Source: an uncultured Ferrovum sp.
GTDB taxonomy: Bacteria; Pseudomonadota; Gammaproteobacteria; Burkholderiales; Ferrovaceae
Assembly: GCA_903909215.1 (NCBI GenBank)
Contig: CAIVUX010000018.1
Span: 1 to 64,000 of the forward strand
DNA: 64,000 bases
Reading direction: 5' to 3'
This document shows, one piece after another, positions 1 through 64,000 of this stretch. How positions within the stretch are numbered: position 1 is the stretch's first letter; each line of letters begins with the position of its first letter. The position numbers and the translations under genes were made by a program. The notes under the pieces are model-generated. The model saw only the letters and a list, made by a program, of their open reading frames with translations, was not told the DNA's origin and did not search any database.

Positions 1-141
1 GTAGCTCTTGGCTTCGCCACCAAACTTCTTCGCCAGAACCACGGTCAAGGCCGCAGTTAATGTGGTCTTACCATGATCCACGTGTCCGATGGTGCCCACG
101 TTGACGTGGGGTTTTGTCCGTTCAAATTTACCTTTGGCCAT
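1..141 (-). CDS. tuf: Elongation factor Tu, N-terminal 47 codons (gene continues beyond window start)
   Basis: The protein begins [20 protein letters not shown] followed by VDHGKTT, the P-loop (G1) of the translational GTPase EF-Tu, which delivers aminoacyl-tRNA to the ribosome. Only the first 47 residues lie in the window. The ATG is at 139-141, preceded on its strand by an AAGGAA ribosome binding site. It lies directly downstream of tRNA-Tyr, tRNA-Gly and tRNA-Thr on the same strand, the arrangement of the E. coli tufB operon, so it is probably cotranscribed with them. A second tuf copy, usual in proteobacteria, would be outside the window. Confidence 0.97.
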
Positions 142-195
142 AATCAATTTCCTTGAAGAATTCTCGGCATATGCCGCTTTATGCACTAAATAATG

Positions 196-270
<75 letters not shown>

Positions 271-296
271 GCTGCCTTCACCCTGACCTTTAATAT

Positions 297-370
297 TGGA
301 GCGGGTGAAGGGAATCGAACCCTCGTCATAAGCTTGGAAGGCTTCAGCTCTACCATTGAGCTACACCCGC
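297..370 (-). tRNA. glyT: tRNA-Gly (anticodon TCC)
   Basis: Cloverleaf on the minus strand with acceptor GCGGGTG/CACCCGC, D arm AGCTCAATGGTAGAGC, anticodon TCC in the loop TTCCAAG, T arm GGGTTCGATTCCC and encoded CCA (297-299). It is 74 nt long. A closely similar tRNA-Gly with anticodon CCC lies at 29725-29798. Confidence 0.97.
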
Positions 371-405
371 ATTCCTAATTCCTGACCGTTTTCATCCTTA
401 TTTCA

Positions 406-512
<107 letters not shown>

Positions 513-624
513 AAAATGAACCCACAATTATGGGGTAGCAGTACAGGACTGTCAACGCCTATCTGCGCAAGAACCGTACCAAAAGGGGTTTTAGAGAATA
601 AATTTATTGTTTTTAAGCGGAAAA

Positions 625-671
625 GGGGTCAGACCCTAGGCGGGGTCTGACCCTGCCTGGGGTCTGACCCC
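625..671. repeat. Three GGGGTC(A/T)GACCC(C/T) palindromes, 17-bp spacing (locus 1)
   Basis: Copies at 625-637 (GGGGTCAGACCCT), 642-654 (GGGGTCTGACCCT) and 659-671 (GGGGTCTGACCCC). Start-to-start distance is exactly 17 bp twice. Each copy is a 6-bp inverted repeat around a single central A or T. The cluster lies in the spacer between tRNA-Thr(TGT) and tRNA-Tyr. The same unit recurs at five other loci in this window. Confidence 0.9.
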
Positions 672-679
672 TATGGAAT

Positions 680-755
680 TGGTGCCGGCACCAAGAATCG
701 AACTCGGGACCTTCTGATTACAAATCAGCTGCTCTACCAACTGAGCTATGCCGGC
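680..755 (-). tRNA. thrU: tRNA-Thr (anticodon TGT)
   Basis: Minus-strand cloverleaf: acceptor GCCGGCA/TGCCGGC, D arm AGCTCAGTTGGTAGAGC, anticodon TGT in the loop of stem CTGAT/ATCAG, T arm GAGTTCGATTC, encoded CCA (680-682). First gene of the tRNA-tuf cluster; it starts only 26 bases past the sspB stop codon, so it is either cotranscribed with sspAB or has a promoter inside sspB. Confidence 0.97.
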
Positions 756-781
756 AATATGTTGCTAACTTCGTCGAAAAT

Positions 782-1213
782 CTACTTAATAACCGTTAAC
801 GTCGGCTTTTTGGCCGGTTTTTCTGCCACGACTTCTGCCTGAGGGTCCAATGAATCGATCATTGGGGCAGAGTTCTCCGCAGCCCCTGCTTCAGGGTTGA
901 CTGTTTCCAGCTCAAACCCCATGCCCACGCTGGTTTCTCGGGCAAAAATACCCATCACCGCCGACCAGGGCACCCTAATTTCGTGAGAAACCCCACTAAA
1001 TCGCGCGCTAAACTGAATGCCCTCGTTGCTCATGGTGAGGTTACGGGTAGCGCTGCTGCTAATATTCAGAGCAATCTGCCCATCTTGTACAAAGGGCATG
1101 GGCACCCGCGTATCCGCCCCAACCTTCACTTGAATCATGGGTGTTAGGCCATTATCGCTACACCATTCCCATAAGGCACGTCCCAAATAAGGCTTGGTAG
1201 AGGAAGTACTCAC
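782..1213 (-). CDS. sspB: ClpXP protease specificity-enhancing factor SspB
   Basis: A 143-residue protein matching SspB, the adaptor that hands ssrA-tagged proteins to ClpXP. The N-terminal two-thirds form the conserved substrate-binding domain (PYLGRALWEWCSDNGLTP near the start, a VPMPFV segment, IRVPWSAVMGIFARE near 80-92). A disordered acidic stretch follows, and the last residues, LTVIK, resemble the ClpX-docking XB tail (LRVVK type) of E. coli SspB. The start codon is GTG at 1211-1213, directly after the sspA TAA stop, so translation is probably coupled. Confidence 0.93.
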   Translation of the reverse strand: MSTSSTKPYLGRALWEWCSDNGLTPMIQVKVGADTRVPMPFVQDGQIALNISSSATRNLTMSNEGIQFSARFSGVSHEIRVPWSAVMGIFARETSVGMGFELETVNPEAGAAENSAPMIDSLDPQAEVVAEKPAKKPTLTVIK

Positions 1214-1813
1214 TTACTTGCGCATGGCCTTTTCTGAAGGCGTCATGGAGTCAATGAAGGCCTGCCGAGAGAACAGCCGCTCAGCGTATTTTAACAGGGG
1301 CGCTGCGGTACGCGGCAGGTTAATTTGGTAATGGTCCAAACGCCACAGCAAGGGCGCAATGGCCACATCCAGCATCGAAAACTCCTCGCCCAACATAAAC
1401 TTCTGTTTGACGAATACAGGGGCAATTTGCACCAAGTTTTCACGAATCAACCCACGGGCCTTTTCGGCTACCTTGGCCACACCGCCTTCCAGCACCGCCA
1501 CTTGCGAAAACAGCTCACGTTCGAAGCGGAACAAGAACAACCGAGCGCGGGCGCGCATGACGGGGTCGGCGGGCATCAGCTGCGGATGAGGAAAGCGCTC
1601 ATCAATGTACTCATTAATGATGTTGGATTCATACAGAATCAGGTCCCGCTCCACCAGAATAGGCACCTGGTTGTAGGGGTTCATGACCCCAATGTCTTCC
1701 GGTTTGCTGAATAAATCGATATCAATGATCTGGAAATCCATGCCCTTTTCATAGAGCACGATGCGGCAACGCTGGCTAAATGGGCAGGTTGTCCCTGAAT
1801 ATAAGGTCATCAT
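1214..1813 (-). CDS. sspA: Stringent starvation protein A (GST-fold RNA polymerase-associated factor)
   Basis: 199 residues with a glutathione-S-transferase fold: thioredoxin-like N-terminal half starting TLYSGTTCPFSQRCR and a helical C-terminal half with the LDVAIAPLLWR segment. The surface motif Pro-His-Pro at residues 75-77 corresponds to the PHP pocket of E. coli SspA needed for contact with RNA polymerase sigma-70. The first two codons are both ATG. It lies 36 bases downstream of petC and abuts sspB, the usual sspAB pair; linkage to petABC is common in betaproteobacteria. Confidence 0.94.
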   Translation of the reverse strand: MMTLYSGTTCPFSQRCRIVLYEKGMDFQIIDIDLFSKPEDIGVMNPYNQVPILVERDLILYESNIINEYIDERFPHPQLMPADPVMRARARLFLFRFERELFSQVAVLEGGVAKVAEKARGLIRENLVQIAPVFVKQKFMLGEEFSMLDVAIAPLLWRLDHYQINLPRTAAPLLKYAERLFSRQAFIDSMTPSEKAMRK

Positions 1814-1849
1814 GTTGTTTTACTCGCTGTGTTATTGGCCTGACAGGGG

Positions 1850-2599
1850 TTAATGAACGTCTTTCCAATACTCGTGTTTCAAGGCACGGGTAATGACAAA
1901 AGCGATTCCTAAAAAAATCATCACATAAAAACCAATGTGAATCCGTGTTTCTCTCACAGGCTCTGCTATGAATACCAAATAATTGACCAAATCGGCCGCA
2001 AACCGATCGTATTCTTGCGGCGAAAGCTTGCCGGGTTTGGATAATACCAGTTGTCCGCTCGCATGTTCGCCCGTTTTGGCAGGTTCCGCCACCCATTGCT
2101 GCTCGCCTTGCAAATCGTACAACACATGAGGCATGGCCACGCCGGGGTAGATGCGGTTATTCCAGCCCGATGCGCGCTCATCATCACGGTAAAAACTGCG
2201 CAAATAAGTGTATAGCCAATCAGCGCCGCGCACGCGGGCCTCCACCGACAAATCAGGAGGCGGTACACCAAACCACAGCTTGGCATCCTTGGGGTTTAAC
2301 ACCACCGTCATGGTGTCGCCAATTTTGGCGCCGGTTAAAATAAGATTGCTCTTGATCTCGGCCTCGCTCAATCCAATTTTGGTAAGCAAGTTGTAGCGCA
2401 TGTACTGCGCGCCGTGACACGTTAAACAGTAGTTGGCAAAATGCTGAGCGCCGCGCTGCAATGAAACATTGTCAGAAGGATCAATGGGCGCACGGTCCAG
2501 CTTAGGCCCCTCATTGGCCAATGCGGCAGACAGACCCAACATCAAGAAGCCAACCACAAACACTCTCACGCTGCGAATTTTCCAGGATGTGTTTTTCAT
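1850..2599 (-). CDS. petC: Ubiquinol-cytochrome c reductase, cytochrome c1 subunit
   Basis: A 249-residue membrane-anchored c-type cytochrome of the bc1 complex. It has a signal peptide (about 1-29, cleavage after LANE-like residues), the haem-binding CLTCH at residues 58-62, a candidate axial Met at 156 in GVAMPHVL, the PPPDLS motif near 113-118, and a C-terminal transmembrane anchor ending KHEYWKDVH. It passes electrons from the Rieske centre to soluble cytochrome c in the periplasm. The start overlaps the petB stop by one base. Last gene of petABC. Confidence 0.96.
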   Translation of the reverse strand: MKNTSWKIRSVRVFVVGFLMLGLSAALANEGPKLDRAPIDPSDNVSLQRGAQHFANYCLTCHGAQYMRYNLLTKIGLSEAEIKSNLILTGAKIGDTMTVVLNPKDAKLWFGVPPPDLSVEARVRGADWLYTYLRSFYRDDERASGWNNRIYPGVAMPHVLYDLQGEQQWVAEPAKTGEHASGQLVLSKPGKLSPQEYDRFAADLVNYLVFIAEPVRETRIHIGFYVMIFLGIAFVITRALKHEYWKDVH

Positions 2600-3816
2600 C
2601 AGCCGGTCACTCGCTCAGGCACAGGTTTGGTTTTATCCAACTTGGTGTAAATGGGCATGAAAATGAAGAAGCTGAAATACACCAAGGCGCAAATGCGCGA
2701 CACGGGATTAACGTACCAAAGGTTGGGATCTTGCGTGCCCATGTAACCCAAGGTGACAAAAGACACTAAAAATAATCCCAACGCTATTTTGAACAAGTTG
2801 CCGCGGTAGCGAATGGACTTTACGCGACCACGGTCCAACCAAGGCAGCAGGAAGAAAATACCCACCGCAAGGCCCATGGCAATCACGCCCAATTGTTTCT
2901 GTGGCACCGCGCGCAAAATGGCGTAATACGGCGTGAAATACCATACCGGCGCAATATGCGGTGGTGTTTTCATGGGGTCGGCAGGAATAAAATTATTGTC
3001 TTCTAAAAAGTAGCCGTCCATTTCGGGAGCGAAAAAAATAATACCGAAATACACAATTAAAAAGCCTACCGTCCCCATGATGTCTTTCACCGTATAGTAG
3101 GGGTGAAAAGGAATGCCATCTAAGGGAATGCCGGTGTTGGGATCTTTGTATTTTTTAATTTCGATGCCGTCGGGGTTATTGGAACCCACGGCATGCAACG
3201 CCACAATGTGCAGAAACACCAAGATCACCAATATCAGCGGCAAGGCGATAACGTGGAAGGCAAAGAAGCGATTCAGTGTGGCGTCGGCGATGACATAATC
3301 ACCGCGAATCCACAAGGCCAAAGGGGGGCTTAGGGCGTCGATGAGCGACACAATGACCTGCGCGCCCCAATAAGACATTTGCCCCCAAGGCAAGAGATAG
3401 CCAAAAAATGCTTCTGCCATCAAGCATAAAAAGATGGCCATACCCAACAACCAAATCAATTCACGTGGTTTTTGGTAAGAGCCATAGAGCATGCCGCGCA
3501 ACATATGCAAATACACCACCACAAAGAACATGGAGGCGCCGGTGGAGTGCATGTAACGAATCAGCCAACCGTAATCCACGTCGCGCATGATAAATTCTAC
3601 AGAGGCAAAGGCAAAACGGGCATCCGGTTTGTAATACATGGTGAGGAAAATGCCGGTGACAATCTGAATGACCAACACCAATAAAGCCAGCGAACCAAAG
3701 TAATACCAGAAGTTAAAATTCTTAGGCGTGTAGTACTCGGCCAGATGCTCTCTCCACACCGACATTAAAGGGAAACGTGCATCCACCCAACCCAATAAAC
3801 CTGTAGGTTCTTTCAT
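2599..3816 (-). CDS. petB: Ubiquinol-cytochrome c reductase, cytochrome b subunit
   Basis: 405 residues, eight or so membrane helices. The four haem ligands are His90 and His104 on helix B and His188 and His203 on helix D; the helix D pair is 15 apart, one more than in alphaproteobacterial and mitochondrial cytochrome b. The Qo-site motif usually written PEWY reads PVWY here (in HIAPVWYFTPYY), a form I recall from other beta- and gammaproteobacterial bc1 complexes. The protein oxidises ubiquinol and splits its electrons between Rieske/cytochrome c1 and the low-potential haems. Two bases separate it from petA. Confidence 0.97.
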   Translation of the reverse strand: MKEPTGLLGWVDARFPLMSVWREHLAEYYTPKNFNFWYYFGSLALLVLVIQIVTGIFLTMYYKPDARFAFASVEFIMRDVDYGWLIRYMHSTGASMFFVVVYLHMLRGMLYGSYQKPRELIWLLGMAIFLCLMAEAFFGYLLPWGQMSYWGAQVIVSLIDALSPPLALWIRGDYVIADATLNRFFAFHVIALPLILVILVFLHIVALHAVGSNNPDGIEIKKYKDPNTGIPLDGIPFHPYYTVKDIMGTVGFLIVYFGIIFFAPEMDGYFLEDNNFIPADPMKTPPHIAPVWYFTPYYAILRAVPQKQLGVIAMGLAVGIFFLLPWLDRGRVKSIRYRGNLFKIALGLFLVSFVTLGYMGTQDPNLWYVNPVSRICALVYFSFFIFMPIYTKLDKTKPVPERVTG

Positions 3817-3818
3817 GA

Positions 3819-4421
3819 TTAGGCCCCCTTCTTATCTTCACCAATCAGCAAGCGGGTGCCGCTGAGGTAACTGTGAGGAGGAATGCTCAAGTTAACGGGG
3901 GCTGGAACACCCTTAAACACCCGAGCCGACATATCGTATTTAGAACCATGACAGGGACAGAAAAAACCGCCCGGCCAATCATCGGACATGCCCTCCACAT
4001 TGCCCATTTTAGAGCGATTCAGTGGGGTACAGCCCAAATGGGTACAAATACCCACCACCACCAAGTTATTGGGGTGCTCTGCCATCGAGCGATTGGCGTT
4101 TTTGCAATAAACGGGCTGGTCGGATTCGGCTGAGTCAGGATCGCGCAGCAACGCGACGTTTTTCGAGAGCTGGGCCATCATTTCGGGGGTACGGTTCACT
4201 ACCCACACCGGTTGACCACGCCATTCTTGGGTAATCATCATGCCCGGCTCTAATTGGGAAATATCTATTTCCACGGGCGCGCCAGCAGCACGCGCACGTG
4301 CGCTAGGTAACATACTGATTACAAAAGGAATAGCAATCGAAATCCCGCCCACTGCTCCGACTGCAGCGCTGGCCGCGACCAAGAACCGCCGCCGACGGGG
4401 GTCTGAACGCATTTCACTCAT
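3819..4421 (-). CDS. petA: Ubiquinol-cytochrome c reductase, Rieske iron-sulfur subunit
   Basis: 200 residues. The N-terminus has a twin-arginine signal-anchor (RRRRFLVAA at about 10-18, then a hydrophobic stretch to 38). The [2Fe-2S] boxes are CTHLGC (Cys126, His128, Cys131) and CPCHGS (Cys155, Cys157, His158); Cys131 and Cys157 should form the stabilising disulfide. Rieske proteins are exported folded by the Tat system, whose genes tatABC lie about 1.3 kb away in this window. First gene of petABC, divergent from the degS-like gene. Confidence 0.97.
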   Translation of the reverse strand: MSEMRSDPRRRRFLVAASAAVGAVGGISIAIPFVISMLPSARARAAGAPVEIDISQLEPGMMITQEWRGQPVWVVNRTPEMMAQLSKNVALLRDPDSAESDQPVYCKNANRSMAEHPNNLVVVGICTHLGCTPLNRSKMGNVEGMSDDWPGGFFCPCHGSKYDMSARVFKGVPAPVNLSIPPHSYLSGTRLLIGEDKKGA

Positions 4422-4468
4422 GGTTAATTACCTGTTCTAGGCTAAAATAGGGGCAAATTAATGGGGCT

Positions 4469-4477
4469 ATTCTAGCA
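4469..4477 (-). promoter_or_regulatory. Possible extended -10 promoter of petABC
   Basis: On the minus strand TGC is followed by TAGAAT, an extended -10 (TGn-TAnAAT) about 48 bases before the petA ATG. The -35 match (TTAAGG, 17 bp upstream) is weak. Position in the divergent petA/degS spacer supports it; no experimental basis. Confidence 0.35.
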
Positions 4478-4576
4478 GAATCATGCACAAACCTTAAGCG
4501 CTGCACGTCACTTTGCCGCTTTACTTGTTAAAATTATCAGGCGCTATGCGCCAGAATCTTCTAGGATCTTGATTTC

Positions 4577-5743
4577 ATGAGAAAGCTTTGGCTGGTTTTT
4601 GCTCAGTCCGTCACCGTCTGTCTGGGAATTTTATTTGTAGCCTCCTTGTTCCGCCAGGATTTTCTACCCCACCAAGCTTCATTGAGTACCCTGCGCGAGG
4701 TCACGCGCGAGGGAGCAACCCCTCCTGCGGGCTCTTATCGAGAAGCGGCACGCAAAGCCATGCCCTCTGTGGTCAACATTTTCACCAGTAAAGAAGTAAA
4801 AGCCCACCACCCCAACCCGTTCCCAGACAGTCCTGAGTTGCGCCGCTTCTTTGGCGACAACGCCCCACCCGAGACCCAACGACAACTGAGCCTGGGATCT
4901 GGGGTCATCGTGCTCTCTGAGGGGTATATCCTCACCAACGACCATGTGATTGATGGGGCACAAGAAATTCAGGTGGCGCTGTCCGATGGCCGTACCGTGA
5001 AAGCGCAAGTGGTGGGGGCAGACCCTGAAACCGATATTGCGGTATTAAAAGTCAATTTAAAAGGCCTACCCGCCATTACTTTTGCCACCTCTGAGCAAGT
5101 GCGCGTGGGCGACGTGGCTTTGGCTATTGGTAACCCCTTCGGCGTAGGCGAAACCGTGACCATGGGCATTGTGAGCGCCTTAGGGCGCAGCCGCCTAGGA
5201 ATCAACACCTTTGAAAACTTTATTCAAACCGACGCTGCCATTAACCCCGGTAATTCAGGCGGCGCCTTGGTCGATGTTTCTGGCAACTTAATTGGCATTA
5301 ACACCGCCATTTATTCCAAGACCGGCGGTTCGCAGGGCATCGGTTTTACAATACCGGTGAGCATCGCTAAAAATGTCATGGAAGAAATCATCAAAGCCGG
5401 GGATGTGACACGCGGTTGGATTGGCGTAGAAGTGCAAGACATCACCCCTGAATTGGCGGAATCATTTCGCTTGAATAAACCCAAAGGGGCCTTAATTGCC
5501 TCGGTCATGAAAGGCGGCCCTGCAGAAAAATCAGGGATTAAGGCCGGCGATATTTTGATTGAAGTCAACGGCGCGTCAATTGGCGATTCGCAAGAAATGC
5601 TGAACCGAGTGGCCGCATTAAAACCCAAAGTGAGTGCTAACTTTAAAGTGCTGCGCAATCGTCAAACATTGGTGTTGGCTGTATTGGTGGGTAAGCGACC
5701 CAAAGGCACTATTCGGAATCTGGAAGAGGACGACGGGCAGTAG
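4577..5743 (+). CDS. Membrane-anchored DegS/HtrA-type serine protease with one PDZ domain
   Basis: 388 residues. An N-terminal transmembrane anchor (about 6-25) places the rest in the periplasm. The trypsin-like domain has the catalytic triad His123 (LTNDHV), Asp153 (DPETDIAVLKV) and Ser227 (GNSGGAL). A single PDZ domain follows (about 280-370, with GGPAEKSGIKAGDIL). One PDZ and an uncleaved anchor fit DegS, the protease that starts cleavage of anti-sigma-E factors, rather than two-PDZ DegP; whether it does that here is inference. It is divergent from petABC and its 3' end overlaps tatC on the other strand by 35 bp. Confidence 0.9.
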   Translation: MRKLWLVFAQSVTVCLGILFVASLFRQDFLPHQASLSTLREVTREGATPPAGSYREAARKAMPSVVNIFTSKEVKAHHPNPFPDSPELRRFFGDNAPPETQRQLSLGSGVIVLSEGYILTNDHVIDGAQEIQVALSDGRTVKAQVVGADPETDIAVLKVNLKGLPAITFATSEQVRVGDVALAIGNPFGVGETVTMGIVSALGRSRLGINTFENFIQTDAAINPGNSGGALVDVSGNLIGINTAIYSKTGGSQGIGFTIPVSIAKNVMEEIIKAGDVTRGWIGVEVQDITPELAESFRLNKPKGALIASVMKGGPAEKSGIKAGDILIEVNGASIGDSQEMLNRVAALKPKVSANFKVLRNRQTLVLAVLVGKRPKGTIRNLEEDDGQ

Positions 5744-6464
5744 TCATTCTGTTGGCCACTAAGATTCCCACCTCGTAGAGCAGCCACAACGGTACTGCGA
5801 GGAGCGTTTGTGATACGGCATCGGGCGGCGTAAAGATGGCGCCCACTATGAACGCGCCCACAATCACATAACGGCGCGCCGCGCGCAATTGCACCACAGT
5901 AACCGCACCCAGCTTGACCAACAACACCACAGCCACAGGTGTTTCAAACGCCAAACCAAAGGCCAAGAACATGTTGGTGACAAAACCCAAATACTTTTCT
6001 ATGTCGGTCATAATTTCCACGCCTATGGGTGCGGTGTGGGTAATAAAACCAAACACAAAAGGGAACACTGCAAAGTAGGCAAAGCTCATGCCGAAATAAA
6101 ATAATAAAGCGCTGGTAACCACCAACGGCAACGCCAGACGCTTTTCATGGGCGTATAGGCCGGGCGCCACAAAGCCCCAAATTTGATACAGCACGTAAGG
6201 TAACGCCAACAAAAAAGCCACCAGTGCCGCCACTTTCATGGGTACAAAAAAAGGTGTAGTCACTTCAGTGGCAATCATATGACCGCCCGCCGGCATCTTG
6301 CTCAGCAAAGGCAAGGCCAGCCACGTATAGAGCGTATTGGCAAAGGGCAGCAAGCATAAAAACAAGACGAACACCGCAGCCACTGCACGCACCAAGCGGC
6401 TGCGCAACTCAACCAAATGGGCAATAAATTCCTGAACGCCGCTGCCCTCCATCTCTTCGCTCAC
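5709..6464 (-). CDS. tatC: Sec-independent (Tat) translocase subunit TatC
   Basis: 251 residues with six predicted membrane helices. The N-terminus carries the conserved cytoplasmic segment FIAHLVELRSRL that helps bind twin-arginine signals, and helix connections show FVAPGLYAHEKR and FTPPDAVSQ. TatC is the receptor for twin-arginine signal peptides. It overlaps the end of tatB by four bases (ATGA), completing tatABC. The last 35 bp are antisense to the end of the DegS-like gene, so the two genes converge without a spacer. Confidence 0.96.
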   Translation of the reverse strand: MSEEMEGSGVQEFIAHLVELRSRLVRAVAAVFVLFLCLLPFANTLYTWLALPLLSKMPAGGHMIATEVTTPFFVPMKVAALVAFLLALPYVLYQIWGFVAPGLYAHEKRLALPLVVTSALLFYFGMSFAYFAVFPFVFGFITHTAPIGVEIMTDIEKYLGFVTNMFLAFGLAFETPVAVVLLVKLGAVTVVQLRAARRYVIVGAFIVGAIFTPPDAVSQTLLAVPLWLLYEVGILVANRMTTARRPLPDSE

Positions 6465-6964
6465 GAAGCCTCCGGCGTACTGGGTTCATCCAGACTTAGG
6501 GAGGTCTGTGGGCTGCTTATGGCCTTGCTGCGTTTGGGAGGGGGGCGGCTGACGCTAAAGGGGTCACCACCAATACCGGCCACCAGAGGCGCTCTGAGAG
6601 ATTCGTTATTGCGCATGACAGGATCTTCAGATGCTGCACTCATCAGTACAGAAGACGCTGTGGGGACTGTCATTATTTCAGCGGGGGTAACCGGGCTATT
6701 TAATAGCGCATTGGTTTCATTTACGGAAGCGCTGGCCCAGCGCTGTGCTTCGCTGGCGGTTTCATTCATGCGCTGCTGCAAATCTTTCAGTTCGGATTTG
6801 CGAATTTCTTCATCAATCTCAGACTTTACAGAAGAAGCGTAACGGCGAAAACGTCCCAACAGTATGCCCGCGGCGCGCGCCACTTTCGGCAGTCGCTCAG
6901 GGCCAATGGCCACCAAAGCCACCACCCCAATCAAGCCAATTTCAGAGACGCTGAAATCAAACAT
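6461..6964 (-). CDS. tatB: Sec-independent (Tat) translocase subunit TatB
   Basis: 167 residues: a short N-terminal membrane helix with the TatB-specific Glu near residue 8 (FDFSVSEIGLIGVVALVAIGP), the hinge GPERLP, a long amphipathic helix (about 25-75) and a variable low-complexity tail. TatB forms the receptor complex with TatC. It starts six bases after tatA ends and overlaps tatC by four. Tail sequence is not conserved and nothing can be said of its function. Confidence 0.94.
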   Translation of the reverse strand: MFDFSVSEIGLIGVVALVAIGPERLPKVARAAGILLGRFRRYASSVKSEIDEEIRKSELKDLQQRMNETASEAQRWASASVNETNALLNSPVTPAEIMTVPTASSVLMSAASEDPVMRNNESLRAPLVAGIGGDPFSVSRPPPKRSKAISSPQTSLSLDEPSTPEAS

Positions 6965-6970
6965 GCGCGA

Positions 6971-7204
6971 TCACGAGTGGCTTTTGTCTCGTGCATTCAC
7001 ATCCGCCGTCGTGGATGCAGTATTGTTTTGTTCTAAAGGTTTTTTGTCCTCGGTAGTGGTTCCTCCGCTAGACATCCCTTCTTTAAAACTTTTTACAGCG
7101 CCGCCCAAATCAGCGCCAATATTGCGCAGCTTCTTGGTGCCAAACACCAACACCACAATCAATAAAATCAGCAGCAAGTGCTGAATGGTAAATAGATCAC
7201 CCAT
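6971..7204 (-). CDS. tatA: Sec-independent (Tat) translocase pore subunit TatA
   Basis: 77 residues from the ATG at 7202-7204, which has an AGAGGAGT ribosome binding site upstream; an in-frame start nine codons earlier lacks one. It starts with a single membrane helix ([19 protein letters not shown]), then the hinge and conserved [20 protein letters not shown] amphipathic helix, then a polar tail. TatA multimers make the protein-conducting passage. First of tatABC, 38 bases after hinT, and so probably part of the long his transcript. Confidence 0.95.
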
Positions 7205-7242
7205 GATTGACGACTCCTCTTTTAGGCGCAAATGCGCGCCAG

Positions 7243-7599
7243 TTATGGTTTGTTAATAAGGCTTTTCACGGCGGGTAAGGGCTGGCCGCCCAACACGTGA
7301 ACATGCAAGTGATACACTTCCTGCCCGCCGCCACTGCCTGTGTTAATCAGGGTGCGAAACCCTGTAGCCAACCCTTGCTCAGCCGCCAATTGAGGTGCCA
7401 ACAACAGGATTTTACCCAACATCGCTTGCTGCTCATCCGTGCATTGCGCCAATGAATCCACATGCTGTTTTGGAATAATCATGAAATGCACCGGCGCTAA
7501 GGGATGAATGTCATGAAAGGCGAACAGGTCCTCATCTTCATAAATGCGTTTGCTGGGCAACTCGCCGCGGCTGATGCGGCAAAAAATGCAATCACTCAT
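7243..7599 (-). CDS. hinT: HIT-family purine nucleoside phosphoramidase
   Basis: 118 residues with the histidine triad HLHVHVLGG near the C-terminus and the N-terminal [13 protein letters not shown] segment that binds zinc in this branch. HinT enzymes cleave AMP-lysine and similar phosphoramidates; the cellular substrate is unclear. Its ATG overlaps the hisE stop by four bases. The hisE-hinT-tatA order is usual in betaproteobacteria. Confidence 0.93.
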
Positions 7600-7928
7600 G
7601 GCAAGGGGCGGCGTGCCGCTTTTTCTTCTAGGCCCGAGATGCCTTCGCGGCGCGCTAATTCAGATAACACGTCGCGCGGGGCCAAACCACAATGCGCCAA
7701 CAGAATTAAAGAGTGAAACCAGAGATCGGCAGTTTCTTGCACCAAATGCAGTTTATCACCACCCTTGGCCGCCAAAATAGTTTCGATGGCTTCCTCGCCC
7801 ACCTTGCGGGCGATGGCATCCACGCCTTTGCCGTATAAACCAGCCACATAAGAGCTTTTGGGGTCTGACCCCTTGCGGGATTCCAGCATGGCACTTAATC
7901 GTTCCAAAATATCATGTTGTGTTTCCAC
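7596..7928 (-). CDS. hisE: Phosphoribosyl-ATP pyrophosphatase
   Basis: 110 residues from a GTG start at 7926-7928 that is preceded by GAGG; longer in-frame extensions run into hisI and lack homology. It hydrolyses phosphoribosyl-ATP to phosphoribosyl-AMP, the second step of histidine synthesis. Family motifs include [25 protein letters not shown] and ETADLWFH. The family's GADPxSSY segment is here encoded by a 13-bp GGGGTCAGACCCC repeat, read as GSDP. Eight bases separate it from hisI. Confidence 0.95.
7860..7872. repeat. GGGGTCTGACCCC palindrome inside hisE (locus 2)
   Basis: A perfect copy of the 13-bp unit. On the hisE strand it reads GGGGTCAGACCCC and is translated Gly-Ser-Asp-Pro, which coincides with a conserved position in the family, so chance convergence is possible at this site. 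Confidence 0.75.
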
Positions 7929-7936
7929 AGTGCGCC

Positions 7937-8320
7937 TCAGGATTTGTAAATTTGGCTGGGGTCCTTGATTACCGGGTCGGTTTCCACCCAAGCCTCGCCC
8001 ACCAGCTTCCGATAGAAGCATCGTACACGACCTGTGTGGCAAGCCAAGCCCCCCACTTGTTCTACCTCCAACAGCAAAACATCGCCATCGCAATCCAGGC
8101 GTATTTCTTTTACCCGTTGCATGTGGCCCGATTCTTCACCCTTATGCCAAAGTTTTTGACGTGAGCGTGACCAATAAACCGCTTCGCCACAGGCAAGCGT
8201 TTTTTCTAGAGCCTCCCGATTCATCCAGGCCAGCATCAGCACGCGGCCGGTACCCGTCTCTTGGGCAATGACAGCCAGCAGGCCTTTGTCGTCCCAGCGA
8301 ATTTCATCTACCCAACTCAC
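7937..8320 (-). CDS. hisI: Phosphoribosyl-AMP cyclohydrolase
   Basis: 127 residues; monofunctional form, separate from hisE as in many proteobacteria other than enterics. It opens the purine ring of phosphoribosyl-AMP (third histidine step). Diagnostic segments are [25 protein letters not shown], and the metal-binding DCDGD with GGLACHTG. Overlaps the hisF stop by four bases. Confidence 0.96.
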
Positions 8321-9081
8321 AGACGCACCTCAATGCCGGCTGCGGCCATAAAGTCTTTGGCTTGGCGCACCGTATATTCCCCATAGTGAAAAATACTGGC
8401 CGCCAACACCGCGTCAGCGCCCCCTTTTAATACACCATCCACCAAATGCTGCAAGTTGCCCACCCCGCCACTGGCGACTAAGGGCACGCCCACCGCATCG
8501 GAGACGGCGCGCGTCAGGGCTAAATCAAATCCTTCTTTGGTGCCATCACGATCCATGCTGGTCAGCAGCAATTCACCGGCACCCAAACGCGCACATTCTT
8601 CGGCCCAAGCCAGCGCATCTAGCCCGGTGGCATTGCGCCCACCGTGGGTGAACACCCCCCAACCCGACGGGGTGTCGGCGCGCTTGGCGTCAATAGCCAC
8701 CACAATGCATTGTGAACCAAAGCGATGGGCAGCGTCTGAAATCAACCGCGGGTTTAAAATGGCCGCGGTGTTCATGCTGATTTTATCGGCCCCGGCATTG
8801 AGCAGCACGCGCACATCTTCCACCGCCCGCACCCCACCCCCCACTGTGAGGGGGATAAATATTTCAGCGGAAACCGCTTCAATAATGGGCAGGATAAGTC
8901 CGCGCCCATCAGAGCTTGCGGTAATGTCCAGAAAGGTGACTTCATCGGCACCTTGCTCGTTGTAGCGCCGCGCCACTTCTACTGGGTCTCCCGCATCCTT
9001 AAGGCCCACAAAGTTAACACCTTTCACCACGCGCCCTGCATTCACATCCAGGCAAGGAATAATGCGCTTGGCAAGCCCCAT
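8317..9081 (-). CDS. hisF: Imidazole glycerol phosphate synthase, cyclase subunit
   Basis: 254 residues, (beta-alpha)8 barrel. Catalytic Asp12 ([12 protein letters not shown]) and Asp131 (VVAIDAKR) are present, with phosphate-binding GGGVR and ASGGVG. HisF uses ammonia from HisH to make imidazole glycerol phosphate and AICAR. It lies two bases after hisA and overlaps hisI by four. Length is usual. Confidence 0.97.
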
Positions 9082-9083
9082 TT

Positions 9084-9842
9084 TTAAAACTCGCTCGGCA
9101 AGGGATGGGATAAGCTAATGGCTAATTTATTGGCCTGTGCAAAATCCAATGTGCCCTCATAAATGGCACGGCCGGTAATAGCGCCCATAATCCCTTCCAG
9201 TTCCACATCGCATAGGGCGCGCACATCATCCAAATTGGTAATGCCGCCACTGGCAATGACGGGAACAGTCAGGGCTCGGGCCAAAGCCACAGTGGCCGGA
9301 ATATTCACACCACTCAACATGCCATCACGACCAATATCCGTATAGATAACCGCTTCTACACCATAATCTTGAAAACGTTTGGCCAAATCCACCACTTCAT
9401 GCCCGGTGAGTTTGGACCAACCATCCACTGCCACTTTGCCATCGCGCGCATCCAAGCCCACCATGATGTGGCCCGGAAAGGCGTCACACGCTTCGTGCAA
9501 AAAACCAGGGTTTTTCACCGCTGCAGTGCCAATAATGACTTCGGTAACCCCACTGTCCAAATAGCGTTCAATGGTGTCGAGGGTACGAATGCCGCCGCCC
9601 AATTGCACCGGAATCTCGCCGTTCACTTCATCCACAATTTCACGCATGGCCCGTTCATTGAGTGGCTTACCAGCAAAAGCACCGTTCAAGTCCACCAAGT
9701 GCAGTCGTTGCGCACCCTGGTTTAACCAATGGCGCGCCATTCGAGCAGGCTCTTCAGAAAAAACGGTGGCATCTTCCATAAGGCCTTGACGCAAACGCAC
9801 ACAGTGGCCATCTTTAAGATCAATTGCAGGGATTAAAATCAT
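9084..9842 (-). CDS. hisA: ProFAR isomerase (phosphoribosylformimino-AICAR-P isomerase)
   Basis: 252 residues, (beta-alpha)8 barrel like HisF. Catalytic Asp8 (IPAIDLKDG) and Asp131 (VGLDARDG) are in place, with GGGIRT and ASGGITN phosphate loops. It performs the Amadori rearrangement that supplies the HisF/HisH enzyme. Six bases separate it from hisH. Confidence 0.97.
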
Positions 9843-9848
9843 GGTGAG

Positions 9849-10487
9849 TTAAGGTTTCCAGTGAACAAAATTGCCAAGCAGGGCCAAGCCTGCCGCGGCG
9901 CTCTTTTCAGGGTGAAACTGTACGGCAAAAACATTGTCGCGGGCTACTGCACAGGTAAAAGAATGGGGGTAACGGCTGCTGGCGGCAGCCAAACCCGAAT
10001 CACGTTCCTGCACATAATAACTGTGCACAAAATAAAAACGGGCCCCATCAGGAATACTTCTCCACAAAGGATGCACACCCAATTGCCACACTTCATTCCA
10101 ACCCATGTGCGGTATCTTAAGGCGTTGTCCATCGACAGAAAACAAATGCTCCTCAGAAAAGCGCAATACCTTACCTGAGAATAAGCCCAGGCCCTCTGTG
10201 GGCCCTTCTTCAGATGTATCAAATAGCATTTGCAAGCCAATGCATAACCCCAAGAAGGGTTTGTTGCGCGCCGCATCCAGAAGGGCCGGGCGTAGGTTGC
10301 GATGGTCTAGTTCGCGCATGCAATCGGGCATGGCGCCTTGGCCGGGAAACACCACGCGGTCGGCCGCGCGCACACGGTTAGGATTGCCCGTTACTTCCAC
10401 AGTGGCGTTTGGCGCCACATGTTCGATGGCTTTGGCCACGGAGCGTAAATTGCCCATGCCGTAGTCAATGACTGCAATATGTGTCAC
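9849..10487 (-). CDS. hisH: Imidazole glycerol phosphate synthase, glutamine amidotransferase subunit
   Basis: 212 residues, class I glutamine amidotransferase. The triad is Cys82 (FLGLCIGLQ), His192 and Glu194 (FHPEKS). N-terminal IDYGMGNLRSV is typical. It releases ammonia from glutamine and channels it to HisF. Sixteen bases separate it from hisB. Confidence 0.97.
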   Translation of the reverse strand: MTHIAVIDYGMGNLRSVAKAIEHVAPNATVEVTGNPNRVRAADRVVFPGQGAMPDCMRELDHRNLRPALLDAARNKPFLGLCIGLQMLFDTSEEGPTEGLGLFSGKVLRFSEEHLFSVDGQRLKIPHMGWNEVWQLGVHPLWRSIPDGARFYFVHSYYVQERDSGLAAASSRYPHSFTCAVARDNVFAVQFHPEKSAAAGLALLGNFVHWKP

Positions 10488-10503
10488 GACGAAGCTCCGA
10501 AGC

Positions 10504-11091
10504 TTAGAGTGTTCCTTTGGTGGAGGGTGTTACGCCAGCGCTGCGAGAATCCAGCTCAACGGCGTTACGCAAGGCACGGCCAAAGGCTTTGAATACGGTT
10601 TCGGCCTGATGGTGGGCATTGCGCCCCTTTAGATTGTCAATATGCAAGGTGACATGGGCGTGATTAACAAAACCCTGAAAAAACTCATGGAATAAATCCA
10701 CGTCAAATTCACCCACGCGTGCCCGGGTAAAGGGCACGTCAAAAAATAGTCCAGGACGTCCCGAAAGGTCGATCACCACCCGGGATAAGGCTTCGTCCAA
10801 AGGAACGGCAGAGTGGCCGTAACGGCGGACCCCTTTTTTGTCGCCCACCGCCTGAAAAAAGGCCTGCCCCACGGTAATGCCTATGTCTTCCACGCAGTGG
10901 TGGGCGTCAATGTGCAAGTCGCCTTTACAAGACACTTTAAGATCCATTAAGCCATGTCGGGCGATTTGGTCCAACATGTGGTCCAGAAAGGGGATTCCGG
11001 TGTCCAGTTGTGAAAGGCCCGTGCCGTCCAGATTAATGCTGGCGATGATTTGGGTTTCAAGGGTTTTGCGGGTGACTTGTGCCGATCGCAT
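10504..11091 (-). CDS. hisB: Imidazoleglycerol-phosphate dehydratase (monofunctional)
   Basis: 195 residues covering only the dehydratase domain; there is no histidinol-phosphatase half as in the enteric bifunctional HisB, so that activity must be encoded elsewhere. Metal-binding motifs are [29 protein letters not shown] and GRNAHHQAE. Starts 14 bases after hisD; in many relatives hisC sits in this gap but is missing here. Confidence 0.97.
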
Positions 11092-11105
11092 GGGGGTCTG
11101 GTGGG

Positions 11106-12425
11106 TTATTTAAGGTCTGGATCAATATACCACGATGTGCGCAACGAGGCCGATTGAGCATGGGCATTGAGCCCCTCACCGTGGGCCAAGGTGGCCGCCA
11201 CGGCGCCCAAGGTATCGGCTCCTGCGCACGATACCACAATAATACTGGAGCGTTTTTGGAAATCATAGACCCCCAAGGGGGATGAAAAACGGGCGGTGCG
11301 CCCAGTGGGCAATACATGGTTGGGGCCGGCGCAATAATCGCCTAAGGATTCAGAGCTGTAGCGCCCGACAAAAATAGCCCCCGCATGACGGATGGATTTA
11401 AGCCAACGCTCACCATCGGTGACCGAAAGCTCAAGATGCTCAGGGGCAATTTGGTTAGAAATGGCGCAAGCCTCTTCCAGGCTGCGCACCAGAATAAGCG
11501 CACCACGGCCAGTGAGTGAGGCGGCAATAACCTCTTTACGGGGCTGGTTGGGCAGCAAGCGGGCAACGGCGGCGGCCACTTGGTCTAAATAGGCCGCGTC
11601 CGGGCACAACAAAATGGCTTGCGCCATTTCGTCATGTTCGGCCTGAGAGAATAAATCCATGGCCACCCAATCCGCCGGAGTGGTGCCATCGGCGATGATT
11701 AAAATTTCTGAAGGGCCAGCCACCATATCAATGCCCACCTGGCCAAACACACGGCGTTTGGCAGCGGCCACATAAGCGTTACCGGGGCCGACAATTTTAT
11801 CCACCGCCGGAATGGTGTGGGTGCCATAGGCCAAAGCAGCCACCGCTTGTGCTCCTCCCACGGTAAACGCGCGCGTTACACCCGCCAGAGCAGCTGCAGC
11901 CAACACCAAGTTGTTGCGCACACCATGGGGCGTGGGCACCACCATGACAATATCTTCCACACCCGCCACATGCGCGGGAATGGCATTCATTAATACCGAA
12001 GAGGGATAAGCCGCTTTTCCGCCGGGCACATATAAGCCCACGCGATCAAGCGCTGTGACCTGCTGCCCCAGCACGGTTCCATCAGCTTCGGTATAGGCCC
12101 ATGATTCAGCCCTTTGGCGCTCATGAAAAATTTTAATGCGACGTGCGGCTTCCGTTAACGCCGTGCGCTGTTCTGCGGGTAATTCTGCCAGGGCTTTGTG
12201 CAACTCGGCCTGTGATAATTCCAATTGCCCAGCACTGGTCACCTCCATGCGATCGAAGCGCCGCGTGTATTCCAATAAAGCCTCATCACCGCGCGTTTTA
12301 ACCGCCTCAACAATCTCAGCCACAGTGGCGTCTAAGGTGCTATTTTGCGCACTCTCGAAGGAGGTCAACTGTGCCAACGCAGCAGCAAAACCAGATTCTG
12401 TAGTGACGAGGCGCCGCATGCTCAT
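11106..12425 (-). CDS. hisD: Histidinol dehydrogenase
   Basis: 439 residues from the ATG at 12423-12425, which overlaps the hisG stop as ATGA; an upstream extension would run inside hisG, and an ATG two codons later is an alternative. It oxidises histidinol to histidine with NAD and zinc. Conserved parts are [16 protein letters not shown], the GPGN loop, GPSEILI and the catalytic Glu-His of IAPEHLEL. Length is usual. Confidence 0.96.
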
Positions 12426-13113
12426 GCGCTGCCCACGCTGCGCGCAAACGCGGCCACAATCGGCGCTAGGCGTTGTCGACTTAATTTCCATGCCGCCACA
12501 TTCACAATTAAGCGCGCGCTAATGGAGCATATCTCTTCCACTGCTTCTAGGTTATTGGCTTTAAGCGTGTTGCCACTGCTAACCAAATCCACAATCACGT
12601 CCGCCAAACCCGTTAATGGTGCCAGTTCCATAGAACCGTACAGTTTAATGAGGTCCACATGTACGCCTTTTTCAGCAAAGTGATTGCGCGTGGCTTCTGT
12701 ATATTTAGTGGCCACACGCAAACGTGCCCCACGGCGGATAGCCCCCTCATAATCAAACCCTTTCGGTACTGCCACCATAAGCTTGCAACGGGCAATATTT
12801 AAATCCAGCGGTTGGTATAAACCGCCACCGCCCTGCTCCATCAGCACGTCCCGTCCCGCCACCCCCAAATCGGCTGCACCATATTGCACGTAAGTGGGCA
12901 CATCCGAGGCGCGCACAATAACCAAGCGCACATCATCTTGGTTGGTGGGCAGAATCAGCTCACGCGAGGTTTCGGGGTTCAATAGGGGCGTAATGCCCGC
13001 CGCCTTTAATAAGGGCGTGGTGTCGTCAAAAATACGGCCTTTCGACAGCGCGATGGTCACTCCCTTAAAAGCAGGCAAGCGTGTGGGGGATTCAACGATT
13101 TTATTCATGGCCA

Positions 13114-13114
<1 letters not shown>
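12422..13114 (-). CDS. hisG: ATP phosphoribosyltransferase, short form
   Basis: 230 residues: the short HisG that lacks the C-terminal regulatory ACT-like domain and in other bacteria needs HisZ as a partner; no hisZ is in this window. It commits PRPP and ATP to histidine. Recognisable are [13 protein letters not shown], the [10 protein letters not shown] segment and the PRPP loop [13 protein letters not shown]. The ATG overlaps the murA stop by one base (TAATG); a second ATG two codons in is possible. Confidence 0.95.
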
Positions 13115-14388
<1,274 letters not shown>

Positions 14389-14634
14389 CTATTGGCTGCG
14401 CAGGGCGGCCCACTGCTCAGGGGTTAGGGTGCGCATAGAAAGTGCATGGATTTCTTGACGCATACGATCGCCCAAGGCGTTGTACACCAATTGATGTTGC
14501 GCCACACGGCTTTTGCCGGCAAATTGATCGCAGACGATAATGGCTTCAAAATGCTGCCCATCGCCGCTCACCTTCACTTCCTGACAAGCGAGACCGGCTT
14601 CGATGTATTGCTTAATGTCTTCAGGTGAAACCAT
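14389..14634 (-). CDS. ibaG: BolA/IbaG-family protein
   Basis: 81 residues with the BolA fold signature (VSGDGQHFEAIIVCDQFAGKSRVAQHQ). IbaG-like members bind monothiol glutaredoxin with a [2Fe-2S] cluster. The conserved Cys35 (IIVCDQF) and the His of the VAQHQLVY segment are candidates for ligation. It lies between mla genes and murA, as ibaG does in E. coli, but here an ABC exporter pair is inserted on the mla side. Confidence 0.88.
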   Translation of the reverse strand: MVSPEDIKQYIEAGLACQEVKVSGDGQHFEAIIVCDQFAGKSRVAQHQLVYNALGDRMRQEIHALSMRTLTPEQWAALRSQ

Positions 14635-14662
14635 GATGAAATTCCGTTAAAACTTCGCAGTA

Positions 14663-15418
14663 TTAATTGCGCAAACGCCAGCCGCTGCGCAAAACCGCGA
14701 GGGTTGTCCATGATAAGGCCAAACAGGCACCGCCCACAATCAGCAGCGACTCCCAAGGTGAAATATCGGCACTGCCCAAAAGGCCGTAACGGAACCCATC
14801 AATCATGTAGAAAAATGGATTAAAGCGCGATAGGGCCGCCCAGAAGGGGGGTAATGTATGAATGGAATAAAAGGCACCGGAAAGAAAGGTGAGTGGCAAA
14901 ATAACAAAATTTTGCCACGCCGCCATCTGGTCAAACTTCTCCGCCCAAATACCGGCCAATATGCCCAGGCTGCCAGAGAGCGCTGTGGAGAGCACGGCAA
15001 AGGTGATGGTCCATAAGGGTTGGCGGATGGGCACATCAAAAAACACCCAACCCGTGACGAACACCACCGCTCCCACCAGTAAGCCACGCACCATGGCCGC
15101 CAATACATAGGCGCCAAAAATTTCAGCGTGCGAGAGTGGGGTTAGTAAAACAAAAACCATGTTGCCCATCACCTTGGATTGCACCAAGCTAGAGGAACTA
15201 TTGGCAAAGGCATTTTGCACCATGGCCATCATGGTGAGCCCTGGAATTAAAAATGCCGCATAGGTCACGCCCGGATACACGTCAGGGTGATCGGACATGA
15301 CATGTGAGAACACCAACAGGTACAGCAAGGTGGACACCAATGGTGCCAGTACAGTTTGGAAAGACACTTTCCAGAAGCGCAATATTTCTTTGAACAGCAG
15401 CGTTCTAAATCCGCGCAT
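14663..15418 (-). CDS. ABC-2 type exporter permease (YadH-like)
   Basis: 251 residues with six membrane helices and the ABC-2 features of a long N-terminal cytoplasmic start (RGFRTLLFKEILRFWKV) and a C-terminal FNPFFYMIDGFRYGLLG segment. It pairs with the ATPase three bases upstream. The pair resembles YadGH, whose substrate is not established. Its place inside the mla-murA train suggests an envelope role, but that is inference. Confidence 0.85.
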   Translation of the reverse strand: MRGFRTLLFKEILRFWKVSFQTVLAPLVSTLLYLLVFSHVMSDHPDVYPGVTYAAFLIPGLTMMAMVQNAFANSSSSLVQSKVMGNMVFVLLTPLSHAEIFGAYVLAAMVRGLLVGAVVFVTGWVFFDVPIRQPLWTITFAVLSTALSGSLGILAGIWAEKFDQMAAWQNFVILPLTFLSGAFYSIHTLPPFWAALSRFNPFFYMIDGFRYGLLGSADISPWESLLIVGGACLALSWTTLAVLRSGWRLRN

Positions 15419-15421
15419 GAT

Positions 15422-16156
15422 TTATTTTCCCGCTCCGCTATCTTGCATAATGGCCACAAACACATCTTCCAGACTTTGGCTGCTGCGTCCTGCCAGCAAA
15501 TTCTCGGTAGTATCCAAAGCCACAATTTGCCCTTGCTTCAAAATACCCACCCGCCGGCACAGGGTTTGCGCTTCTTCTAAATAATGTGTGGTCAGTAAAA
15601 TGGTGTGCCCCTCATGGTTGAGGCGTTGAATGAATTTCCAAAGAACTTTACGCAGCTCCACATCCACCCCTGCCGTGGGTTCATCCAGCACAATAACAGG
15701 AGGGCGATGCACCAATGCCTGCGCAATCAAGACGCGGCGCTTCATGCCGCCCGAGAGGGCGCGCATATTTTTATCAGCTTTGTCCATCAGCTGCAAATTG
15801 CTCAGCAGGTCCTCAATCCAATCGCCATTATTTGCAATGCCAAAATAACCCGATTGCAGCTCAAGGCTTTCGCGCACCGTTAAGAATGGATCGAATACCA
15901 ACTCTTGTGGCACAACGCCTAAGTTGCGACGCGCTGCCCGGTAATCGCGCACCACATCGTAACCCATGACTTTCAATACACCCGCATCCGGGCGCGATAA
16001 TCCTGCCAATATATTAATCAGCGTGGTTTTCCCGGCACCGTTGGGGCCTAGTAGGGCAAAGAACTCACCCTTCTCTACCGTAAGGTCAACAGATTTTAAT
16101 GCCTGCAGATCGCCGAAGCGCTTTTCAACGCCGCGTATTTCAATAGCGTGGGTCAT
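15422..16156 (-). CDS. ABC transporter ATP-binding protein (YadG-like)
   Basis: 244 residues. Walker [10 protein letters not shown] (about 37-45), ABC signature LSGGMKRR, Walker B VIVLDEPTAGVD and the switch His in LLTTHYLEEA are all present. Belongs to the CcmA/NatA-like export ATPases that serve ABC-2 permeases, here the adjacent gene. It begins eight bases after mlaB. Confidence 0.9.
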   Translation of the reverse strand: MTHAIEIRGVEKRFGDLQALKSVDLTVEKGEFFALLGPNGAGKTTLINILAGLSRPDAGVLKVMGYDVVRDYRAARRNLGVVPQELVFDPFLTVRESLELQSGYFGIANNGDWIEDLLSNLQLMDKADKNMRALSGGMKRRVLIAQALVHRPPVIVLDEPTAGVDVELRKVLWKFIQRLNHEGHTILLTTHYLEEAQTLCRRVGILKQGQIVALDTTENLLAGRSSQSLEDVFVAIMQDSGAGK

Positions 16157-16164
16157 AGGCGTGA

Positions 16165-16455
16165 TTAGGACGCTGGGGTTCCGTTAGACAACAAAAATGA
16201 AACGCCATACAGATCTGCTAACACCTGCAAATTATGCGGTACTTGTTCAAGCGTTACCTGATGACCCGCCGTCTCGGCGGCACGGCGCCACTGCATCAGT
16301 AACGCCAAGGCTGAAGAATCAATATCGGTGGTGGCTGTAAAATCCACAATCAAATCGCCGGTGGTGGTGGCCGCCGTTCCTTGCGGTAAAAGTGCGCCGA
16401 TAGTACTCATGACCAAGGGGCCTGAGAGTGTTAATCGGCTGGAAGACTGGTTCAT
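16165..16455 (-). CDS. mlaB: STAS-domain protein MlaB
   Basis: 96 residues, a single STAS domain with the characteristic DIDSSALALLMQW segment. MlaB binds the MlaF ATPase and is needed for stability and activity of the MlaFEDB inner-membrane complex. It overlaps mlaC by four bases (ATGA) and closes the mla set. Confidence 0.85.
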   Translation of the reverse strand: MNQSSSRLTLSGPLVMSTIGALLPQGTAATTTGDLIVDFTATTDIDSSALALLMQWRRAAETAGHQVTLEQVPHNLQVLADLYGVSFLLSNGTPAS

Positions 16456-17075
16456 TGTTTTGCTGCCAGACGACGCTTATCTTCCAAGACCTTAATCAGT
16501 CCATCAATACCGCTGCGATGAACCACGTCAGAAAACTCATTGCGATAATTGGTCACCAAACTCACGCCATCCACCTTGATGTCGAACACCAGCCACCCGT
16601 CAGGCACTCTTTCCAAGTTGTAATCCACTGGAATGTTTTGGCCGCCAGAAGGAATAATAAGGGTATGCACCAGCACGTCACTTTCATCGGGACGACTGTC
16701 TACATTTTTAACTTGAATGGTTTGGTTTTTAAATTGCGTCAGCGATGTAGAGTAGGTGCGAACCAGCAAATCTCGAAAGCCATCTGTCAATTGCTTCTGT
16801 TGTTCAGGCGTTGCATCGCGCCAATTGCGGCCCATAGCCAAGCGGGTCATACGCACAAAATCAAAATGAGGGATTACTTTGGCATCAATTAGGGCATAGG
16901 CTTTTTTACGATCGCCAGCTTGAATGTCTTTATCGGCCTTGAGGGCACTCACCACATCGTCGGCCACCCGACGAATGATTTCGTCCGGAGCAATTGAATC
17001 CGCTGCTTGTGCACCCAGCCCTGCGCAAATACCCAGCATCAATAAAATGGTAATGTATTTAAAAAACTGACTCAT
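16452..17075 (-). CDS. mlaC: Periplasmic phospholipid-binding protein MlaC
   Basis: 207 residues with a Sec signal peptide (about 1-24, ending AQAAD). The rest is the MlaC/Ttg2D domain, with FDFVRMTRLAMGRNWRDAT and DGWLVFDIKVDGVSLVTNYR. It ferries phospholipids across the periplasm between MlaA and MlaFEDB. No mlaA gene is found between mlaD and mlaC, where many betaproteobacteria have it. Confidence 0.93.
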   Translation of the reverse strand: MSQFFKYITILLMLGICAGLGAQAADSIAPDEIIRRVADDVVSALKADKDIQAGDRKKAYALIDAKVIPHFDFVRMTRLAMGRNWRDATPEQQKQLTDGFRDLLVRTYSTSLTQFKNQTIQVKNVDSRPDESDVLVHTLIIPSGGQNIPVDYNLERVPDGWLVFDIKVDGVSLVTNYRNEFSDVVHRSGIDGLIKVLEDKRRLAAKQ

Positions 17076-17554
17076 TTCTTATTCCCTTTATCCGATCCGC
17101 TGTCTTGAGCTTTGTTAAACATAAACTGGCTAATCAGACGCTCTAGCACCACCGCTCCTTGGGTAATTTTAATTTCATCGCCCTGTTTCAATTTCTGATC
17201 GTCACCACCGGCATCCAAACCCACATATTGCTCACCCAAAATACCAGAAGTCAACACTGAGGCCGACGTATCTTTAGGAAACAAGTAACGGCCATCGATG
17301 GCTAAAGTCACTTCGGCATTATAGTGCACAGGGTCGAAGCGCACGCTTTTAACGCGCCCCACCAACACCCCAGAGCTCCGTACCGGAGCGCGCTCCTTTA
17401 ACTGACCAATATTATCGAAATGGCTGATGACGGTGTAAGTACTGGTGCCACCCCCATCGCTTAAGTTGCCTACTTTAAAGGCCAACATTAAAAAGGCAAA
17501 GAATCCCAGTAGGACAAAAACACCTACCCATAAATTTAGTGTGCTGCGTTCCAT
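17072..17554 (-). CDS. mlaD: MCE-domain lipid transporter subunit MlaD
   Basis: 160 residues from the ATG at 17552-17554, which overlaps the mlaE stop (TAATG) and has GGTGG upstream; a GTG three codons earlier is less likely. One N-terminal membrane helix (LWVGVFVLLGFFAFLMLAF) is followed by an MCE domain with VRSSGVLVGRV and LTSGILGEQYVGL. MlaD forms a hexameric ring through which lipids pass. Overlaps mlaC by four bases. Confidence 0.94.
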   Translation of the reverse strand: MERSTLNLWVGVFVLLGFFAFLMLAFKVGNLSDGGGTSTYTVISHFDNIGQLKERAPVRSSGVLVGRVKSVRFDPVHYNAEVTLAIDGRYLFPKDTSASVLTSGILGEQYVGLDAGGDDQKLKQGDEIKITQGAVVLERLISQFMFNKAQDSGSDKGNKK

Positions 17555-18363
17555 TAGTTCCACCCTTTCAGCATAAACGCTGTCAATACCAAATCAAGTG
17601 CCAGAATGGCCAGTGAAGAGCTCACCACAGTACGCGTGGTGGCTCCAGAAACACCTTCCGCTGTGGGCGGAGCCTCGTAACCCTCAAATGTGGCAATGGC
17701 TGAAATCGCCACACCAAACACCAGGCTTTTAATAATACCGTTGACAATGTCATGACGAAAATCTACCGCAGACTGCATCTGGGACCAGAAAGCGCCCGCA
17801 TCCACGCCAATTAACACCACTGCCACCAAAAAGCCGCCCACAATCCCCATGGCACTAAACAGCATGGCCAATAGCGGCATGGAAATAACACCGCCCCAAA
17901 AACGGGGGGCAACCACGCGCGCAATGGGGTTAATAGCCATCATTTCCATGGCCGATAATTGTTCTGTGGCTTTCATTAAACCAATTTCTGCCGTAATGGC
18001 CGAGCCTGCACGACTGGCAAACAGTAAGGCCGCTACCACAGGACCCAGCTCGCGCACTAACGACAAGGCTACCAATATTCCCACACTTTGCTCGGAGCCA
18101 TAATTTTGCAAGGTTTCATAGCCCTGTAACCCCAAAACCATACCCACAAACAGGCCCGATACTAAGATAATAATCAGTGATTGCACACCCGCAAAATAAA
18201 CCTCACGGATGGTCAGGCCAAAACGGCGAAAGCTGTTGGCTGAATGCACCAAGATGAGTCCCAAAAAGATCATCACAGCACCCATGCGCTCAACGATTTT
18301 AAGCGCATGATCGCCCACTTGTTGCAAACCCCGTATCAGGGCATTTTGAGCCATATTAGGCAC
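17554..18363 (-). CDS. mlaE: Mla lipid ABC transporter permease MlaE
   Basis: 269 residues, permease of the MlaE (DUF140) family: GLFVGMVLGLQGYETL, the conserved LVRELGPVVAALLFASRAGSAITAE and EMMAINPIARVVAPRFW segments, then C-terminal helices. Partner of MlaF and MlaD in the inner membrane. Its first eight bases overlap the end of mlaF. Confidence 0.95.
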   Translation of the reverse strand: MPNMAQNALIRGLQQVGDHALKIVERMGAVMIFLGLILVHSANSFRRFGLTIREVYFAGVQSLIIILVSGLFVGMVLGLQGYETLQNYGSEQSVGILVALSLVRELGPVVAALLFASRAGSAITAEIGLMKATEQLSAMEMMAINPIARVVAPRFWGGVISMPLLAMLFSAMGIVGGFLVAVVLIGVDAGAFWSQMQSAVDFRHDIVNGIIKSLVFGVAISAIATFEGYEAPPTAEGVSGATTRTVVSSSLAILALDLVLTAFMLKGWN

Positions 18364-19168
18364 TCCTCAAATCAAGATCGTCTTTCATTTTCGGTGCCGG
18401 ATAATGGAAAGGCATCGGACCATCGGCCTCGCCCCAGATAAATTGATGCACAAAAGGGAGTGTGGATGAACGAATCTGTTCCGGTGTTCCTTGCGCCACA
18501 ATCACGCCTTCTGACACAAAGTAAACGTAATCCACAATTTTTAATGATTCTTGCACGTCATGCGTCACAATCACCGATGTGGCCCCTGAGGCATCATTTA
18601 AGCGCCGTATCAGTTGCCCGATAACGCCCAAAGAAATAGGGTCAAGGCCGGCGAAGGGTTCGTCATATAAGATCAACTCTGGGTCCAGGGCTGTGGCACG
18701 GGCCAAGGCCACACGCCGCGCCATCCCGCCGGACAACTCAGAGGGCATCAGTGCTTGCGCGCCCCGTAAACCCACGGCATTTAACTTCATGAGTGTGAGG
18801 TCATGAATCACGGACTCGGGCAGGCGGGTATGCTCGTGCATCTGGTAGGCCACATTGTTATAAACACTTAAATCTGTAAACAAAGCGCCAAACTGAAAAA
18901 GCATACCCATACGCCGACGAAGAGCGTAAAGATCCTTTGAATTCATATGGTTAAGACATTGTCCTGCGACGGTAACCGTGCCATCATGGGCGCGCAACTG
19001 CCCGCCGATGAGGCGCAAAAGGGTGGTTTTGCCACAGCCGCTCAGACCCATAATGGCCACCAAACTGCCCTTAGGGACTGTTAGATTGATGCCTTTTAAC
19101 ACCAAACGGCTGCTATAGCCAAAATTTAGATTTGAGATTTCAACCAGGTTGGTCACAGGCAACGTCAC
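18356..19168 (-). CDS. mlaF: Mla lipid ABC transporter ATPase MlaF
   Basis: 270 residues. Walker A GLSGCGKTT, Q-loop FQFGALFTDL, signature LSGGMARRVALAR, Walker B LILYDEPFAGLDP and switch His in VIVTHDVQES. Drives MlaFEDB. It is the first gene of the 21-gene minus-strand train ending at tatC, so a promoter is expected in the 58-base gap to the antiporter gene or inside that gene. Confidence 0.95.
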   Translation of the reverse strand: MTLPVTNLVEISNLNFGYSSRLVLKGINLTVPKGSLVAIMGLSGCGKTTLLRLIGGQLRAHDGTVTVAGQCLNHMNSKDLYALRRRMGMLFQFGALFTDLSVYNNVAYQMHEHTRLPESVIHDLTLMKLNAVGLRGAQALMPSELSGGMARRVALARATALDPELILYDEPFAGLDPISLGVIGQLIRRLNDASGATSVIVTHDVQESLKIVDYVYFVSEGVIVAQGTPEQIRSSTLPFVHQFIWGEADGPMPFHYPAPKMKDDLDLRSA

Positions 19169-19226
19169 TATTTCTGATGATTTAACCCGCTATATTAAAC
19201 TACCCAACGCCCCCTGACCAATTGAG

Positions 19227-21197
19227 CTACCCCTTCATTAGGCGGATTTCTGCTTGAGCCAAGGATTCGGGCGTTCCCAACAGCACCAGAACATCCCCGG
19301 GTGCCACGCGCGTCTCTTTTAATGGGCGCATACCGCGAATACCGTGACGCCGTATGGCATTCACTTCCACCCCCAGCGTCTCAAGGCCCAATTCACCCAG
19401 TAACCGGCCCCGAGCATAGGCCCCCTCATCAATCACCACCGAGGACAGCCTTGGCTGTGCTTGCTCTTCTATTTCGGACCCTTCGTCAGTGGCGCCACGA
19501 AAAAACCCGCGCATCAAGGCGTAGCGTTCGGAACGCACCTGACGAATGCGTTTAATCACCCGCGCCAACGGCACGCCCAATTCCAGCATGGCGTGAGAGG
19601 CCAACATTAAAGAACCTTCTAAAATTTCGGGGACCACTTCCGCTGCGCCGGCGTCTTTTAATTTATCCAAATCCGTATCGTCAAAGGTGCGCACAATAAC
19701 CGGCATCCCCGGTTCTAATTCCCGCGCGTGACTGATAATGGCCAGCGAAATCGCGGTTTCGGCAAAGGTCACCACAATGGCTGCTGCACGATGAATGCCT
19801 GCAGCCACCAACACTTCACGTCGACCGGCGTCCCCAAACACCACCGACTCACCCGCTGCGGCAGCCGCCCTAACGCGCTGTGGATCCATATCCAGCGCGA
19901 TGACAGACAGGCCCTCTTGCTCCAGAAAGCGCGACAGGGTTTGTCCACTGCGTCCATAGCCGCACACAATCACGTGCCCCTGTGCGCTGTAACTGCGCAC
20001 GGACAGCTCATGCAGCGCCAAAGAGCGCATGGCCCATTCGCTTTCGCAACAATACATTACAATGCGATCGCTCATTTGGATGAGAATGGGTGAGAGCAAC
20101 ATGGATATCAGTGTCGCCGCCAACACAATCTGCAAAGGCCCCTCGGGTAGTAATTTAAAACCCTGCGCTTGCGCCAGCAATACAAAACCGAATTCGCCAG
20201 CTGGCGCAATGGCCAAAGCCGTTCGCAGTGATACAGAATCGATATCGCCAAAAGCGCGCGTCAGCCCATAGGCAATGGCCAATTTCAATAACAGTACGCT
20301 GATCAAGACGGCCAACACCCATGGCCATTGATTCATCACCACGGCCAGATTCAACAAGGTGCCAATGGTAATAAAGAACAGCCCCAGCAAGACATCGCGA
20401 AAAGGCTTAATGTAATCTTCCACTTGATAGCGATAATCGGTTTCAGAAATCAGCACCCCCGAGATGAAAGCGCCCAAGGCCAAGGAAAGCCCTGCCCGTT
20501 GCGTGACCCAGGCCATGGCCAAGGTCACCAACAACACATTTAGAATAAAGACTTCAGAAGACTTTTGTTTGGCCACCCAATGAAACCATTTGCTCATCAA
20601 GCGCTGACCAAAACCCAATAACAAAGCCAGAATCACAGCGGCTTTTAGCGCGGCGATCATCAGAATGCCCAGCAAATCCCCTTGATGGTGCGTTAACTCA
20701 GGAATCAGAATTAAGAGCGGCACCACCGCTAAATCTTGAAACAGCATCACCCCCATCACGCGATGACCATGTGGTGAATTGAGTTCTAGCCGTTCGGCCA
20801 AGAGGCGCGAAATGATGGCCGTGGACGACAGCGCTAAGGCGCCGGCCAATACAATAGCGCCCTGCCAGCTCACGCCCAACAACGTGGCTAAGGCAAACCC
20901 CACCATAAATGTCACCGCCATCTGGGCGCCGCCCAATCCAAATACCGTGCGTCGCATGGCGGCCAATTGCGCCAGGCTAAACTCTAACCCCACGGTAAAC
21001 ATAAGAAAAATGACGCCAAACTGGGCAAAATCGGTAGTGGTTTCGTCTGGCGGGATGAGGCCTGTGGCATGGGGGCCAATCACCACACCGGCCAATAAAT
21101 AGCCCAGCATGGGTGGCAAGCCCAAACGCCGAAAGAGTGAAACGGCAATAATGGCGGCCAGCAATAGGATTAGAACAAGTTCGAGCGGACTCATCAT
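19227..21197 (-). CDS. Kef/CPA2-type monovalent cation:proton antiporter with RCK domains
   Basis: 656 residues. The first 380 or so form a CPA2 exchanger domain of about 12 helices (PPMLGYLLAGVVIGP; the ion-site-like FQDLAVVPLL; PAGEFGFVLL). A RCK_N/TrkA-N Rossmann domain follows (VIVCGYGRSGQTLSRFLE near 413-430) and a RCK_C domain at about 570-655. It resembles KefB/KefC or YbaL; the true ion is not decidable. Its start is only 23 bp from the divergent kdsD start, and its stop lies within a tRNA-like stretch. Confidence 0.9.
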   Translation of the reverse strand: MMSPLELVLILLLAAIIAVSLFRRLGLPPMLGYLLAGVVIGPHATGLIPPDETTTDFAQFGVIFLMFTVGLEFSLAQLAAMRRTVFGLGGAQMAVTFMVGFALATLLGVSWQGAIVLAGALALSSTAIISRLLAERLELNSPHGHRVMGVMLFQDLAVVPLLILIPELTHHQGDLLGILMIAALKAAVILALLLGFGQRLMSKWFHWVAKQKSSEVFILNVLLVTLAMAWVTQRAGLSLALGAFISGVLISETDYRYQVEDYIKPFRDVLLGLFFITIGTLLNLAVVMNQWPWVLAVLISVLLLKLAIAYGLTRAFGDIDSVSLRTALAIAPAGEFGFVLLAQAQGFKLLPEGPLQIVLAATLISMLLSPILIQMSDRIVMYCCESEWAMRSLALHELSVRSYSAQGHVIVCGYGRSGQTLSRFLEQEGLSVIALDMDPQRVRAAAAAGESVVFGDAGRREVLVAAGIHRAAAIVVTFAETAISLAIISHARELEPGMPVIVRTFDDTDLDKLKDAGAAEVVPEILEGSLMLASHAMLELGVPLARVIKRIRQVRSERYALMRGFFRGATDEGSEIEEQAQPRLSSVVIDEGAYARGRLLGELGLETLGVEVNAIRRHGIRGMRPLKETRVAPGDVLVLLGTPESLAQAEIRLMKG

Positions 21198-21220
21198 AGG
21201 GTCAAGTATAATTCCAAGAT

Positions 21221-22225
21221 ATGATCTCTGACGCCCTAAATCCGACGCCCTTATCCACTGACGCCCTCCTTGAACAAGCGCGTAGGGTTCTCGCCATTGA
21301 ATCGGAGGCCATAATCCGACTGTCCACCTCTTTGGGTGATGACTTTATTCAAGCCCATCGTCTTTTGCTGGGATGCAAGGGGCGCGTAGTGATCAGCGGC
21401 ATGGGCAAGTCGGGGCATATCGGCCATAAAATTGCCTCCACCTTGGCCAGCACCGGTACGCCTGCGTTTTTTATGCACCCCGCCGAAGCCAGTCATGGTG
21501 ATTTGGGTATGATTGCCGCTGATGACGTTTTGATAGCCCTATCCAATTCTGGTGAAAGCGATGAGCTGCTGGTGATCGCCCCTCTTCTAAAACGCCGCGG
21601 CACGCGCATTATCGCCATTACAGGAAACCCCAAATCCCGCTTGGCAAAATTGGCAGACGTCAGTTTGGATGCCTCTGTAGAGCGCGAAGCCTGCCCGCTT
21701 AACTTAGCGCCCACGGCCAGCACCACCGCTGTATTGGCCCTAGGCGATGCCTTAGCAGTTACCTTGCTAGAAGCCCGTGGCTTTTCTGCAGCAGATTTTG
21801 CACGCACCCATCCAGGCGGCACCTTAGGCAAACGCTTACTGCTTACGGTAAGCGACATCATGCATCAAGAAAACCGTATTCCACGCACACCATTAAACGC
21901 CACGCTAGCTGAAGCGCTGCAAGAAATGTCAGCCAAGGCATTGGGTATGACGGCGATTGTGGATGATGAAAATCATTTGCAGGGCATTTTTACTGACGGA
22001 GATTTGCGGCGCGCGCTGGGCCGAGGCAACACGGATATTCACGTCTTACGGGTGGCTGATTTGATGACCATTAGCCCCACCACCGTTGAACCCGAACGTC
22101 TTGCCACCGAAGCCGCAGACGTGATGCAAGCAAAAAAGATTTTTGGGCTTTTTGTCATCGACGCTGAAAAAAAGGTGGTAGGTGCTTTTAACATGCATGA
22201 CCTGCTGCGCGCCGGCATCGTTTAA
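21221..22225 (+). CDS. kdsD: Arabinose-5-phosphate isomerase
   Basis: 334 residues: an N-terminal SIS sugar-phosphate isomerase domain (VVISGMGKSGHIGHKIA, HPAEASHGDLGM, SNSGESDEL) and two C-terminal CBS domains (about 205-330). It converts ribulose-5-phosphate to arabinose-5-phosphate for Kdo synthesis. Adjacent kdsC and lptCAB confirm an LPS role. First gene of a ten-gene plus-strand operon. Confidence 0.94.
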   Translation: MISDALNPTPLSTDALLEQARRVLAIESEAIIRLSTSLGDDFIQAHRLLLGCKGRVVISGMGKSGHIGHKIASTLASTGTPAFFMHPAEASHGDLGMIAADDVLIALSNSGESDELLVIAPLLKRRGTRIIAITGNPKSRLAKLADVSLDASVEREACPLNLAPTASTTAVLALGDALAVTLLEARGFSAADFARTHPGGTLGKRLLLTVSDIMHQENRIPRTPLNATLAEALQEMSAKALGMTAIVDDENHLQGIFTDGDLRRALGRGNTDIHVLRVADLMTISPTTVEPERLATEAADVMQAKKIFGLFVIDAEKKVVGAFNMHDLLRAGIV

Positions 22226-22764
22226 TGAATGCTCCATTTCCCGAAGCGCTGATTCTTCGTGCGCAAGCCATACGCCTCGCCACCTTTGACGTGGATGGCA
22301 TTATGACCGATGGTCGCCTCACTTTTGACAGCACGGGCCATGAACTTAAAACCTTTCATGTGCGCGATGGTCTGGGGCTTAAGTTATTACAAAGCGCCGG
22401 GATTGAAGTGGCCATCCTCACCGGGCGCAGTTCGCCCATTGTGACGGCACGTGCAAAAGAACTGGGCATCACGCATGTCATTCAGGGTGCGCATAACAAA
22501 TTGGAATCCTTTAGCACATTGCTAAACCAACTGGGTACTGACTGGCGTGAATGCGCCTACATGGGTGATGATCTTCAGGACCTGGCGGTGTTGCAACGCT
22601 GTGCGTTGGCCATGACGGTGCCGGAGGCGCCAGAGCTGGTCAGAAGCTACGCCCATTGGATTTCACCCATAGCCGGTGGACGGGGCGCCGTGCGCAGCGC
22701 CGCTGAAATGATACTGCAAGCACGTGGCCAATGGCAGGATGCTGTTCAGCCATGGCAAGACTAA
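22225..22764 (+). CDS. kdsC: 3-deoxy-D-manno-octulosonate 8-phosphate phosphatase
   Basis: 179 residues, HAD-family phosphatase without a cap: motif I FDVDGIMTDG with both catalytic aspartates, motif II ILTGR, and MGDDLQD near 117-123. It dephosphorylates Kdo-8-phosphate. The ATG overlaps the kdsD stop by one base, and lptC begins 13 bases before its end. Confidence 0.95.
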   Translation: MNAPFPEALILRAQAIRLATFDVDGIMTDGRLTFDSTGHELKTFHVRDGLGLKLLQSAGIEVAILTGRSSPIVTARAKELGITHVIQGAHNKLESFSTLLNQLGTDWRECAYMGDDLQDLAVLQRCALAMTVPEAPELVRSYAHWISPIAGGRGAVRSAAEMILQARGQWQDAVQPWQD

Positions 22765-23336
22765 GTCCTAATTTAGAATCGTGGATGCCTATACTGGTGG
22801 TGCTGTTGCTGGCCATGGTCAGTGGTTGGCTGTGGCGGGTAGTAGAGAGCAGTCATCTGTTGACGGGTCGGGTTGTGGCGCATGACCCCGATCTCATTAT
22901 GGAGCGTTTTGCATCACGTCAGTTGGGTGAAAACGGGGAAATTCGCTACACTTTAAGCGCGCGTAAAATGATACATTACCCAGATGATGATACTTCTTAC
23001 TTCGATGAAGTTGTTTTTGCATCTTACGAGCCTGGTGTGCCCACAGTGGTGATTCGTTCCCAACAAGCGGTGCGATCAACCCCTCAGGATGAAGTGATCT
23101 TTTCAGGTAATGTGGTGGTGACGCGCGATGCCAGAAAAGATCAGTCTGGTGCCGTGCTGCATACCTCATGGCTAAAAGTACAACCAGACCGTGGTATTGC
23201 CGAAACCAATCAACCCGTCACAATTGATTACGGCTTAAACACACTGACGGCATTAACCATGGTCGTCAACGATAAAACGAAAATTGCTGAATTTACCCGT
23301 GCGCATGTTATCTACAAAACACCTCGTCAGCGCTAG
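22752..23336 (+). CDS. lptC: LPS export system protein LptC
   Basis: 194 residues from ATG 22752, overlapping kdsC by 13 bases. One N-terminal membrane helix (about 12-30) and a periplasmic LptC/beta-jellyroll domain with LMERFASRQLGENGEIRYTL. LptC links the LptBFG inner-membrane pump to the LptA bridge. Position between kdsC and lptA is the standard arrangement. Confidence 0.92.
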   Translation: MARLSPNLESWMPILVVLLLAMVSGWLWRVVESSHLLTGRVVAHDPDLIMERFASRQLGENGEIRYTLSARKMIHYPDDDTSYFDEVVFASYEPGVPTVVIRSQQAVRSTPQDEVIFSGNVVVTRDARKDQSGAVLHTSWLKVQPDRGIAETNQPVTIDYGLNTLTALTMVVNDKTKIAEFTRAHVIYKTPRQR

Positions 23337-23907
23337 AGTATTTCTAGTGCTGTCCCTCTTCGCTGCCATTAGCGTTCACGCCGAACTGGCGGATCGCGAT
23401 AAGCCTATCAATATTGAATCCAATAAAATGACCGCTGACGACAATAGAAAATTAACATACTTTGAAGGTCAAGTGATTCTGACGCAAGGCACTATTCGCT
23501 TAACCGCAGACCACATGACGGTACGTGAAGATAACGCAGGGTTTAAATATGCCTCCGCCTATGGCTCGCCGGTAACCTTTCGGCAAAAACGTGAAGGCTT
23601 GAATGAATGGGTGGATGGTGTGGCACAGCACGCAGAATACGATGGAAAAATTGAACGTATAGAACTATTTGAAAAGGCTTTGGTGCGTCGCAATAAAGAT
23701 GAAATTCGTGGCAATTATCTGGCCTATGATATGAAAACTGAATTTATGCAAGGTCATGGAACGGCTGCACCAGCCGCTGCACCCAACGCATCTTCAGGCC
23801 GAGTACATGTTATTTTGCAGCCTCAACACGACAAAGCCGATACCGCTGCAGCACCTGAACGGCCTACGCCGCAGGTTCTTAAACAAGACAACCGAACCTC
23901 GCCATGA
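23305..23907 (+). CDS. lptA: LPS export bridge protein LptA
   Basis: 200 residues from ATG 23305 (a TTG seven codons earlier is less likely). Signal peptide about 1-26 ending SVHAEL, then the OstA-type jellyroll: [38 protein letters not shown]. LptA polymers carry LPS across the periplasm to LptDE. The Ala/Pro-rich tail after about residue 150 is variable. Overlaps lptC by 32 bases and lptB by four. Confidence 0.93.
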
Positions 23908-24626
23908 GTCAGCTCCGTGTAGAGCATCTGCTAAAACGCTATCGTTCGCGCACAGTGGTGCACGATGTTTCACTTTCCGTAGACAACGGCGAAGTAGTGG
24001 GTTTGTTGGGTCCCAATGGAGCCGGCAAAACCACTTGTTTCTATATGATAGTGGGTCTCATCCCTTTGGATGATGGCAACATTTTTTTGGATGGCACGCG
24101 CATTAGTTTGCTGCCCATTCACCGCCGCTCCGAACTGGGGTTGTCTTATCTGCCGCAAGAAGCGTCCATTTTTCGGCGCATGACAGTATCTGAAAATATT
24201 TTAGCTGTTCTGCAATTACGCAAACTATCAGAGCAAGAGTGTCAGCAAGAATTAGCACTGCTGCTGGATGATTTACATATTAGCCACTTACGAAATAACT
24301 CCGCCATCAGTCTTTCCGGAGGCGAGCGCCGACGCGTAGAAATTGCACGTGCCTTAGCCACACGACCACGCTTCATTTTGCTGGATGAGCCTTTTGCCGG
24401 AGTGGACCCCATTGCAGTCATGGATATTCAACAAATTATTCGTTTTTTAAAAGAACGCGGCATTGGTGTTTTAATCACCGATCACAATGTGCGCGAAACG
24501 CTGGGCATCTGCGACCGCGCCTACATCATTAACCAAGGCTCGGTGTTGGCCGCCGGAAAACCCGAAGACATCATCAACAATGAGAGCGTGCGCAAGGTCT
24601 ACTTGGGTGAGCATTTCAAACTATAA
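23904..24626 (+). CDS. lptB: LPS export ABC transporter ATP-binding protein LptB
   Basis: 240 residues. Walker [10 protein letters not shown] (36-44), Q-loop YLPQEASIF, signature [13 protein letters not shown], Walker [14 protein letters not shown], switch His in LITDHNV. Powers LPS extraction with LptFG, which are not in this window. It sits between lptA and rpoN, the widespread proteobacterial order. Confidence 0.97.
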
Positions 24627-24629
24627 ATC

Positions 24630-26045
24630 ATGAAAGCCAATCTACAACTCAGGCTTTCTCAGCATCTGGCCCTAACCCCGCAACTTCAGCAGTCCATCAG
24701 ACTGTTGCAGCTCTCCACGCTCGACCTTAATTCCGAGCTGGAAAAATTTTTAATGGAAAACCCGCTGTTAGAGCGCGAGGAGACAGTTGAAGAAAACACA
24801 GCACCGCGTTCTGCTGTCACTCTCGCCCCGGAAGGGGTAGAGGCTCCTGCGGGAAATGATGAGCCTACAGAATGGAACCCCGCTGACAATTGGGCTCCCG
24901 ATTCTCAAGCCAGCAAATGGCACGAGGGAGATGATGACAGTGAGTTTGGACAGCAAGCTTCAGCACCCATCACCTTAGTGGATTACCTTTCTTCTCAGCT
25001 AAGACTGATGAGTCTTAGCGAACGTGATCACCAATTGGTATCTCAACTCATTGCTCAACTCGATGACGATGGTTATTTGCAAATGCCTCTTGAGGATGTT
25101 TTAACTATTTACCCCGAGTCGTTGGCTGTTGAAGCGGATGAACTGCACGTGAGTTTAAGCTTGCTGCAATCGCTCGACCCGCCCGGTATCGGGGCACGCA
25201 ATTTGGCTGAATGCTTAACGTTGCAATTACTGATTTTGCCAGAGCTAACGCCCGGACGTGATATGGCCGTGCGTATTGCACGCGATTATTTGCCGCTCTT
25301 GGGTAGTCACGATTTTGCACGGCTTAAAAAAGCGGTGGGGGCCGATGATGATGCGCTGCGTCAGGCCAGCAAGCTCATTACTCAACTTAACCCCAAACCG
25401 GGCGCTGATTTTGTTCCGATTGAAACGCGCTACGTGGTGCCCGATGTGGTGATTAAAAAAACCAGGGGCAAATGGACTGCGGTATTAAACCAAGACGCCA
25501 TGCCACGGCTACGCATTAATAAACTGTATGCGGATTTATTGCAAAGCGGGCGTGACCCCAACGGCCAACTCTCCGGTCAATTGCAAGAAGCCCGTTGGCT
25601 AATTAAAAACGTGCAGCAACGCTTTGACACCATCTTGCGCGTGTCTCAGGCAGTAGTAGATCGCCAGCACCATTTCTTTGATCATGGCGAGGTGGCCATG
25701 CGGCCTTTGGTGTTGCGTGAAATTGCCGATACAGTAGGGTTGCATGAATCCACCATTTCACGTGTCACTACCCAAAAATACATGCTGACTCCACGCGGTA
25801 TCTTTGAATTGAAATATTTTTTCAGCAGTCACGTCAGTACAGAGTCCGGAGGTGGCGCATCATCCACCGCCATCCGCGCCCTGATCCGCCAACTGGTGGA
25901 TGCAGAGGATCATCATAAACCGCTGTCTGACAGTCGAATTTCGGATATTCTGGGAAGTCAGGGCATAGTAGTAGCCCGACGCACGGTGGCCAAATACCGT
26001 GATGCCTTGCAGATTTATCCAGCCAGTCAGCGAAAAACGCTGTAA
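24630..26045 (+). CDS. rpoN: RNA polymerase sigma-54 factor
   Basis: 471 residues: glutamine-rich region I for activator response (LRLSQHLALTPQLQQSIRLL), an acidic region II, the core-binding domain (about 105-290), a helix-turn-helix (LHESTISRVTTQKYM) and the RpoN box ARRTVAKYR near the C-terminus that reads the -24 element. It would serve the sigma-54 promoter found upstream of glnA in this window. Three bases separate it from lptB. Confidence 0.97.
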   Translation: MKANLQLRLSQHLALTPQLQQSIRLLQLSTLDLNSELEKFLMENPLLEREETVEENTAPRSAVTLAPEGVEAPAGNDEPTEWNPADNWAPDSQASKWHEGDDDSEFGQQASAPITLVDYLSSQLRLMSLSERDHQLVSQLIAQLDDDGYLQMPLEDVLTIYPESLAVEADELHVSLSLLQSLDPPGIGARNLAECLTLQLLILPELTPGRDMAVRIARDYLPLLGSHDFARLKKAVGADDDALRQASKLITQLNPKPGADFVPIETRYVVPDVVIKKTRGKWTAVLNQDAMPRLRINKLYADLLQSGRDPNGQLSGQLQEARWLIKNVQQRFDTILRVSQAVVDRQHHFFDHGEVAMRPLVLREIADTVGLHESTISRVTTQKYMLTPRGIFELKYFFSSHVSTESGGGASSTAIRALIRQLVDAEDHHKPLSDSRISDILGSQGIVVARRTVAKYRDALQIYPASQRKTL

Positions 26046-26065
26046 ATTCAGGAAGGAGCAATAAA

Positions 26066-26389
26066 ATGAACGTCATGGTTACTGGGCAACATATCGAAAT
26101 TACTCCCGCAATTCGCGAATATGTATTGGAAAAAATGGTTCGCATCAAACGCCATTTTGACGATCTCATTGAAATTAATATTGTTTTGCGTGTTGAAAAA
26201 ATGCGGCAACATGTGGAAGCCAATGTGCACGTCAATGGCAAGGATATTTTTGTTGAAGCCACCAATGCCGATATGTATGCTGCGATTGATGAAATGTCGC
26301 ACACGCTGGATCGCCAAATTATTCGGCACAAAGAAAAACAACATGAGTCACGCAGCGCTGAAACCATTCGCCATCACGTAGAAGAGTAA
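26066..26389 (+). CDS. hpf: Ribosome hibernation promoting factor, short form
   Basis: 107 residues with the HPF/YfiA fold (MVTGQHIEITPAIREYVLEKM, HVNGKDIFVEA, DMYAAIDEMSHTLDRQI). Short HPF binds the ribosomal decoding region and with RMF promotes 100S dimers in stationary phase. A strong GGAAGGAG ribosome binding site precedes the ATG. Location after rpoN is conserved. Confidence 0.94.
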   Translation: MNVMVTGQHIEITPAIREYVLEKMVRIKRHFDDLIEINIVLRVEKMRQHVEANVHVNGKDIFVEATNADMYAAIDEMSHTLDRQIIRHKEKQHESRSAETIRHHVEE

Positions 26390-26402
26390 ACCCGCTGGCG
26401 TT

Positions 26403-26888
26403 ATGGAAACCTTTCAAAAACTACTGAAGCCCGATCATATTCTTCTGGATGCGGATATCACCAGCAAGAAGAGGTTGTTTGAGCAAATCGGCATTCTGTT
26501 TGAAAACCAAGACCATATTTCTCGTAGCCAAGTGTTTGACGCACTTTTTAACCGAGAAAAACTGGGGTCCACCGGCCTGGGGCATGGTTTTGCCTTACCC
26601 CATGGCCGGCTTAAGGGTTTGCGAGAAACGCTCTGTGCTTTTATCCGCATAAGCGATGCCATTCCTTTTGAGTCCCCCGACGGTCAACCGGTTAAAATTG
26701 CATTTGCCTTATTGGTGCCGGCACATGCCAATGAACAACATTTAAAGCTACTGGGTGAAATTGCTGAAATGTTTAGCGACATGGAGTTGCGCAGCCAATT
26801 GTTAACCGTAGCCGATGTGTCGTCTGCTTATTCACTTTTGAGTCAATGGTCCCCCAATGCCCGACGTCAGCGTACAGCGTCTCTTTAA
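26403..26888 (+). CDS. ptsN: Nitrogen-regulatory PTS enzyme IIA
   Basis: 161 residues, PTS EIIA type 2 domain. The phosphoryl-accepting His67 is in GFALPHGR. EIIA-Ntr takes phosphate through PtsP-NPr and regulates potassium and nitrogen functions. The gene lies between hpf and hprK and overlaps hprK by 32 bases, so the tail (SPNARRQRTASL) is encoded in two frames. Confidence 0.94.
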   Translation: METFQKLLKPDHILLDADITSKKRLFEQIGILFENQDHISRSQVFDALFNREKLGSTGLGHGFALPHGRLKGLRETLCAFIRISDAIPFESPDGQPVKIAFALLVPAHANEQHLKLLGEIAEMFSDMELRSQLLTVADVSSAYSLLSQWSPNARRQRTASL

Positions 26889-27825
26889 CGAAAACCGCGA
26901 TAAGTTGGAATTGCAATGGTTGGCCGCCCGTCACGGTTGTCAACGCGCAGCACCTGTGGGCAGCTTGACTGACCCGCGTGCCGGCATTATTGCCCACTTA
27001 AACCTTACCCACCCTCATCGCTTCCAAGTGTTGGGGCAGATGGAAATTAATTACTTACAGGGATTAAGTGGTGCAGCCTTAAAGCGCGCCTTTGATAATA
27101 TTTTCTGCGATGATTTAGCGGCCATTATCGTAGCCGACGACGGCGTCATGCCGCCCTCATTAGGCGAAGCTGCGGAGATTCACGGAGTATCCATTATAGG
27201 ATCCCCCGTCCCCAGCGCCACCTTGATTAATATTTTGCGGCATTATCTTAGCCAAGAATTGGCTGAAGAAATCACCATGCATGGTGTGTTCATGGTTATT
27301 TTAGAGGTAGGCGTGTTGATTACCGGTGACTCTGCGGTCGGCAAAAGCGAGTTGGCCTTAGAGCTCATTACGCGCGGCCATGGGCTGGTGGCTGATGACG
27401 TGGTGGAGCTCTACCGCATTGGGCCTGAAACATTACAAGGACGCTGCCCACCCTTGTTGCGCGACTTTCTTGAAGTGCGCGGCTTAGGGCTGATTAACAT
27501 TCGCTCTATTTTTGGCGAGACTGCAGTACGGCCGCGCAAAAATCTTAAATTAATCGTCCATCTGGAACGCCTGCCCGATGGTGATATGGCCACCATGGAG
27601 CGTTTGCCCGCCAAGACGCGCACGCAAAACATTTTAGGGTTGGATGTGCCTAAGTTTGTTTTGCCGGTGGCCATTGGTCGCAACTTGGCGGTGTTGGTAG
27701 AAGCGGCCACACGCAATTTCATTTTGGCGCAACGGGGCGTAGACAGCACCGAACAATTCATTCAACGTCAGGAAGAATTTATGGCTCAAGAACAACTGTT
27801 GCCTGATTCCGAAGCGAGCGACTAA
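26857..27825 (+). CDS. hprK: HPr kinase/phosphorylase
   Basis: 322 residues with an N-terminal domain and a C-terminal kinase domain holding Walker A GDSAVGKS (157-164) and the HprK signature around EVRGLGLINI. It phosphorylates and dephosphorylates HPr on serine. In betaproteobacteria such genes accompany an incomplete, regulatory PTS; no ptsH is in the window. Overlaps ptsN by 32 bases. Confidence 0.94.
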   Translation: MPDVSVQRLFNENRDKLELQWLAARHGCQRAAPVGSLTDPRAGIIAHLNLTHPHRFQVLGQMEINYLQGLSGAALKRAFDNIFCDDLAAIIVADDGVMPPSLGEAAEIHGVSIIGSPVPSATLINILRHYLSQELAEEITMHGVFMVILEVGVLITGDSAVGKSELALELITRGHGLVADDVVELYRIGPETLQGRCPPLLRDFLEVRGLGLINIRSIFGETAVRPRKNLKLIVHLERLPDGDMATMERLPAKTRTQNILGLDVPKFVLPVAIGRNLAVLVEAATRNFILAQRGVDSTEQFIQRQEEFMAQEQLLPDSEASD

Positions 27826-27828
27826 GCC

Positions 27829-28692
27829 ATGAGCCCGAACCCCTCCTCAGCACCGCAAATTATCCTCATTACCGGTATGGCGGGCTCGGGCAAAACAGTG
27901 GCCTTGCGGGCGTTGGAGGATGCGGGTTATTTTTCTATGGATAATCTGCCGCTAAATTCTGTGGTGGGCGTTATTGAAGAGCTGCTCAAACGTGGTGAGG
28001 GGCATATCGCGCTAACCTTAGATGCCCGTGGTGGCGGTAATGTAAAAGAGTTGCCAGAAATTATTACAGCGCTTCGCGTTCTGCTGCCTGATGTGCGCTT
28101 ACTGTTTCTTGATTCTACCGACCAAGACCTGCTGCGCCGTTTCTCTGAAACCCGCCGTCCCCATCCATTGTCTGACGGTCACCGTTCAATTGCCGAATGT
28201 ATTGCTTATGAACGTGCTTTGTTAGAAAACGTGGTTGAAATGGGGCATCGCATGGATACCAGCCACGTATCTCCCAATACCCTACGTGCCTGGGTACGTG
28301 ATTTTGTGCAACTCAACGCCAATCATCTAACATTATTTTTTGAATCTTTTGGGTTTAAGCACGGCATCCCCTTGGACGCTGATTTTGTATTTGATGTGCG
28401 CTGCATCCCAAATCCTTTCTATGACCCCAAGCTACGCCCCCTTACCGGAAAAGACCCTGAAATTATCCAATTTCTAGAAGGATTGCAGATAACGCGTCGC
28501 ATGGTGGATGACATTCGGCAATTTGTAGCGCGTTGGCTGCCGGACTTTATGCGCGATAACCGAACCGCTCTCACCATTGCCATAGGATGCACTGGTGGCC
28601 AACACCGCTCAGTGTATTTTGCGGAAGTGCTGGCCAAATCTTTTGACGCCGATCAGCCTGTACGCGTTATACACCGCGAATTAACCCAATAG
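27829..28692 (+). CDS. rapZ: RNase adapter / nucleotide-binding protein RapZ
   Basis: 287 residues. Walker A GMAGSGKT at 16-23, then a C-terminal domain with IAIGCTGGQHRSVYFAE, the part that binds GlcZ RNA in E. coli RapZ. RapZ directs RNase E to small RNAs controlling GlmS; in other groups homologues act with PTS regulators. It ends the kdsD-rapZ operon and overlaps mutY by 12 bp on the opposite strand. Confidence 0.94.
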   Translation: MSPNPSSAPQIILITGMAGSGKTVALRALEDAGYFSMDNLPLNSVVGVIEELLKRGEGHIALTLDARGGGNVKELPEIITALRVLLPDVRLLFLDSTDQDLLRRFSETRRPHPLSDGHRSIAECIAYERALLENVVEMGHRMDTSHVSPNTLRAWVRDFVQLNANHLTLFFESFGFKHGIPLDADFVFDVRCIPNPFYDPKLRPLTGKDPEIIQFLEGLQITRRMVDDIRQFVARWLPDFMRDNRTALTIAIGCTGGQHRSVYFAEVLAKSFDADQPVRVIHRELTQ

Positions 28693-29715
28693 CTTTATAA
28701 TTTTTCTCACCGGCACCGGCACGGCGGCCCCTGCAATATCTTCCACATCCATCCACAATAAACCTGCAGGCAATGCGCGCCCGATGGCCGTGAGTCTGCA
28801 TGGCGTCATAATCAACTGACGATGTGTTAGTGCGTGACGCACCACTGGTAATATGTCCACCAGTTGGGTTTGAACGCCCCAACGCATTTTAAGAACCGTC
28901 ACAGGATCCTCATGCGTTTCTGCCTCAGGGAAGCACCATAACCCTGCCCAAATACCTTTGGCCGGACGCCGCTCCAACAGCAATGAGCGGCCGTTAAAAA
29001 CCAGCAACATCTGAAATTCTTTTTGGGGTCTGACCCCGCTACGCGGCTTACTTTCGGGGTATTTGTTAATGGCTTGAAGGGTATGGGCCTCGCACGCTAA
29101 CTTAAGCGGGCAAACCTCACATTTGGGATTGCGTTGCGTGCATACAGTGGCGCCGATATCCATTAACCCTTGGGTGTAAGCCTCAAGATCTCTATTGGGC
29201 AGAAGTTGATTGGCCCTTTCCCAAAACAACGCCGCCACAATGGGTGTGCCGGGATAACCGGGCAAAGCAAACACCCGCGCCAGCACTCTTTTTACGTTGC
29301 CATCCAAAATAGGATGTGCTTCGCCCCATGCAAACACCGCAATGGCGCCCGATGTGGAGCGCCCCACCCCGGGTAGCTCCAGAATATGGTTGAAATGACG
29401 GGGAAATATGCCGCCATGTTGCGCCATGATCTGCTGTGCCGCACGCTGCAAGTTACGTCCGCGGGCGTAATACCCCAACCCCGACCAAAGGGTCAGAACA
29501 TCCTCTTCGCTGGCTTGGGCCAAAGCTTTAATATTGGGAAAGCGTGCCATGAAGCGTTCAAAATAAGGGATAACGCTGGCCACCTGGGTTTGCTGCAGCA
29601 TGACCTCGGACACCCAAATGGAGTATGGATCGCGGGTGTTTTGCCAAGGCAAATCATGGCGTCCAGCCTGCTTCTGCCAGGCAATAACGATTTGGTCAAA
29701 TGTGGGCATATTCAT
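28681..29715 (-). CDS. mutY: A/G-specific adenine DNA glycosylase
   Basis: 344 residues from the ATG at 29713-29715; ATG 29707-29709 is an alternative, and longer in-frame extensions run into tRNA-Gly. It removes adenine opposite 8-oxoguanine. Catalytic Glu37 and Asp138 and the [4Fe-4S] ligands Cys192, 199, 202 and 208 fall at the E. coli numbers. A C-terminal NUDIX-like domain recognises 8-oxoG. The linker between them (residues 227-230, GVRP) is encoded by a 13-bp repeat copy. It begins nine bases after the tRNA-Gly(CCC) 3' end and may share its transcript. Confidence 0.95.
   Translation of the reverse strand: MNMPTFDQIVIAWQKQAGRHDLPWQNTRDPYSIWVSEVMLQQTQVASVIPYFERFMARFPNIKALAQASEEDVLTLWSGLGYYARGRNLQRAAQQIMAQHGGIFPRHFNHILELPGVGRSTSGAIAVFAWGEAHPILDGNVKRVLARVFALPGYPGTPIVAALFWERANQLLPNRDLEAYTQGLMDIGATVCTQRNPKCEVCPLKLACEAHTLQAINKYPESKPRSGVRPQKEFQMLLVFNGRSLLLERRPAKGIWAGLWCFPEAETHEDPVTVLKMRWGVQTQLVDILPVVRHALTHRQLIMTPCRLTAIGRALPAGLLWMDVEDIAGAAVPVPVRKIIKLLG
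29025..29037. repeat. GGGGTCTGACCCC palindrome inside mutY (locus 3)
   Basis: Perfect 13-bp copy. On the mutY strand it is GGGGTCAGACCCC, translated Gly-Val-Arg-Pro in the linker between the glycosylase/Fe-S part and the NUDIX-like domain, where an insertion or replacement is tolerated. Confidence 0.85.
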
Positions 29716-29724
29716 CGTGCGATT

Positions 29725-29798
29725 TGGAGCGGGTGAAGGGAATCGAACCCTCGTCGTAAGCATGGGAAGCTTCTGCTCTGCCATTGAGCTACACCCGC
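29725..29798 (-). tRNA. tRNA-Gly (anticodon CCC)
   Basis: Cloverleaf on the minus strand: acceptor GCGGGTG/CACCCGC, D arm AGCTCAATGGCAGAGC, anticodon CCC in loop TTCCCAT, T arm GGGTTCGATTCCC, encoded CCA at 29725-29727. Very similar to tRNA-Gly(TCC) at 297-370. Located directly upstream of mutY on the same strand. Confidence 0.97.
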
Positions 29799-29861
29799 CC
29801 GAGTGGGGCAGTTTACGCTAATTTGCGCCCATCTCCCAATAGCCGATGGCATGGCCCATGC

Positions 29862-29867
29862 TAAAAT
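29862..29867 (+). promoter_or_regulatory. Possible extended -10 promoter of thiS-thiG-trmB
   Basis: TGC followed by TAAAAT, an extended -10, 26 bases before the thiS GTG. No good -35 is seen. The 95-base spacer has no recognisable TPP riboswitch. Confidence 0.3.
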
Positions 29868-29893
29868 GAATCTCTATAGAGGCCCTCGCACTC

Positions 29894-30097
29894 GTGATTT
29901 CACTGACCATTAATGGCCAAAGCCATTCATTTACCCGCGCGCCCACCGTGTCTGAGATGTTGACGCATCTAAAACTGGCGGCACGGCGTATTGCCGTAGA
30001 GCGCAATGGCGAAATTATTCCCCGCAGTCAATTTGATACCACCACCCTTAATGCCGGCGACCATGTAGAAATTGTGGTTGCCGTGGGCGGAGGTTAA
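29894..30097 (+). CDS. thiS: Sulfur carrier protein ThiS
   Basis: 67 residues, ubiquitin-like fold, ending in the required Gly-Gly (VVAVGGG) that is thiocarboxylated. Starts with GTG. Together with ThiG it supplies sulfur for the thiazole of thiamine. Twelve bases precede thiG. No thiF, thiO or thiE is nearby. Confidence 0.93.
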   Translation: MISLTINGQSHSFTRAPTVSEMLTHLKLAARRIAVERNGEIIPRSQFDTTTLNAGDHVEIVVAVGGG

Positions 30098-30109
30098 GGA
30101 GCTTAAACC

Positions 30110-30895
30110 ATGACCCATGACCCTCTTTTAATCGCTGGTAAACCCTACGGCTCCCGCTTGCTGGTGGGCACCGGAAAATATGCCGACTTCGAGCAAACCC
30201 GTTTGGCCATTGAAGCCAGCGGGGCTGAAATTGTCACAGTGGCCATTCGCCGCACCAATATTGGCCAAGAGCTGGGACAGCCCAATTTACTGGACTTCAT
30301 TTCACCCAGTCGCTACACCCTACTGCCGAACACGGCAGGGTGTTACAGCGCCGAAGACGCTGTACGCACATTGCGCTTGGCGCGCGAACTTCTGGACGGC
30401 CATAAGTTGGTGAAACTAGAAGTACTGGGCGACCCGAAAACACTTTTTCCCAATATGGTTGAAACCATAAACGCAGCCAAAACTCTGGTGGCGGATGGCT
30501 TTAATGTCATGGTGTATTGCAGCGATGACCCCATCATAGCCAAACAATTAGAAGAAATAGGTTGTGTGGCCGTAATGCCCTTGGCTTCGCTAATTGGCTC
30601 GGGCATGGGTATTTTAAATCCATGGAACCTCAGCATCATTATCGACAATGCACAGGTGCCCGTTATTGTGGATGCGGGAGTGGGCACAGCATCCGACGCC
30701 GCTATCGCCATGGAATTGGGCTGTGCGGGTGTTCTGATGAATACTGCCATTGCCCAATCACAACATCCCGCGCTCATGGCATCAGCCATGAAAAAGGCGG
30801 TGGAAGCAGGCCGTGAAGCCTTTTTAGCAAGGCGCATGCCCAAAAAATTATATCAGGCCAGCCCCAGCTCTCCCGCTTCTGGGCTTATTTCTTGA
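30110..30895 (+). CDS. thiG: Thiazole synthase
   Basis: 261 residues, (beta-alpha)8 barrel. It condenses deoxyxylulose phosphate, dehydroglycine and ThiS thiocarboxylate into the thiazole phosphate. Seen are [13 protein letters not shown], the active-site Lys region [22 protein letters not shown] and [18 protein letters not shown]. The TGA stop overlaps the TTG start of trmB by three bases inside TTGA. Confidence 0.96.
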
Positions 30896-31575
30896 GCGAC
30901 GTTTCTCATCGGCCCATACGCAGTTTTGTCTTACGCCAAGGGCGCCTCTCCAACGCGCAAGCGCGCGCCTTAGAACAACTCATGCCACGCTGGGGCCTGG
31001 CTTTTACAGTCAGCACACAGGGTATCTCCCTCGATCAAGTATTTGGTCGTACGGCTCCTACCATTCTAGAAATTGGCTTTGGCATGGGAGAGACCACCTT
31101 TGTTATTGCGCAACAGATGCCTGAAAAAAACTTCTTGGCCATTGATGTGCACACACCCGGCATTGGCAATTTGCTTAAAATAATAGATGAATCCGCAGTC
31201 ACCAACATTCGCGTCATGAACCACGATGCTGTGGAAGTGTTGCGCGAAATGATCGCCAATGAATCCTTAGATGGCGCACATATTTTCTTTGCCGACCCAT
31301 GGCCCAAAGCGCGTCACCATAAGCGTCGGCTGATTCAGCCTGATTTTGTCCGCCTCTTGGCCAGCCGTCTAAAAAGCGGCGCACGCATTCATTTGGCCAC
31401 TGACTGGAAAGACTACGCGCAGCATATGCTACAGGTGTTGAGTACTGAGCCGCAGCTATGCAATACAGCAGCTGATTACGCCGCGCGCCCGGATTACCGC
31501 CCACTAACTAAATTTGAACGGCGTGGCTTAAAGTTGGGGCATGGGGTATGGGACTTGGTGTTTGAAAAGCGCTAA
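30892..31575 (+). CDS. trmB: tRNA (guanine-N7)-methyltransferase
   Basis: 227 residues, class I SAM methyltransferase making m7G46 in t[12 protein letters not shown] is the SAM loop; [16 protein letters not shown] is the family signature; the C-terminal [17 protein letters not shown] motif is typical. It begins with a rare TTG that overlaps the thiG stop, so translation is probably coupled. Its TAA stop interlocks with the ogt TAG on the other strand in a 4-bp CTAA. Confidence 0.94.
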
Positions 31576-32129
31576 AGTCGGATCCCTTCGCGCGCAAGCA
31601 ATGCCATCTTAATCGCTACACCCAAACCAAATCCTCCTAAACTACCATCGCTGGCCACTACACGGTGACATGGAATGATAAACGCAACAGGGTTGGCCCC
31701 ACAGGCATTACCTACAGCACGGGCCGCACGTGGTCGCCCCACCTGCCGCGCAACATCCACATATCTCAACACTGACCCTGCTGGAATCTTCTGCAACACA
31801 GCCCACACCGAACGCTGAAATGCGGTGCCTTCAATATCCAATGGACAGGGCTCGTACTGCGCAGGATTTTCTACACGTCTCACAACCACGTTAACCCAAT
31901 TGAGTATCTTAAGCGCCAGAGGATGCGTATTTTTGTGGCACGCTTTCGTTGAGAGTTCCTCAAGGTTATCGCCAAAGCGCTCAGATACCGCAACCTTGGC
32001 GCCGGCACGGGTGGCTTGCAAGGTAATCCAGCGCAACCCTTTGCTGCTTGCCACCACCGCAACCCAACCCAACGAACTGCGCGCAAGGACCAGAAAGAGC
32101 GGCGAGGGTTTTAATAAGAGTACGGACAA
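31572..32129 (-). CDS. ogt: Methylated-DNA-[protein]-cysteine methyltransferase
   Basis: 185 residues. The C-terminal domain has the [13 protein letters not shown] start, the arginine-finger/helix [11 protein letters not shown] and the suicidal cysteine in PCHRV. It repairs O6-alkylguanine. The segment after PCHRV ([14 protein letters not shown]) differs from the common GGYRWGxxRK form, so substrate preference may differ. Three bases separate it from hemW. Confidence 0.9.
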
Positions 32130-32132
32130 GAT

Positions 32133-33317
32133 TTAGTCCTTATTAGGCAGGAAGATTTGCAATAAATCATTCAAAAAACGTTGTCCTAATTGTGTGGGTT
32201 TAAGCCACCGAAAATCGCGCGTAATCAGTCCGCGCTGTTCTGCTTGTTGTAAATATTGGCTGAGCACAGCAAATGATAGCCCCGTGCGTTGCTCAAATAA
32301 ATTCACTGGAATGCCTTCGCATAAGCGTAAAGCGTTCATCATAAATTCAAAGGGGAGTTCGGCCGCGGTCACTTCATGCCGTTCTTGAATGGCGTTACCC
32401 GCTTCCATGGCCTTCATGTAGGCCTGAGGATTTTTGTGGCGCATCTGTCGTGCAATGCTTTTGGCGCTTGATAACTTGCCATGAGCACCCGCACCAAGTC
32501 CTAAGTAGTCGCCAAAAGTCCAATAATTAAGGTTATGCGCACAACGGTAACCAGGCTGTGCGAAGGCGGATGTTTCGTAATGCGCGTAACCCGCCTCGCT
32601 TAACCGGGTCTCGATCAACTCGCCTAATTGCGCCACCGCATCACCATCGGGCAAAGTGGGGGGGTGGTTGTAAAACGCTGTGTGTGGTTCTAGTGTTAGT
32701 TGATAACAGGACAAATGATGGGGTTGATAGCTCAACGCTGTTTCAATGTCCCGCAAAGCCTGGGCACTGGTTTGATCGGGCAGGCCGTACATCAGGTCCA
32801 GATTAAAATTAGCGAAATACTGAGCGGCCATTTCGATGGCGCGGCGCGCGGTATCGCCATCATGAATGCGGCCTAAAGCTTTTAGGTGTTGCGAATTAAA
32901 GCTTTGCACCCCGATGGATAGGCGGTTAACGCCTGCTTTTGCGTAGGCCTTAAAGCGCGCTTGCTCAAAAGTGCCCGGATTGGCCTCCATGGTTATTTCA
33001 GCGTTGGGAGCCAATTGTAATCGGGCGCGCAGCGCCACCAGCAAGTCGTCTAATCCTTTTTCAGAAAGCAAGCTGGGTGTGCCGCCGCCCAAAAATACGG
33101 ATTGCACAGTGCGTCCCCACACCTGTGGCAATGCTGATTCCAAATCAGCCACTAAAGCGGCTATATAACGCGCTTCTGGCAGCTCACCGCTGGCCTCATG
33201 AGAATTGAAATCGCAGTACGGGCATTTGCGAACGCACCAAGGAATATGCACATACACAGATAATGGTGGAGGGGCTGTCAACTCAACGCCGGGCATGCCC
33301 ATGGCTTGACTCATCAT
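32133..33317 (-). CDS. hemW: HemW-type radical SAM protein (haem chaperone)
   Basis: 394 residues. Radical SAM motif CVRKCPYC (CxxxCxxC) after SVYVHIPW, GGGTPSLL and the HemN-like C-terminal domain. HemW binds haem and inserts it into respiratory proteins; it lacks the extra Cys of true coproporphyrinogen dehydrogenase HemN. The ATG overlaps the rdgB stop (TAATG); Met5 or Met7 could be alternative starts. Confidence 0.92.
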   Translation of the reverse strand: MMSQAMGMPGVELTAPPPLSVYVHIPWCVRKCPYCDFNSHEASGELPEARYIAALVADLESALPQVWGRTVQSVFLGGGTPSLLSEKGLDDLLVALRARLQLAPNAEITMEANPGTFEQARFKAYAKAGVNRLSIGVQSFNSQHLKALGRIHDGDTARRAIEMAAQYFANFNLDLMYGLPDQTSAQALRDIETALSYQPHHLSCYQLTLEPHTAFYNHPPTLPDGDAVAQLGELIETRLSEAGYAHYETSAFAQPGYRCAHNLNYWTFGDYLGLGAGAHGKLSSAKSIARQMRHKNPQAYMKAMEAGNAIQERHEVTAAELPFEFMMNALRLCEGIPVNLFEQRTGLSFAVLSQYLQQAEQRGLITRDFRWLKPTQLGQRFLNDLLQIFLPNKD

Positions 33318-33916
33318 TAGGCGCTGGATTGCTCAGCGCGCAAGCGTTGCAATAATTGCTGCAAGGCCTGCGCACGGTGACTAACGCTATTTTTTTCTGA
33401 GGCGATTAATTGCGCTGCAGTGCGTGAGAATTCGGGTAGATAAAAATAAGGGTCGTAACCAAATCCGCCCTCGCCTTGTGGCGTAAGAACCACTTCACCG
33501 TACCAACGCCCCTCTGCGATGAGCGGCTCGGGATCCTGCGCAGAACGCACCAATACCAATACGCAATAATAGTGAGCGCGACGGTTAGAACATTGTTGCA
33601 ATGCTTGCACTAATTTTTCATTGTTGCGCTGATCGGAGCGCGGAAATCCGGCGTAATGCGCGGAAATAACCCCTGGCGCACCGCCTAAAGCTTCTACACA
33701 AATTCCAGAATCATCGGCCAAGGCGGGTAATTTTCCCAATTGCGCCGCATGACGTGCTTTGGCCAAGGCGTTCTCCACAAATGTCATGTGCGGCTCGGGC
33801 GCTTCGGGAATACCCAATGCCTGTTGCGGAATAACATCCCATTGCAGCGGCGCCAACAGGGCCTGAAATTCTTTTAGCTTGCCGGCATTGCCGCTTGCTA
33901 ATAATAATTGTTTCAT
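33317..33916 (-). CDS. rdgB: Non-canonical purine NTP pyrophosphatase (RdgB/HAM1)
   Basis: 199 residues: substrate loop [12 protein letters not shown] at the N-terminus, [11 protein letters not shown], the catalytic [15 protein letters not shown] and [12 protein letters not shown]. It removes ITP, dITP and XTP. Between rph and hemW, overlapping rph by four bases (ATGA), as in many proteobacteria. Confidence 0.96.
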
Positions 33917-34638
33917 GGACGCGCTGTGGCCAAGGCTGCGCGTTGCAAGTCAAACAATTGCCCACAGCCCTGCGCGGCCAAATCAAGCAATGCATCCATT
34001 TCCGCACGCCCAAAAGGCACGCCTTCTGCTGTGCCCTGAACTTCCACAAAGCGTCCGTCACCGGTCATTACCACATTCATATCCGTATCGCAGGCCGAAT
34101 CTTCGTCGTAATCCAAATCGAGCACCGGAACGCCTTTATACATCCCCACTGAAATGGCAGCCATGGGTTGCAGAATAGGTGACTGGGTTAGCAACCCCTG
34201 CGCTATCAAATGGCTGATGGCGTCGCTCACGGCCAAAGTGGCGCCGGTAATACTGGCCGTGCGTGTACCTCCATCGGCTTGCAACACATCGCAATCCACT
34301 TGCAGGGTGCGTTCACCTAATAAGCTAAGATCAATCATGGCGCGCAAGGAACGGCCGATGAGGCGTTGAATTTCTTGTGTGCGGCCCGATTGCTTTCCCG
34401 ATACAGCCTCACGCTTGCTGCGCGTATGGGTGGCGCGCGGCAACATGCCGTATTCCGCTGTTACCCAACCCTGGCTTTGCCCTTTCAAAAAACTGGGGAC
34501 CTTCTCTTCTACACTGGCAGTGCACAGCACGCGCGTATGGCCAAACTCCACCAATACGGATCCTTCCGCATGGTGGGTAAAGCCGCGAGTAAAGCGAACC
34601 GGGCGCAATTGATTGGGGAGACGGTGGCTGGGGCGCAT
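33913..34638 (-). CDS. rph: Ribonuclease PH
   Basis: 241 residues, RNase PH fold: [18 protein letters not shown], the [17 protein letters not shown] phosphate-site segment, [10 protein letters not shown] and [17 protein letters not shown]. It trims tRNA 3' ends by phosphorolysis. First gene of the rph-rdgB-hemW-ogt operon and divergent from yicC with a 111-base spacer. Confidence 0.97.
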
Positions 34639-34749
34639 GGCAAATCCTTTATGAATACGGAGAGTGGGGGGTTGTAGACGCGCAGTTTACCGCCTTTAGC
34701 CCTTTAACTGGGGTATCATAAGGCATCAAGAACTGTATATGAACCTACC

Positions 34750-35628
34750 ATGGTGTCTATTGTTTACAGCATGACCGGCTTCGCAGCAGCAACCCAGGAT
34801 CTGTCTTATGGCACCCTGGCGTTGGAGCTTAAAACCGTCAACCATCGCTATCTCGAAATTTCTTTTCGCATGCCCGATGCACTGCGCATGCTAGAGCCCC
34901 TGTTGCGCGAGCGTATTAGTGCCCGCCTCCAACGCGGCAAAGTGGATTGCCGCATTGAATGGCGCCAACCTGAAACCGTGTCCGCGGCAGTGGCTCCACT
35001 GGATATCAGCGCTCTGGAGCGCCTGCGCGAGTCCAGCGCCATCATCCAAGAAGTGTTCCCCGACGCCACCCCCCTCTCCGTGGGCGATATTCTGCGCTGG
35101 CCTGGCGTGTTTAATACTCAATCTACTCCCGAGCAATCCATCGACGCCGATTGCGCCGTTTTGGCCGAAACCGTTGTGGGTCAATTAAACGATGCGCGTG
35201 CACGTGAAGGCGCCAAGCTAAAAGAGTTTTTATTGGAACGTGTAGACGCGCTCCAACAATTGGCGAATACGGTTGCGCCGCAGATTCCTGCTTTGGTGGC
35301 TGCCTTTCAAGAACGCTTGGCCTCGCGCATGCGCGATGCGTTGGGCAGCGATGATGAAGACCGGGTGCGCCAAGAAGTGGTGCTGTTTGCCGCTAAAACC
35401 GACGTTGAAGAAGAGCTTTCTCGCCTTAAAGTGCATTTAGACGAGGTGCGTCGCATTCTCAACGGTGGCGGTGCAGTAGGAAAACGTCTAGACTTTTTAA
35501 TGCAAGAGCTCAATCGAGAAGCCAATACCTTGGGCTCAAAATCGGTGGCGAGCAACGTGTCCCGTGCCTCAATGGACATGAAGGGCTTAATTGAACAAAT
35601 GCGTGAACAAATACAAAACCTCGAATGA
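34750..35628 (+). CDS. yicC: YicC-family endoribonuclease-like protein
   Basis: 292 residues; begins MVSIVYSMTGFA, so Met8 is a possible start as in most homologues. Contains the YicC N domain (ELKTVNHRYLEISFRMP) and the C-terminal DUF1732 domain (GKRLDFLMQELNREANTLGSKS). E. coli YicC takes part in small-RNA degradation. Gene order yicC-gmk-rpoZ-spoT is conserved. Overlaps gmk by four bases. Confidence 0.92.
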   Translation: MVSIVYSMTGFAAATQDLSYGTLALELKTVNHRYLEISFRMPDALRMLEPLLRERISARLQRGKVDCRIEWRQPETVSAAVAPLDISALERLRESSAIIQEVFPDATPLSVGDILRWPGVFNTQSTPEQSIDADCAVLAETVVGQLNDARAREGAKLKEFLLERVDALQQLANTVAPQIPALVAAFQERLASRMRDALGSDDEDRVRQEVVLFAAKTDVEEELSRLKVHLDEVRRILNGGGAVGKRLDFLMQELNREANTLGSKSVASNVSRASMDMKGLIEQMREQIQNLE

Positions 35629-36224
35629 ACGGACAAGTCTTCATCGTCACGGCGCCCTCTGGTGCGGGTAAATCCAGTTTGGTGGCTGCTTTAGTGGCAG
35701 CCGACCCACGCATTAGCCTGTCGGTATCGCATACCACTCGCCCACCGCGCGAGGGCGAAGTTGATGGCCGAGAATATCATTTTGTTTCTCACGACACCTT
35801 CACCGCCATGCAAACCGCTGGTGAATTTTTAGAATCGGCTGAAGTGTATGGCAATCGCTACGGCACTTCTTCGGCCACCATTCGCGCCACCCTTAAGTCC
35901 GGGCGGGATGTGGTCTTAGAAATTGATTGGCAAGGGGCGCGCCAGGTACGCGCCTTATTTGCCGATGCCGTCAGTATTTTTATACTGCCCCCTTCCATGG
36001 GATCTTTGCGTCAGCGCCTCATGACGCGTGGCAAAGATTCTAAAGAAGTTATGGAATACCGCCTCTCATTGGCCCAAGAAGACTTGAGCCATGAGAATGA
36101 GTTTGATTATGCTATTATTAACAATGAGTTCGCCGAAGCGGCCAAAGACCTGACTGCGATTGTTCGCGCCCAGCGCTGCCGTCGCGCTCGACAATTGCCC
36201 CGCTACGCCGATTTGTTTCGTTAA
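35625..36224 (+). CDS. gmk: Guanylate kinase
   Basis: 199 residues: P-loop [10 protein letters not shown], the GMP-binding [21 protein letters not shown], and [11 protein letters not shown]. It converts GMP to GDP, feeding the same guanine pool used by SpoT downstream. Length is usual. 23 bases separate it from rpoZ. Confidence 0.97.
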
Positions 36225-36247
36225 CCCCCCTAGTTGAAGGTTTCCCC

Positions 36248-36454
36248 ATGGCCCGTATTACCGTAGATGACGCATTACAATCCATCCAGAACCGCTTCGA
36301 ATTGACCTTAGCGGCCACTTACCGTGCCCGGCAAATCGCCTCAGGCACCACCCCTCTGGTGGAGGCCAACAAGGACAAGCCCACTGTGATTGCATTGCGA
36401 GAAATTGCCGCAGGCAAGATTGGTCTTGATATCCTCAACAAGGTACCCGTTTAA
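36248..36454 (+). CDS. rpoZ: RNA polymerase omega subunit
   Basis: 68 residues: [20 protein letters not shown] and the conserved AARQIA-like YRARQIASG, then [16 protein letters not shown]. Omega aids RNA polymerase assembly and forms part of the ppGpp site 1. Located between gmk and spoT as usual. GAAGG precedes the ATG. Confidence 0.96.
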
Positions 36455-36466
36455 GCCATCCCCCCT

Positions 36467-38605
36467 GTGCCCCCTCATGCCCCGGCCCTAGCATTCTCAG
36501 CCGTTTCACCGGCTACGTTGATAGGGGTCGCGGCCACCTACCTTAAAGGGGAGGACATACAGTTATTGGAACGCGCTTTTGCTGTGGCTGCAACCGCTCA
36601 TCATGGGCAGTTGCGTAAAAGCGGCGAACCCTACATTACCCATCCACTTCTGGTGGCCACCATTCTGGCCGAGTGGCATTTGGATGCGCAGGCGCTAATG
36701 GCCGCGCTTTTACATGACACGGTAGAAGATACCCACACCACCTCCAACGAGATTGCCCAGCAATTTGGCAAAGCTGTAAGCGAACTGGTTGAAGGGGTTA
36801 GTAAGCTAGACCGCCTCGAATTTCAGACCGAGCAACAAGCGCAGGCAGAAAATTTCCGCAAGATGCTATTGGCCATGGCGCGCGATGTACGCGTCATCCT
36901 GATCAAGTTGGCCGATCGTCTGCACAACATGCGCACATTAGAGGCCATGGACGAAGGCCGGCAACGGCGTATCGCCCGTGAGACGCTGGATATTTATGGC
37001 CCCATCGCCAACCGTCTGGGTTTGCATGCTGTCTTCCAAGAAATGCAAGATCTCTGTTTCCGCTACCTTTTTCCCAATCGCTACCAAGTGCTGTCTAAAG
37101 CCATCAAGGCTGCTCGTGGAAATCGTCGCGAGGTAGTCAGTAAAATTTTATCAGCCCTGACGCAACGCTTAGAATCGTTTGGGGTGGAAGCCGTCATTAC
37201 GGGACGCGAAAAAAATATTTCCAGCATCTACAACAAGATGTTGGGCAAGTCATTGTCTTTTTCTGAAGTGCTCGACATTTATGGATTTCGGATTTTAGTT
37301 AAAGATGTGGCCCATTGTTATCTGGCCTTGGGCGCCTTACACACTTTTTACAAACCCTTTCCCGGAAAATTTAAAGACTACATTGCCCTGCCCAAATCCA
37401 ATGGCTATCAATCGCTGCACACCACATTATTCGGCCCCTTTGGCACGCCCATTGAAATTCAGATTCGCACGCACGACATGCATAAAATTGCCGAGGCCGG
37501 CGTGGCGTCCCATTGGCTGTATAAATCATCTGACACCCCCTTAAGCGATGTGCAGCAAAAAACCCACCAATGGCTACAGTCGCTTTTGGAAATGCAAACT
37601 GAAAGCGGTGATGCGGTAGAATTTCTTGAACACCTTAAAGTGGACCTATTCCCTGACGCGGTCTATGTGTTTACCCCTAAGGGAACCATAAAATCTTTAC
37701 CCCGTGGCTCGACGCCAGTAGATTTTGCTTATGACGTACACACTGATATAGGCAATCGTTGCGTCGCTGCAAAAATTAATAACGAGCTGTCACCCTTACG
37801 TACCATTCTAACTAATGGCGACCGCGTGGAAATCATTACTGCTGAAAACGCAGCGCCTAATCCGGCTTGGCTAAATTACGCAGTTACCGCCAAAGCGCGT
37901 TCTAAAATTCGCCATTATTTGCGCACTATGCTGGCCGATGAATCGATTGTTCTGGGACAACGCCTTCTTAACCAAGCACTGCGTGCATTGCATGTATCGC
38001 CACACGACATTAAAGACGCGCAGTGGGAATTGTTCCTAAAAGGTGATCGCAGTAAGACGCGTGATGAGGTATTAGAAGAGATTGGCTTAGGGCGTCGCTT
38101 AAATATTGTGGTGGCGCGTGGACTATTATCACGCTCGGACATACAGTCTCAAGAAGGTTTGGGCTCTATCACCATTCGCGGCAGCGAGGGCGTTGCTATT
38201 CAATTTGCTCATTGTTGCCGCCCTATTCCAGGCGACCCCATTATTGGCATTATCAAAAAAGGCCAAGGGCTTATGATTCACACGCAAGATTGTCGCGCCA
38301 TTCGCCAATTTCGTACCGACCCCGACAAATGGGTGGATGTGGAATGGGAAAATGACACTGGAAAACTATTTGATGTGGCCATTAAATTGATGGTGGTCAA
38401 CCGGCGCGGCGTGTTGGCGATTGTAGCCTCTGCCATCTCAGAGGCGCAATCCAACATCGACAGTGTCAGTATTGCCAAACCGGATGGCGCTTATACTGAA
38501 ATCAATTTTACTGTTCAGGTGAAAGACCGCTCACACTTGGCGACCTTGCTGCACCACTTACGAGAAATTCCTGAAGTGGTGCGAATTACCCGCGTTCAAA
38601 ATTAA
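36467..38605 (+). CDS. spoT: Bifunctional (p)ppGpp synthetase/hydrolase (SpoT/Rel type)
   Basis: 712 residues, GTG start. Order: HD hydrolase domain with LLHDTVEDT (about 85-93), synthetase domain with [13 protein letters not shown] and YGFRILV, TGS domain ([18 protein letters not shown]), a helical/zinc-finger-like part with [11 protein letters not shown], and a C-terminal ACT domain. The charge motif is KFKD, the basic form found in bifunctional enzymes rather than the EFDD of RelA. The intact hydrolase motif supports a bifunctional enzyme. It lies twelve bases after rpoZ. Confidence 0.95.
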
Positions 38606-38621
38606 TTTTTCAAGGAACAAC

Positions 38622-39005
38622 ATGAATAAAATTATTATTTCCACTCCTTACGCTCCCGCCGCTATCGGCACTTACTCGCAAGCGGTCCGTGTGGGTAATA
38701 CAGTATACCTCTCTGGCCAGATTGGTCTAGATCCCGCTACCATGACTTTGGTTGATGGTATTGAAGCGCAAATCAAACAAGTGCTGCTTAATCTCCAGGC
38801 GGTAACAGAGGCTGCGAGTGGGCGGTTTTCAGATTTGGTGCGGGTGACGGTATATCTTACCGACTTAGCTCATTTTTCTAAAGTCAATGATGCTATGGCT
38901 GCCAGCTTTACAGCGCCCTACCCTGCCCGCGCGGTTGTGGGTGTTGCATCGTTACCGCGCGGTGCATTAATTGAAATGGATGCCATCATGGTATTGAGTG
39001 TCTAA
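38622..39005 (+). CDS. ridA: Reactive intermediate/imine deaminase RidA
   Basis: 127 residues, YjgF/YER057c/UK114 family: [24 protein letters not shown], then [22 protein letters not shown], which contains the substrate-binding Arg and the Glu expected of RidA. It hydrolyses 2-aminoacrylate and related imines. Follows spoT by 16 bases and overlaps recG by eight. Confidence 0.95.
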
Positions 39006-41061
39006 CAGTTGTATGTTGCCCCTTAACACTTTGGGGCTAACACCCACCGTAACAGCCCATCTAAACAAGATGGGAATCCGCACGGTTTTCGATTTGGTAC
39101 TGCATTTGCCGCTGCGCTACGACGACGAAACACGCGTAGTGACCATCGATCATTTAACCCTAGGCGTTTCGGCATGTGTAGAGGCGGAAGTAGTAAGCGC
39201 CGACATTCAATACCGTCCACGGCGCATGTTGTTGGTGCGCGTGCGCGATACCACAGGTGAAATTACTCTTCGCTTTCTTAACTTTTACGGCAGCCAAGTA
39301 AAGCAGTTGGCAGCGGGAACTAAGTTACGTCTATTGGGTGAATTGCGTCAGGGTTATTTGGGGCCCGAAATGATTCACCCTAAATATCGCCTATTGACAA
39401 CGGATGTGCCGCTGGCAGATTCGCTTACACCCATCTACCCCACCACGGCTGGCCTCTCACAAACCAGCCTACGTCGCGCCATTGAAAAGGCCTTGACCGC
39501 GGCCAATCTTACAGACACATTAAATGACGCGGTACGTCAGTATTTGAATTTAGCGCCCTTTGAAGAAAGTGTACGCTTGCTGCACAACCCTCCCGCCAAC
39601 ATCTCTCATGCCAGCCTAGAACATCGCAAACACCCCGCGTGGCAACGATTAAAATTTGATGAATTATTGGCACAGCAAATTTCTATGCGCTTGCATATTA
39701 ATGAACGAGAGTCCCGCAAGGCCCCACCTCTGCTAGGGCCCGGCCAACGGCAAAAACAATTTTTGTCTGGCCTACCTTTTAAGCTGACTCGCGCACAGAA
39801 ACGCGTCTTTCAAGAAATTGAATCTGATCTGGCGCGATCATTTCCCATGCACCGTCTGTTGCAAGGGGATGTGGGCAGCGGCAAAACCGTTGTGGCGGCG
39901 TTGGCTTGTTTACGCGCCATTGATGCAGGTTTTCAAGCAACGCTCATGGCACCCACAGAGATATTAGCCGAGCAACATTTTAGAAAAATTGAACAACTCT
40001 TGTTACCCTTAGGCCTTACCACCACTTGGCTGACTGGTCGCCTGCGTAAAAGCGTGCGTGCTACGGCGTTGGAACACATTGCTTCTGGCCGTGCACAATT
40101 GGTCATCGGCACCCACGCACTTATTCAAGAGTCAGTTCGGTTTTCTAAATTAGGGTTGGTCATTATCGATGAACAACATCGCTTTGGTGTAGAACAGCGC
40201 TTGGCTTTACGCAACAAGGCACTGTCGGCAGGCGGACGTCACCCACATCAACTTATGATGAGCGCCACCCCTATTCCACGCACCTTGAGTATGAGCTACT
40301 TTGCCGACTTGGATGTGTCCATTATTGACGAGCTGCCGCAAGGGCGCATTCCTATTCTAACCAAGCTGATTGATGATTCGCGTCGCGATGAAGTCATTTC
40401 GCGCATTCGTGAGTCCTGCGAACAAGGTGGGCAAGCGTATTGGGTTTGCCCATTAATTGAAGAATCGGAAGCCTTGCAGCTGCGCACCGCATTAGAAACC
40501 TTTGATCGCATCAGCAGTATTTTTCCAGATTTGAGCGTGGGCCTTATTCACGGCCGTTTGTCCGCTGATGAAAAAGCAACTGCCATGCACGACTTTGCCG
40601 AGGGCCGACTGCAAGTGCTGGTGGCCACCACGGTCATTGAAGTGGGCGTGGATGTGGCCAATGCTTCAGTTATGGTGATTGAACATGCCGAGCGTATGGG
40701 ATTGGCGCAACTGCATCAATTACGGGGCCGTGTAGGACGTGGCTCTGCTCAGGGGTATTGTGTGCTGTTGTATCATCCTCCTTTATCAGAAACGGCACGG
40801 GTCCGACTAAAAGTGATTTTTGAAAATACAGATGGTTTTGAAATTGCCCGCCAAGATTTACTGATGCGCGGTCCTGGTGAATACTTGGGCGCCCGACAAA
40901 GCGGTGCGGCACTGCTGCGTTTTGCCGACATTGAAGAGGATGAGTCGTTGATGAATGCGGCGCACCTTGTGGCGCTGCAATGGATTGCCAAAGATCCCGC
41001 TGGTGCACAGTCTCATCTGCAGCGCTGGCTGTTCTCTCGACAAGAATTTTTAACCGCATGA
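38998..41061 (+). CDS. recG: ATP-dependent DNA helicase RecG
   Basis: 687 residues from GTG 38998; ATG 39013 is an alternative. N-terminal wedge domain (OB fold, about 55-155), then SF2 helicase motifs: Walker [35 protein letters not shown], and motif [11 protein letters not shown]. It remodels stalled replication forks and branched DNA. The spoT-ridA-recG order is common. Its end overlaps ubiA by four bases. Confidence 0.96.
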
Positions 41062-41921
41062 ACCGACTTCACGTCTACTGGCGCTTAATGCGTCTTCATA
41101 AACCCATCGGCACCCTGCTTTTGTTGTGGCCCACTTTATGGGCTTTGTGGATTGCTGGCCGCGGACATCCTTCATTCATGAACCTGCTGGTGTTTGTGCT
41201 GGGCACCTTGCTGATGCGCTCGGCCGGTTGCGTGATGAATGATTTGGCTGATCGCAACATTGATTCGCATGTAGCGCGTACCCGTGAACGCCCCTTAGCC
41301 ACGGGCGAAGTTTCTGTTAGGGAGGCGCTGATGCTGGTGGTTGTTTTATGCGCAGTGGCCTTGCTATTGGTATTCACGCGCAACTTGCTCACCATTGCAT
41401 TATCAGTACCCGCTCTATTTTTGGCTGGCACCTACCCCTTCACCAAGCGCTTTCTCCCTATTCCTCAGGCTTATTTAGGCATTGCCTTTGGCTTTGGTAT
41501 CCCCATGGCCTTTGCTGCAGAAACAAATGCCCTACCCCTGTCGGCTGCTGTACTGTTGTTGGCCAACATGTTCTGGGCCATCGCCTACGACACAGAGTAC
41601 GCCATGGTGGATCGTGACGAGGATATCCCGTTAGGCGTTCGCTCTTCCGCGATTTTGTTTGGTCGCTTTGACGTGTGGGCCATTATGCTGTGTTATGGGG
41701 TTTTCTTAAGTCTGCTTATGTGGGTGGGGCGCATTGAGGGGCTGGGGATTTACTATTGCGCCGGCCTGTTGGTGGCGGGACTAATGGCGCTTTACCATTA
41801 CACCCTTATTCGCCATCGCGAGCGAGCGCAATGCTTTAACGCTTTCATGCACAACAATTGGTTGGGGGCTGCAGTATTTATGGGATTGGTGGCGGAGTAC
41901 CTGTTGCGAACAACACCTTAG
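41058..41921 (+). CDS. ubiA: 4-hydroxybenzoate polyprenyltransferase
   Basis: 287 residues from ATG 41058, which overlaps the recG stop (ATGA). Eight or nine membrane helices with the two Mg-prenyl-diphosphate motifs NDLADRNID and YDTEYAMVDRDED, and RTRERPLATG between them. It attaches the isoprenoid tail in ubiquinone synthesis, which feeds the bc1 complex. No ubiC is adjacent. Its TAG stop interlocks with the facing gene's TAA. Confidence 0.95.
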   Translation: MNRLHVYWRLMRLHKPIGTLLLLWPTLWALWIAGRGHPSFMNLLVFVLGTLLMRSAGCVMNDLADRNIDSHVARTRERPLATGEVSVREALMLVVVLCAVALLLVFTRNLLTIALSVPALFLAGTYPFTKRFLPIPQAYLGIAFGFGIPMAFAAETNALPLSAAVLLLANMFWAIAYDTEYAMVDRDEDIPLGVRSSAILFGRFDVWAIMLCYGVFLSLLMWVGRIEGLGIYYCAGLLVAGLMALYHYTLIRHRERAQCFNAFMHNNWLGAAVFMGLVAEYLLRTTP

Positions 41922-42433
41922 AAGCGGTATTTAAGACCTAGGGACAGCAGGTCTACTCCAGCATCGCCATTAATGCGATTGGATGTCAGTTGATAGCGAT
42001 CCCAGCCCCCTTGCAAACGCAGACTACTGCTGATGTCATATTTCATCCCAAAACCCAACTGGTTGTAGGGCAACACATCAGCCAAACCATGTAGAGCGGC
42101 ATTATTGGTAACGTCTCCCGTGGCACGGACCCCACCCAATCGGCCGGTCAGACTCCAGCGGGAATTGAGAGGAACAGCGCCACTGCCTCCTAATACAAAA
42201 CTATGGGTGTTGGCATAATCTGCGGCGTTTGAGCGCGCTAAGGCCGAATCATTGCGAATATTGGTGGATAAGGTACCGCCATCAAATCCTGAGCCAGAAT
42301 CAACATGCAAAGATAAGGGCAGGGCGCTAATACCCGAGAACCAACCACCCGACTCGGCGCAGGCCAAGGCGCTACCCAGGCTTAATGCCACGAGCAGAAT
42401 GGGTGCTGTCCAAATTTTGGAGTGGTTTGTCAT
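41918..42433 (-). CDS. Small outer-membrane beta-barrel-type protein, function unknown
   Basis: 171 residues from ATG 42431-42433. A Sec signal peptide (about 7-27, ending ALACAES) is followed by alternating-pattern strands and a C-terminal Phe (LLSLGLKYRF), the usual end of an outer-membrane barrel. The pattern GFGMKYDISSSLRLQGGWDRY recalls the strand pair of small OmpA-like or OmpW-like barrels, but I do not recognise a named family. There is no OmpA peptidoglycan-binding domain. Neighbours are ubiA (convergent) and dacB (86 bases upstream, same strand). Confidence 0.7.
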   Translation of the reverse strand: MTNHSKIWTAPILLVALSLGSALACAESGGWFSGISALPLSLHVDSGSGFDGGTLSTNIRNDSALARSNAADYANTHSFVLGGSGAVPLNSRWSLTGRLGGVRATGDVTNNAALHGLADVLPYNQLGFGMKYDISSSLRLQGGWDRYQLTSNRINGDAGVDLLSLGLKYRF

Positions 42434-42519
42434 GTTAATGCCACGCAAATTAGCCTTATAAATAGGCAAATATAGCTTAAATTTACTCCAGTGAATTTCA
42501 ATAGTCCAAGAGTTTATTG

Positions 42520-44016
42520 TTACAGAGACTCTTTTATCCATCGCAGCAGCGCATTCTGCGCCGGGCCTGCGTTTCCAGCCTGCGGGTGGTTGACCAAAAA
42601 TACAACAGACACCCATTTTCCGTCATGGGTTAGCCCGTATCCCGCGTACCCCTTAACCCCTTCTAGGCTGCCCGTTTTAAGATGAAAACGTCCCTCCAGG
42701 TCATTATCGATGCCCAAATGGGCTTTAGCCGTACCATCCTGCCCTGCAATAGGCAATGAGGCCATAAATTCAGCCCAATAGGGGCTTTTGGCTGCTTTAT
42801 TCAGTATTTTATTGAGGTTCTCTGCAGAAATTTGCTCTTTTCGTGATAATCCAGCCCCATTTTCCAGTATTAACTCGGGAAATTGCAGACCTTCGTGGGC
42901 CAATAGGCTCTGTACACGCTGTTTACTGGTCTCTGGCGTGCTTGATCCTGCATTTTCTGACCATCCCAAGTCTAAATACAGCATGCGCGCCATGACGTTA
43001 TTGCTGAATTTGTTCATTTCTTGAATCAGAGCCATTAACGGCGGAGACTCATGACTGACCAATAGCGGTGTATTGGGAGCCACCACCCCTTCTTGCACAG
43101 TGCCACTTATAACGCCACCCAATTCCCCCCATATTTTACGGAAGGCGCCTTCAATAAAACGTGTGTTGGTCAGCACGCTATAGGCCAAGGTTTTCTGATC
43201 ACAACTCGCTTCCAGTTCCCCGCTTAAAGTAATCGTGGCCTCCTGTCCGTTATCCACCACCTGTTGGGTCAGCGCCGACTTCCAATCCGCAGGACATAAA
43301 CCAGTTTTACTTTTTTTGAGCAGCAAGCGATTCTCAATGTGGACATTTGGCAAATCAAAGTTCGGCAACGCCATAACCCCACTGTCTGCCACGTTCAGGG
43401 TGAGGGTGATGGCACGAAACCCCACCAATAGGGCGGCAGGTGCGGCGTTGTAAGCGCGATAACCCTGATGGTCAAATTCATCCGCCCCCGGGGGGCTGAT
43501 TTGAAACCGGCTTTGGTCCAGCAAAAGATTCCCGCGAATCTCTTTAACGCCACGGATGCGCAATGCGCGAAGCAGGCTTCCCCAATCTTCAAAAGTGAGG
43601 CGCGGGTCGCCCCCACCCACCACCACCACGTCTCCTGTGATCATTCCGTTAACCGGCTCAGGGCCTCTAATCTCTGTACGCCAGGTGGCGGTTGGGCCCA
43701 GGGCTCTTATTGCAGAGTAAGTGGTCACTAGCTTCATAAGTGACGCTGGATTTAGAGCTATTTTTTCGTTCCACTTTATTTTTGAGGCCGGCGCCGACAC
43801 TTCCTGCACCACAATCGCCACCGATTGCAGGGGAATGCCGGCTTGATGCAGCGCTTCTTTGACCTCGTCGGGCAACCCCATGGGGGCCGCCAAACCCAAT
43901 GGGGTCAGAGCCCAAATCAGGACCGTGAGAAGAACCGGGGTCAGACCCCAAATCGGGGTCTGACCCCTAAGCCTTCTGGGCATGAAAAAATGGTAGTCCC
44001 TACTTGAAATTGCCAT
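42520..44016 (-). CDS. dacB: D-alanyl-D-alanine carboxypeptidase/endopeptidase (PBP4, DacB)
   Basis: About 498 residues, S13 peptidase. Active-site SLMK (SxxK), a SNN triad ([10 protein letters not shown]) and HLKTGSLEG are all present. The ATG at 44014-44016 has AAGGG at good distance; adjacent ATG 44017-44019 and ATG 43981-43983 are alternatives. The signal peptide is unusual: three 13-bp repeat units are translated within it (GQTP, GLTP and ALTP). The enzyme trims peptidoglycan in the periplasm. The gene is divergent from groES, and the CIRCE operator lies 15-20 bases before its start. Confidence 0.93.
43901..43967. repeat. Three GGGGTC(A/T)GACCCC units inside dacB (locus 4)
   Basis: Copies at 43901-43913 (imperfect, GGGGTCAGAGCCC), 43937-43949 (GGGGTCAGACCCC) and 43955-43967 (GGGGTCTGACCCC). 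Start distances are 36 and 18 bp, both multiples of three, and all are read in the same codon phase in the signal-peptide part of dacB. Confidence 0.88.
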
Positions 44017-44033
44017 CATTAGCCCTTACACTA

Positions 44034-44060
44034 TTGGCACTCACTCGCTTCGAGTGCTAA
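44034..44060. promoter_or_regulatory. CIRCE operator (HrcA site) of groESL
   Basis: TTGGCACTC, nine bases, GAGTGCTAA: one mismatch to the consensus TTAGCACTC-N9-GAGTGCTAA. It is 38 bases before the groES ATG. TTGGCA here with TAACAA 18 bp on could form an overlapping -35/-10. HrcA bound to CIRCE represses groESL until heat shock. Confidence 0.92.
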
Positions 44061-44098
44061 CAATACGTTGTTTAACTCTCTCGCAGGAGAAATTCCGC

Positions 44099-44389
44099 AT
44101 GAAAATTCGCCCCTTACACGACCGTGTGATTGTCAAACGCCTTGAAGAAGAGCGCAAGACTGCCTCCGGCATTGTGATCCCCGATAACGCAACCGAAAAA
44201 CCAGACCAAGGCGAGGTGTTGGCCATTGGTACTGGCAAAGTTCTTGAAGATGGCACTGTTCGCGCCCTTGAAGTGAAGGTAGGCGACAAGGTTCTGTTTG
44301 GCAAATATTCCGGACAAGTCGTCAAAGTTGATGGCGACGAACTTCTGGTCATGCGCGAAGAAGACATCATGGGCGTTGTAATAGCCTAA
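44099..44389 (+). CDS. groS: Co-chaperonin GroES
   Basis: 96 residues from the ATG at 44099, preceded by CAGGAG; a longer in-frame reading would cross the operator region. [18 protein letters not shown], a mobile loop with [12 protein letters not shown] and the C-terminal [10 protein letters not shown]. Caps the GroEL cylinder. 65 bases separate it from groL. Controlled by the CIRCE at 44034-44060. Confidence 0.98.
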
Positions 44390-44427
44390 CTTACCCTTTT
44401 AATTTTACGGCTTTCGTTCATTCGTGA

Positions 44428-46101
<1,674 letters not shown>

Positions 46102-46150
46102 TTGCTGCTTTGCAACGAAAATTATATTTTCGCTGCTGCTCTGCAACATA

Positions 46151-46181
46151 AAAGCCCGATGCGTGTCATCGGGCTTTTTTT
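46151..46181 (+). terminator. Rho-independent terminator of groESL
   Basis: AAAGCCCGATG (46151-46161) pairs with CATCGGGCTTT over 11 bp around a five-base loop (CGTGT), followed by a T run to 46180-46181. Confidence 0.93.
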
Positions 46182-46302
46182 ACTCATGCATAAGCCAGCC
46201 CCCATTTGTAGAAGAGCGAAATAGCGCTTGGAACTACCTCGAATCCCGATTACCATTAGCGTTGCAATTGTTAGGTTGCGCATAATAATTAGGGAGGTCG
46301 TC

Positions 46303-46614
46303 ATGTCTGAGTATTCATCGAACAGAATCCAAAACAACCCCAAGTACCACCAGTTGGTCAGTCAACGCGATACGCTGGCTTGGGCATTGTCCGCCATTGT
46401 ATGCGTCATGTATTTTGGCTTTATCCTCTTGATCGCTTTTGCGCCCGATTTTCTGACTCAGCCGATATCTGCTGACACGGTAATCCCTGTTGGGATGCCC
46501 GTAGGTGTAGGCGTTATTTTAGTGTCCTGTATTCTCACCGCTATTTATGTGCGTCGCGCTAATAGCGTTTTTGATCCACTCACTGACGAAATCATTCAGG
46601 AATCACTCAAATGA
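46303..46614 (+). CDS. DUF485 membrane protein, partner of acetate permease
   Basis: 103 residues from ATG 46303 with AGGGAGG upstream. Two membrane helices (about 27-50 and 63-83) and the DUF485 start [16 protein letters not shown]. Such proteins (YjcH in E. coli) are almost always encoded before actP. Exact role unknown; probably part of the transporter or its assembly. Overlaps actP by four bases. Confidence 0.9.
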
Positions 46615-48353
46615 GAACTCTAAAAACTACTTTACTGGCGTTCATCACTGCGGTCACTTTGCTGGCCGTGCCGCTGTCTTATGCAGCCGATAGTGCAGCA
46701 CCTGCAGCAGCCGCACCTGCTGCGGCAGTGGCTCCCGCCGCCGCAGTAAACCCAGCAGATCTTCCTATTAACTGGCATGCCGTAGGGATGTTCTTGGCCT
46801 TTGTGGCCGTCACTTTAATCATTACCTATTGGGCCGCCAAACGAACCAAAACAGCCACCGACTTTTATGCAGCAGGACGAGGCATTACCGGTTTTCAAAA
46901 CGGCATGGCTATCGCGGGTGACTACATGTCAGCCGCATCGTTCTTAGGCATTGCAGCCTTGGTGTACATGAACGGCTTTTACGGATTAATTTTCTCCGTA
47001 GGCTGGTTGGTGGGTTGGCCCATTATTCTGTTCTTGATTGCTGAGCGTCTGCGCAATTTGGGTAAATTTACCTACGCCGACGTGGCCTCCTTCCGCTTGC
47101 AACAAGGTCCCGTACGGACCATGGCAGCCGTGGGTTCCTTAATCGTGGTGATTTGGTACCTCATCGGTCAAGCCGTGGGTGCTGGACAATTGCTGCACAC
47201 CTTGGTGCCGCAAATTTCATATCGTCAATCCATCATCATCGTGGGTACGTTAATTATTATTTATGTCACCTTCGGCGGCATGAAAGCCACCACCTGGGTG
47301 CAAATTATTAAAGCCGGTTTGCTGCTGGGTGGCGCTACATTAATGGCCATTGGTGTAATGGCACACGAAGGGTTCAGTTTTGAAAAGCTGTTCGCTGATG
47401 CGGTGGCTATTCACCCCAAACATTTAGAGATTATGAAATCCGTAGTGCCTATTGGCGCCAAGGCCAACCCCATTGAATCTATTTCATTGGGCTTAACGCT
47501 GATGTTTGGTACCGCTGGTTTGCCGCATATTCTAATGCGTTTCTTCACTGTAACCGATGCCAAAGCGGCGCGTAAGTCTGTGTTGTACGGCACCTGTTTC
47601 ATTGGTTACTTCTACATCCTGACCTTCATCATCGGTTTCGGTGCCATTGTTTTGGTGGCCAATAACCCCGAGTATGTGGCTGATCTCTCGAAAAGCATCC
47701 TAGCGCTGAAAGGTGGCGGTAGTATGCCGGCGGTGTATCTGTCTCACGCCATTGGCGGCGACTTCTTCTTGGGCTTTATTGCCGCCGTGGCCTTCGCTAC
47801 CATCCTAGCGGTGGTGTCGGGTTTAACCTTGGCTGGCGCCTCAGCATTGTCCCATGACATTTATGCCAACGTGATCATGAAGGGCAAAGCCACTGAAGCG
47901 CAGGAAGTATGGGTTTCAAAAATCTGCGTGATCGGCTTGGGTATCTTGGCCATCTTGCTGGGCATGGCGTTCGAGAAACAGAACGTGGCCTACATTGTGG
48001 CGCTTACCTTCTCCATCGCAGCCTGTGCCAACTTCCCGATCCTGGTGTTGTCGGTATTCTGGCGCGGTCTTACCACACGCGGCGCAGTATTGGGCGGCTA
48101 CACCGGCATCTTTGGTTCCATCGGATTGCTGATTATTGGGCCCACGGTATGGACCAAGGTACTGGGCAACGGTCCTGCTATCTTCCCATATGATTTCCCA
48201 ACCTTTGTGGTGTTGCCCGCTGTGTTGATTGTGGCTTTCTTGGCCTCCGTCACCGATAACAGCGAAAGCGCGCAAAAAGAGCGTGCTGCATTCAATGCAC
48301 AGAAAGTACGTTCTGAAACAGGCTTGGGTTCTGAGGTGGGTGCTTCACACTAA
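46611..48353 (+). CDS. actP: Cation/acetate symporter ActP
   Basis: 580 residues, sodium:solute symporter family with about 13 helices. An N-terminal signal-like segment (ending SYAAD) and an Ala/Pro linker precede the first helix. Conserved parts include [42 protein letters not shown] and [18 protein letters not shown]. Takes up acetate and related monocarboxylates. No acs gene is adjacent. The downstream spacer holds four repeat units. Confidence 0.92.
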
Positions 48354-48361
48354 GTAACGAT

Positions 48362-48439
48362 GGGGTCTGACCCCATGCGGGGTCAGACCCCCTAAGTTAG
48401 GCCCCGATTGGGGTCAGACCCCTGCCGGGGTCTGACCCC
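48362..48439. repeat. Four GGGGTC(A/T)GACCCC units between actP and the exonuclease gene (locus 5)
   Basis: Perfect copies at 48362-48374 (T form), 48379-48391 (A), 48410-48422 (A) and 48427-48439 (T). Within each pair the starts are 17 bp apart; the pairs are separated by an 18-bp spacer. They fill almost the whole 89-base convergent gap, so they could act as a bidirectional terminator. Confidence 0.93.
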
Positions 48440-48442
48440 AAT

Positions 48443-49051
48443 TTACTGTTTAAGGTGCCGCAATTTGATGAACATCATTGCAGCCATCAAAGCATCATTG
48501 AACGCATCATGCTCTTCGCGTTCGGGTAGGTTTAAATGTTTCATCATAGTGTGAAAATGTAAATCCACATTACTGCCCACCTGCTGGGCGTATTTGTAAT
48601 CGTAGTACATGCCAGACACTTCAATTTGCCGTTGCGGCAAAGGGATGCCTAAAAAAGGCCGTACCAAACGATTGAGCATGGCCACATCAAATTCTAGGTA
48701 ATATCCCACCAAGGGTCGGTTCCCCACAAAATCTAAAAACTGTTGAATGGCCACCTGTGGCTCCAGACCATTGGCCACATCCATACTGCGCAGGCGATGA
48801 ATGCGAATACTTTCAGCAGCCACATGAACGGTCGGACGTATAAACAACTCAAGACGCTGGCTGGTCATGATTTGATTGCCGCGAATAAGAACTGCGCCAA
48901 TAGAAATAATTTCATCGCGCTGACGATCTAACCCAGTGGTTTCGCAATCCACAGCCACCCACTCATTGGGCGGCGGGGTATCAAAGAGGCTGGCGTATTC
49001 TGCGCGCTTTAACCGACTGCGATACCAGTGAGCCATCAGCCATTGCCACAT
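48443..49051 (-). CDS. DnaQ-like 3'-5' exonuclease
   Basis: 202 residues, DEDDh exonuclease fold: VAVDCETTG (Asp35, Glu37), GYYLEFDVAM (third Asp), and EHDAFNDAL (His and fourth Asp). Similar to the epsilon-like exonucleases that follow DUF294 genes in many proteobacteria; not the polymerase III epsilon itself. Lies three bases after the DUF294 gene. Substrate unknown. Confidence 0.88.
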   Translation of the reverse strand: MWQWLMAHWYRSRLKRAEYASLFDTPPPNEWVAVDCETTGLDRQRDEIISIGAVLIRGNQIMTSQRLELFIRPTVHVAAESIRIHRLRSMDVANGLEPQVAIQQFLDFVGNRPLVGYYLEFDVAMLNRLVRPFLGIPLPQRQIEVSGMYYDYKYAQQVGSNVDLHFHTMMKHLNLPEREEHDAFNDALMAAMMFIKLRHLKQ

Positions 49052-49054
49052 GAC

Positions 49055-50908
49055 TTACAGCGCGCCCAGTTTAAAATGGAAATGCAAGACCCCGCGGAAG
49101 CGCTTCACCACCTGTAGGCTGTCACGCAGTAGGTCGCGCTCTAAGGTGCTCAATGATGATAGGGTTACCAAATTAGTAGGGCGCTGATCAAGGGCCATTT
49201 GGCGCAAACCCTGCTTAAGGCGTACGTCCATTAGGAAATGCAGAGATTCTTGTAGGTCGGTGGCAAGGTCCTCTGGAACACGGTTCAGCAGTACCAAGGC
49301 CTCAATACGCTCGATGGTGCCGGTCATCTTTAAGCGCGACTCTAGGGCCAGACTGCGAATGCCATGCACAATCGGAAAAATACCCAATTTCTTAATGTCT
49401 AGTTCTTCGTTTCCGGTGCCACCTGTTAAGAGGCGCGACCACCAGCTGCTTTGCTCGGAGAAGCTATCCGCTGCGCGGGCGAAATGAGCAAAGAAGCTTG
49501 GCGTATCTTGCAGACAATTAAAAAAATACTCTTTTAATTCTTCCAGCAACATATGGTCACCACAAACGGACACGGCATCCGCAAAAATAGCCAAACGCAT
49601 ATGGGTTTCGCTATTGGGATGAAATACCCATTGCCGTACCGTTTCTTTAAAGTCCTCTAAGCTCTGGCACCACAGTGGATTACGCATCATGATGCCACCC
49701 AAGCAAGGGGGATACCCAAATTCATACAGCGCATCGTTAAACGCACTGGTGATGTGAATTAAATCCGCACAATGATAACCATTACACAGGATAAGTCCGT
49801 TGTCTTGATCGGTTTTAAGAATCTGCTCAGCCCGCCCTTCGCTGCCCATAACAATCAGACAGCTGTTATCAATCAACTCTTGGGGAGCAATAAAATGCCA
49901 CAGTTTGGTGTATACCTTAGCGTTCAGTTCTTGCACCAAGCGCGCAATTAAGCTCACCTTCACTTCGCTTTCGCTGAGCAAACCAATCAAGCGCGATAGT
50001 GCAGCGCACGCATGCTTTAACTCATCTTGGGATTGGGCTTGCTGAATTTGTACCCAGATCAAATGGGAGTGATTAGAAATAAAGCTCAGTAAATCAAGCT
50101 GTTCAATAACGCCCATAATCTTACCTTGGCGCTTTACTACCACGCGATGCACGCCATGACGGATCATTAAAATCAATGCATCAAATACCGATGCGTGCTG
50201 ATCGGCCTCAACCAGGGTCCACGTGGTGAGCTGACCTACAGGAAGTTCATGTGGGTTGCAATCTGCCAGCAAGGCGCGACGAATGTCCGTGGTCGTAAAA
50301 ATCCCCACCCGCTTGGAGTTGGGGTCAGACCCCGATTTGGGGTCTGACCCCAACCCCAATTCCCCTCGCACCAACACATGGGATAACTTTTCTTTTTCCA
50401 GCAATTGCGCTACAGAAAATACATCCATTTTCTCGCTTACAAAGCGCGCCGGCCTAACAAAAGCTTGGTCAATGCGCGACAGCATTAAAGAGTGCAGTTC
50501 GCGTTGCGAGCGGCGCTCACCCAAGGCGCGCATTTTTTGCGAAAGATCGGAGAAGAGTAGGGCGCTGAACGTGGCATTGGCAGCAATGAGTCGTTGCACC
50601 GTGTCCTTGGGCACCAAATACACAATTAATTCTTGAGCGGCCGTAAACACGCCGCTCACCTGACCTGAGATCAGACTGCGTCCATCAAAACAGTCATCTT
50701 TGCTGTACACGCACACCACTTCGCCTTGTTCGGTTTGTTGCACATGCCCTTTGATAATGACAAACAAGGATCGAGGCCGGTCTTGCGGCGATAAAATCAC
50801 TTCCCCTGCGGGGTAATAGCCAATATCCACCGTATTACGAACCCATTGCTGCTGTTCGTTGGTCAGCCCATCAAATGGGGCGGCGGAGAAGTTAAAGGAC
50901 TTTGGCAT
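49055..50908 (-). CDS. Cyclic-nucleotide-binding/CBS/DUF294 nucleotidyltransferase-like signalling protein
   Basis: 617 residues. A cNMP-binding-like domain (about 10-125) is followed by a CBS pair (about 150-280), a DUF294 nucleotidyltransferase-like domain with MGSEGRAEQILKTDQDNGLI (GS...DxD pattern of the GlnD type), and a DUF294 C-terminal substrate-binding domain. Two 13-bp repeat units encode GSDP at residues 187-190 and 193-196 in a loop between CBS strands. The CBS/DUF294/exonuclease pair is often found with actP, here on the opposite strand. Function unproven. Confidence 0.87.
   Translation of the reverse strand: MPKSFNFSAAPFDGLTNEQQQWVRNTVDIGYYPAGEVILSPQDRPRSLFVIIKGHVQQTEQGEVVCVYSKDDCFDGRSLISGQVSGVFTAAQELIVYLVPKDTVQRLIAANATFSALLFSDLSQKMRALGERRSQRELHSLMLSRIDQAFVRPARFVSEKMDVFSVAQLLEKEKLSHVLVRGELGLGSDPKSGSDPNSKRVGIFTTTDIRRALLADCNPHELPVGQLTTWTLVEADQHASVFDALILMIRHGVHRVVVKRQGKIMGVIEQLDLLSFISNHSHLIWVQIQQAQSQDELKHACAALSRLIGLLSESEVKVSLIARLVQELNAKVYTKLWHFIAPQELIDNSCLIVMGSEGRAEQILKTDQDNGLILCNGYHCADLIHITSAFNDALYEFGYPPCLGGIMMRNPLWCQSLEDFKETVRQWVFHPNSETHMRLAIFADAVSVCGDHMLLEELKEYFFNCLQDTPSFFAHFARAADSFSEQSSWWSRLLTGGTGNEELDIKKLGIFPIVHGIRSLALESRLKMTGTIERIEALVLLNRVPEDLATDLQESLHFLMDVRLKQGLRQMALDQRPTNLVTLSSLSTLERDLLRDSLQVVKRFRGVLHFHFKLGAL
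50321..50351. repeat. Two GGGGTC(A/T)GACCCC units inside the DUF294 gene (locus 6)
   Basis: Perfect copies at 50321-50333 (A form) and 50339-50351 (T form), start distance 18 bp. On the coding strand both are read as Gly-Ser-Asp-Pro, six codons apart, without disrupting the frame. Confidence 0.92.
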
Positions 50909-50968
50909 AGGGAGTTGGGCTGTGATGCACTATACTTTTATTAATGAACAGATATTAGGATGCAACCC

Positions 50969-52396
50969 ATGGCCAAAAACAGCAAGCCCCATAGAAATCC
51001 CCCATCCAAAACCTGGTCGGGGCGCTTTTCAGTCCCTATCGCACAGTCGGTGAAGGAATATACCGCTTCGGTCACTTTTGACCATGTGTTGGCAGAATTT
51101 GACATTCAGGGCTCGCAGGCGCATGCCCAGATGCTTCATGAAGCCCAGATTATTTCGGCTGCCGACTTGAAGGCCATTCAAAAAGGCCTGTCCACCATTT
51201 TGACGGATATTCGGGCGGGTGATTTTAAGTGGAATTTAGACGACGAGGACGTGCACCTTAATATTGAACGGCATTTAACGGCTTTGGCAGGAGATGCGGG
51301 CAAGCGGCTTCATACGGCGCGCTCGCGCAATGATCAGGTGGCTACCGATATCAGGCTTTATCTGCGTCACCACATAGATCAACTCAACACCTTGCTAGGC
51401 GTCACCCAGTTGGCTTTGCTGAATTTGGCCCAAGCCCATGCGGATACCCCCATGCCGGGCTTTACCCACCTGCAGGTGGCCCAACCCGTCACCTTTGGGC
51501 ATCATCTGCTGGCTTATGTGGAAATGTTTGAACGAGATATTCAGCGCCTAACGGACTGTCGGCACCGGGTCAATCAATTGCCCCTCGGGGCGGCTGCTTT
51601 GGCAGGCACCAGTTATCCCATTGATCGAGCGCGGGTGGCCGAAATATTAGGCTTTGAGGGGCTTTGCCTCAATTCACTGGACGCGGTATCCGACCGTGAC
51701 TTTGCCATTGAGTTTTGTGCTCATGCCGCCCTTATCATGACGCATATTTCACGCTTATCTGAGGAATTGGTGCTCTGGTCCAGTCCGCGTTTTGGTTTTA
51801 TACGCATCGGCGATGCGTTTTGCACCGGCTCGTCCATCATGCCCCAAAAGCGTAATCCGGACGTACCGGAACTGGCGCGGGGCAAAACGGGGCGTGTGAC
51901 CGGCCACCTCATGGGCCTGCTAACCCTCATGAAAGGGCAGCCCTTGGCCTACAACAAAGATAACCAAGAGGATAAGGAGCCCCTTTTCGATACGGTTTCC
52001 ACAGTCAGCCAAACCCTCACCATCTTTGCAGAAATGCTGGGCAGCGTGAGTGCGGATGCCCCCGCCATGCGCCAAGCCGTCATGGAAGGGTTTGCTACCG
52101 CCACAGATTTGGCTGATTACCTGGTCAAGAAAGGGATGCCGTTTCGCGATGCCCATGAAGTAGTGGCCCGTGCCGTACGGGCCGCTGAAGTTGCCGGTTG
52201 CGATTTGCCTAACCTATCGCTCACCACATTAAAGGGCTTTTCAACCCTGATTGATCAAGATGTCTACAGCGTATTAACCATTGAAGGGTCGTTGGCCAGT
52301 CGCGATTGTTGGGGGGGTACGGCACCAAAACGCGTACGCGCCGCCATTAAAGCAGCACGCAAACGCCTTGCGCGTCATTCGCCTGCGGTTAAATAA
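50969..52396 (+). CDS. argH: Argininosuccinate lyase
   Basis: 475 residues from ATG 50969, with AGGA eight bases upstream; an ATG three codons earlier overlaps that site. Fumarase/aspartase fold with [19 protein letters not shown], the catalytic His in GFTHLQ and the signature [12 protein letters not shown]. It releases arginine and fumarate, the last step of arginine synthesis. Sixty bases separate it from the divergent DUF294 gene. Its 3' end overlaps the MarR gene by 22 bp. Confidence 0.97.
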
Positions 52397-52989
52397 CCGC
52401 TCTTAGGCACCTGCTCGCGGCAGATTTTACGAGTCTCGGGGCCTGATAGGCGCTCACCAAACCAAGCACAATGATGGATGCGTTGGCTTTTGCGCTGGCA
52501 ATACACGCAGGTATTGCAAGTGCCAAAAGGAGGGCCGCCATTTTGGTTCTGCATCTCATAGAGGATGGTCCGCAATACCGAAACGCTGTAACGTACCCGG
52601 TTGGCGCTCACCTCGCGCGTAGCCGTCTGCCACAAGCCAGAGGGGTTGGATTCATCCAAAAAGGCCTCGCCCAAAGCACTTAAACGCAGACGCACCACCC
52701 GTCGATCAATTTCATCTTGATAGCGCTCAATAAGGCCGCGGCGGTCTAACAGCAGCAAACTTTGCGATACAGTACCCTTGGTGGTATCCAGGTATTCTGC
52801 TAATGCTTGGGGAGTATTGCTGAAACGATTGACCTGCGCTAAAAACAGCAATGCCTGTATATGCACCGGCTGGAGCCCTTCTTCGCTGCCCACCCGACGA
52901 AATTCAGCCCGCATCAGATTAGCCAAGCGGTCCACTAAGTCCAGTAATACCACAGGGTTTTTAAGCATTCCGAAATAATAGCGAGTCAA
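52375..52989 (-). CDS. MarR-type transcriptional regulator with cysteine-rich C-terminal tail
   Basis: 204 residues. A winged helix-turn-helix (about 35-110) with [32 protein letters not shown] and the [13 protein letters not shown] wing. A C-terminal extension has Cys158, Cys161, Cys164, Cys174 and Cys190 with His172-His173, a pattern that could bind a metal or iron-sulfur cluster. The target is unknown; the structured 269-base spacer upstream, with inverted repeats, is a candidate operator region. A convergent overlap with argH is present. Confidence 0.83.
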
Positions 52990-53125
52990 AACTAATTTGT
53001 CAAAAATTGCAAAATCAGTTTTTTTAGTATTGACACGATACCATCACCCTTCTAGACCCCTGAAAATGGGCCTTTTTTACCTTATTAGCCCCATTTTAAC
53101 CCCCGTCAAGGGCTAAAAATAATAC

Positions 53126-53141
53126 TGTTGTAAATACAACA
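53126..53141. promoter_or_regulatory. Inverted repeat, possible MarR operator
   Basis: TGTTGTA-AA-TACAACA, perfect 7-bp arms with a two-base centre, between the divergent MarR gene and lptM-lysA. Size and symmetry suit a dimeric winged-helix regulator. Two more inverted repeats are nearby: AAAATGGG/CCCATTTT (53063-53070/53090-53097) and an imperfect hairpin at 53146-53178. Confidence 0.4.
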
Positions 53142-53258
53142 ACAGCCTGAAGACCCTTTACTGGTAAGGGTTTGCAGGCAGTAGCTAATATTTTTTTGTG
53201 TTTGTGGCGATAAAACAAGAGAAAACATGCTTATTTACCCTGTGATAGACTGCAAATC

Positions 53259-53453
53259 ATGAAATTTTTAAATTATTTTTCTCTTTTCTTCGCGTGCGCA
53301 CTCTGTGTCGCAGCGTTTTCCGGCTGCGGATTGAAGGGTCCGCTGTTTTTGCCTCCAGCCAGTGCGTCAACACCCGCGCCGGCGTCTAAAACGCCCACCG
53401 CAGTACCCAGCACACCCGCTGAAACCCAACAACCAAGCGCTTCTTCACGATGA
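53259..53453 (+). CDS. lptM: LptM-like small lipoprotein
   Basis: 64 residues. Signal peptide with lipobox FSGC, acylated Cys23, followed by the diagnostic GLKGPLFLP. This is the YifL/LptM family, whose E. coli member assists LptD maturation in the outer membrane. The rest is a Pro/Ser/Thr-rich tail. As in other proteobacteria it precedes lysA and overlaps it by four bases (ATGA). Confidence 0.9.
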   Translation: MKFLNYFSLFFACALCVAAFSGCGLKGPLFLPPASASTPAPASKTPTAVPSTPAETQQPSASSR

Positions 53454-54715
53454 TGCCCGATCATTTTCTGCCTTATGGTGTAACCCGTGAGGACGGCATT
53501 TTGCACGTGGAACAATGCTCGCTGAGCGACTTGGCTCAACAGTTTGGCACGCCTTGCTACGTTTATTCGAAGGCGGCTATCAGCGCGGCCTATACTGAAT
53601 TTGCCAATGCGTTTGCTGGGCAAAACACCCTTATTTGCTACGCCGTAAAGGCCAATGGCAACCTTGGCCTATTGGGGCTACTGTCTAGGCTGGGCGCGGG
53701 TTTCGACATTGTTTCAGGCGGTGAATTGAGGCGTGTTTTGGCTGCCGGTGGCGACCCTCAAAAGATCGTTTTTTCGGGCGTGGGTAAGAGTGCTGCGGAA
53801 ATGAGGCAAGCATTGTCCACGGGCATTCTATGCTTCAACGTAGAGTCTGCCGCTGAGTTGCGCCGCTTATCGCAAGTGGCCTGCAGCATGGGGCTCACTG
53901 CACCCATCTCATTGCGCGTCAACCCTGACGTGGATGCACAAACCCATCCCTACATCGCCACCGGCCTTAAAGACAGCAAATTTGGCATTGCTTACGGCGA
54001 TGCTTTTCCACTCTACCAAGAGGCCGCTGCATTACCAGGCATTGCCATACACGGCATTGATTGCCATATCGGGTCGCAAATTACGGAGCTCTCTCCCTTC
54101 CTTGCCGCACTGGAAAAGGTATTGGCCTTAATAGAGCGTTTAAAGGGCGCTGGGATCACGCTGCAGCATGTGGATATGGGCGGCGGCGTGGGGATTCGCT
54201 ATCGCGATGAAACCCCCTTGAACTTAGCGGAGTATGCCCAGGCCATGCAGGCGTTACTAAAAGGCTTTTCGGGGCGTTTGTTGCTTGAACCTGGGCGCAG
54301 AATTGTCGGCAATGGGGGCCTGTTGCTGACCCGCGTGGAGTATCTCAAATCAGCACCCGAGCGCGAATTTGCCGTAGTGGACGCGGCTATGAATGACCTC
54401 ATTCGCCCAGCGCTCTACCAAGCCTGGCACGAGATCGTTCCCGTGCTGGCGCGGGTTGCGCAAAACCGCATCCTGGATGTGGTGGGGCCGGTGTGTGAGA
54501 GTGGCGACATATTGGGCACTGCGCGCAGCCTAAGCGTTGAGGAAGGCGACTTATTGGCGATTTTGTCAGCAGGTGCCTATGGCTCTTCTATGGGATCTAA
54601 TTACAATGCTCGACCTCGCCCCCCAGAAATTCTGGTTGACGGCCGCGCTGTAACGATCATTCGCCGCGCCGAAAGCTTTGACGATCAGATTCGCAACGAA
54701 ATTTCAGCGCCTTAA
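53450..54715 (+). CDS. lysA: Diaminopimelate decarboxylase
   Basis: 421 residues, fold III PLP enzyme. The PLP lysine lies in YAVKANGN, with HIGSQ, the GGGVG phosphate loop, EPGRRIVGNGG, CESGD and a C-terminal AGAYGSSMGSNYN. It makes lysine from meso-diaminopimelate. Overlaps lptM. dapF, which often follows, is not present. Confidence 0.97.
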   Translation: MMPDHFLPYGVTREDGILHVEQCSLSDLAQQFGTPCYVYSKAAISAAYTEFANAFAGQNTLICYAVKANGNLGLLGLLSRLGAGFDIVSGGELRRVLAAGGDPQKIVFSGVGKSAAEMRQALSTGILCFNVESAAELRRLSQVACSMGLTAPISLRVNPDVDAQTHPYIATGLKDSKFGIAYGDAFPLYQEAAALPGIAIHGIDCHIGSQITELSPFLAALEKVLALIERLKGAGITLQHVDMGGGVGIRYRDETPLNLAEYAQAMQALLKGFSGRLLLEPGRRIVGNGGLLLTRVEYLKSAPEREFAVVDAAMNDLIRPALYQAWHEIVPVLARVAQNRILDVVGPVCESGDILGTARSLSVEEGDLLAILSAGAYGSSMGSNYNARPRPPEILVDGRAVTIIRRAESFDDQIRNEISAP

Positions 54716-54757
54716 GGGTGCACCTCTCAAACTTATCTGAGTTTTTGTAATTTGTGC

Positions 54758-54786
54758 ATATTTAGTATCGTTTCGCTACTAAATAT
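54758..54786. repeat. Inverted repeat downstream of lysA
   Basis: ATATTTAGTA (54758-54767) and TACTAAATAT (54777-54786), a perfect 10-bp pair with a nine-base loop. There is no T run, so it is a weak terminator at best; it could be an RNA end structure or binding site. Nothing else is recognised between lysA and the H1-like gene apart from its ribosome binding site. Confidence 0.55.
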
Positions 54787-55002
54787 TCACCAGTCATTCA
54801 AAATAATCCACAATCCTTTCCAGCAAAAGCGCCGTAGACGAAAGTTCTGAAATAGAATCTAGTCACCAAGAGGCATGCGATGATTTTTTTTACGTTTGCC
54901 GTTTGCGTGGGTTCTATCGGAAGCGATCGATTGCTCCCACCTGGTAGTGCAACACGCACGAAAGAAATGGAACAGCCGATCAATTGAAAAGGAGTTTTAA
55001 CA

Positions 55003-55485
55003 ATGGTAACAGCCAAAAAGAAACCCGCAGCCCGTAAACCGGCCGCAAAGAAGAAAGCAGTCGCACGCAAACCAGCTGCTAAGAAGGTCGCTGCTAAGAA
55101 ACCAGTGGCTCGCAAGACCGTAGCCAAGAAGAAACCAGCTGCTAAGAAGAAAGTAGCCGCTAAGAAGAAACCAGCTGCTAAGAAGAAAGTAGCCGCTAAG
55201 AAGAAACCAGCTGCTAAGAAGAAAGTAGCCGCTAAGAAGAAACCAGCTGCTAAGAAGAAAGTAGCTGCTAAGAAGAAACCAGCTGCTAAGAAAGCAGTTA
55301 AGAAACCAGTAGCAAAGCGTAAACCAGCCGCTAAGAAAGCAGCTGTGAAGCCTGCTGCTAAGCGTAAACCAGCTGCTAAAAAGCCAGCCGCTAAGAAAGC
55401 AGCTGCAAAGCCTGCTAAAAAACGTGCTGCTCCTAAAGCTTCTGCGCCGATCATTTCGGCACCTTTGATCAAGCCAATGTTCTAA
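55003..55485 (+). CDS. Histone H1-like DNA-binding protein (Lys/Ala/Pro-rich)
   Basis: 160 residues, nearly all Lys, Ala, Pro, Val and Arg in AAKKKPAAKKK-type repeats. It resembles the C-terminal tail of eukaryotic histone H1 and the H1-like proteins of betaproteobacteria such as Bordetella BpH1. The only different part is the C-terminus, SAPIISAPLIKPMF. Such proteins bind DNA without sequence preference. AAAGGAGT precedes the ATG. The central 165 bp are tandem 36-bp repeats. A strong terminator follows. Confidence 0.9.
   Translation: MVTAKKKPAARKPAAKKKAVARKPAAKKVAAKKPVARKTVAKKKPAAKKKVAAKKKPAAKKKVAAKKKPAAKKKVAAKKKPAAKKKVAAKKKPAAKKAVKKPVAKRKPAAKKAAVKPAAKRKPAAKKPAAKKAAAKPAKKRAAPKASAPIISAPLIKPMF
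55126..55290 (+). repeat. 36-bp tandem repeat within the H1-like gene
   Basis: Four full 36-bp units starting at 55126, 55162, 55198 and 55234 and a partial fifth to 55290. The first three are identical; the fourth differs at one base. Each encodes KKKPAAKKKVAA. Confidence 0.95.
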
Positions 55486-55498
55486 ATTTGGCCCGATC

Positions 55499-55541
55499 CC
55501 ACCGAACATCGCGTCTTATGGGCACGATGTTCGGTGGTTTT
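55499..55541 (+). terminator. Rho-independent terminator after the H1-like gene
   Basis: CCACCGAACATCG (55499-55511) pairs perfectly over 13 bp with 55525-55537, followed by TTTT. It lies between the H1-like gene and the convergent mtgA. Confidence 0.9.
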
Positions 55542-55564
55542 AATCGCTTACCCCCCCAAAAGCA

Positions 55565-56266
55565 CTATTTTGGAATGGCCACCTGAGTCATTCGGACCTC
55601 TAGGGTGTCTGTTTTTTGCAGTAGTTTTTCACTTTCACCATGGCGATCAAAATAGCGTGGGCTGGGAATCATAGACGCCAAACGTGCCGCTTGTGCCGCT
55701 GTTATCGTTTCTAGGGGTTCATGATAGTAATGTGTGGCGGCAGCCTCACAACCAAACACCCCATCGCCCCATTCAATCACGTTGAGATATACCTCCAGGA
55801 TACGACGCTTACTCCAGGTGGTTTCCAGCATCACTGTAATGATGGCTTCTTGAGCCTTGCGCCATAAGCTGCGTTGACCTGATAAAAATAGGTTTTTAGC
55901 CAGTTGTTGGGTAATGGTAGAGCCCCCCGCCACGGCTTTGCCACGGCGCAAATCTTTATTCAAGGCGATTCTCATCCCCTCCCAGTCAAAACCGGAGTGG
56001 CTAACGAAGGTGGTATCTTCTGCGGCTACCACTGCTCGCTTAAGCCCGTCAGGAATATGCTCGTAGTTCACCCAGGGGTGGGGAAGAATATCGGGGTGCC
56101 CCATGGCCAGACGGGCCTCAGAGCGGATATTCATGAAGGAGGTGCGCTGCGGCTCATGGCTGCGCCACCACAATACTTGGGCCAGAATCCACATCTCCCA
56201 AATTACAAAGAGCAGTAAGATGCTGCCCAACAAGCGTCTTATCCAACGCTTTACTCCTTGGTTCAC
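55565..56266 (-). CDS. mtgA: Monofunctional biosynthetic peptidoglycan transglycosylase
   Basis: 233 residues from GTG 56264-56266, overlapping the aroE stop (GTGA). One N-terminal membrane helix (about 12-34) and a GT51 domain: catalytic Glu83 in AAEDTTFVSHSGFDWEG, GGSTITQQLAKNLFL and the RRILEVYLNVIEWG segment. Polymerises lipid II. aroE-mtgA is a common proteobacterial pair. Confidence 0.95.
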   Translation of the reverse strand: MNQGVKRWIRRLLGSILLLFVIWEMWILAQVLWWRSHEPQRTSFMNIRSEARLAMGHPDILPHPWVNYEHIPDGLKRAVVAAEDTTFVSHSGFDWEGMRIALNKDLRRGKAVAGGSTITQQLAKNLFLSGQRSLWRKAQEAIITVMLETTWSKRRILEVYLNVIEWGDGVFGCEAAATHYYHEPLETITAAQAARLASMIPSPRYFDRHGESEKLLQKTDTLEVRMTQVAIPK

Positions 56267-57102
56267 ACACTCTCCGCACGCAGTTGGCGCAATACTGCGG
56301 CAGTGTCCGGATAGAGGCCACGCCATAGGTGGAAGGACTCAGCCGCTTGCTCCACCAGCATCCCCAACCCGTCCACAGCGCGTAGTGATCCCAGGTTATG
56401 TGCCATTTCTATGAATGGGGTGCTTTGTGCATACACCATGTCATAGGCCACCGTGCGAGGACCAAACACACTGGGCGGGATATTGGGGACGCTGCCGTTC
56501 AAGCTGCTGGAGGTGGCGTTAATCACCACGTCAAATACGCCCTTAGGGATTTCCTCCAGTCCGCAAGCCTGGCAATGCGACAGCCAAAGAGGCGTTATGG
56601 CACCCGAGGCCCGTAAGGCTTCGCACAATTGCAGCGCACGCGCTGCAGTGCGGTTGGCAATCACGAGCAGTGCGGGTTCTTGGTCTAACAAAGGGCCCAC
56701 CACGCCGCGTGCCGCACCTCCTGCCCCCAGCAACAGGATCCGCGCACCCTTCAAGGTCACCCCCAGATTGAGGCGCAAATCGCGCACCAAACCGGCACCA
56801 TCGGTATTGTCGGCAAACACGCCCTTCGAACTGAACATCAAGGTGTTGGCAGCACCTGCTGCACGGGCACGGGTGCTGGATTGATCGGCCAAGGCGTAGG
56901 CACGCTCTTTAAAAGGCAGCGTGACATTTAACCCACAGCCCCCTTGGGCACGAAACAGCGCCACAGCCGCTTCAAATTCATCCCGTGCGGGTTCAATGCG
57001 TTCGTAGGTTAGGGCGTGGTGCACGGCAGCGGCAAACATGGCATGAATGCGCGGAGAACGGCTGTGGTTCACCGGCTGGCCAATAACGGCATAACGGTCC
57101 AT
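56263..57102 (-). CDS. aroE: Shikimate dehydrogenase (NADP)
   Basis: 279 residues. N-terminal shikimate domain with NHSRSPRIHAMF, catalytic Lys65 (NVTLPFKE) and Asp101 (ADNTDG); NADP domain with GAGGAARG and NRT. Reduces 3-dehydroshikimate in aromatic amino acid synthesis. Six bases separate it from the rhodanese gene; mtgA follows with an overlap. Confidence 0.96.
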   Translation of the reverse strand: MDRYAVIGQPVNHSRSPRIHAMFAAAVHHALTYERIEPARDEFEAAVALFRAQGGCGLNVTLPFKERAYALADQSSTRARAAGAANTLMFSSKGVFADNTDGAGLVRDLRLNLGVTLKGARILLLGAGGAARGVVGPLLDQEPALLVIANRTAARALQLCEALRASGAITPLWLSHCQACGLEEIPKGVFDVVINATSSSLNGSVPNIPPSVFGPRTVAYDMVYAQSTPFIEMAHNLGSLRAVDGLGMLVEQAAESFHLWRGLYPDTAAVLRQLRAESV

Positions 57103-57108
57103 CAGAGC

Positions 57109-57561
57109 TTAACTTTGTTTCCAGGGCAGTCCTGCAGCACGCCACCCATTAATGCTGTTGCGATGGCCTTCATGGTCACGATCGCCTTCAAAGCCTTGCA
57201 GTACGTTATAACAACCGGTAAAACCAGCTGCTGTGGCAGCGCCCGCCGCCAAGCCAGAACGCACGCCCGAGCGGCATAAAAATAACAGCAGCGCATCGTC
57301 CGGTGCAGCCGCTTTTAATTGTTCGATGAACTGAAGATTGGGAAGGCGGTCGGGATAACCCTGCCACTCAATGGTCAAGGCCCCCGCTACGTAACCCACC
57401 CAATCCACTTCCGCTTGCGTGCGCACATCGATCAAGCGGGCAATGGGGCTTTCATTTAAAATTTCGTATGCTTCAACGGGCGTTAAACTTCCTTCGTAGG
57501 GCAAATTGGTTTCGCGACCACGTTGCTGTGCAACTTTGAGGATGTCGGATAATTTTGCCAT
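57109..57561 (-). CDS. Single-domain rhodanese-like protein
   Basis: 150 residues from ATG 57559-57561; in-frame extension upstream would run through the glnA control sites and is rejected. A rhodanese domain with the active loop CRSGVRSG (Cys96). The N-terminal helix (AKLSDILKVAQQRGRE) is of the type found in PspE-like or YgaP-like single rhodaneses. It may transfer sulfane sulfur; substrate unknown. It is divergent from glnA. Confidence 0.87.
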   Translation of the reverse strand: MAKLSDILKVAQQRGRETNLPYEGSLTPVEAYEILNESPIARLIDVRTQAEVDWVGYVAGALTIEWQGYPDRLPNLQFIEQLKAAAPDDALLLFLCRSGVRSGLAAGAATAAGFTGCYNVLQGFEGDRDHEGHRNSINGWRAAGLPWKQS

Positions 57562-57643
57562 GAGGTTTGCCCGTTCGTATTTGTGAATCCTCCATTGTAC
57601 GCCCGAAGGATTGGCGGGCAAATGGTGCGAGTTAAGCGTATTA

Positions 57644-57660
57644 TGCACAATAATAGTGCT
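57644..57660 (+). promoter_or_regulatory. NtrC binding site 1 upstream of glnA
   Basis: TGCAC-AATAAT-AGTGCT, containing GCAC-N7-GTGC as in E. coli NtrC sites. Centre is about 115 bp upstream of the -12 GC of the glnA sigma-54 promoter. Confidence 0.88.
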
Positions 57661-57673
57661 ATATAGCGTTGTA

Positions 57674-57690
57674 TGCACATTATTAGTGCG
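57674..57690 (+). promoter_or_regulatory. NtrC binding site 2 upstream of glnA
   Basis: TGCACATTATTAGTGCG, again GCAC-N7-GTGC. Exactly 30 bp (about three helical turns) from site 1, so two NtrC dimers would bind on the same face, as at the E. coli glnA enhancer. Confidence 0.88.
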
Positions 57691-57753
57691 CATACTGGAA
57701 GCGCTCACAACATTAATGCCTTATGGCACAATGGATGACTGAATGGCACTCAT

Positions 57754-57769
57754 TGGCACATAACCTGCT
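57754..57769 (+). promoter_or_regulatory. Sigma-54 (-24/-12) promoter of glnA
   Basis: TGGCACATAACCTGCT: GG at 57755-57756 and GC at 57767-57768, with the required ten bases between. Transcription would start near 57780. Enhancer-like NtrC sites lie about 100 and 130 bp upstream of the start. Confidence 0.87.
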
Positions 57770-57873
57770 TTGTATAGGTGCTAGATAACCATCAAATGAC
57801 CGCGGTGGGATAACCCCACCGCATCTTGAACACCACGAAAGCTTTCGTGAACGACCGACAGGAGAGAAGAGAA

Positions 57874-59283
57874 ATGGCTGCAGCTAACGTCATGCAAATG
57901 ATTAAGGACAACGAGGTCAAATTTGTGGACCTGCGTTTTACCGATACCCGTGGTAAGGAACAGCATGTCACTGTGCCCATAAGCCACTTCAATCTCGAAA
58001 AATTTACCGAAGGCCACGCGTTCGACGGCTCGTCCATTGCCGGTTGGAAGGGTATTGAAGCCTCCGACATGTTGTTAATGCCGGACCCCAGCACCGCCAA
58101 CCTCGATCCTTTTATGGATGAAGCCACATTATTACTGACTTGTGATGTCATCGAGCCCTCAGATGGTAAGGGTTACGACCGTGACCCACGCTCCTTGGCC
58201 CACCGTGCTGAAGCCTACCTCAAGTCCACTGGCATTGGCGATACCGCCTACTTTGGCCCTGAGCCTGAGTTTTTTATATTTGATTCCGTCACCTGGAACG
58301 TGGACATGTCCGGCTGCGGCGTTAAAATCAATTCTGAAGAAGCCCCTTGGTCTTCTAATAAAGACTACGACGGCGGCAACATGGGCCACCGCCCTGCAGT
58401 GAAAGGTGGCTATTTCCCCGTACCCCCTGTGGATTCATTGCAAGACATTCGCTCTGCCATGTGTATTGCTCTAGAAGAAATGGGCGTCCCCGTGGAAGTG
58501 CATCACCACGAAGTGGCGGCTCCCGGACAGTGCGAAATTGGCACCAAATTCGCCCCCCTGGTGCAACGCGCCGATTGGATCCAAATCCTCAAGTACGTGG
58601 TGCACAACGTGGCCCACTCCTACGGCAAGACCGCTACCTTTATGCCCAAGCCTGTCGTGGGCGACAATGGTTCTGGTATGCACGTACACCAATCCATCTG
58701 GAAAGAGGGAAAGAACCTGTTTGCCGGCAACGGTTACGCAGGCCTTTCTGAAACCGCACTCTTTTACATTGGCGGCATCATCAAGCATGCCAAGGCCTTA
58801 AACGCCATCACCAACCCCGGCACCAATTCCTATAAACGTTTGGTTCCCGGCTTTGAGGCTCCTGTAAAATTGGCTTACTCGGCTCGCAACCGTTCCGCCG
58901 CTATTCGCGTGCCGTTTGTGCAAAGTGATAAAGCCCGTCGCATTGAAGTGCGCTTCCCAGACCCCTTGGCCAATCCGTACTTGGCTTTTGCCGCCATGAT
59001 GATGGCAGGTCTTGATGGCATTCAAAACAAAATCCACCCCGGCGAGCCTGCCGATAAAGATCTGTATCATCTGTCCGCTGCGGATAATGCCAAAATTCCA
59101 GCACCGGCCGCATCGCTGGAAGAGGCTTTGGAAGCTTTAGGTAAAGACCGTGAGTTCTTAACCCGTGGGGGTGTGTTCTCCAATGAGATGATCGATGCCT
59201 ACATCGAACTCAAAATGGCCGAAGTGACCACTTTCCGGATGACCACCCACCCGGTGGAATTCCAGATGTACTACAGCCTTTAA
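57874..59283 (+). CDS. glnA: Glutamine synthetase, type I
   Basis: 469 residues from ATG 57874 (a longer in-frame reading is unlikely as it lacks homology). A GGAGAGAAGAG ribosome binding site is present. GSI-beta with [10 protein letters not shown], the metal-site EFF (PEPEFFIFD), [15 protein letters not shown], and the adenylylation Tyr in KDLYHLSA near residue 397. It assimilates ammonia. First gene of glnA-ntrB-ntrC. Confidence 0.98.
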
Positions 59284-59295
59284 GAACGGCTGACT

Positions 59296-60354
59296 GTGTC
59301 TAACGAATACGCGGGGCTAGATTTACTGGCCACCGCCGTATTCGTGTTGGACCATGAGCTGCGTATTCAATTTATCAATACTGCTGCAGAAAACCTGTTT
59401 GAAACCAGTCGCAAAAGTGTGGCGCTCCGCCCCGTGCAATCCGTACTGCCCGGCACCGAATCTCTGGTAGAAATGTCGCATGCCGCTCTGGACAGCGATA
59501 TGAGTTTTGTTGAACATGAATGGCCCATTCCCCGCCCATCCCAACCCGCGCTCATTGTCAGTTGTGCCGGCACGCCCATTCATGGACCTCCTGGTGGCAT
59601 CTTATTGGAATTTCGCCCCATCAATCAGCGTGTGCGTATTGCTCGCGAAGAGAAGATTTTGGCGGACCAAAAAATCAATCGGGAGCTGATTCGCAATCTG
59701 GCCCATGAAATTCGCAACCCCTTGGGTGGCATTCGGGGTGCCGCTCAATTGCTAGAGCGCGAGTTGGACCAAGATTCTCTCAAGGAATATACGGAAGTGA
59801 TTCGCGCCGAGGCGGACCGTCTGCAATTGCTCATGGACCGTATGCTAAGCCCCAACCGCCCACAAAAACCACAAGTGGTGAATGTGCACGATGTACTGGA
59901 ACGGGTGCGCAGCGTCATCCTGGCCGAGTTTCCAGAAGGCATTACCATCCGCCGCGATTATGACAGCAGCCTGCCAGAATTCATGGGTGATCGCGAACAA
60001 CTGATTCAGGCGGTGCTCAATATTACCCGCAATGCAGCCCAGGCCCTACAAGGAGATGGCGAGATTCTGTTGCAAAGCCGCTCATTAAGACAAGTGACCT
60101 TGGCCCGCCGACGGTTTCGCTTGGGAATCTTATTGCGCATTGTCGACAATGGCCCAGGCATTCCCGTGGCACTTCAAAACAGAATTTTTCAGCCTTTGGT
60201 ATCAGGCCGAGAAGGGGGAACGGGGTTAGGACTGATGTTGGCACAGAACTTGATTAGCCAACATCATGGCATGGTGGAATTCGAAAGCAGACCGGGTCAC
60301 ACCTGTTTTAGCCTGATTTTACCGCTGCCGGAAACCGAATATCCGGATCGCTAA
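59296..60354 (+). CDS. ntrB: Nitrogen regulation sensor kinase NtrB
   Basis: 352 residues from GTG 59296. An N-terminal PAS domain (about 5-110), no membrane helices, then a HisKA domain with phosphorylated His137 (RNLAHEIRNPLGG) and a HATPase domain with NITRNAAQAL, DNGPGIP and GTGLGL. It phosphorylates NtrC when nitrogen is short, under PII control. Follows glnA by 12 bases. Confidence 0.95.
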   Translation: MSNEYAGLDLLATAVFVLDHELRIQFINTAAENLFETSRKSVALRPVQSVLPGTESLVEMSHAALDSDMSFVEHEWPIPRPSQPALIVSCAGTPIHGPPGGILLEFRPINQRVRIAREEKILADQKINRELIRNLAHEIRNPLGGIRGAAQLLERELDQDSLKEYTEVIRAEADRLQLLMDRMLSPNRPQKPQVVNVHDVLERVRSVILAEFPEGITIRRDYDSSLPEFMGDREQLIQAVLNITRNAAQALQGDGEILLQSRSLRQVTLARRRFRLGILLRIVDNGPGIPVALQNRIFQPLVSGREGGTGLGLMLAQNLISQHHGMVEFESRPGHTCFSLILPLPETEYPDR

Positions 60355-60361
60355 GATTACA

Positions 60362-60378
60362 TGCACTTTTATAGTGCT
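60362..60378 (+). promoter_or_regulatory. NtrC-type site between ntrB and ntrC
   Basis: TGCACTTTTATAGTGCT contains GCAC-N7-GTGC, the same pattern as the two glnA sites. It sits about 40 bases before the ntrC ATG. TATAGT within it could be a -10 hexamer, but no -35 is seen. Suggests local control of ntrC by its own product. Confidence 0.7.
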
Positions 60379-60418
60379 CGAAAATAATGGCATCACCCCA
60401 CTGAGGCTTTGATTTGCT

Positions 60419-61831
60419 ATGAAATCTGTTTGGATTGTTGATGACGACCGATCGATTCGCTGGGTATTTGAAAAAGCACTCACGCGAGAAGGAATTCCCT
60501 TCCGCGTATTTTCTTCCGCCCAAGAGGCTTTGGCTTTACTGGATACGGAAACCCCTCAAGTAGTGGTGAGCGATATTCGGATGCCCGGGGGTTCGGGTTT
60601 CGATTTTCTGGACCAACTGAAAGCGCTCCACCCCAGCCTGCCGGTTATTATTATGACCGCCTATTCCGATTTAGAAAGCGCCGTAGCCGCCTTTCAAGGG
60701 GGCGCCTACGAATACCTGCCCAAACCTTTTGATGTGGACAATGCCTTAGAACTGATTCGGCGCGCCTTGGACGAAAGCGCGCGCACCACAGAAGTGCTGG
60801 AAGAGGGCGGTGAAACCCCAGAAATCTTGGGTCAGGCTCCTGCCATGCAAGAAGTGTTTCGCGCCATCGGGCGGCTGTCCCAATCCAATGCCACGGTATT
60901 AATTAATGGGGAATCGGGTACCGGCAAGGAATTGGTGGCTCGCGCCCTTCATCGCCACAGCGCCCGCGCTAAAAAACCCTTCATTGCCATCAATACCGCC
61001 GCCATCCCCAAAGAATTATTAGAGTCCGAATTATTTGGCCATGAACGCGGTGCCTTTACAGGTGCCAATACGCTGCGGCGTGGTCGCTTTGAGCAAGCCG
61101 AGGGCGGCACACTGTTTTTAGATGAGATTGGCGACATGCCTGCCGACTTGCAAACCCGTTTGCTGCGCGTACTCTCCGATGGACAATTTTATCGGGTAGG
61201 CGGCCATGCCCCCATCGCCACCCATGTGCGCATCATTGCCGCCACCCACCAAGATTTAGAAGCCCGCGTGCGCGAAGGCTTATTCCGTGAAGATTTGTTC
61301 CATCGTCTAAATGTCATCCGCATGCGCCTGCCCTCCTTGCGTGAACGCCGCCAAGACATTCCCTTACTGGCGCGTCACTTTCTGCAAAAAAGCGCACGCG
61401 AACTGAATGTAGAAACAAAACGTTTAACCGATGTGGCCACACGCTTTTTAGAATCGTTGGATTGGCGCGGCAATGTGCGGCAGCTGGAAAATATTTGTCA
61501 CTGGTTAACCGTTATGGCACCCGGTGGTTCCGTGGACATGGCCGATTTGCCCGCCGAACTGAAAGGCGAAGCGCCCCTATCGGCCACCATTGATTGGCGC
61601 TCAGCCCTAGAACTGGAAGTGGCGCATGCGCTAACTCGCGGTGAACGGGGTATTCTGGATCGACTCAGCCAAGACTTTGAGCGCGCGCTGATTACACAAG
61701 CCCTCATCCACACGGGGGGTCGCCGTATTGAAGCGGCTCAATTACTGGGTTGGGGACGAAATACGCTGACGCGCAAAATTCAGGAATTGGGGTTAGACGA
61801 AGCAGAGAACTCGGCAAAAATGGGTGCGTGA
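60419..61831 (+). CDS. ntrC: Nitrogen regulation response regulator NtrC
   Basis: 470 residues. Receiver domain with phosphorylated Asp52 (VVSDIRMPG), AAA+ domain with Walker A GESGTGKE and the sigma-54-contacting GAFTGA loop, and a Fis-type helix-turn-helix (RRIEAAQLLGWGRNTLTRKIQELG). Activates sigma-54 promoters such as the one upstream of glnA. A 64-base gap with an NtrC site separates it from ntrB. Its end overlaps xth by 52 bp. Confidence 0.97.
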   Translation: MKSVWIVDDDRSIRWVFEKALTREGIPFRVFSSAQEALALLDTETPQVVVSDIRMPGGSGFDFLDQLKALHPSLPVIIMTAYSDLESAVAAFQGGAYEYLPKPFDVDNALELIRRALDESARTTEVLEEGGETPEILGQAPAMQEVFRAIGRLSQSNATVLINGESGTGKELVARALHRHSARAKKPFIAINTAAIPKELLESELFGHERGAFTGANTLRRGRFEQAEGGTLFLDEIGDMPADLQTRLLRVLSDGQFYRVGGHAPIATHVRIIAATHQDLEARVREGLFREDLFHRLNVIRMRLPSLRERRQDIPLLARHFLQKSARELNVETKRLTDVATRFLESLDWRGNVRQLENICHWLTVMAPGGSVDMADLPAELKGEAPLSATIDWRSALELEVAHALTRGERGILDRLSQDFERALITQALIHTGGRRIEAAQLLGWGRNTLTRKIQELGLDEAENSAKMGA

Positions 61832-62565
61832 TCGGAGGGTCGCTCTAGGGCGCGCGGCGCCCTATCCACACCGGAGGCTGTGCAGCGCTGACTTAAGGCC
61901 GTGCTGATTAAGAGGTGATCAATGCGCAGACCCATGTTGCGCTTGAATGCGTTCACTCGGTAATGCCACCAGCTGTAGATTTTATCTTCCTGAGCAAACA
62001 ATCGAAAGCTATCCACCAGCCCCAACTGAAGCAATTGACTAAATACGGCGCGCTCAGCATCGCTACACAGCACTTCACCCTTCCAGGCTACTGGGTCGTA
62101 CACATCACGATCTTCCGGGGCGATGTTGTAATCCCCTGCCACCAGCAGCTCAGTATGCTGCTTTAACTCGGCCTTTAAATAATCATGCAAGGCGGCATAC
62201 CAGCGCAACTTGTACGCATATTTCTCGGAGGTCAGCGATTCCCCATTGGGGCAATACACTGAAATAACGCGCACTCCGGCACAGGTGCCCGCAATCACGC
62301 GCTGCTGCTCATCGTTAAAACCGGGAATACCCACCACCACATCCAGCGCGGGCTCTTTGCTAATTAAGGCCACGCCGTTATAGGCTTTTTGACCCGCCAC
62401 GGCAGCGTAATAACCAGCCGCTTCAATTTCTGCAAAAGGAAAAGCGCTGGCTTCGCATTTAAGCTCTTGCAAGCACAACACCAAAGGTTGATGCTGAGCC
62501 AACCACGCCAACACATGCGGCAAGCGCACGCGAATGGAGTTAACATTCCAAGCCGCGATTTTCAT
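61780..62565 (-). CDS. xthA: Exodeoxyribonuclease III family AP endonuclease
   Basis: 261 residues: MKIAAWNVNSIRVRLPHV, LQELKCE (metal-binding Glu), the YCPNGE Tyr, AGDYNIAPEDRDVY (catalytic Asp) and the C-terminal SDHAPIF with the catalytic His. Cleaves abasic sites in repair. The ATG overlaps the prlC stop by one base. The last 52 bp run antisense to ntrC. Confidence 0.95.
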   Translation of the reverse strand: MKIAAWNVNSIRVRLPHVLAWLAQHQPLVLCLQELKCEASAFPFAEIEAAGYYAAVAGQKAYNGVALISKEPALDVVVGIPGFNDEQQRVIAGTCAGVRVISVYCPNGESLTSEKYAYKLRWYAALHDYLKAELKQHTELLVAGDYNIAPEDRDVYDPVAWKGEVLCSDAERAVFSQLLQLGLVDSFRLFAQEDKIYSWWHYRVNAFKRNMGLRIDHLLISTALSQRCTASGVDRAPRALERPSDHAPIFAEFSASSNPNS

Positions 62566-64000
62566 TAAGGATGGGATTTTGCGGTGGGCGGAGTCATGCC
62601 ATTGTGCCGCAGCAGGGCATCAATGTTGGGTTTGCGGCCCCGAAAGGCCACGAATGATTCTAACGCTGGGCGACTGCCCCCCACGGCTAATATTTCTTGA
62701 CGGAAGCGTCGGCCGGTATCGGCATCTAACACTCCGCGCTCTTCAAACAAGCTATAGGCATCTGCTGATAATACTTCGGCCCACTTGTAACTATAATAAC
62801 CTGCGGCATAACCGCCAGCAAAGATATGAGTAAAGCTATTGGGGAAACGGTGCCAAAGCGGCGGGCGAATCACCGCCACCTCATCGCGAATGTGCTCCAA
62901 CAGTTGCAATGGGTTTTGGTCTGTAGGGATACCCACATGAAGCTGCATATCGAATAATGAAAACTCAATCTGGCGCAGGGTTTGCAAGCCACTTTGAAAG
63001 TGGCGTGCAGACAGCATGCGCTGGAACAGTTCGCGCGGCAAAGGCTTACCGTTGTCCACGTGACGTGTCATCGAACTCAATACATCCCATTCCCAACAAA
63101 AATTTTCCATGAACTGACTGGGCAACTCTACCGCATCCCATTCCACGCCGTTAATACCCGATACAGACAGGTCTTCCACTTGGGTGAGCAGATGATGCAG
63201 ACCATGGCCAAACTCGTGGAATAAGGTAATGACGTCATCATGGGTAAAGGTGGCGCTTTTTCCGCCCACCGGAGACGAGAAATTACAGTTGAGGTAGGTG
63301 ACAGGAGTTTGAATTTTTGTGCCAAGCCTGCGCCGCGTAATGGCATCATCCATCCAAGCGCCGCCACGCTTGCCGTTGCGCGCGTAAAGATCCAAATAAA
63401 ACTGCCCCACCAGTTGGTCATCCACATCACGCAGCTGATAAAAATGTGCGTCCTCATGCCAGGTGGGTGCATTTGAACGCGAAGCTTTTAAGCCGTACAG
63501 TGTTTCGATGACGCGAAACAATCCAACCAGCACCTGCTCTTCTGGAAAATACTGCTTCACCTCTAAATCAGAAAAGTCATAGCGCTGCACGCGTAGTTTT
63601 TCGGATGCAAAACCTACGTCCCAAGGCTCCATTGCTTCTAGGCCTAAAGTTTCACGGGCAAACTCTTGCAGTTCACGCCAATCCCTTTCGGCGTAAGGCT
63701 TAGCGCGCTTACTCAAATCCCGTAAAAATTCCAACACCGCTGCGGGCGATTCTGCCATCTTAACGGCTAAAGATAATGCGCTGTAATTGTCAAAGCCCAG
63801 TAATTGCGCTTCTTCTGAACGCAAGGCCAGCAATTTTTTAATCAGCTGCGTGTTATCCCATTCGCTCTTACCAAATTCTGAGGCACGGGTGCCATATTGG
63901 TAGTACAACGTTTCGCGCAATTCACGACATTGTGCGTACTGCATGACAGGCTGAAAACTGGGTGCGTGCAAGGTAAAGATCCAGCCGGGTAAGCCTGATT
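62565..64000 (-). CDS. prlC: Oligopeptidase A, C-terminal part (5' end beyond window)
   Basis: 478 codons of an M3 family metallopeptidase; the frame stays open to the window edge (GWIFTLHAPSFQPVM precedes the region). The zinc site HEFGHGLHHLL is present, with the FMENFCWEW segment downstream. About 200 N-terminal residues are missing, as E. coli OpdA has 680. It degrades short peptides, including cleaved signal peptides, in the cytoplasm. Likely cotranscribed with xth. Confidence 0.95.
   Translation of the reverse strand, partial: SGLPGWIFTLHAPSFQPVMQYAQCRELRETLYYQYGTRASEFGKSEWDNTQLIKKLLALRSEEAQLLGFDNYSALSLAVKMAESPAAVLEFLRDLSKRAKPYAERDWRELQEFARETLGLEAMEPWDVGFASEKLRVQRYDFSDLEVKQYFPEEQVLVGLFRVIETLYGLKASRSNAPTWHEDAHFYQLRDVDDQLVGQFYLDLYARNGKRGGAWMDDAITRRRLGTKIQTPVTYLNCNFSSPVGGKSATFTHDDVITLFHEFGHGLHHLLTQVEDLSVSGINGVEWDAVELPSQFMENFCWEWDVLSSMTRHVDNGKPLPRELFQRMLSARHFQSGLQTLRQIEFSLFDMQLHVGIPTDQNPLQLLEHIRDEVAVIRPPLWHRFPNSFTHIFAGGYAAGYYSYKWAEVLSADAYSLFEERGVLDADTGRRFRQEILAVGGSRPALESFVAFRGRKPNIDALLRHNGMTPPTAKSHP

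Follow-up and report, generated by a model that had tools for sequence, protein, structure and literature searches.

The locus lies in a window of 64,000 nucleotides, the whole stretch of DNA that was analysed, from an uncultured Ferrovum sp. with a genome of 1.53 Mb. On the minus strand, positions 52375..52968 encode a MarR-type regulator of 197 amino acids. The earlier note had assigned the minus-strand open reading frame 52375-52989 to the MarR family, and the assignment holds: the product passes the Pfam cut-offs for both MarR_2 (37.4 bits against 27; E 2.9e-9) and MarR (25.6 bits against 24.6), its structure model has a mean pLDDT of 91.9, and MarR folds stand on top among the listed Foldseek matches of the full model to the PDB, with a best E of 4.2e-7. 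A Ferrovaceae MAG is among the close matches, at 84% identity. The regulator gene converges on argH, and the two 3′ ends overlap by 22 bp (52375-52396). On the other side lie lptM and lysA, followed at 55003..55485 on the plus strand by a Lys/Ala-rich, histone H1-like (HC2) protein gene, which we propose as a target of the regulator.

Translation had previously been taken to begin at a TTG at 52989. That codon falls inside a degenerate operator copy, and the conserved protein opens at the ATG at 52968. Operator copies lie upstream of this ATG together with a minus-strand promoter (52975..53003), in which TTGACA (52998-53003) is separated by 17 nucleotides from a TATTAT (52975-52980) ending 6 nt before the ATG. 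On these grounds ATG 52968 is very probably the start and TTG 52989 wrong. Among 22 upstream regions, 16 have the −10 element 6 or 7 nt ahead of the ATG, a proximity which suggests that the regulator mRNA is leaderless (region 52968-52980).

The C-terminal tail of the protein contains a four-cysteine module, FGxCx2C-x12-C-x15-C (52405..52527, minus strand), with cysteine codons at 52516-52518, 52507-52509, 52468-52470 and 52420-52422. In the 197-residue protein these are C151, C154, C167 and C183, corresponding to 158, 161, 174 and 190 in the earlier numbering, which is retained below. All four are invariant in 53/53 aligned relatives (54 relatives minus L163), and they account for four of the only nine invariant columns in that alignment. 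Family-wide, the motif reads FGxCx2C-x(11-21)-C-x15-C, and the x15 interval is kept in 53 of 54 proteins. The tail lies outside the Pfam MarR matches, in agreement with the view that it goes beyond a typical MarR protein. It had been described as a five-cysteine tail with two histidines. Cys158, 161, 164, 174 and 190 and His172-173 are indeed all present in the window's protein, but the histidines vary across the family and Cys164 occurs in 13/54 members; the conserved motif is one of four cysteines, and the five-cysteine, CxxCxxC reading was rejected on the frequency of that middle residue.

In a first set of relatives, 30 loci were aligned, and the 23 that carry the tail all have Cys158, 161, 174 and 190 (23/23), with Cys164 and the histidines variable among them; the remaining seven MarR proteins are more distantly related, and one of them, L025, has a looser similar tail. 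We then searched 398 genomes of the phylum with a tail-free profile derived from 25 tail-bearing sequences. In 30 loci retrieved from the top of its hit list, the tail was present in 21/21 scoring at least 80 bits and in 0/9 scoring at most 71 bits, the nearest tail-less locus being L246 at 71 bits. At 80 bits or above, these 30 loci therefore include no protein without the tail. Since the profile was itself built from tail-bearing members, this result means that the sample lacks close relatives without a tail, and it is not an independent discovery. L025 scores 44 bits with this profile, so related tails exist outside the tail-bearing set. Making up four of only nine invariant columns, the four cysteines are conserved beyond what chance would produce.

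Within the regulator promoter sits a palindrome, GTATYGANTCRATAC, which we predict to be the operator recognised by the regulator. A dyad close to it is found in 22 orthologue upstream regions and, in Ferrovaceae, often occurs twice, 48-49 bp apart. The copies at our locus are strandless. Copy 1, GTATTGACACGATAC (53027..53041), has 1 mismatch. Copy 2 (52978..52992) is degenerate, with 3 mismatches; it overlaps the promoter spacer and −10 and covers TTG 52989, and relatives carry better operator copies at this position. Copy 3, GTATCGTTTCGCTAC (54765..54779), has 2 mismatches and follows lysA at a distance of 238 bp from the histone-like gene. The earlier suggestion that the intergenic region next to the regulator could be a target is supported by copies 1 and 2, both of which lie there.

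We scored the best regulator-upstream site in each of 33 histone-linked loci: 20 sites are within 1 mismatch of the palindrome and 29 within 2, leaving four loci beyond the 2-mismatch limit (L164, L163, L165 and L166). A Lys/Ala-rich open reading frame is called in 30 of these loci, the exceptions being L172, L162 and L168, and the site upstream of it has at most 1 mismatch in 20/30 and at most 2 in 27/30, across seven families; L043, L157 and L160 exceed the limit. With 200 permuted palindromes, mean counts were 0.14 or less and the maxima for regulator and histone gene were 4 and 1 at 1 mismatch and 12 and 11 at 2 mismatches, although the operator-bearing loci are related and their counts are not independent trials. 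Specificity at the genome scale is mixed. The complete genome G053 has 4 of its 9 sites within 2 mismatches at the locus, with 1 for the reversed-pattern control; the host genome has 2 of 11 there, and the reversed pattern gives 4. Three AT-rich-looking genomes (G003, G010 and G016) have 41, 34 and 29 sites versus 22, 18 and 20 for the reversed controls. The case for the operator is carried by conservation at the locus, not by the genome count.

A broad conserved regulon was considered and rejected: in 15 regions chosen from among the sites listed, 15 of 18 with at most 2 mismatches fall inside mechanically called open reading frames and 3 are intergenic (L210, in the host genome, L216 and L223), with no recurring gene by eye. 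The L210 site (G000:C50) reads GTATCGACACGACAC. In the accessible excerpts of PMC3999280, TCGATAC occurs in primers only.

Four genomes point to a natural loss of the system. G001, G014, G020 and G025, of genus g2, have no regulator match yet keep lysA followed by a Lys-rich open reading frame, and at these four loci (L204-L207) no operator within 3 mismatches was found in the 1.5 kb to either side. L208 has neither the Lys-rich gene nor the operator site. At L209 (G011), where the contig ends inside lysA, the Lys/Ala-rich gene and a 2-mismatch site are kept and no regulator was found, an absence that may be an assembly gap.

The product of the histone-like gene matches Pfam HC2 at 50.4 bits, above the cut-off of 40, a match whose weight is limited by low-complexity composition, and scores 46.1 bits with NCBIfam hist_H1_lk_Burk, under the cut-off of 80. 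An inferred −10 element, TAGAAT, lies at 54853..54858 on the plus strand, and the centre of operator 3 is 81 bp upstream of it. This interval is largely maintained elsewhere: from operator centre to −10 (TAGAAT or TAAAAT) it measures 81-82 bp in 17 of 30 loci, while in the other 13 the −10 was not found in eight and the distance is 61, 61, 72, 87 and 88 bp in five. Measured instead to a CACCA close to where transcription is inferred to start, it comes to 92-94 bp in 20/30 loci and to 84, 99 and 100 bp in three; in the remaining seven, CACCA is absent from that range, distant, or at an unmeasured distance. Fixed phasing of this kind suggests activation or looping.

These observations bear on the choice of targets, for which lptM-lysA had originally been put forward. 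Because the operator recurs after lysA and is absent from four relatives that lack the regulator, the likely targets are instead the regulator's own gene and that of the histone-like protein, and the placement of copy 3 led us to reject lptM-lysA as the main target. It seems quite unlikely that operator 3 serves lptM-lysA, or is merely auxiliary, and that the histone-like gene is no target at all: operators 1 and 3 do flank lptM-lysA, but operator 3 comes after lysA, not before it, and the near-fixed spacing to the inferred −10 of the histone-like gene persists across diverged sequence. Operator copy 1 may possibly act on lptM, 218 bp downstream. The leader of the histone-like gene (54860-55002) has CACCAAG near the inferred start and, later, CTGGTAGTG/CTTGGTAGTG; Ferrovaceae conserve these elements, which could base-pair. 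RNA folding of the leader gave no clear signal (z from +1.3 to −2.8 for 15 sequences against mononucleotide shuffles), and an Rfam search of 52300-55600 gave no match at E ≤1.

The regulator belongs to a wider subfamily. In a sample of 399 genomes of the order, a full profile detects members in 41 at E ≤1e-20, and in 398 genomes of the phylum it detects them in 21 at E ≤1e-15, the host genome being included in both. In the tree, 32 histone-linked rows fall on one side of a branch with support of 99/98. Among 21 other loci, an operator within 2 mismatches is found near the regulator's own start in 15 and is perfect in 6; none was found there at L049, L182, L185, L187, L191 and L192. Neighbouring genes at the wider loci differ from ours. 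Cytochrome P460 faces the regulator in four loci (L173-L176, of which L173 and L176 were scanned with Pfam), and in five a protein like glutaredoxin or thioredoxin lies beside it (Pfam on two). Neighbours elsewhere include a redoxin in four loci (Pfam on one), a MOSC protein in three (Pfam on one), a protein similar to SPW but scoring below the cut-off in two, and a Rof homologue in three. A secreted family without a Pfam match (two members scanned) was found in seven loci by clustering and in two more by eye. From P460, the glutaredoxin-like proteins and the other neighbours, a redox or nitrosative signal is suggested. Three of the four P460-facing regulators have a variant operator, GCATCGANTCGATGC. 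The genes of the secreted family stand divergently beside the regulators (L177, L180, L181, L183 and L186-L190).

A metal or Fe-S sensor had been derived from the CxxCxxC spacing. That argument fails because the middle cysteine varies, but the strict conservation of four cysteines supports the module, and the tail is probably a metal or Fe-S sensor. The module most likely binds a metal centre, with Fe-S favoured over zinc since the second half of the tail has C-x15-C in place of a zinc-ribbon CxxC knuckle, the cysteine spacing presumably resembles that of HiPIP, and redox-type genes neighbour the wider relatives. The missing knuckle and the redox-type neighbours make a Cys4 zinc site somewhat unlikely, whether it were to serve a structural role or to sense zinc, a reading that would leave the DNA targets unchanged. 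Four cysteines would suit zinc too, and zinc ribbons appear among the weak matches of the 48 tails that remain when six near-duplicates are removed from the 54: DZR_2 matches 5/48, with a best E of 7.2e-4, and HIPIP matches 2/48, with a best E of 0.039, which is no stronger for Fe-S than DZR_2 is for zinc. AdcR-type zinc MarR repressors share with our protein the idea of a metal-responsive MarR regulator, but our protein's score with the NCBIfam model AdcR_fam_Zn_TF, 18.1 bits where the cut-off is 175, places it outside this known zinc family. A thiol switch usually requires one or two cysteines. That the tail is a metal-free thiol-disulphide switch, as in OhrR-type MarR regulators, is very unlikely, since its four invariant cysteines at near-constant spacing look like ligands; glutaredoxin-like or redoxin genes do, however, face some wider relatives, and the accessible part of PMC12506092 attests MarR regulators that act by cysteine oxidation.

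Direct sequence and fold comparisons did not identify the tail. The window's tail has no Pfam match at E ≤1, and no single family matches more than 5/48 tails. A tail profile found nothing reliable among PDB sequences, its best E of 0.22 being to ribosomal L34e. A tail-only model reached a pLDDT of 68.7, with weak Foldseek matches (best of any kind E 1.3; HiPIP 1hlq at E 2.3).

Taken together, the feature is real and well conserved, with its motif and start corrected and its likely targets re-assigned. On the comparative evidence, we consider it rather probable that a four-cysteine MarR regulator with a metal centre, likely Fe-S, binds GTATYGANTCRATAC and controls both itself and the histone-like gene; the metal, the signal and the direction of control are the parts of this model that we infer. 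The protein is a winged-helix regulator of MarR type whose C-terminal four-cysteine module would hold a metal centre, most likely an Fe-S cluster, and it would recognise the palindrome. With one operator overlapping the spacer and −10 of its promoter and another approximately 49 bp further upstream, the regulator gene would be suited to autorepression. The histone H1-like gene would be controlled from a site approximately 93 bp upstream of its inferred transcription start; simple blocking would account for this near-fixed distance less well than contact by an activator or looping to the promoter-proximal sites. If the cluster is changed by a signal such as redox state, oxygen, NO or iron, DNA binding would change with it and, ultimately, so would the amount of a DNA-packing protein. 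Tentatively, and at less than an even chance, we propose more broadly that a widespread, unnamed proteobacterial MarR subfamily detects redox state, O2, NO or iron with a C-terminal [4Fe-4S] module resembling HiPIP and acts through one conserved operator, and that where one branch of the order has coupled it to a histone H1-like protein, redox or iron state directly sets chromosome packing. The locus joins a candidate regulator, operator and sensor conserved over seven families, brings in a four-cysteine module without a clear Pfam name, and adds a variant of MarR regulation whose sensor and operator are both testable.

Known systems resemble this one in part. ChlR is described in the available portions of PMC4500134 and PMC13421787 as a cyanobacterial MarR-type activator with an oxygen-sensitive [4Fe-4S] cluster. 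It shares with the Ferrovaceae regulator the MarR type and Fe-S sensing, which is only proposed for the latter; according to the same portions, its cluster cysteines are N-terminal (C18, C25), whereas the conserved cysteines here are C-terminal, and its operator is TTMCC-N3/4-GGWAA rather than the palindrome predicted here. ArnR of Corynebacterium, as presented in the accessible text of PMC12343034, is a [4Fe-4S] winged-helix regulator linked to NO and found almost exclusively in Actinobacteria. Both proteins combine a MarR/ArsR-like winged helix with a C-terminal cysteine-bearing sensor, but the text gives three conserved cysteines for ArnR (179, 193 and 223) and ours has four, arranged as CxxC-C-C. 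On the target side, excerpts of PMC9239181 describe AlgP as a DNA-binding protein with KPAA repeats that polyphosphate granules require to be evenly spaced; AlgP and HC2 proteins are Lys/Ala-rich like the histone-like protein, with the HC2 match above its cut-off. Our literature searches returned no account of a MarR-type regulator for AlgP or HC2 genes, no paper on a MarR subfamily with a four-cysteine tail, and no statement on control of histone H1-like protein genes in these bacteria.

Members of the wider family also occur in 149 plasmid records, mostly from Phaeobacter and Enterobacter, and among the matches listed they are annotated as 'MarR family transcriptional regulator' or 'transcriptional regulator', or are unannotated. 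On the Enterobacter plasmid pENTE01 (L255), a tail-bearing relative faces genes annotated as glutaredoxin, DUF2024 and Rho-binding antiterminator, and a perfect operator lies between the regulator and these facing genes. Some genomes carry the regulator in pairs: G770 has two divergent tail-bearing paralogues, L191 and L192, approximately 39 kb apart, and pairs are also present in G451, G571 and G728.
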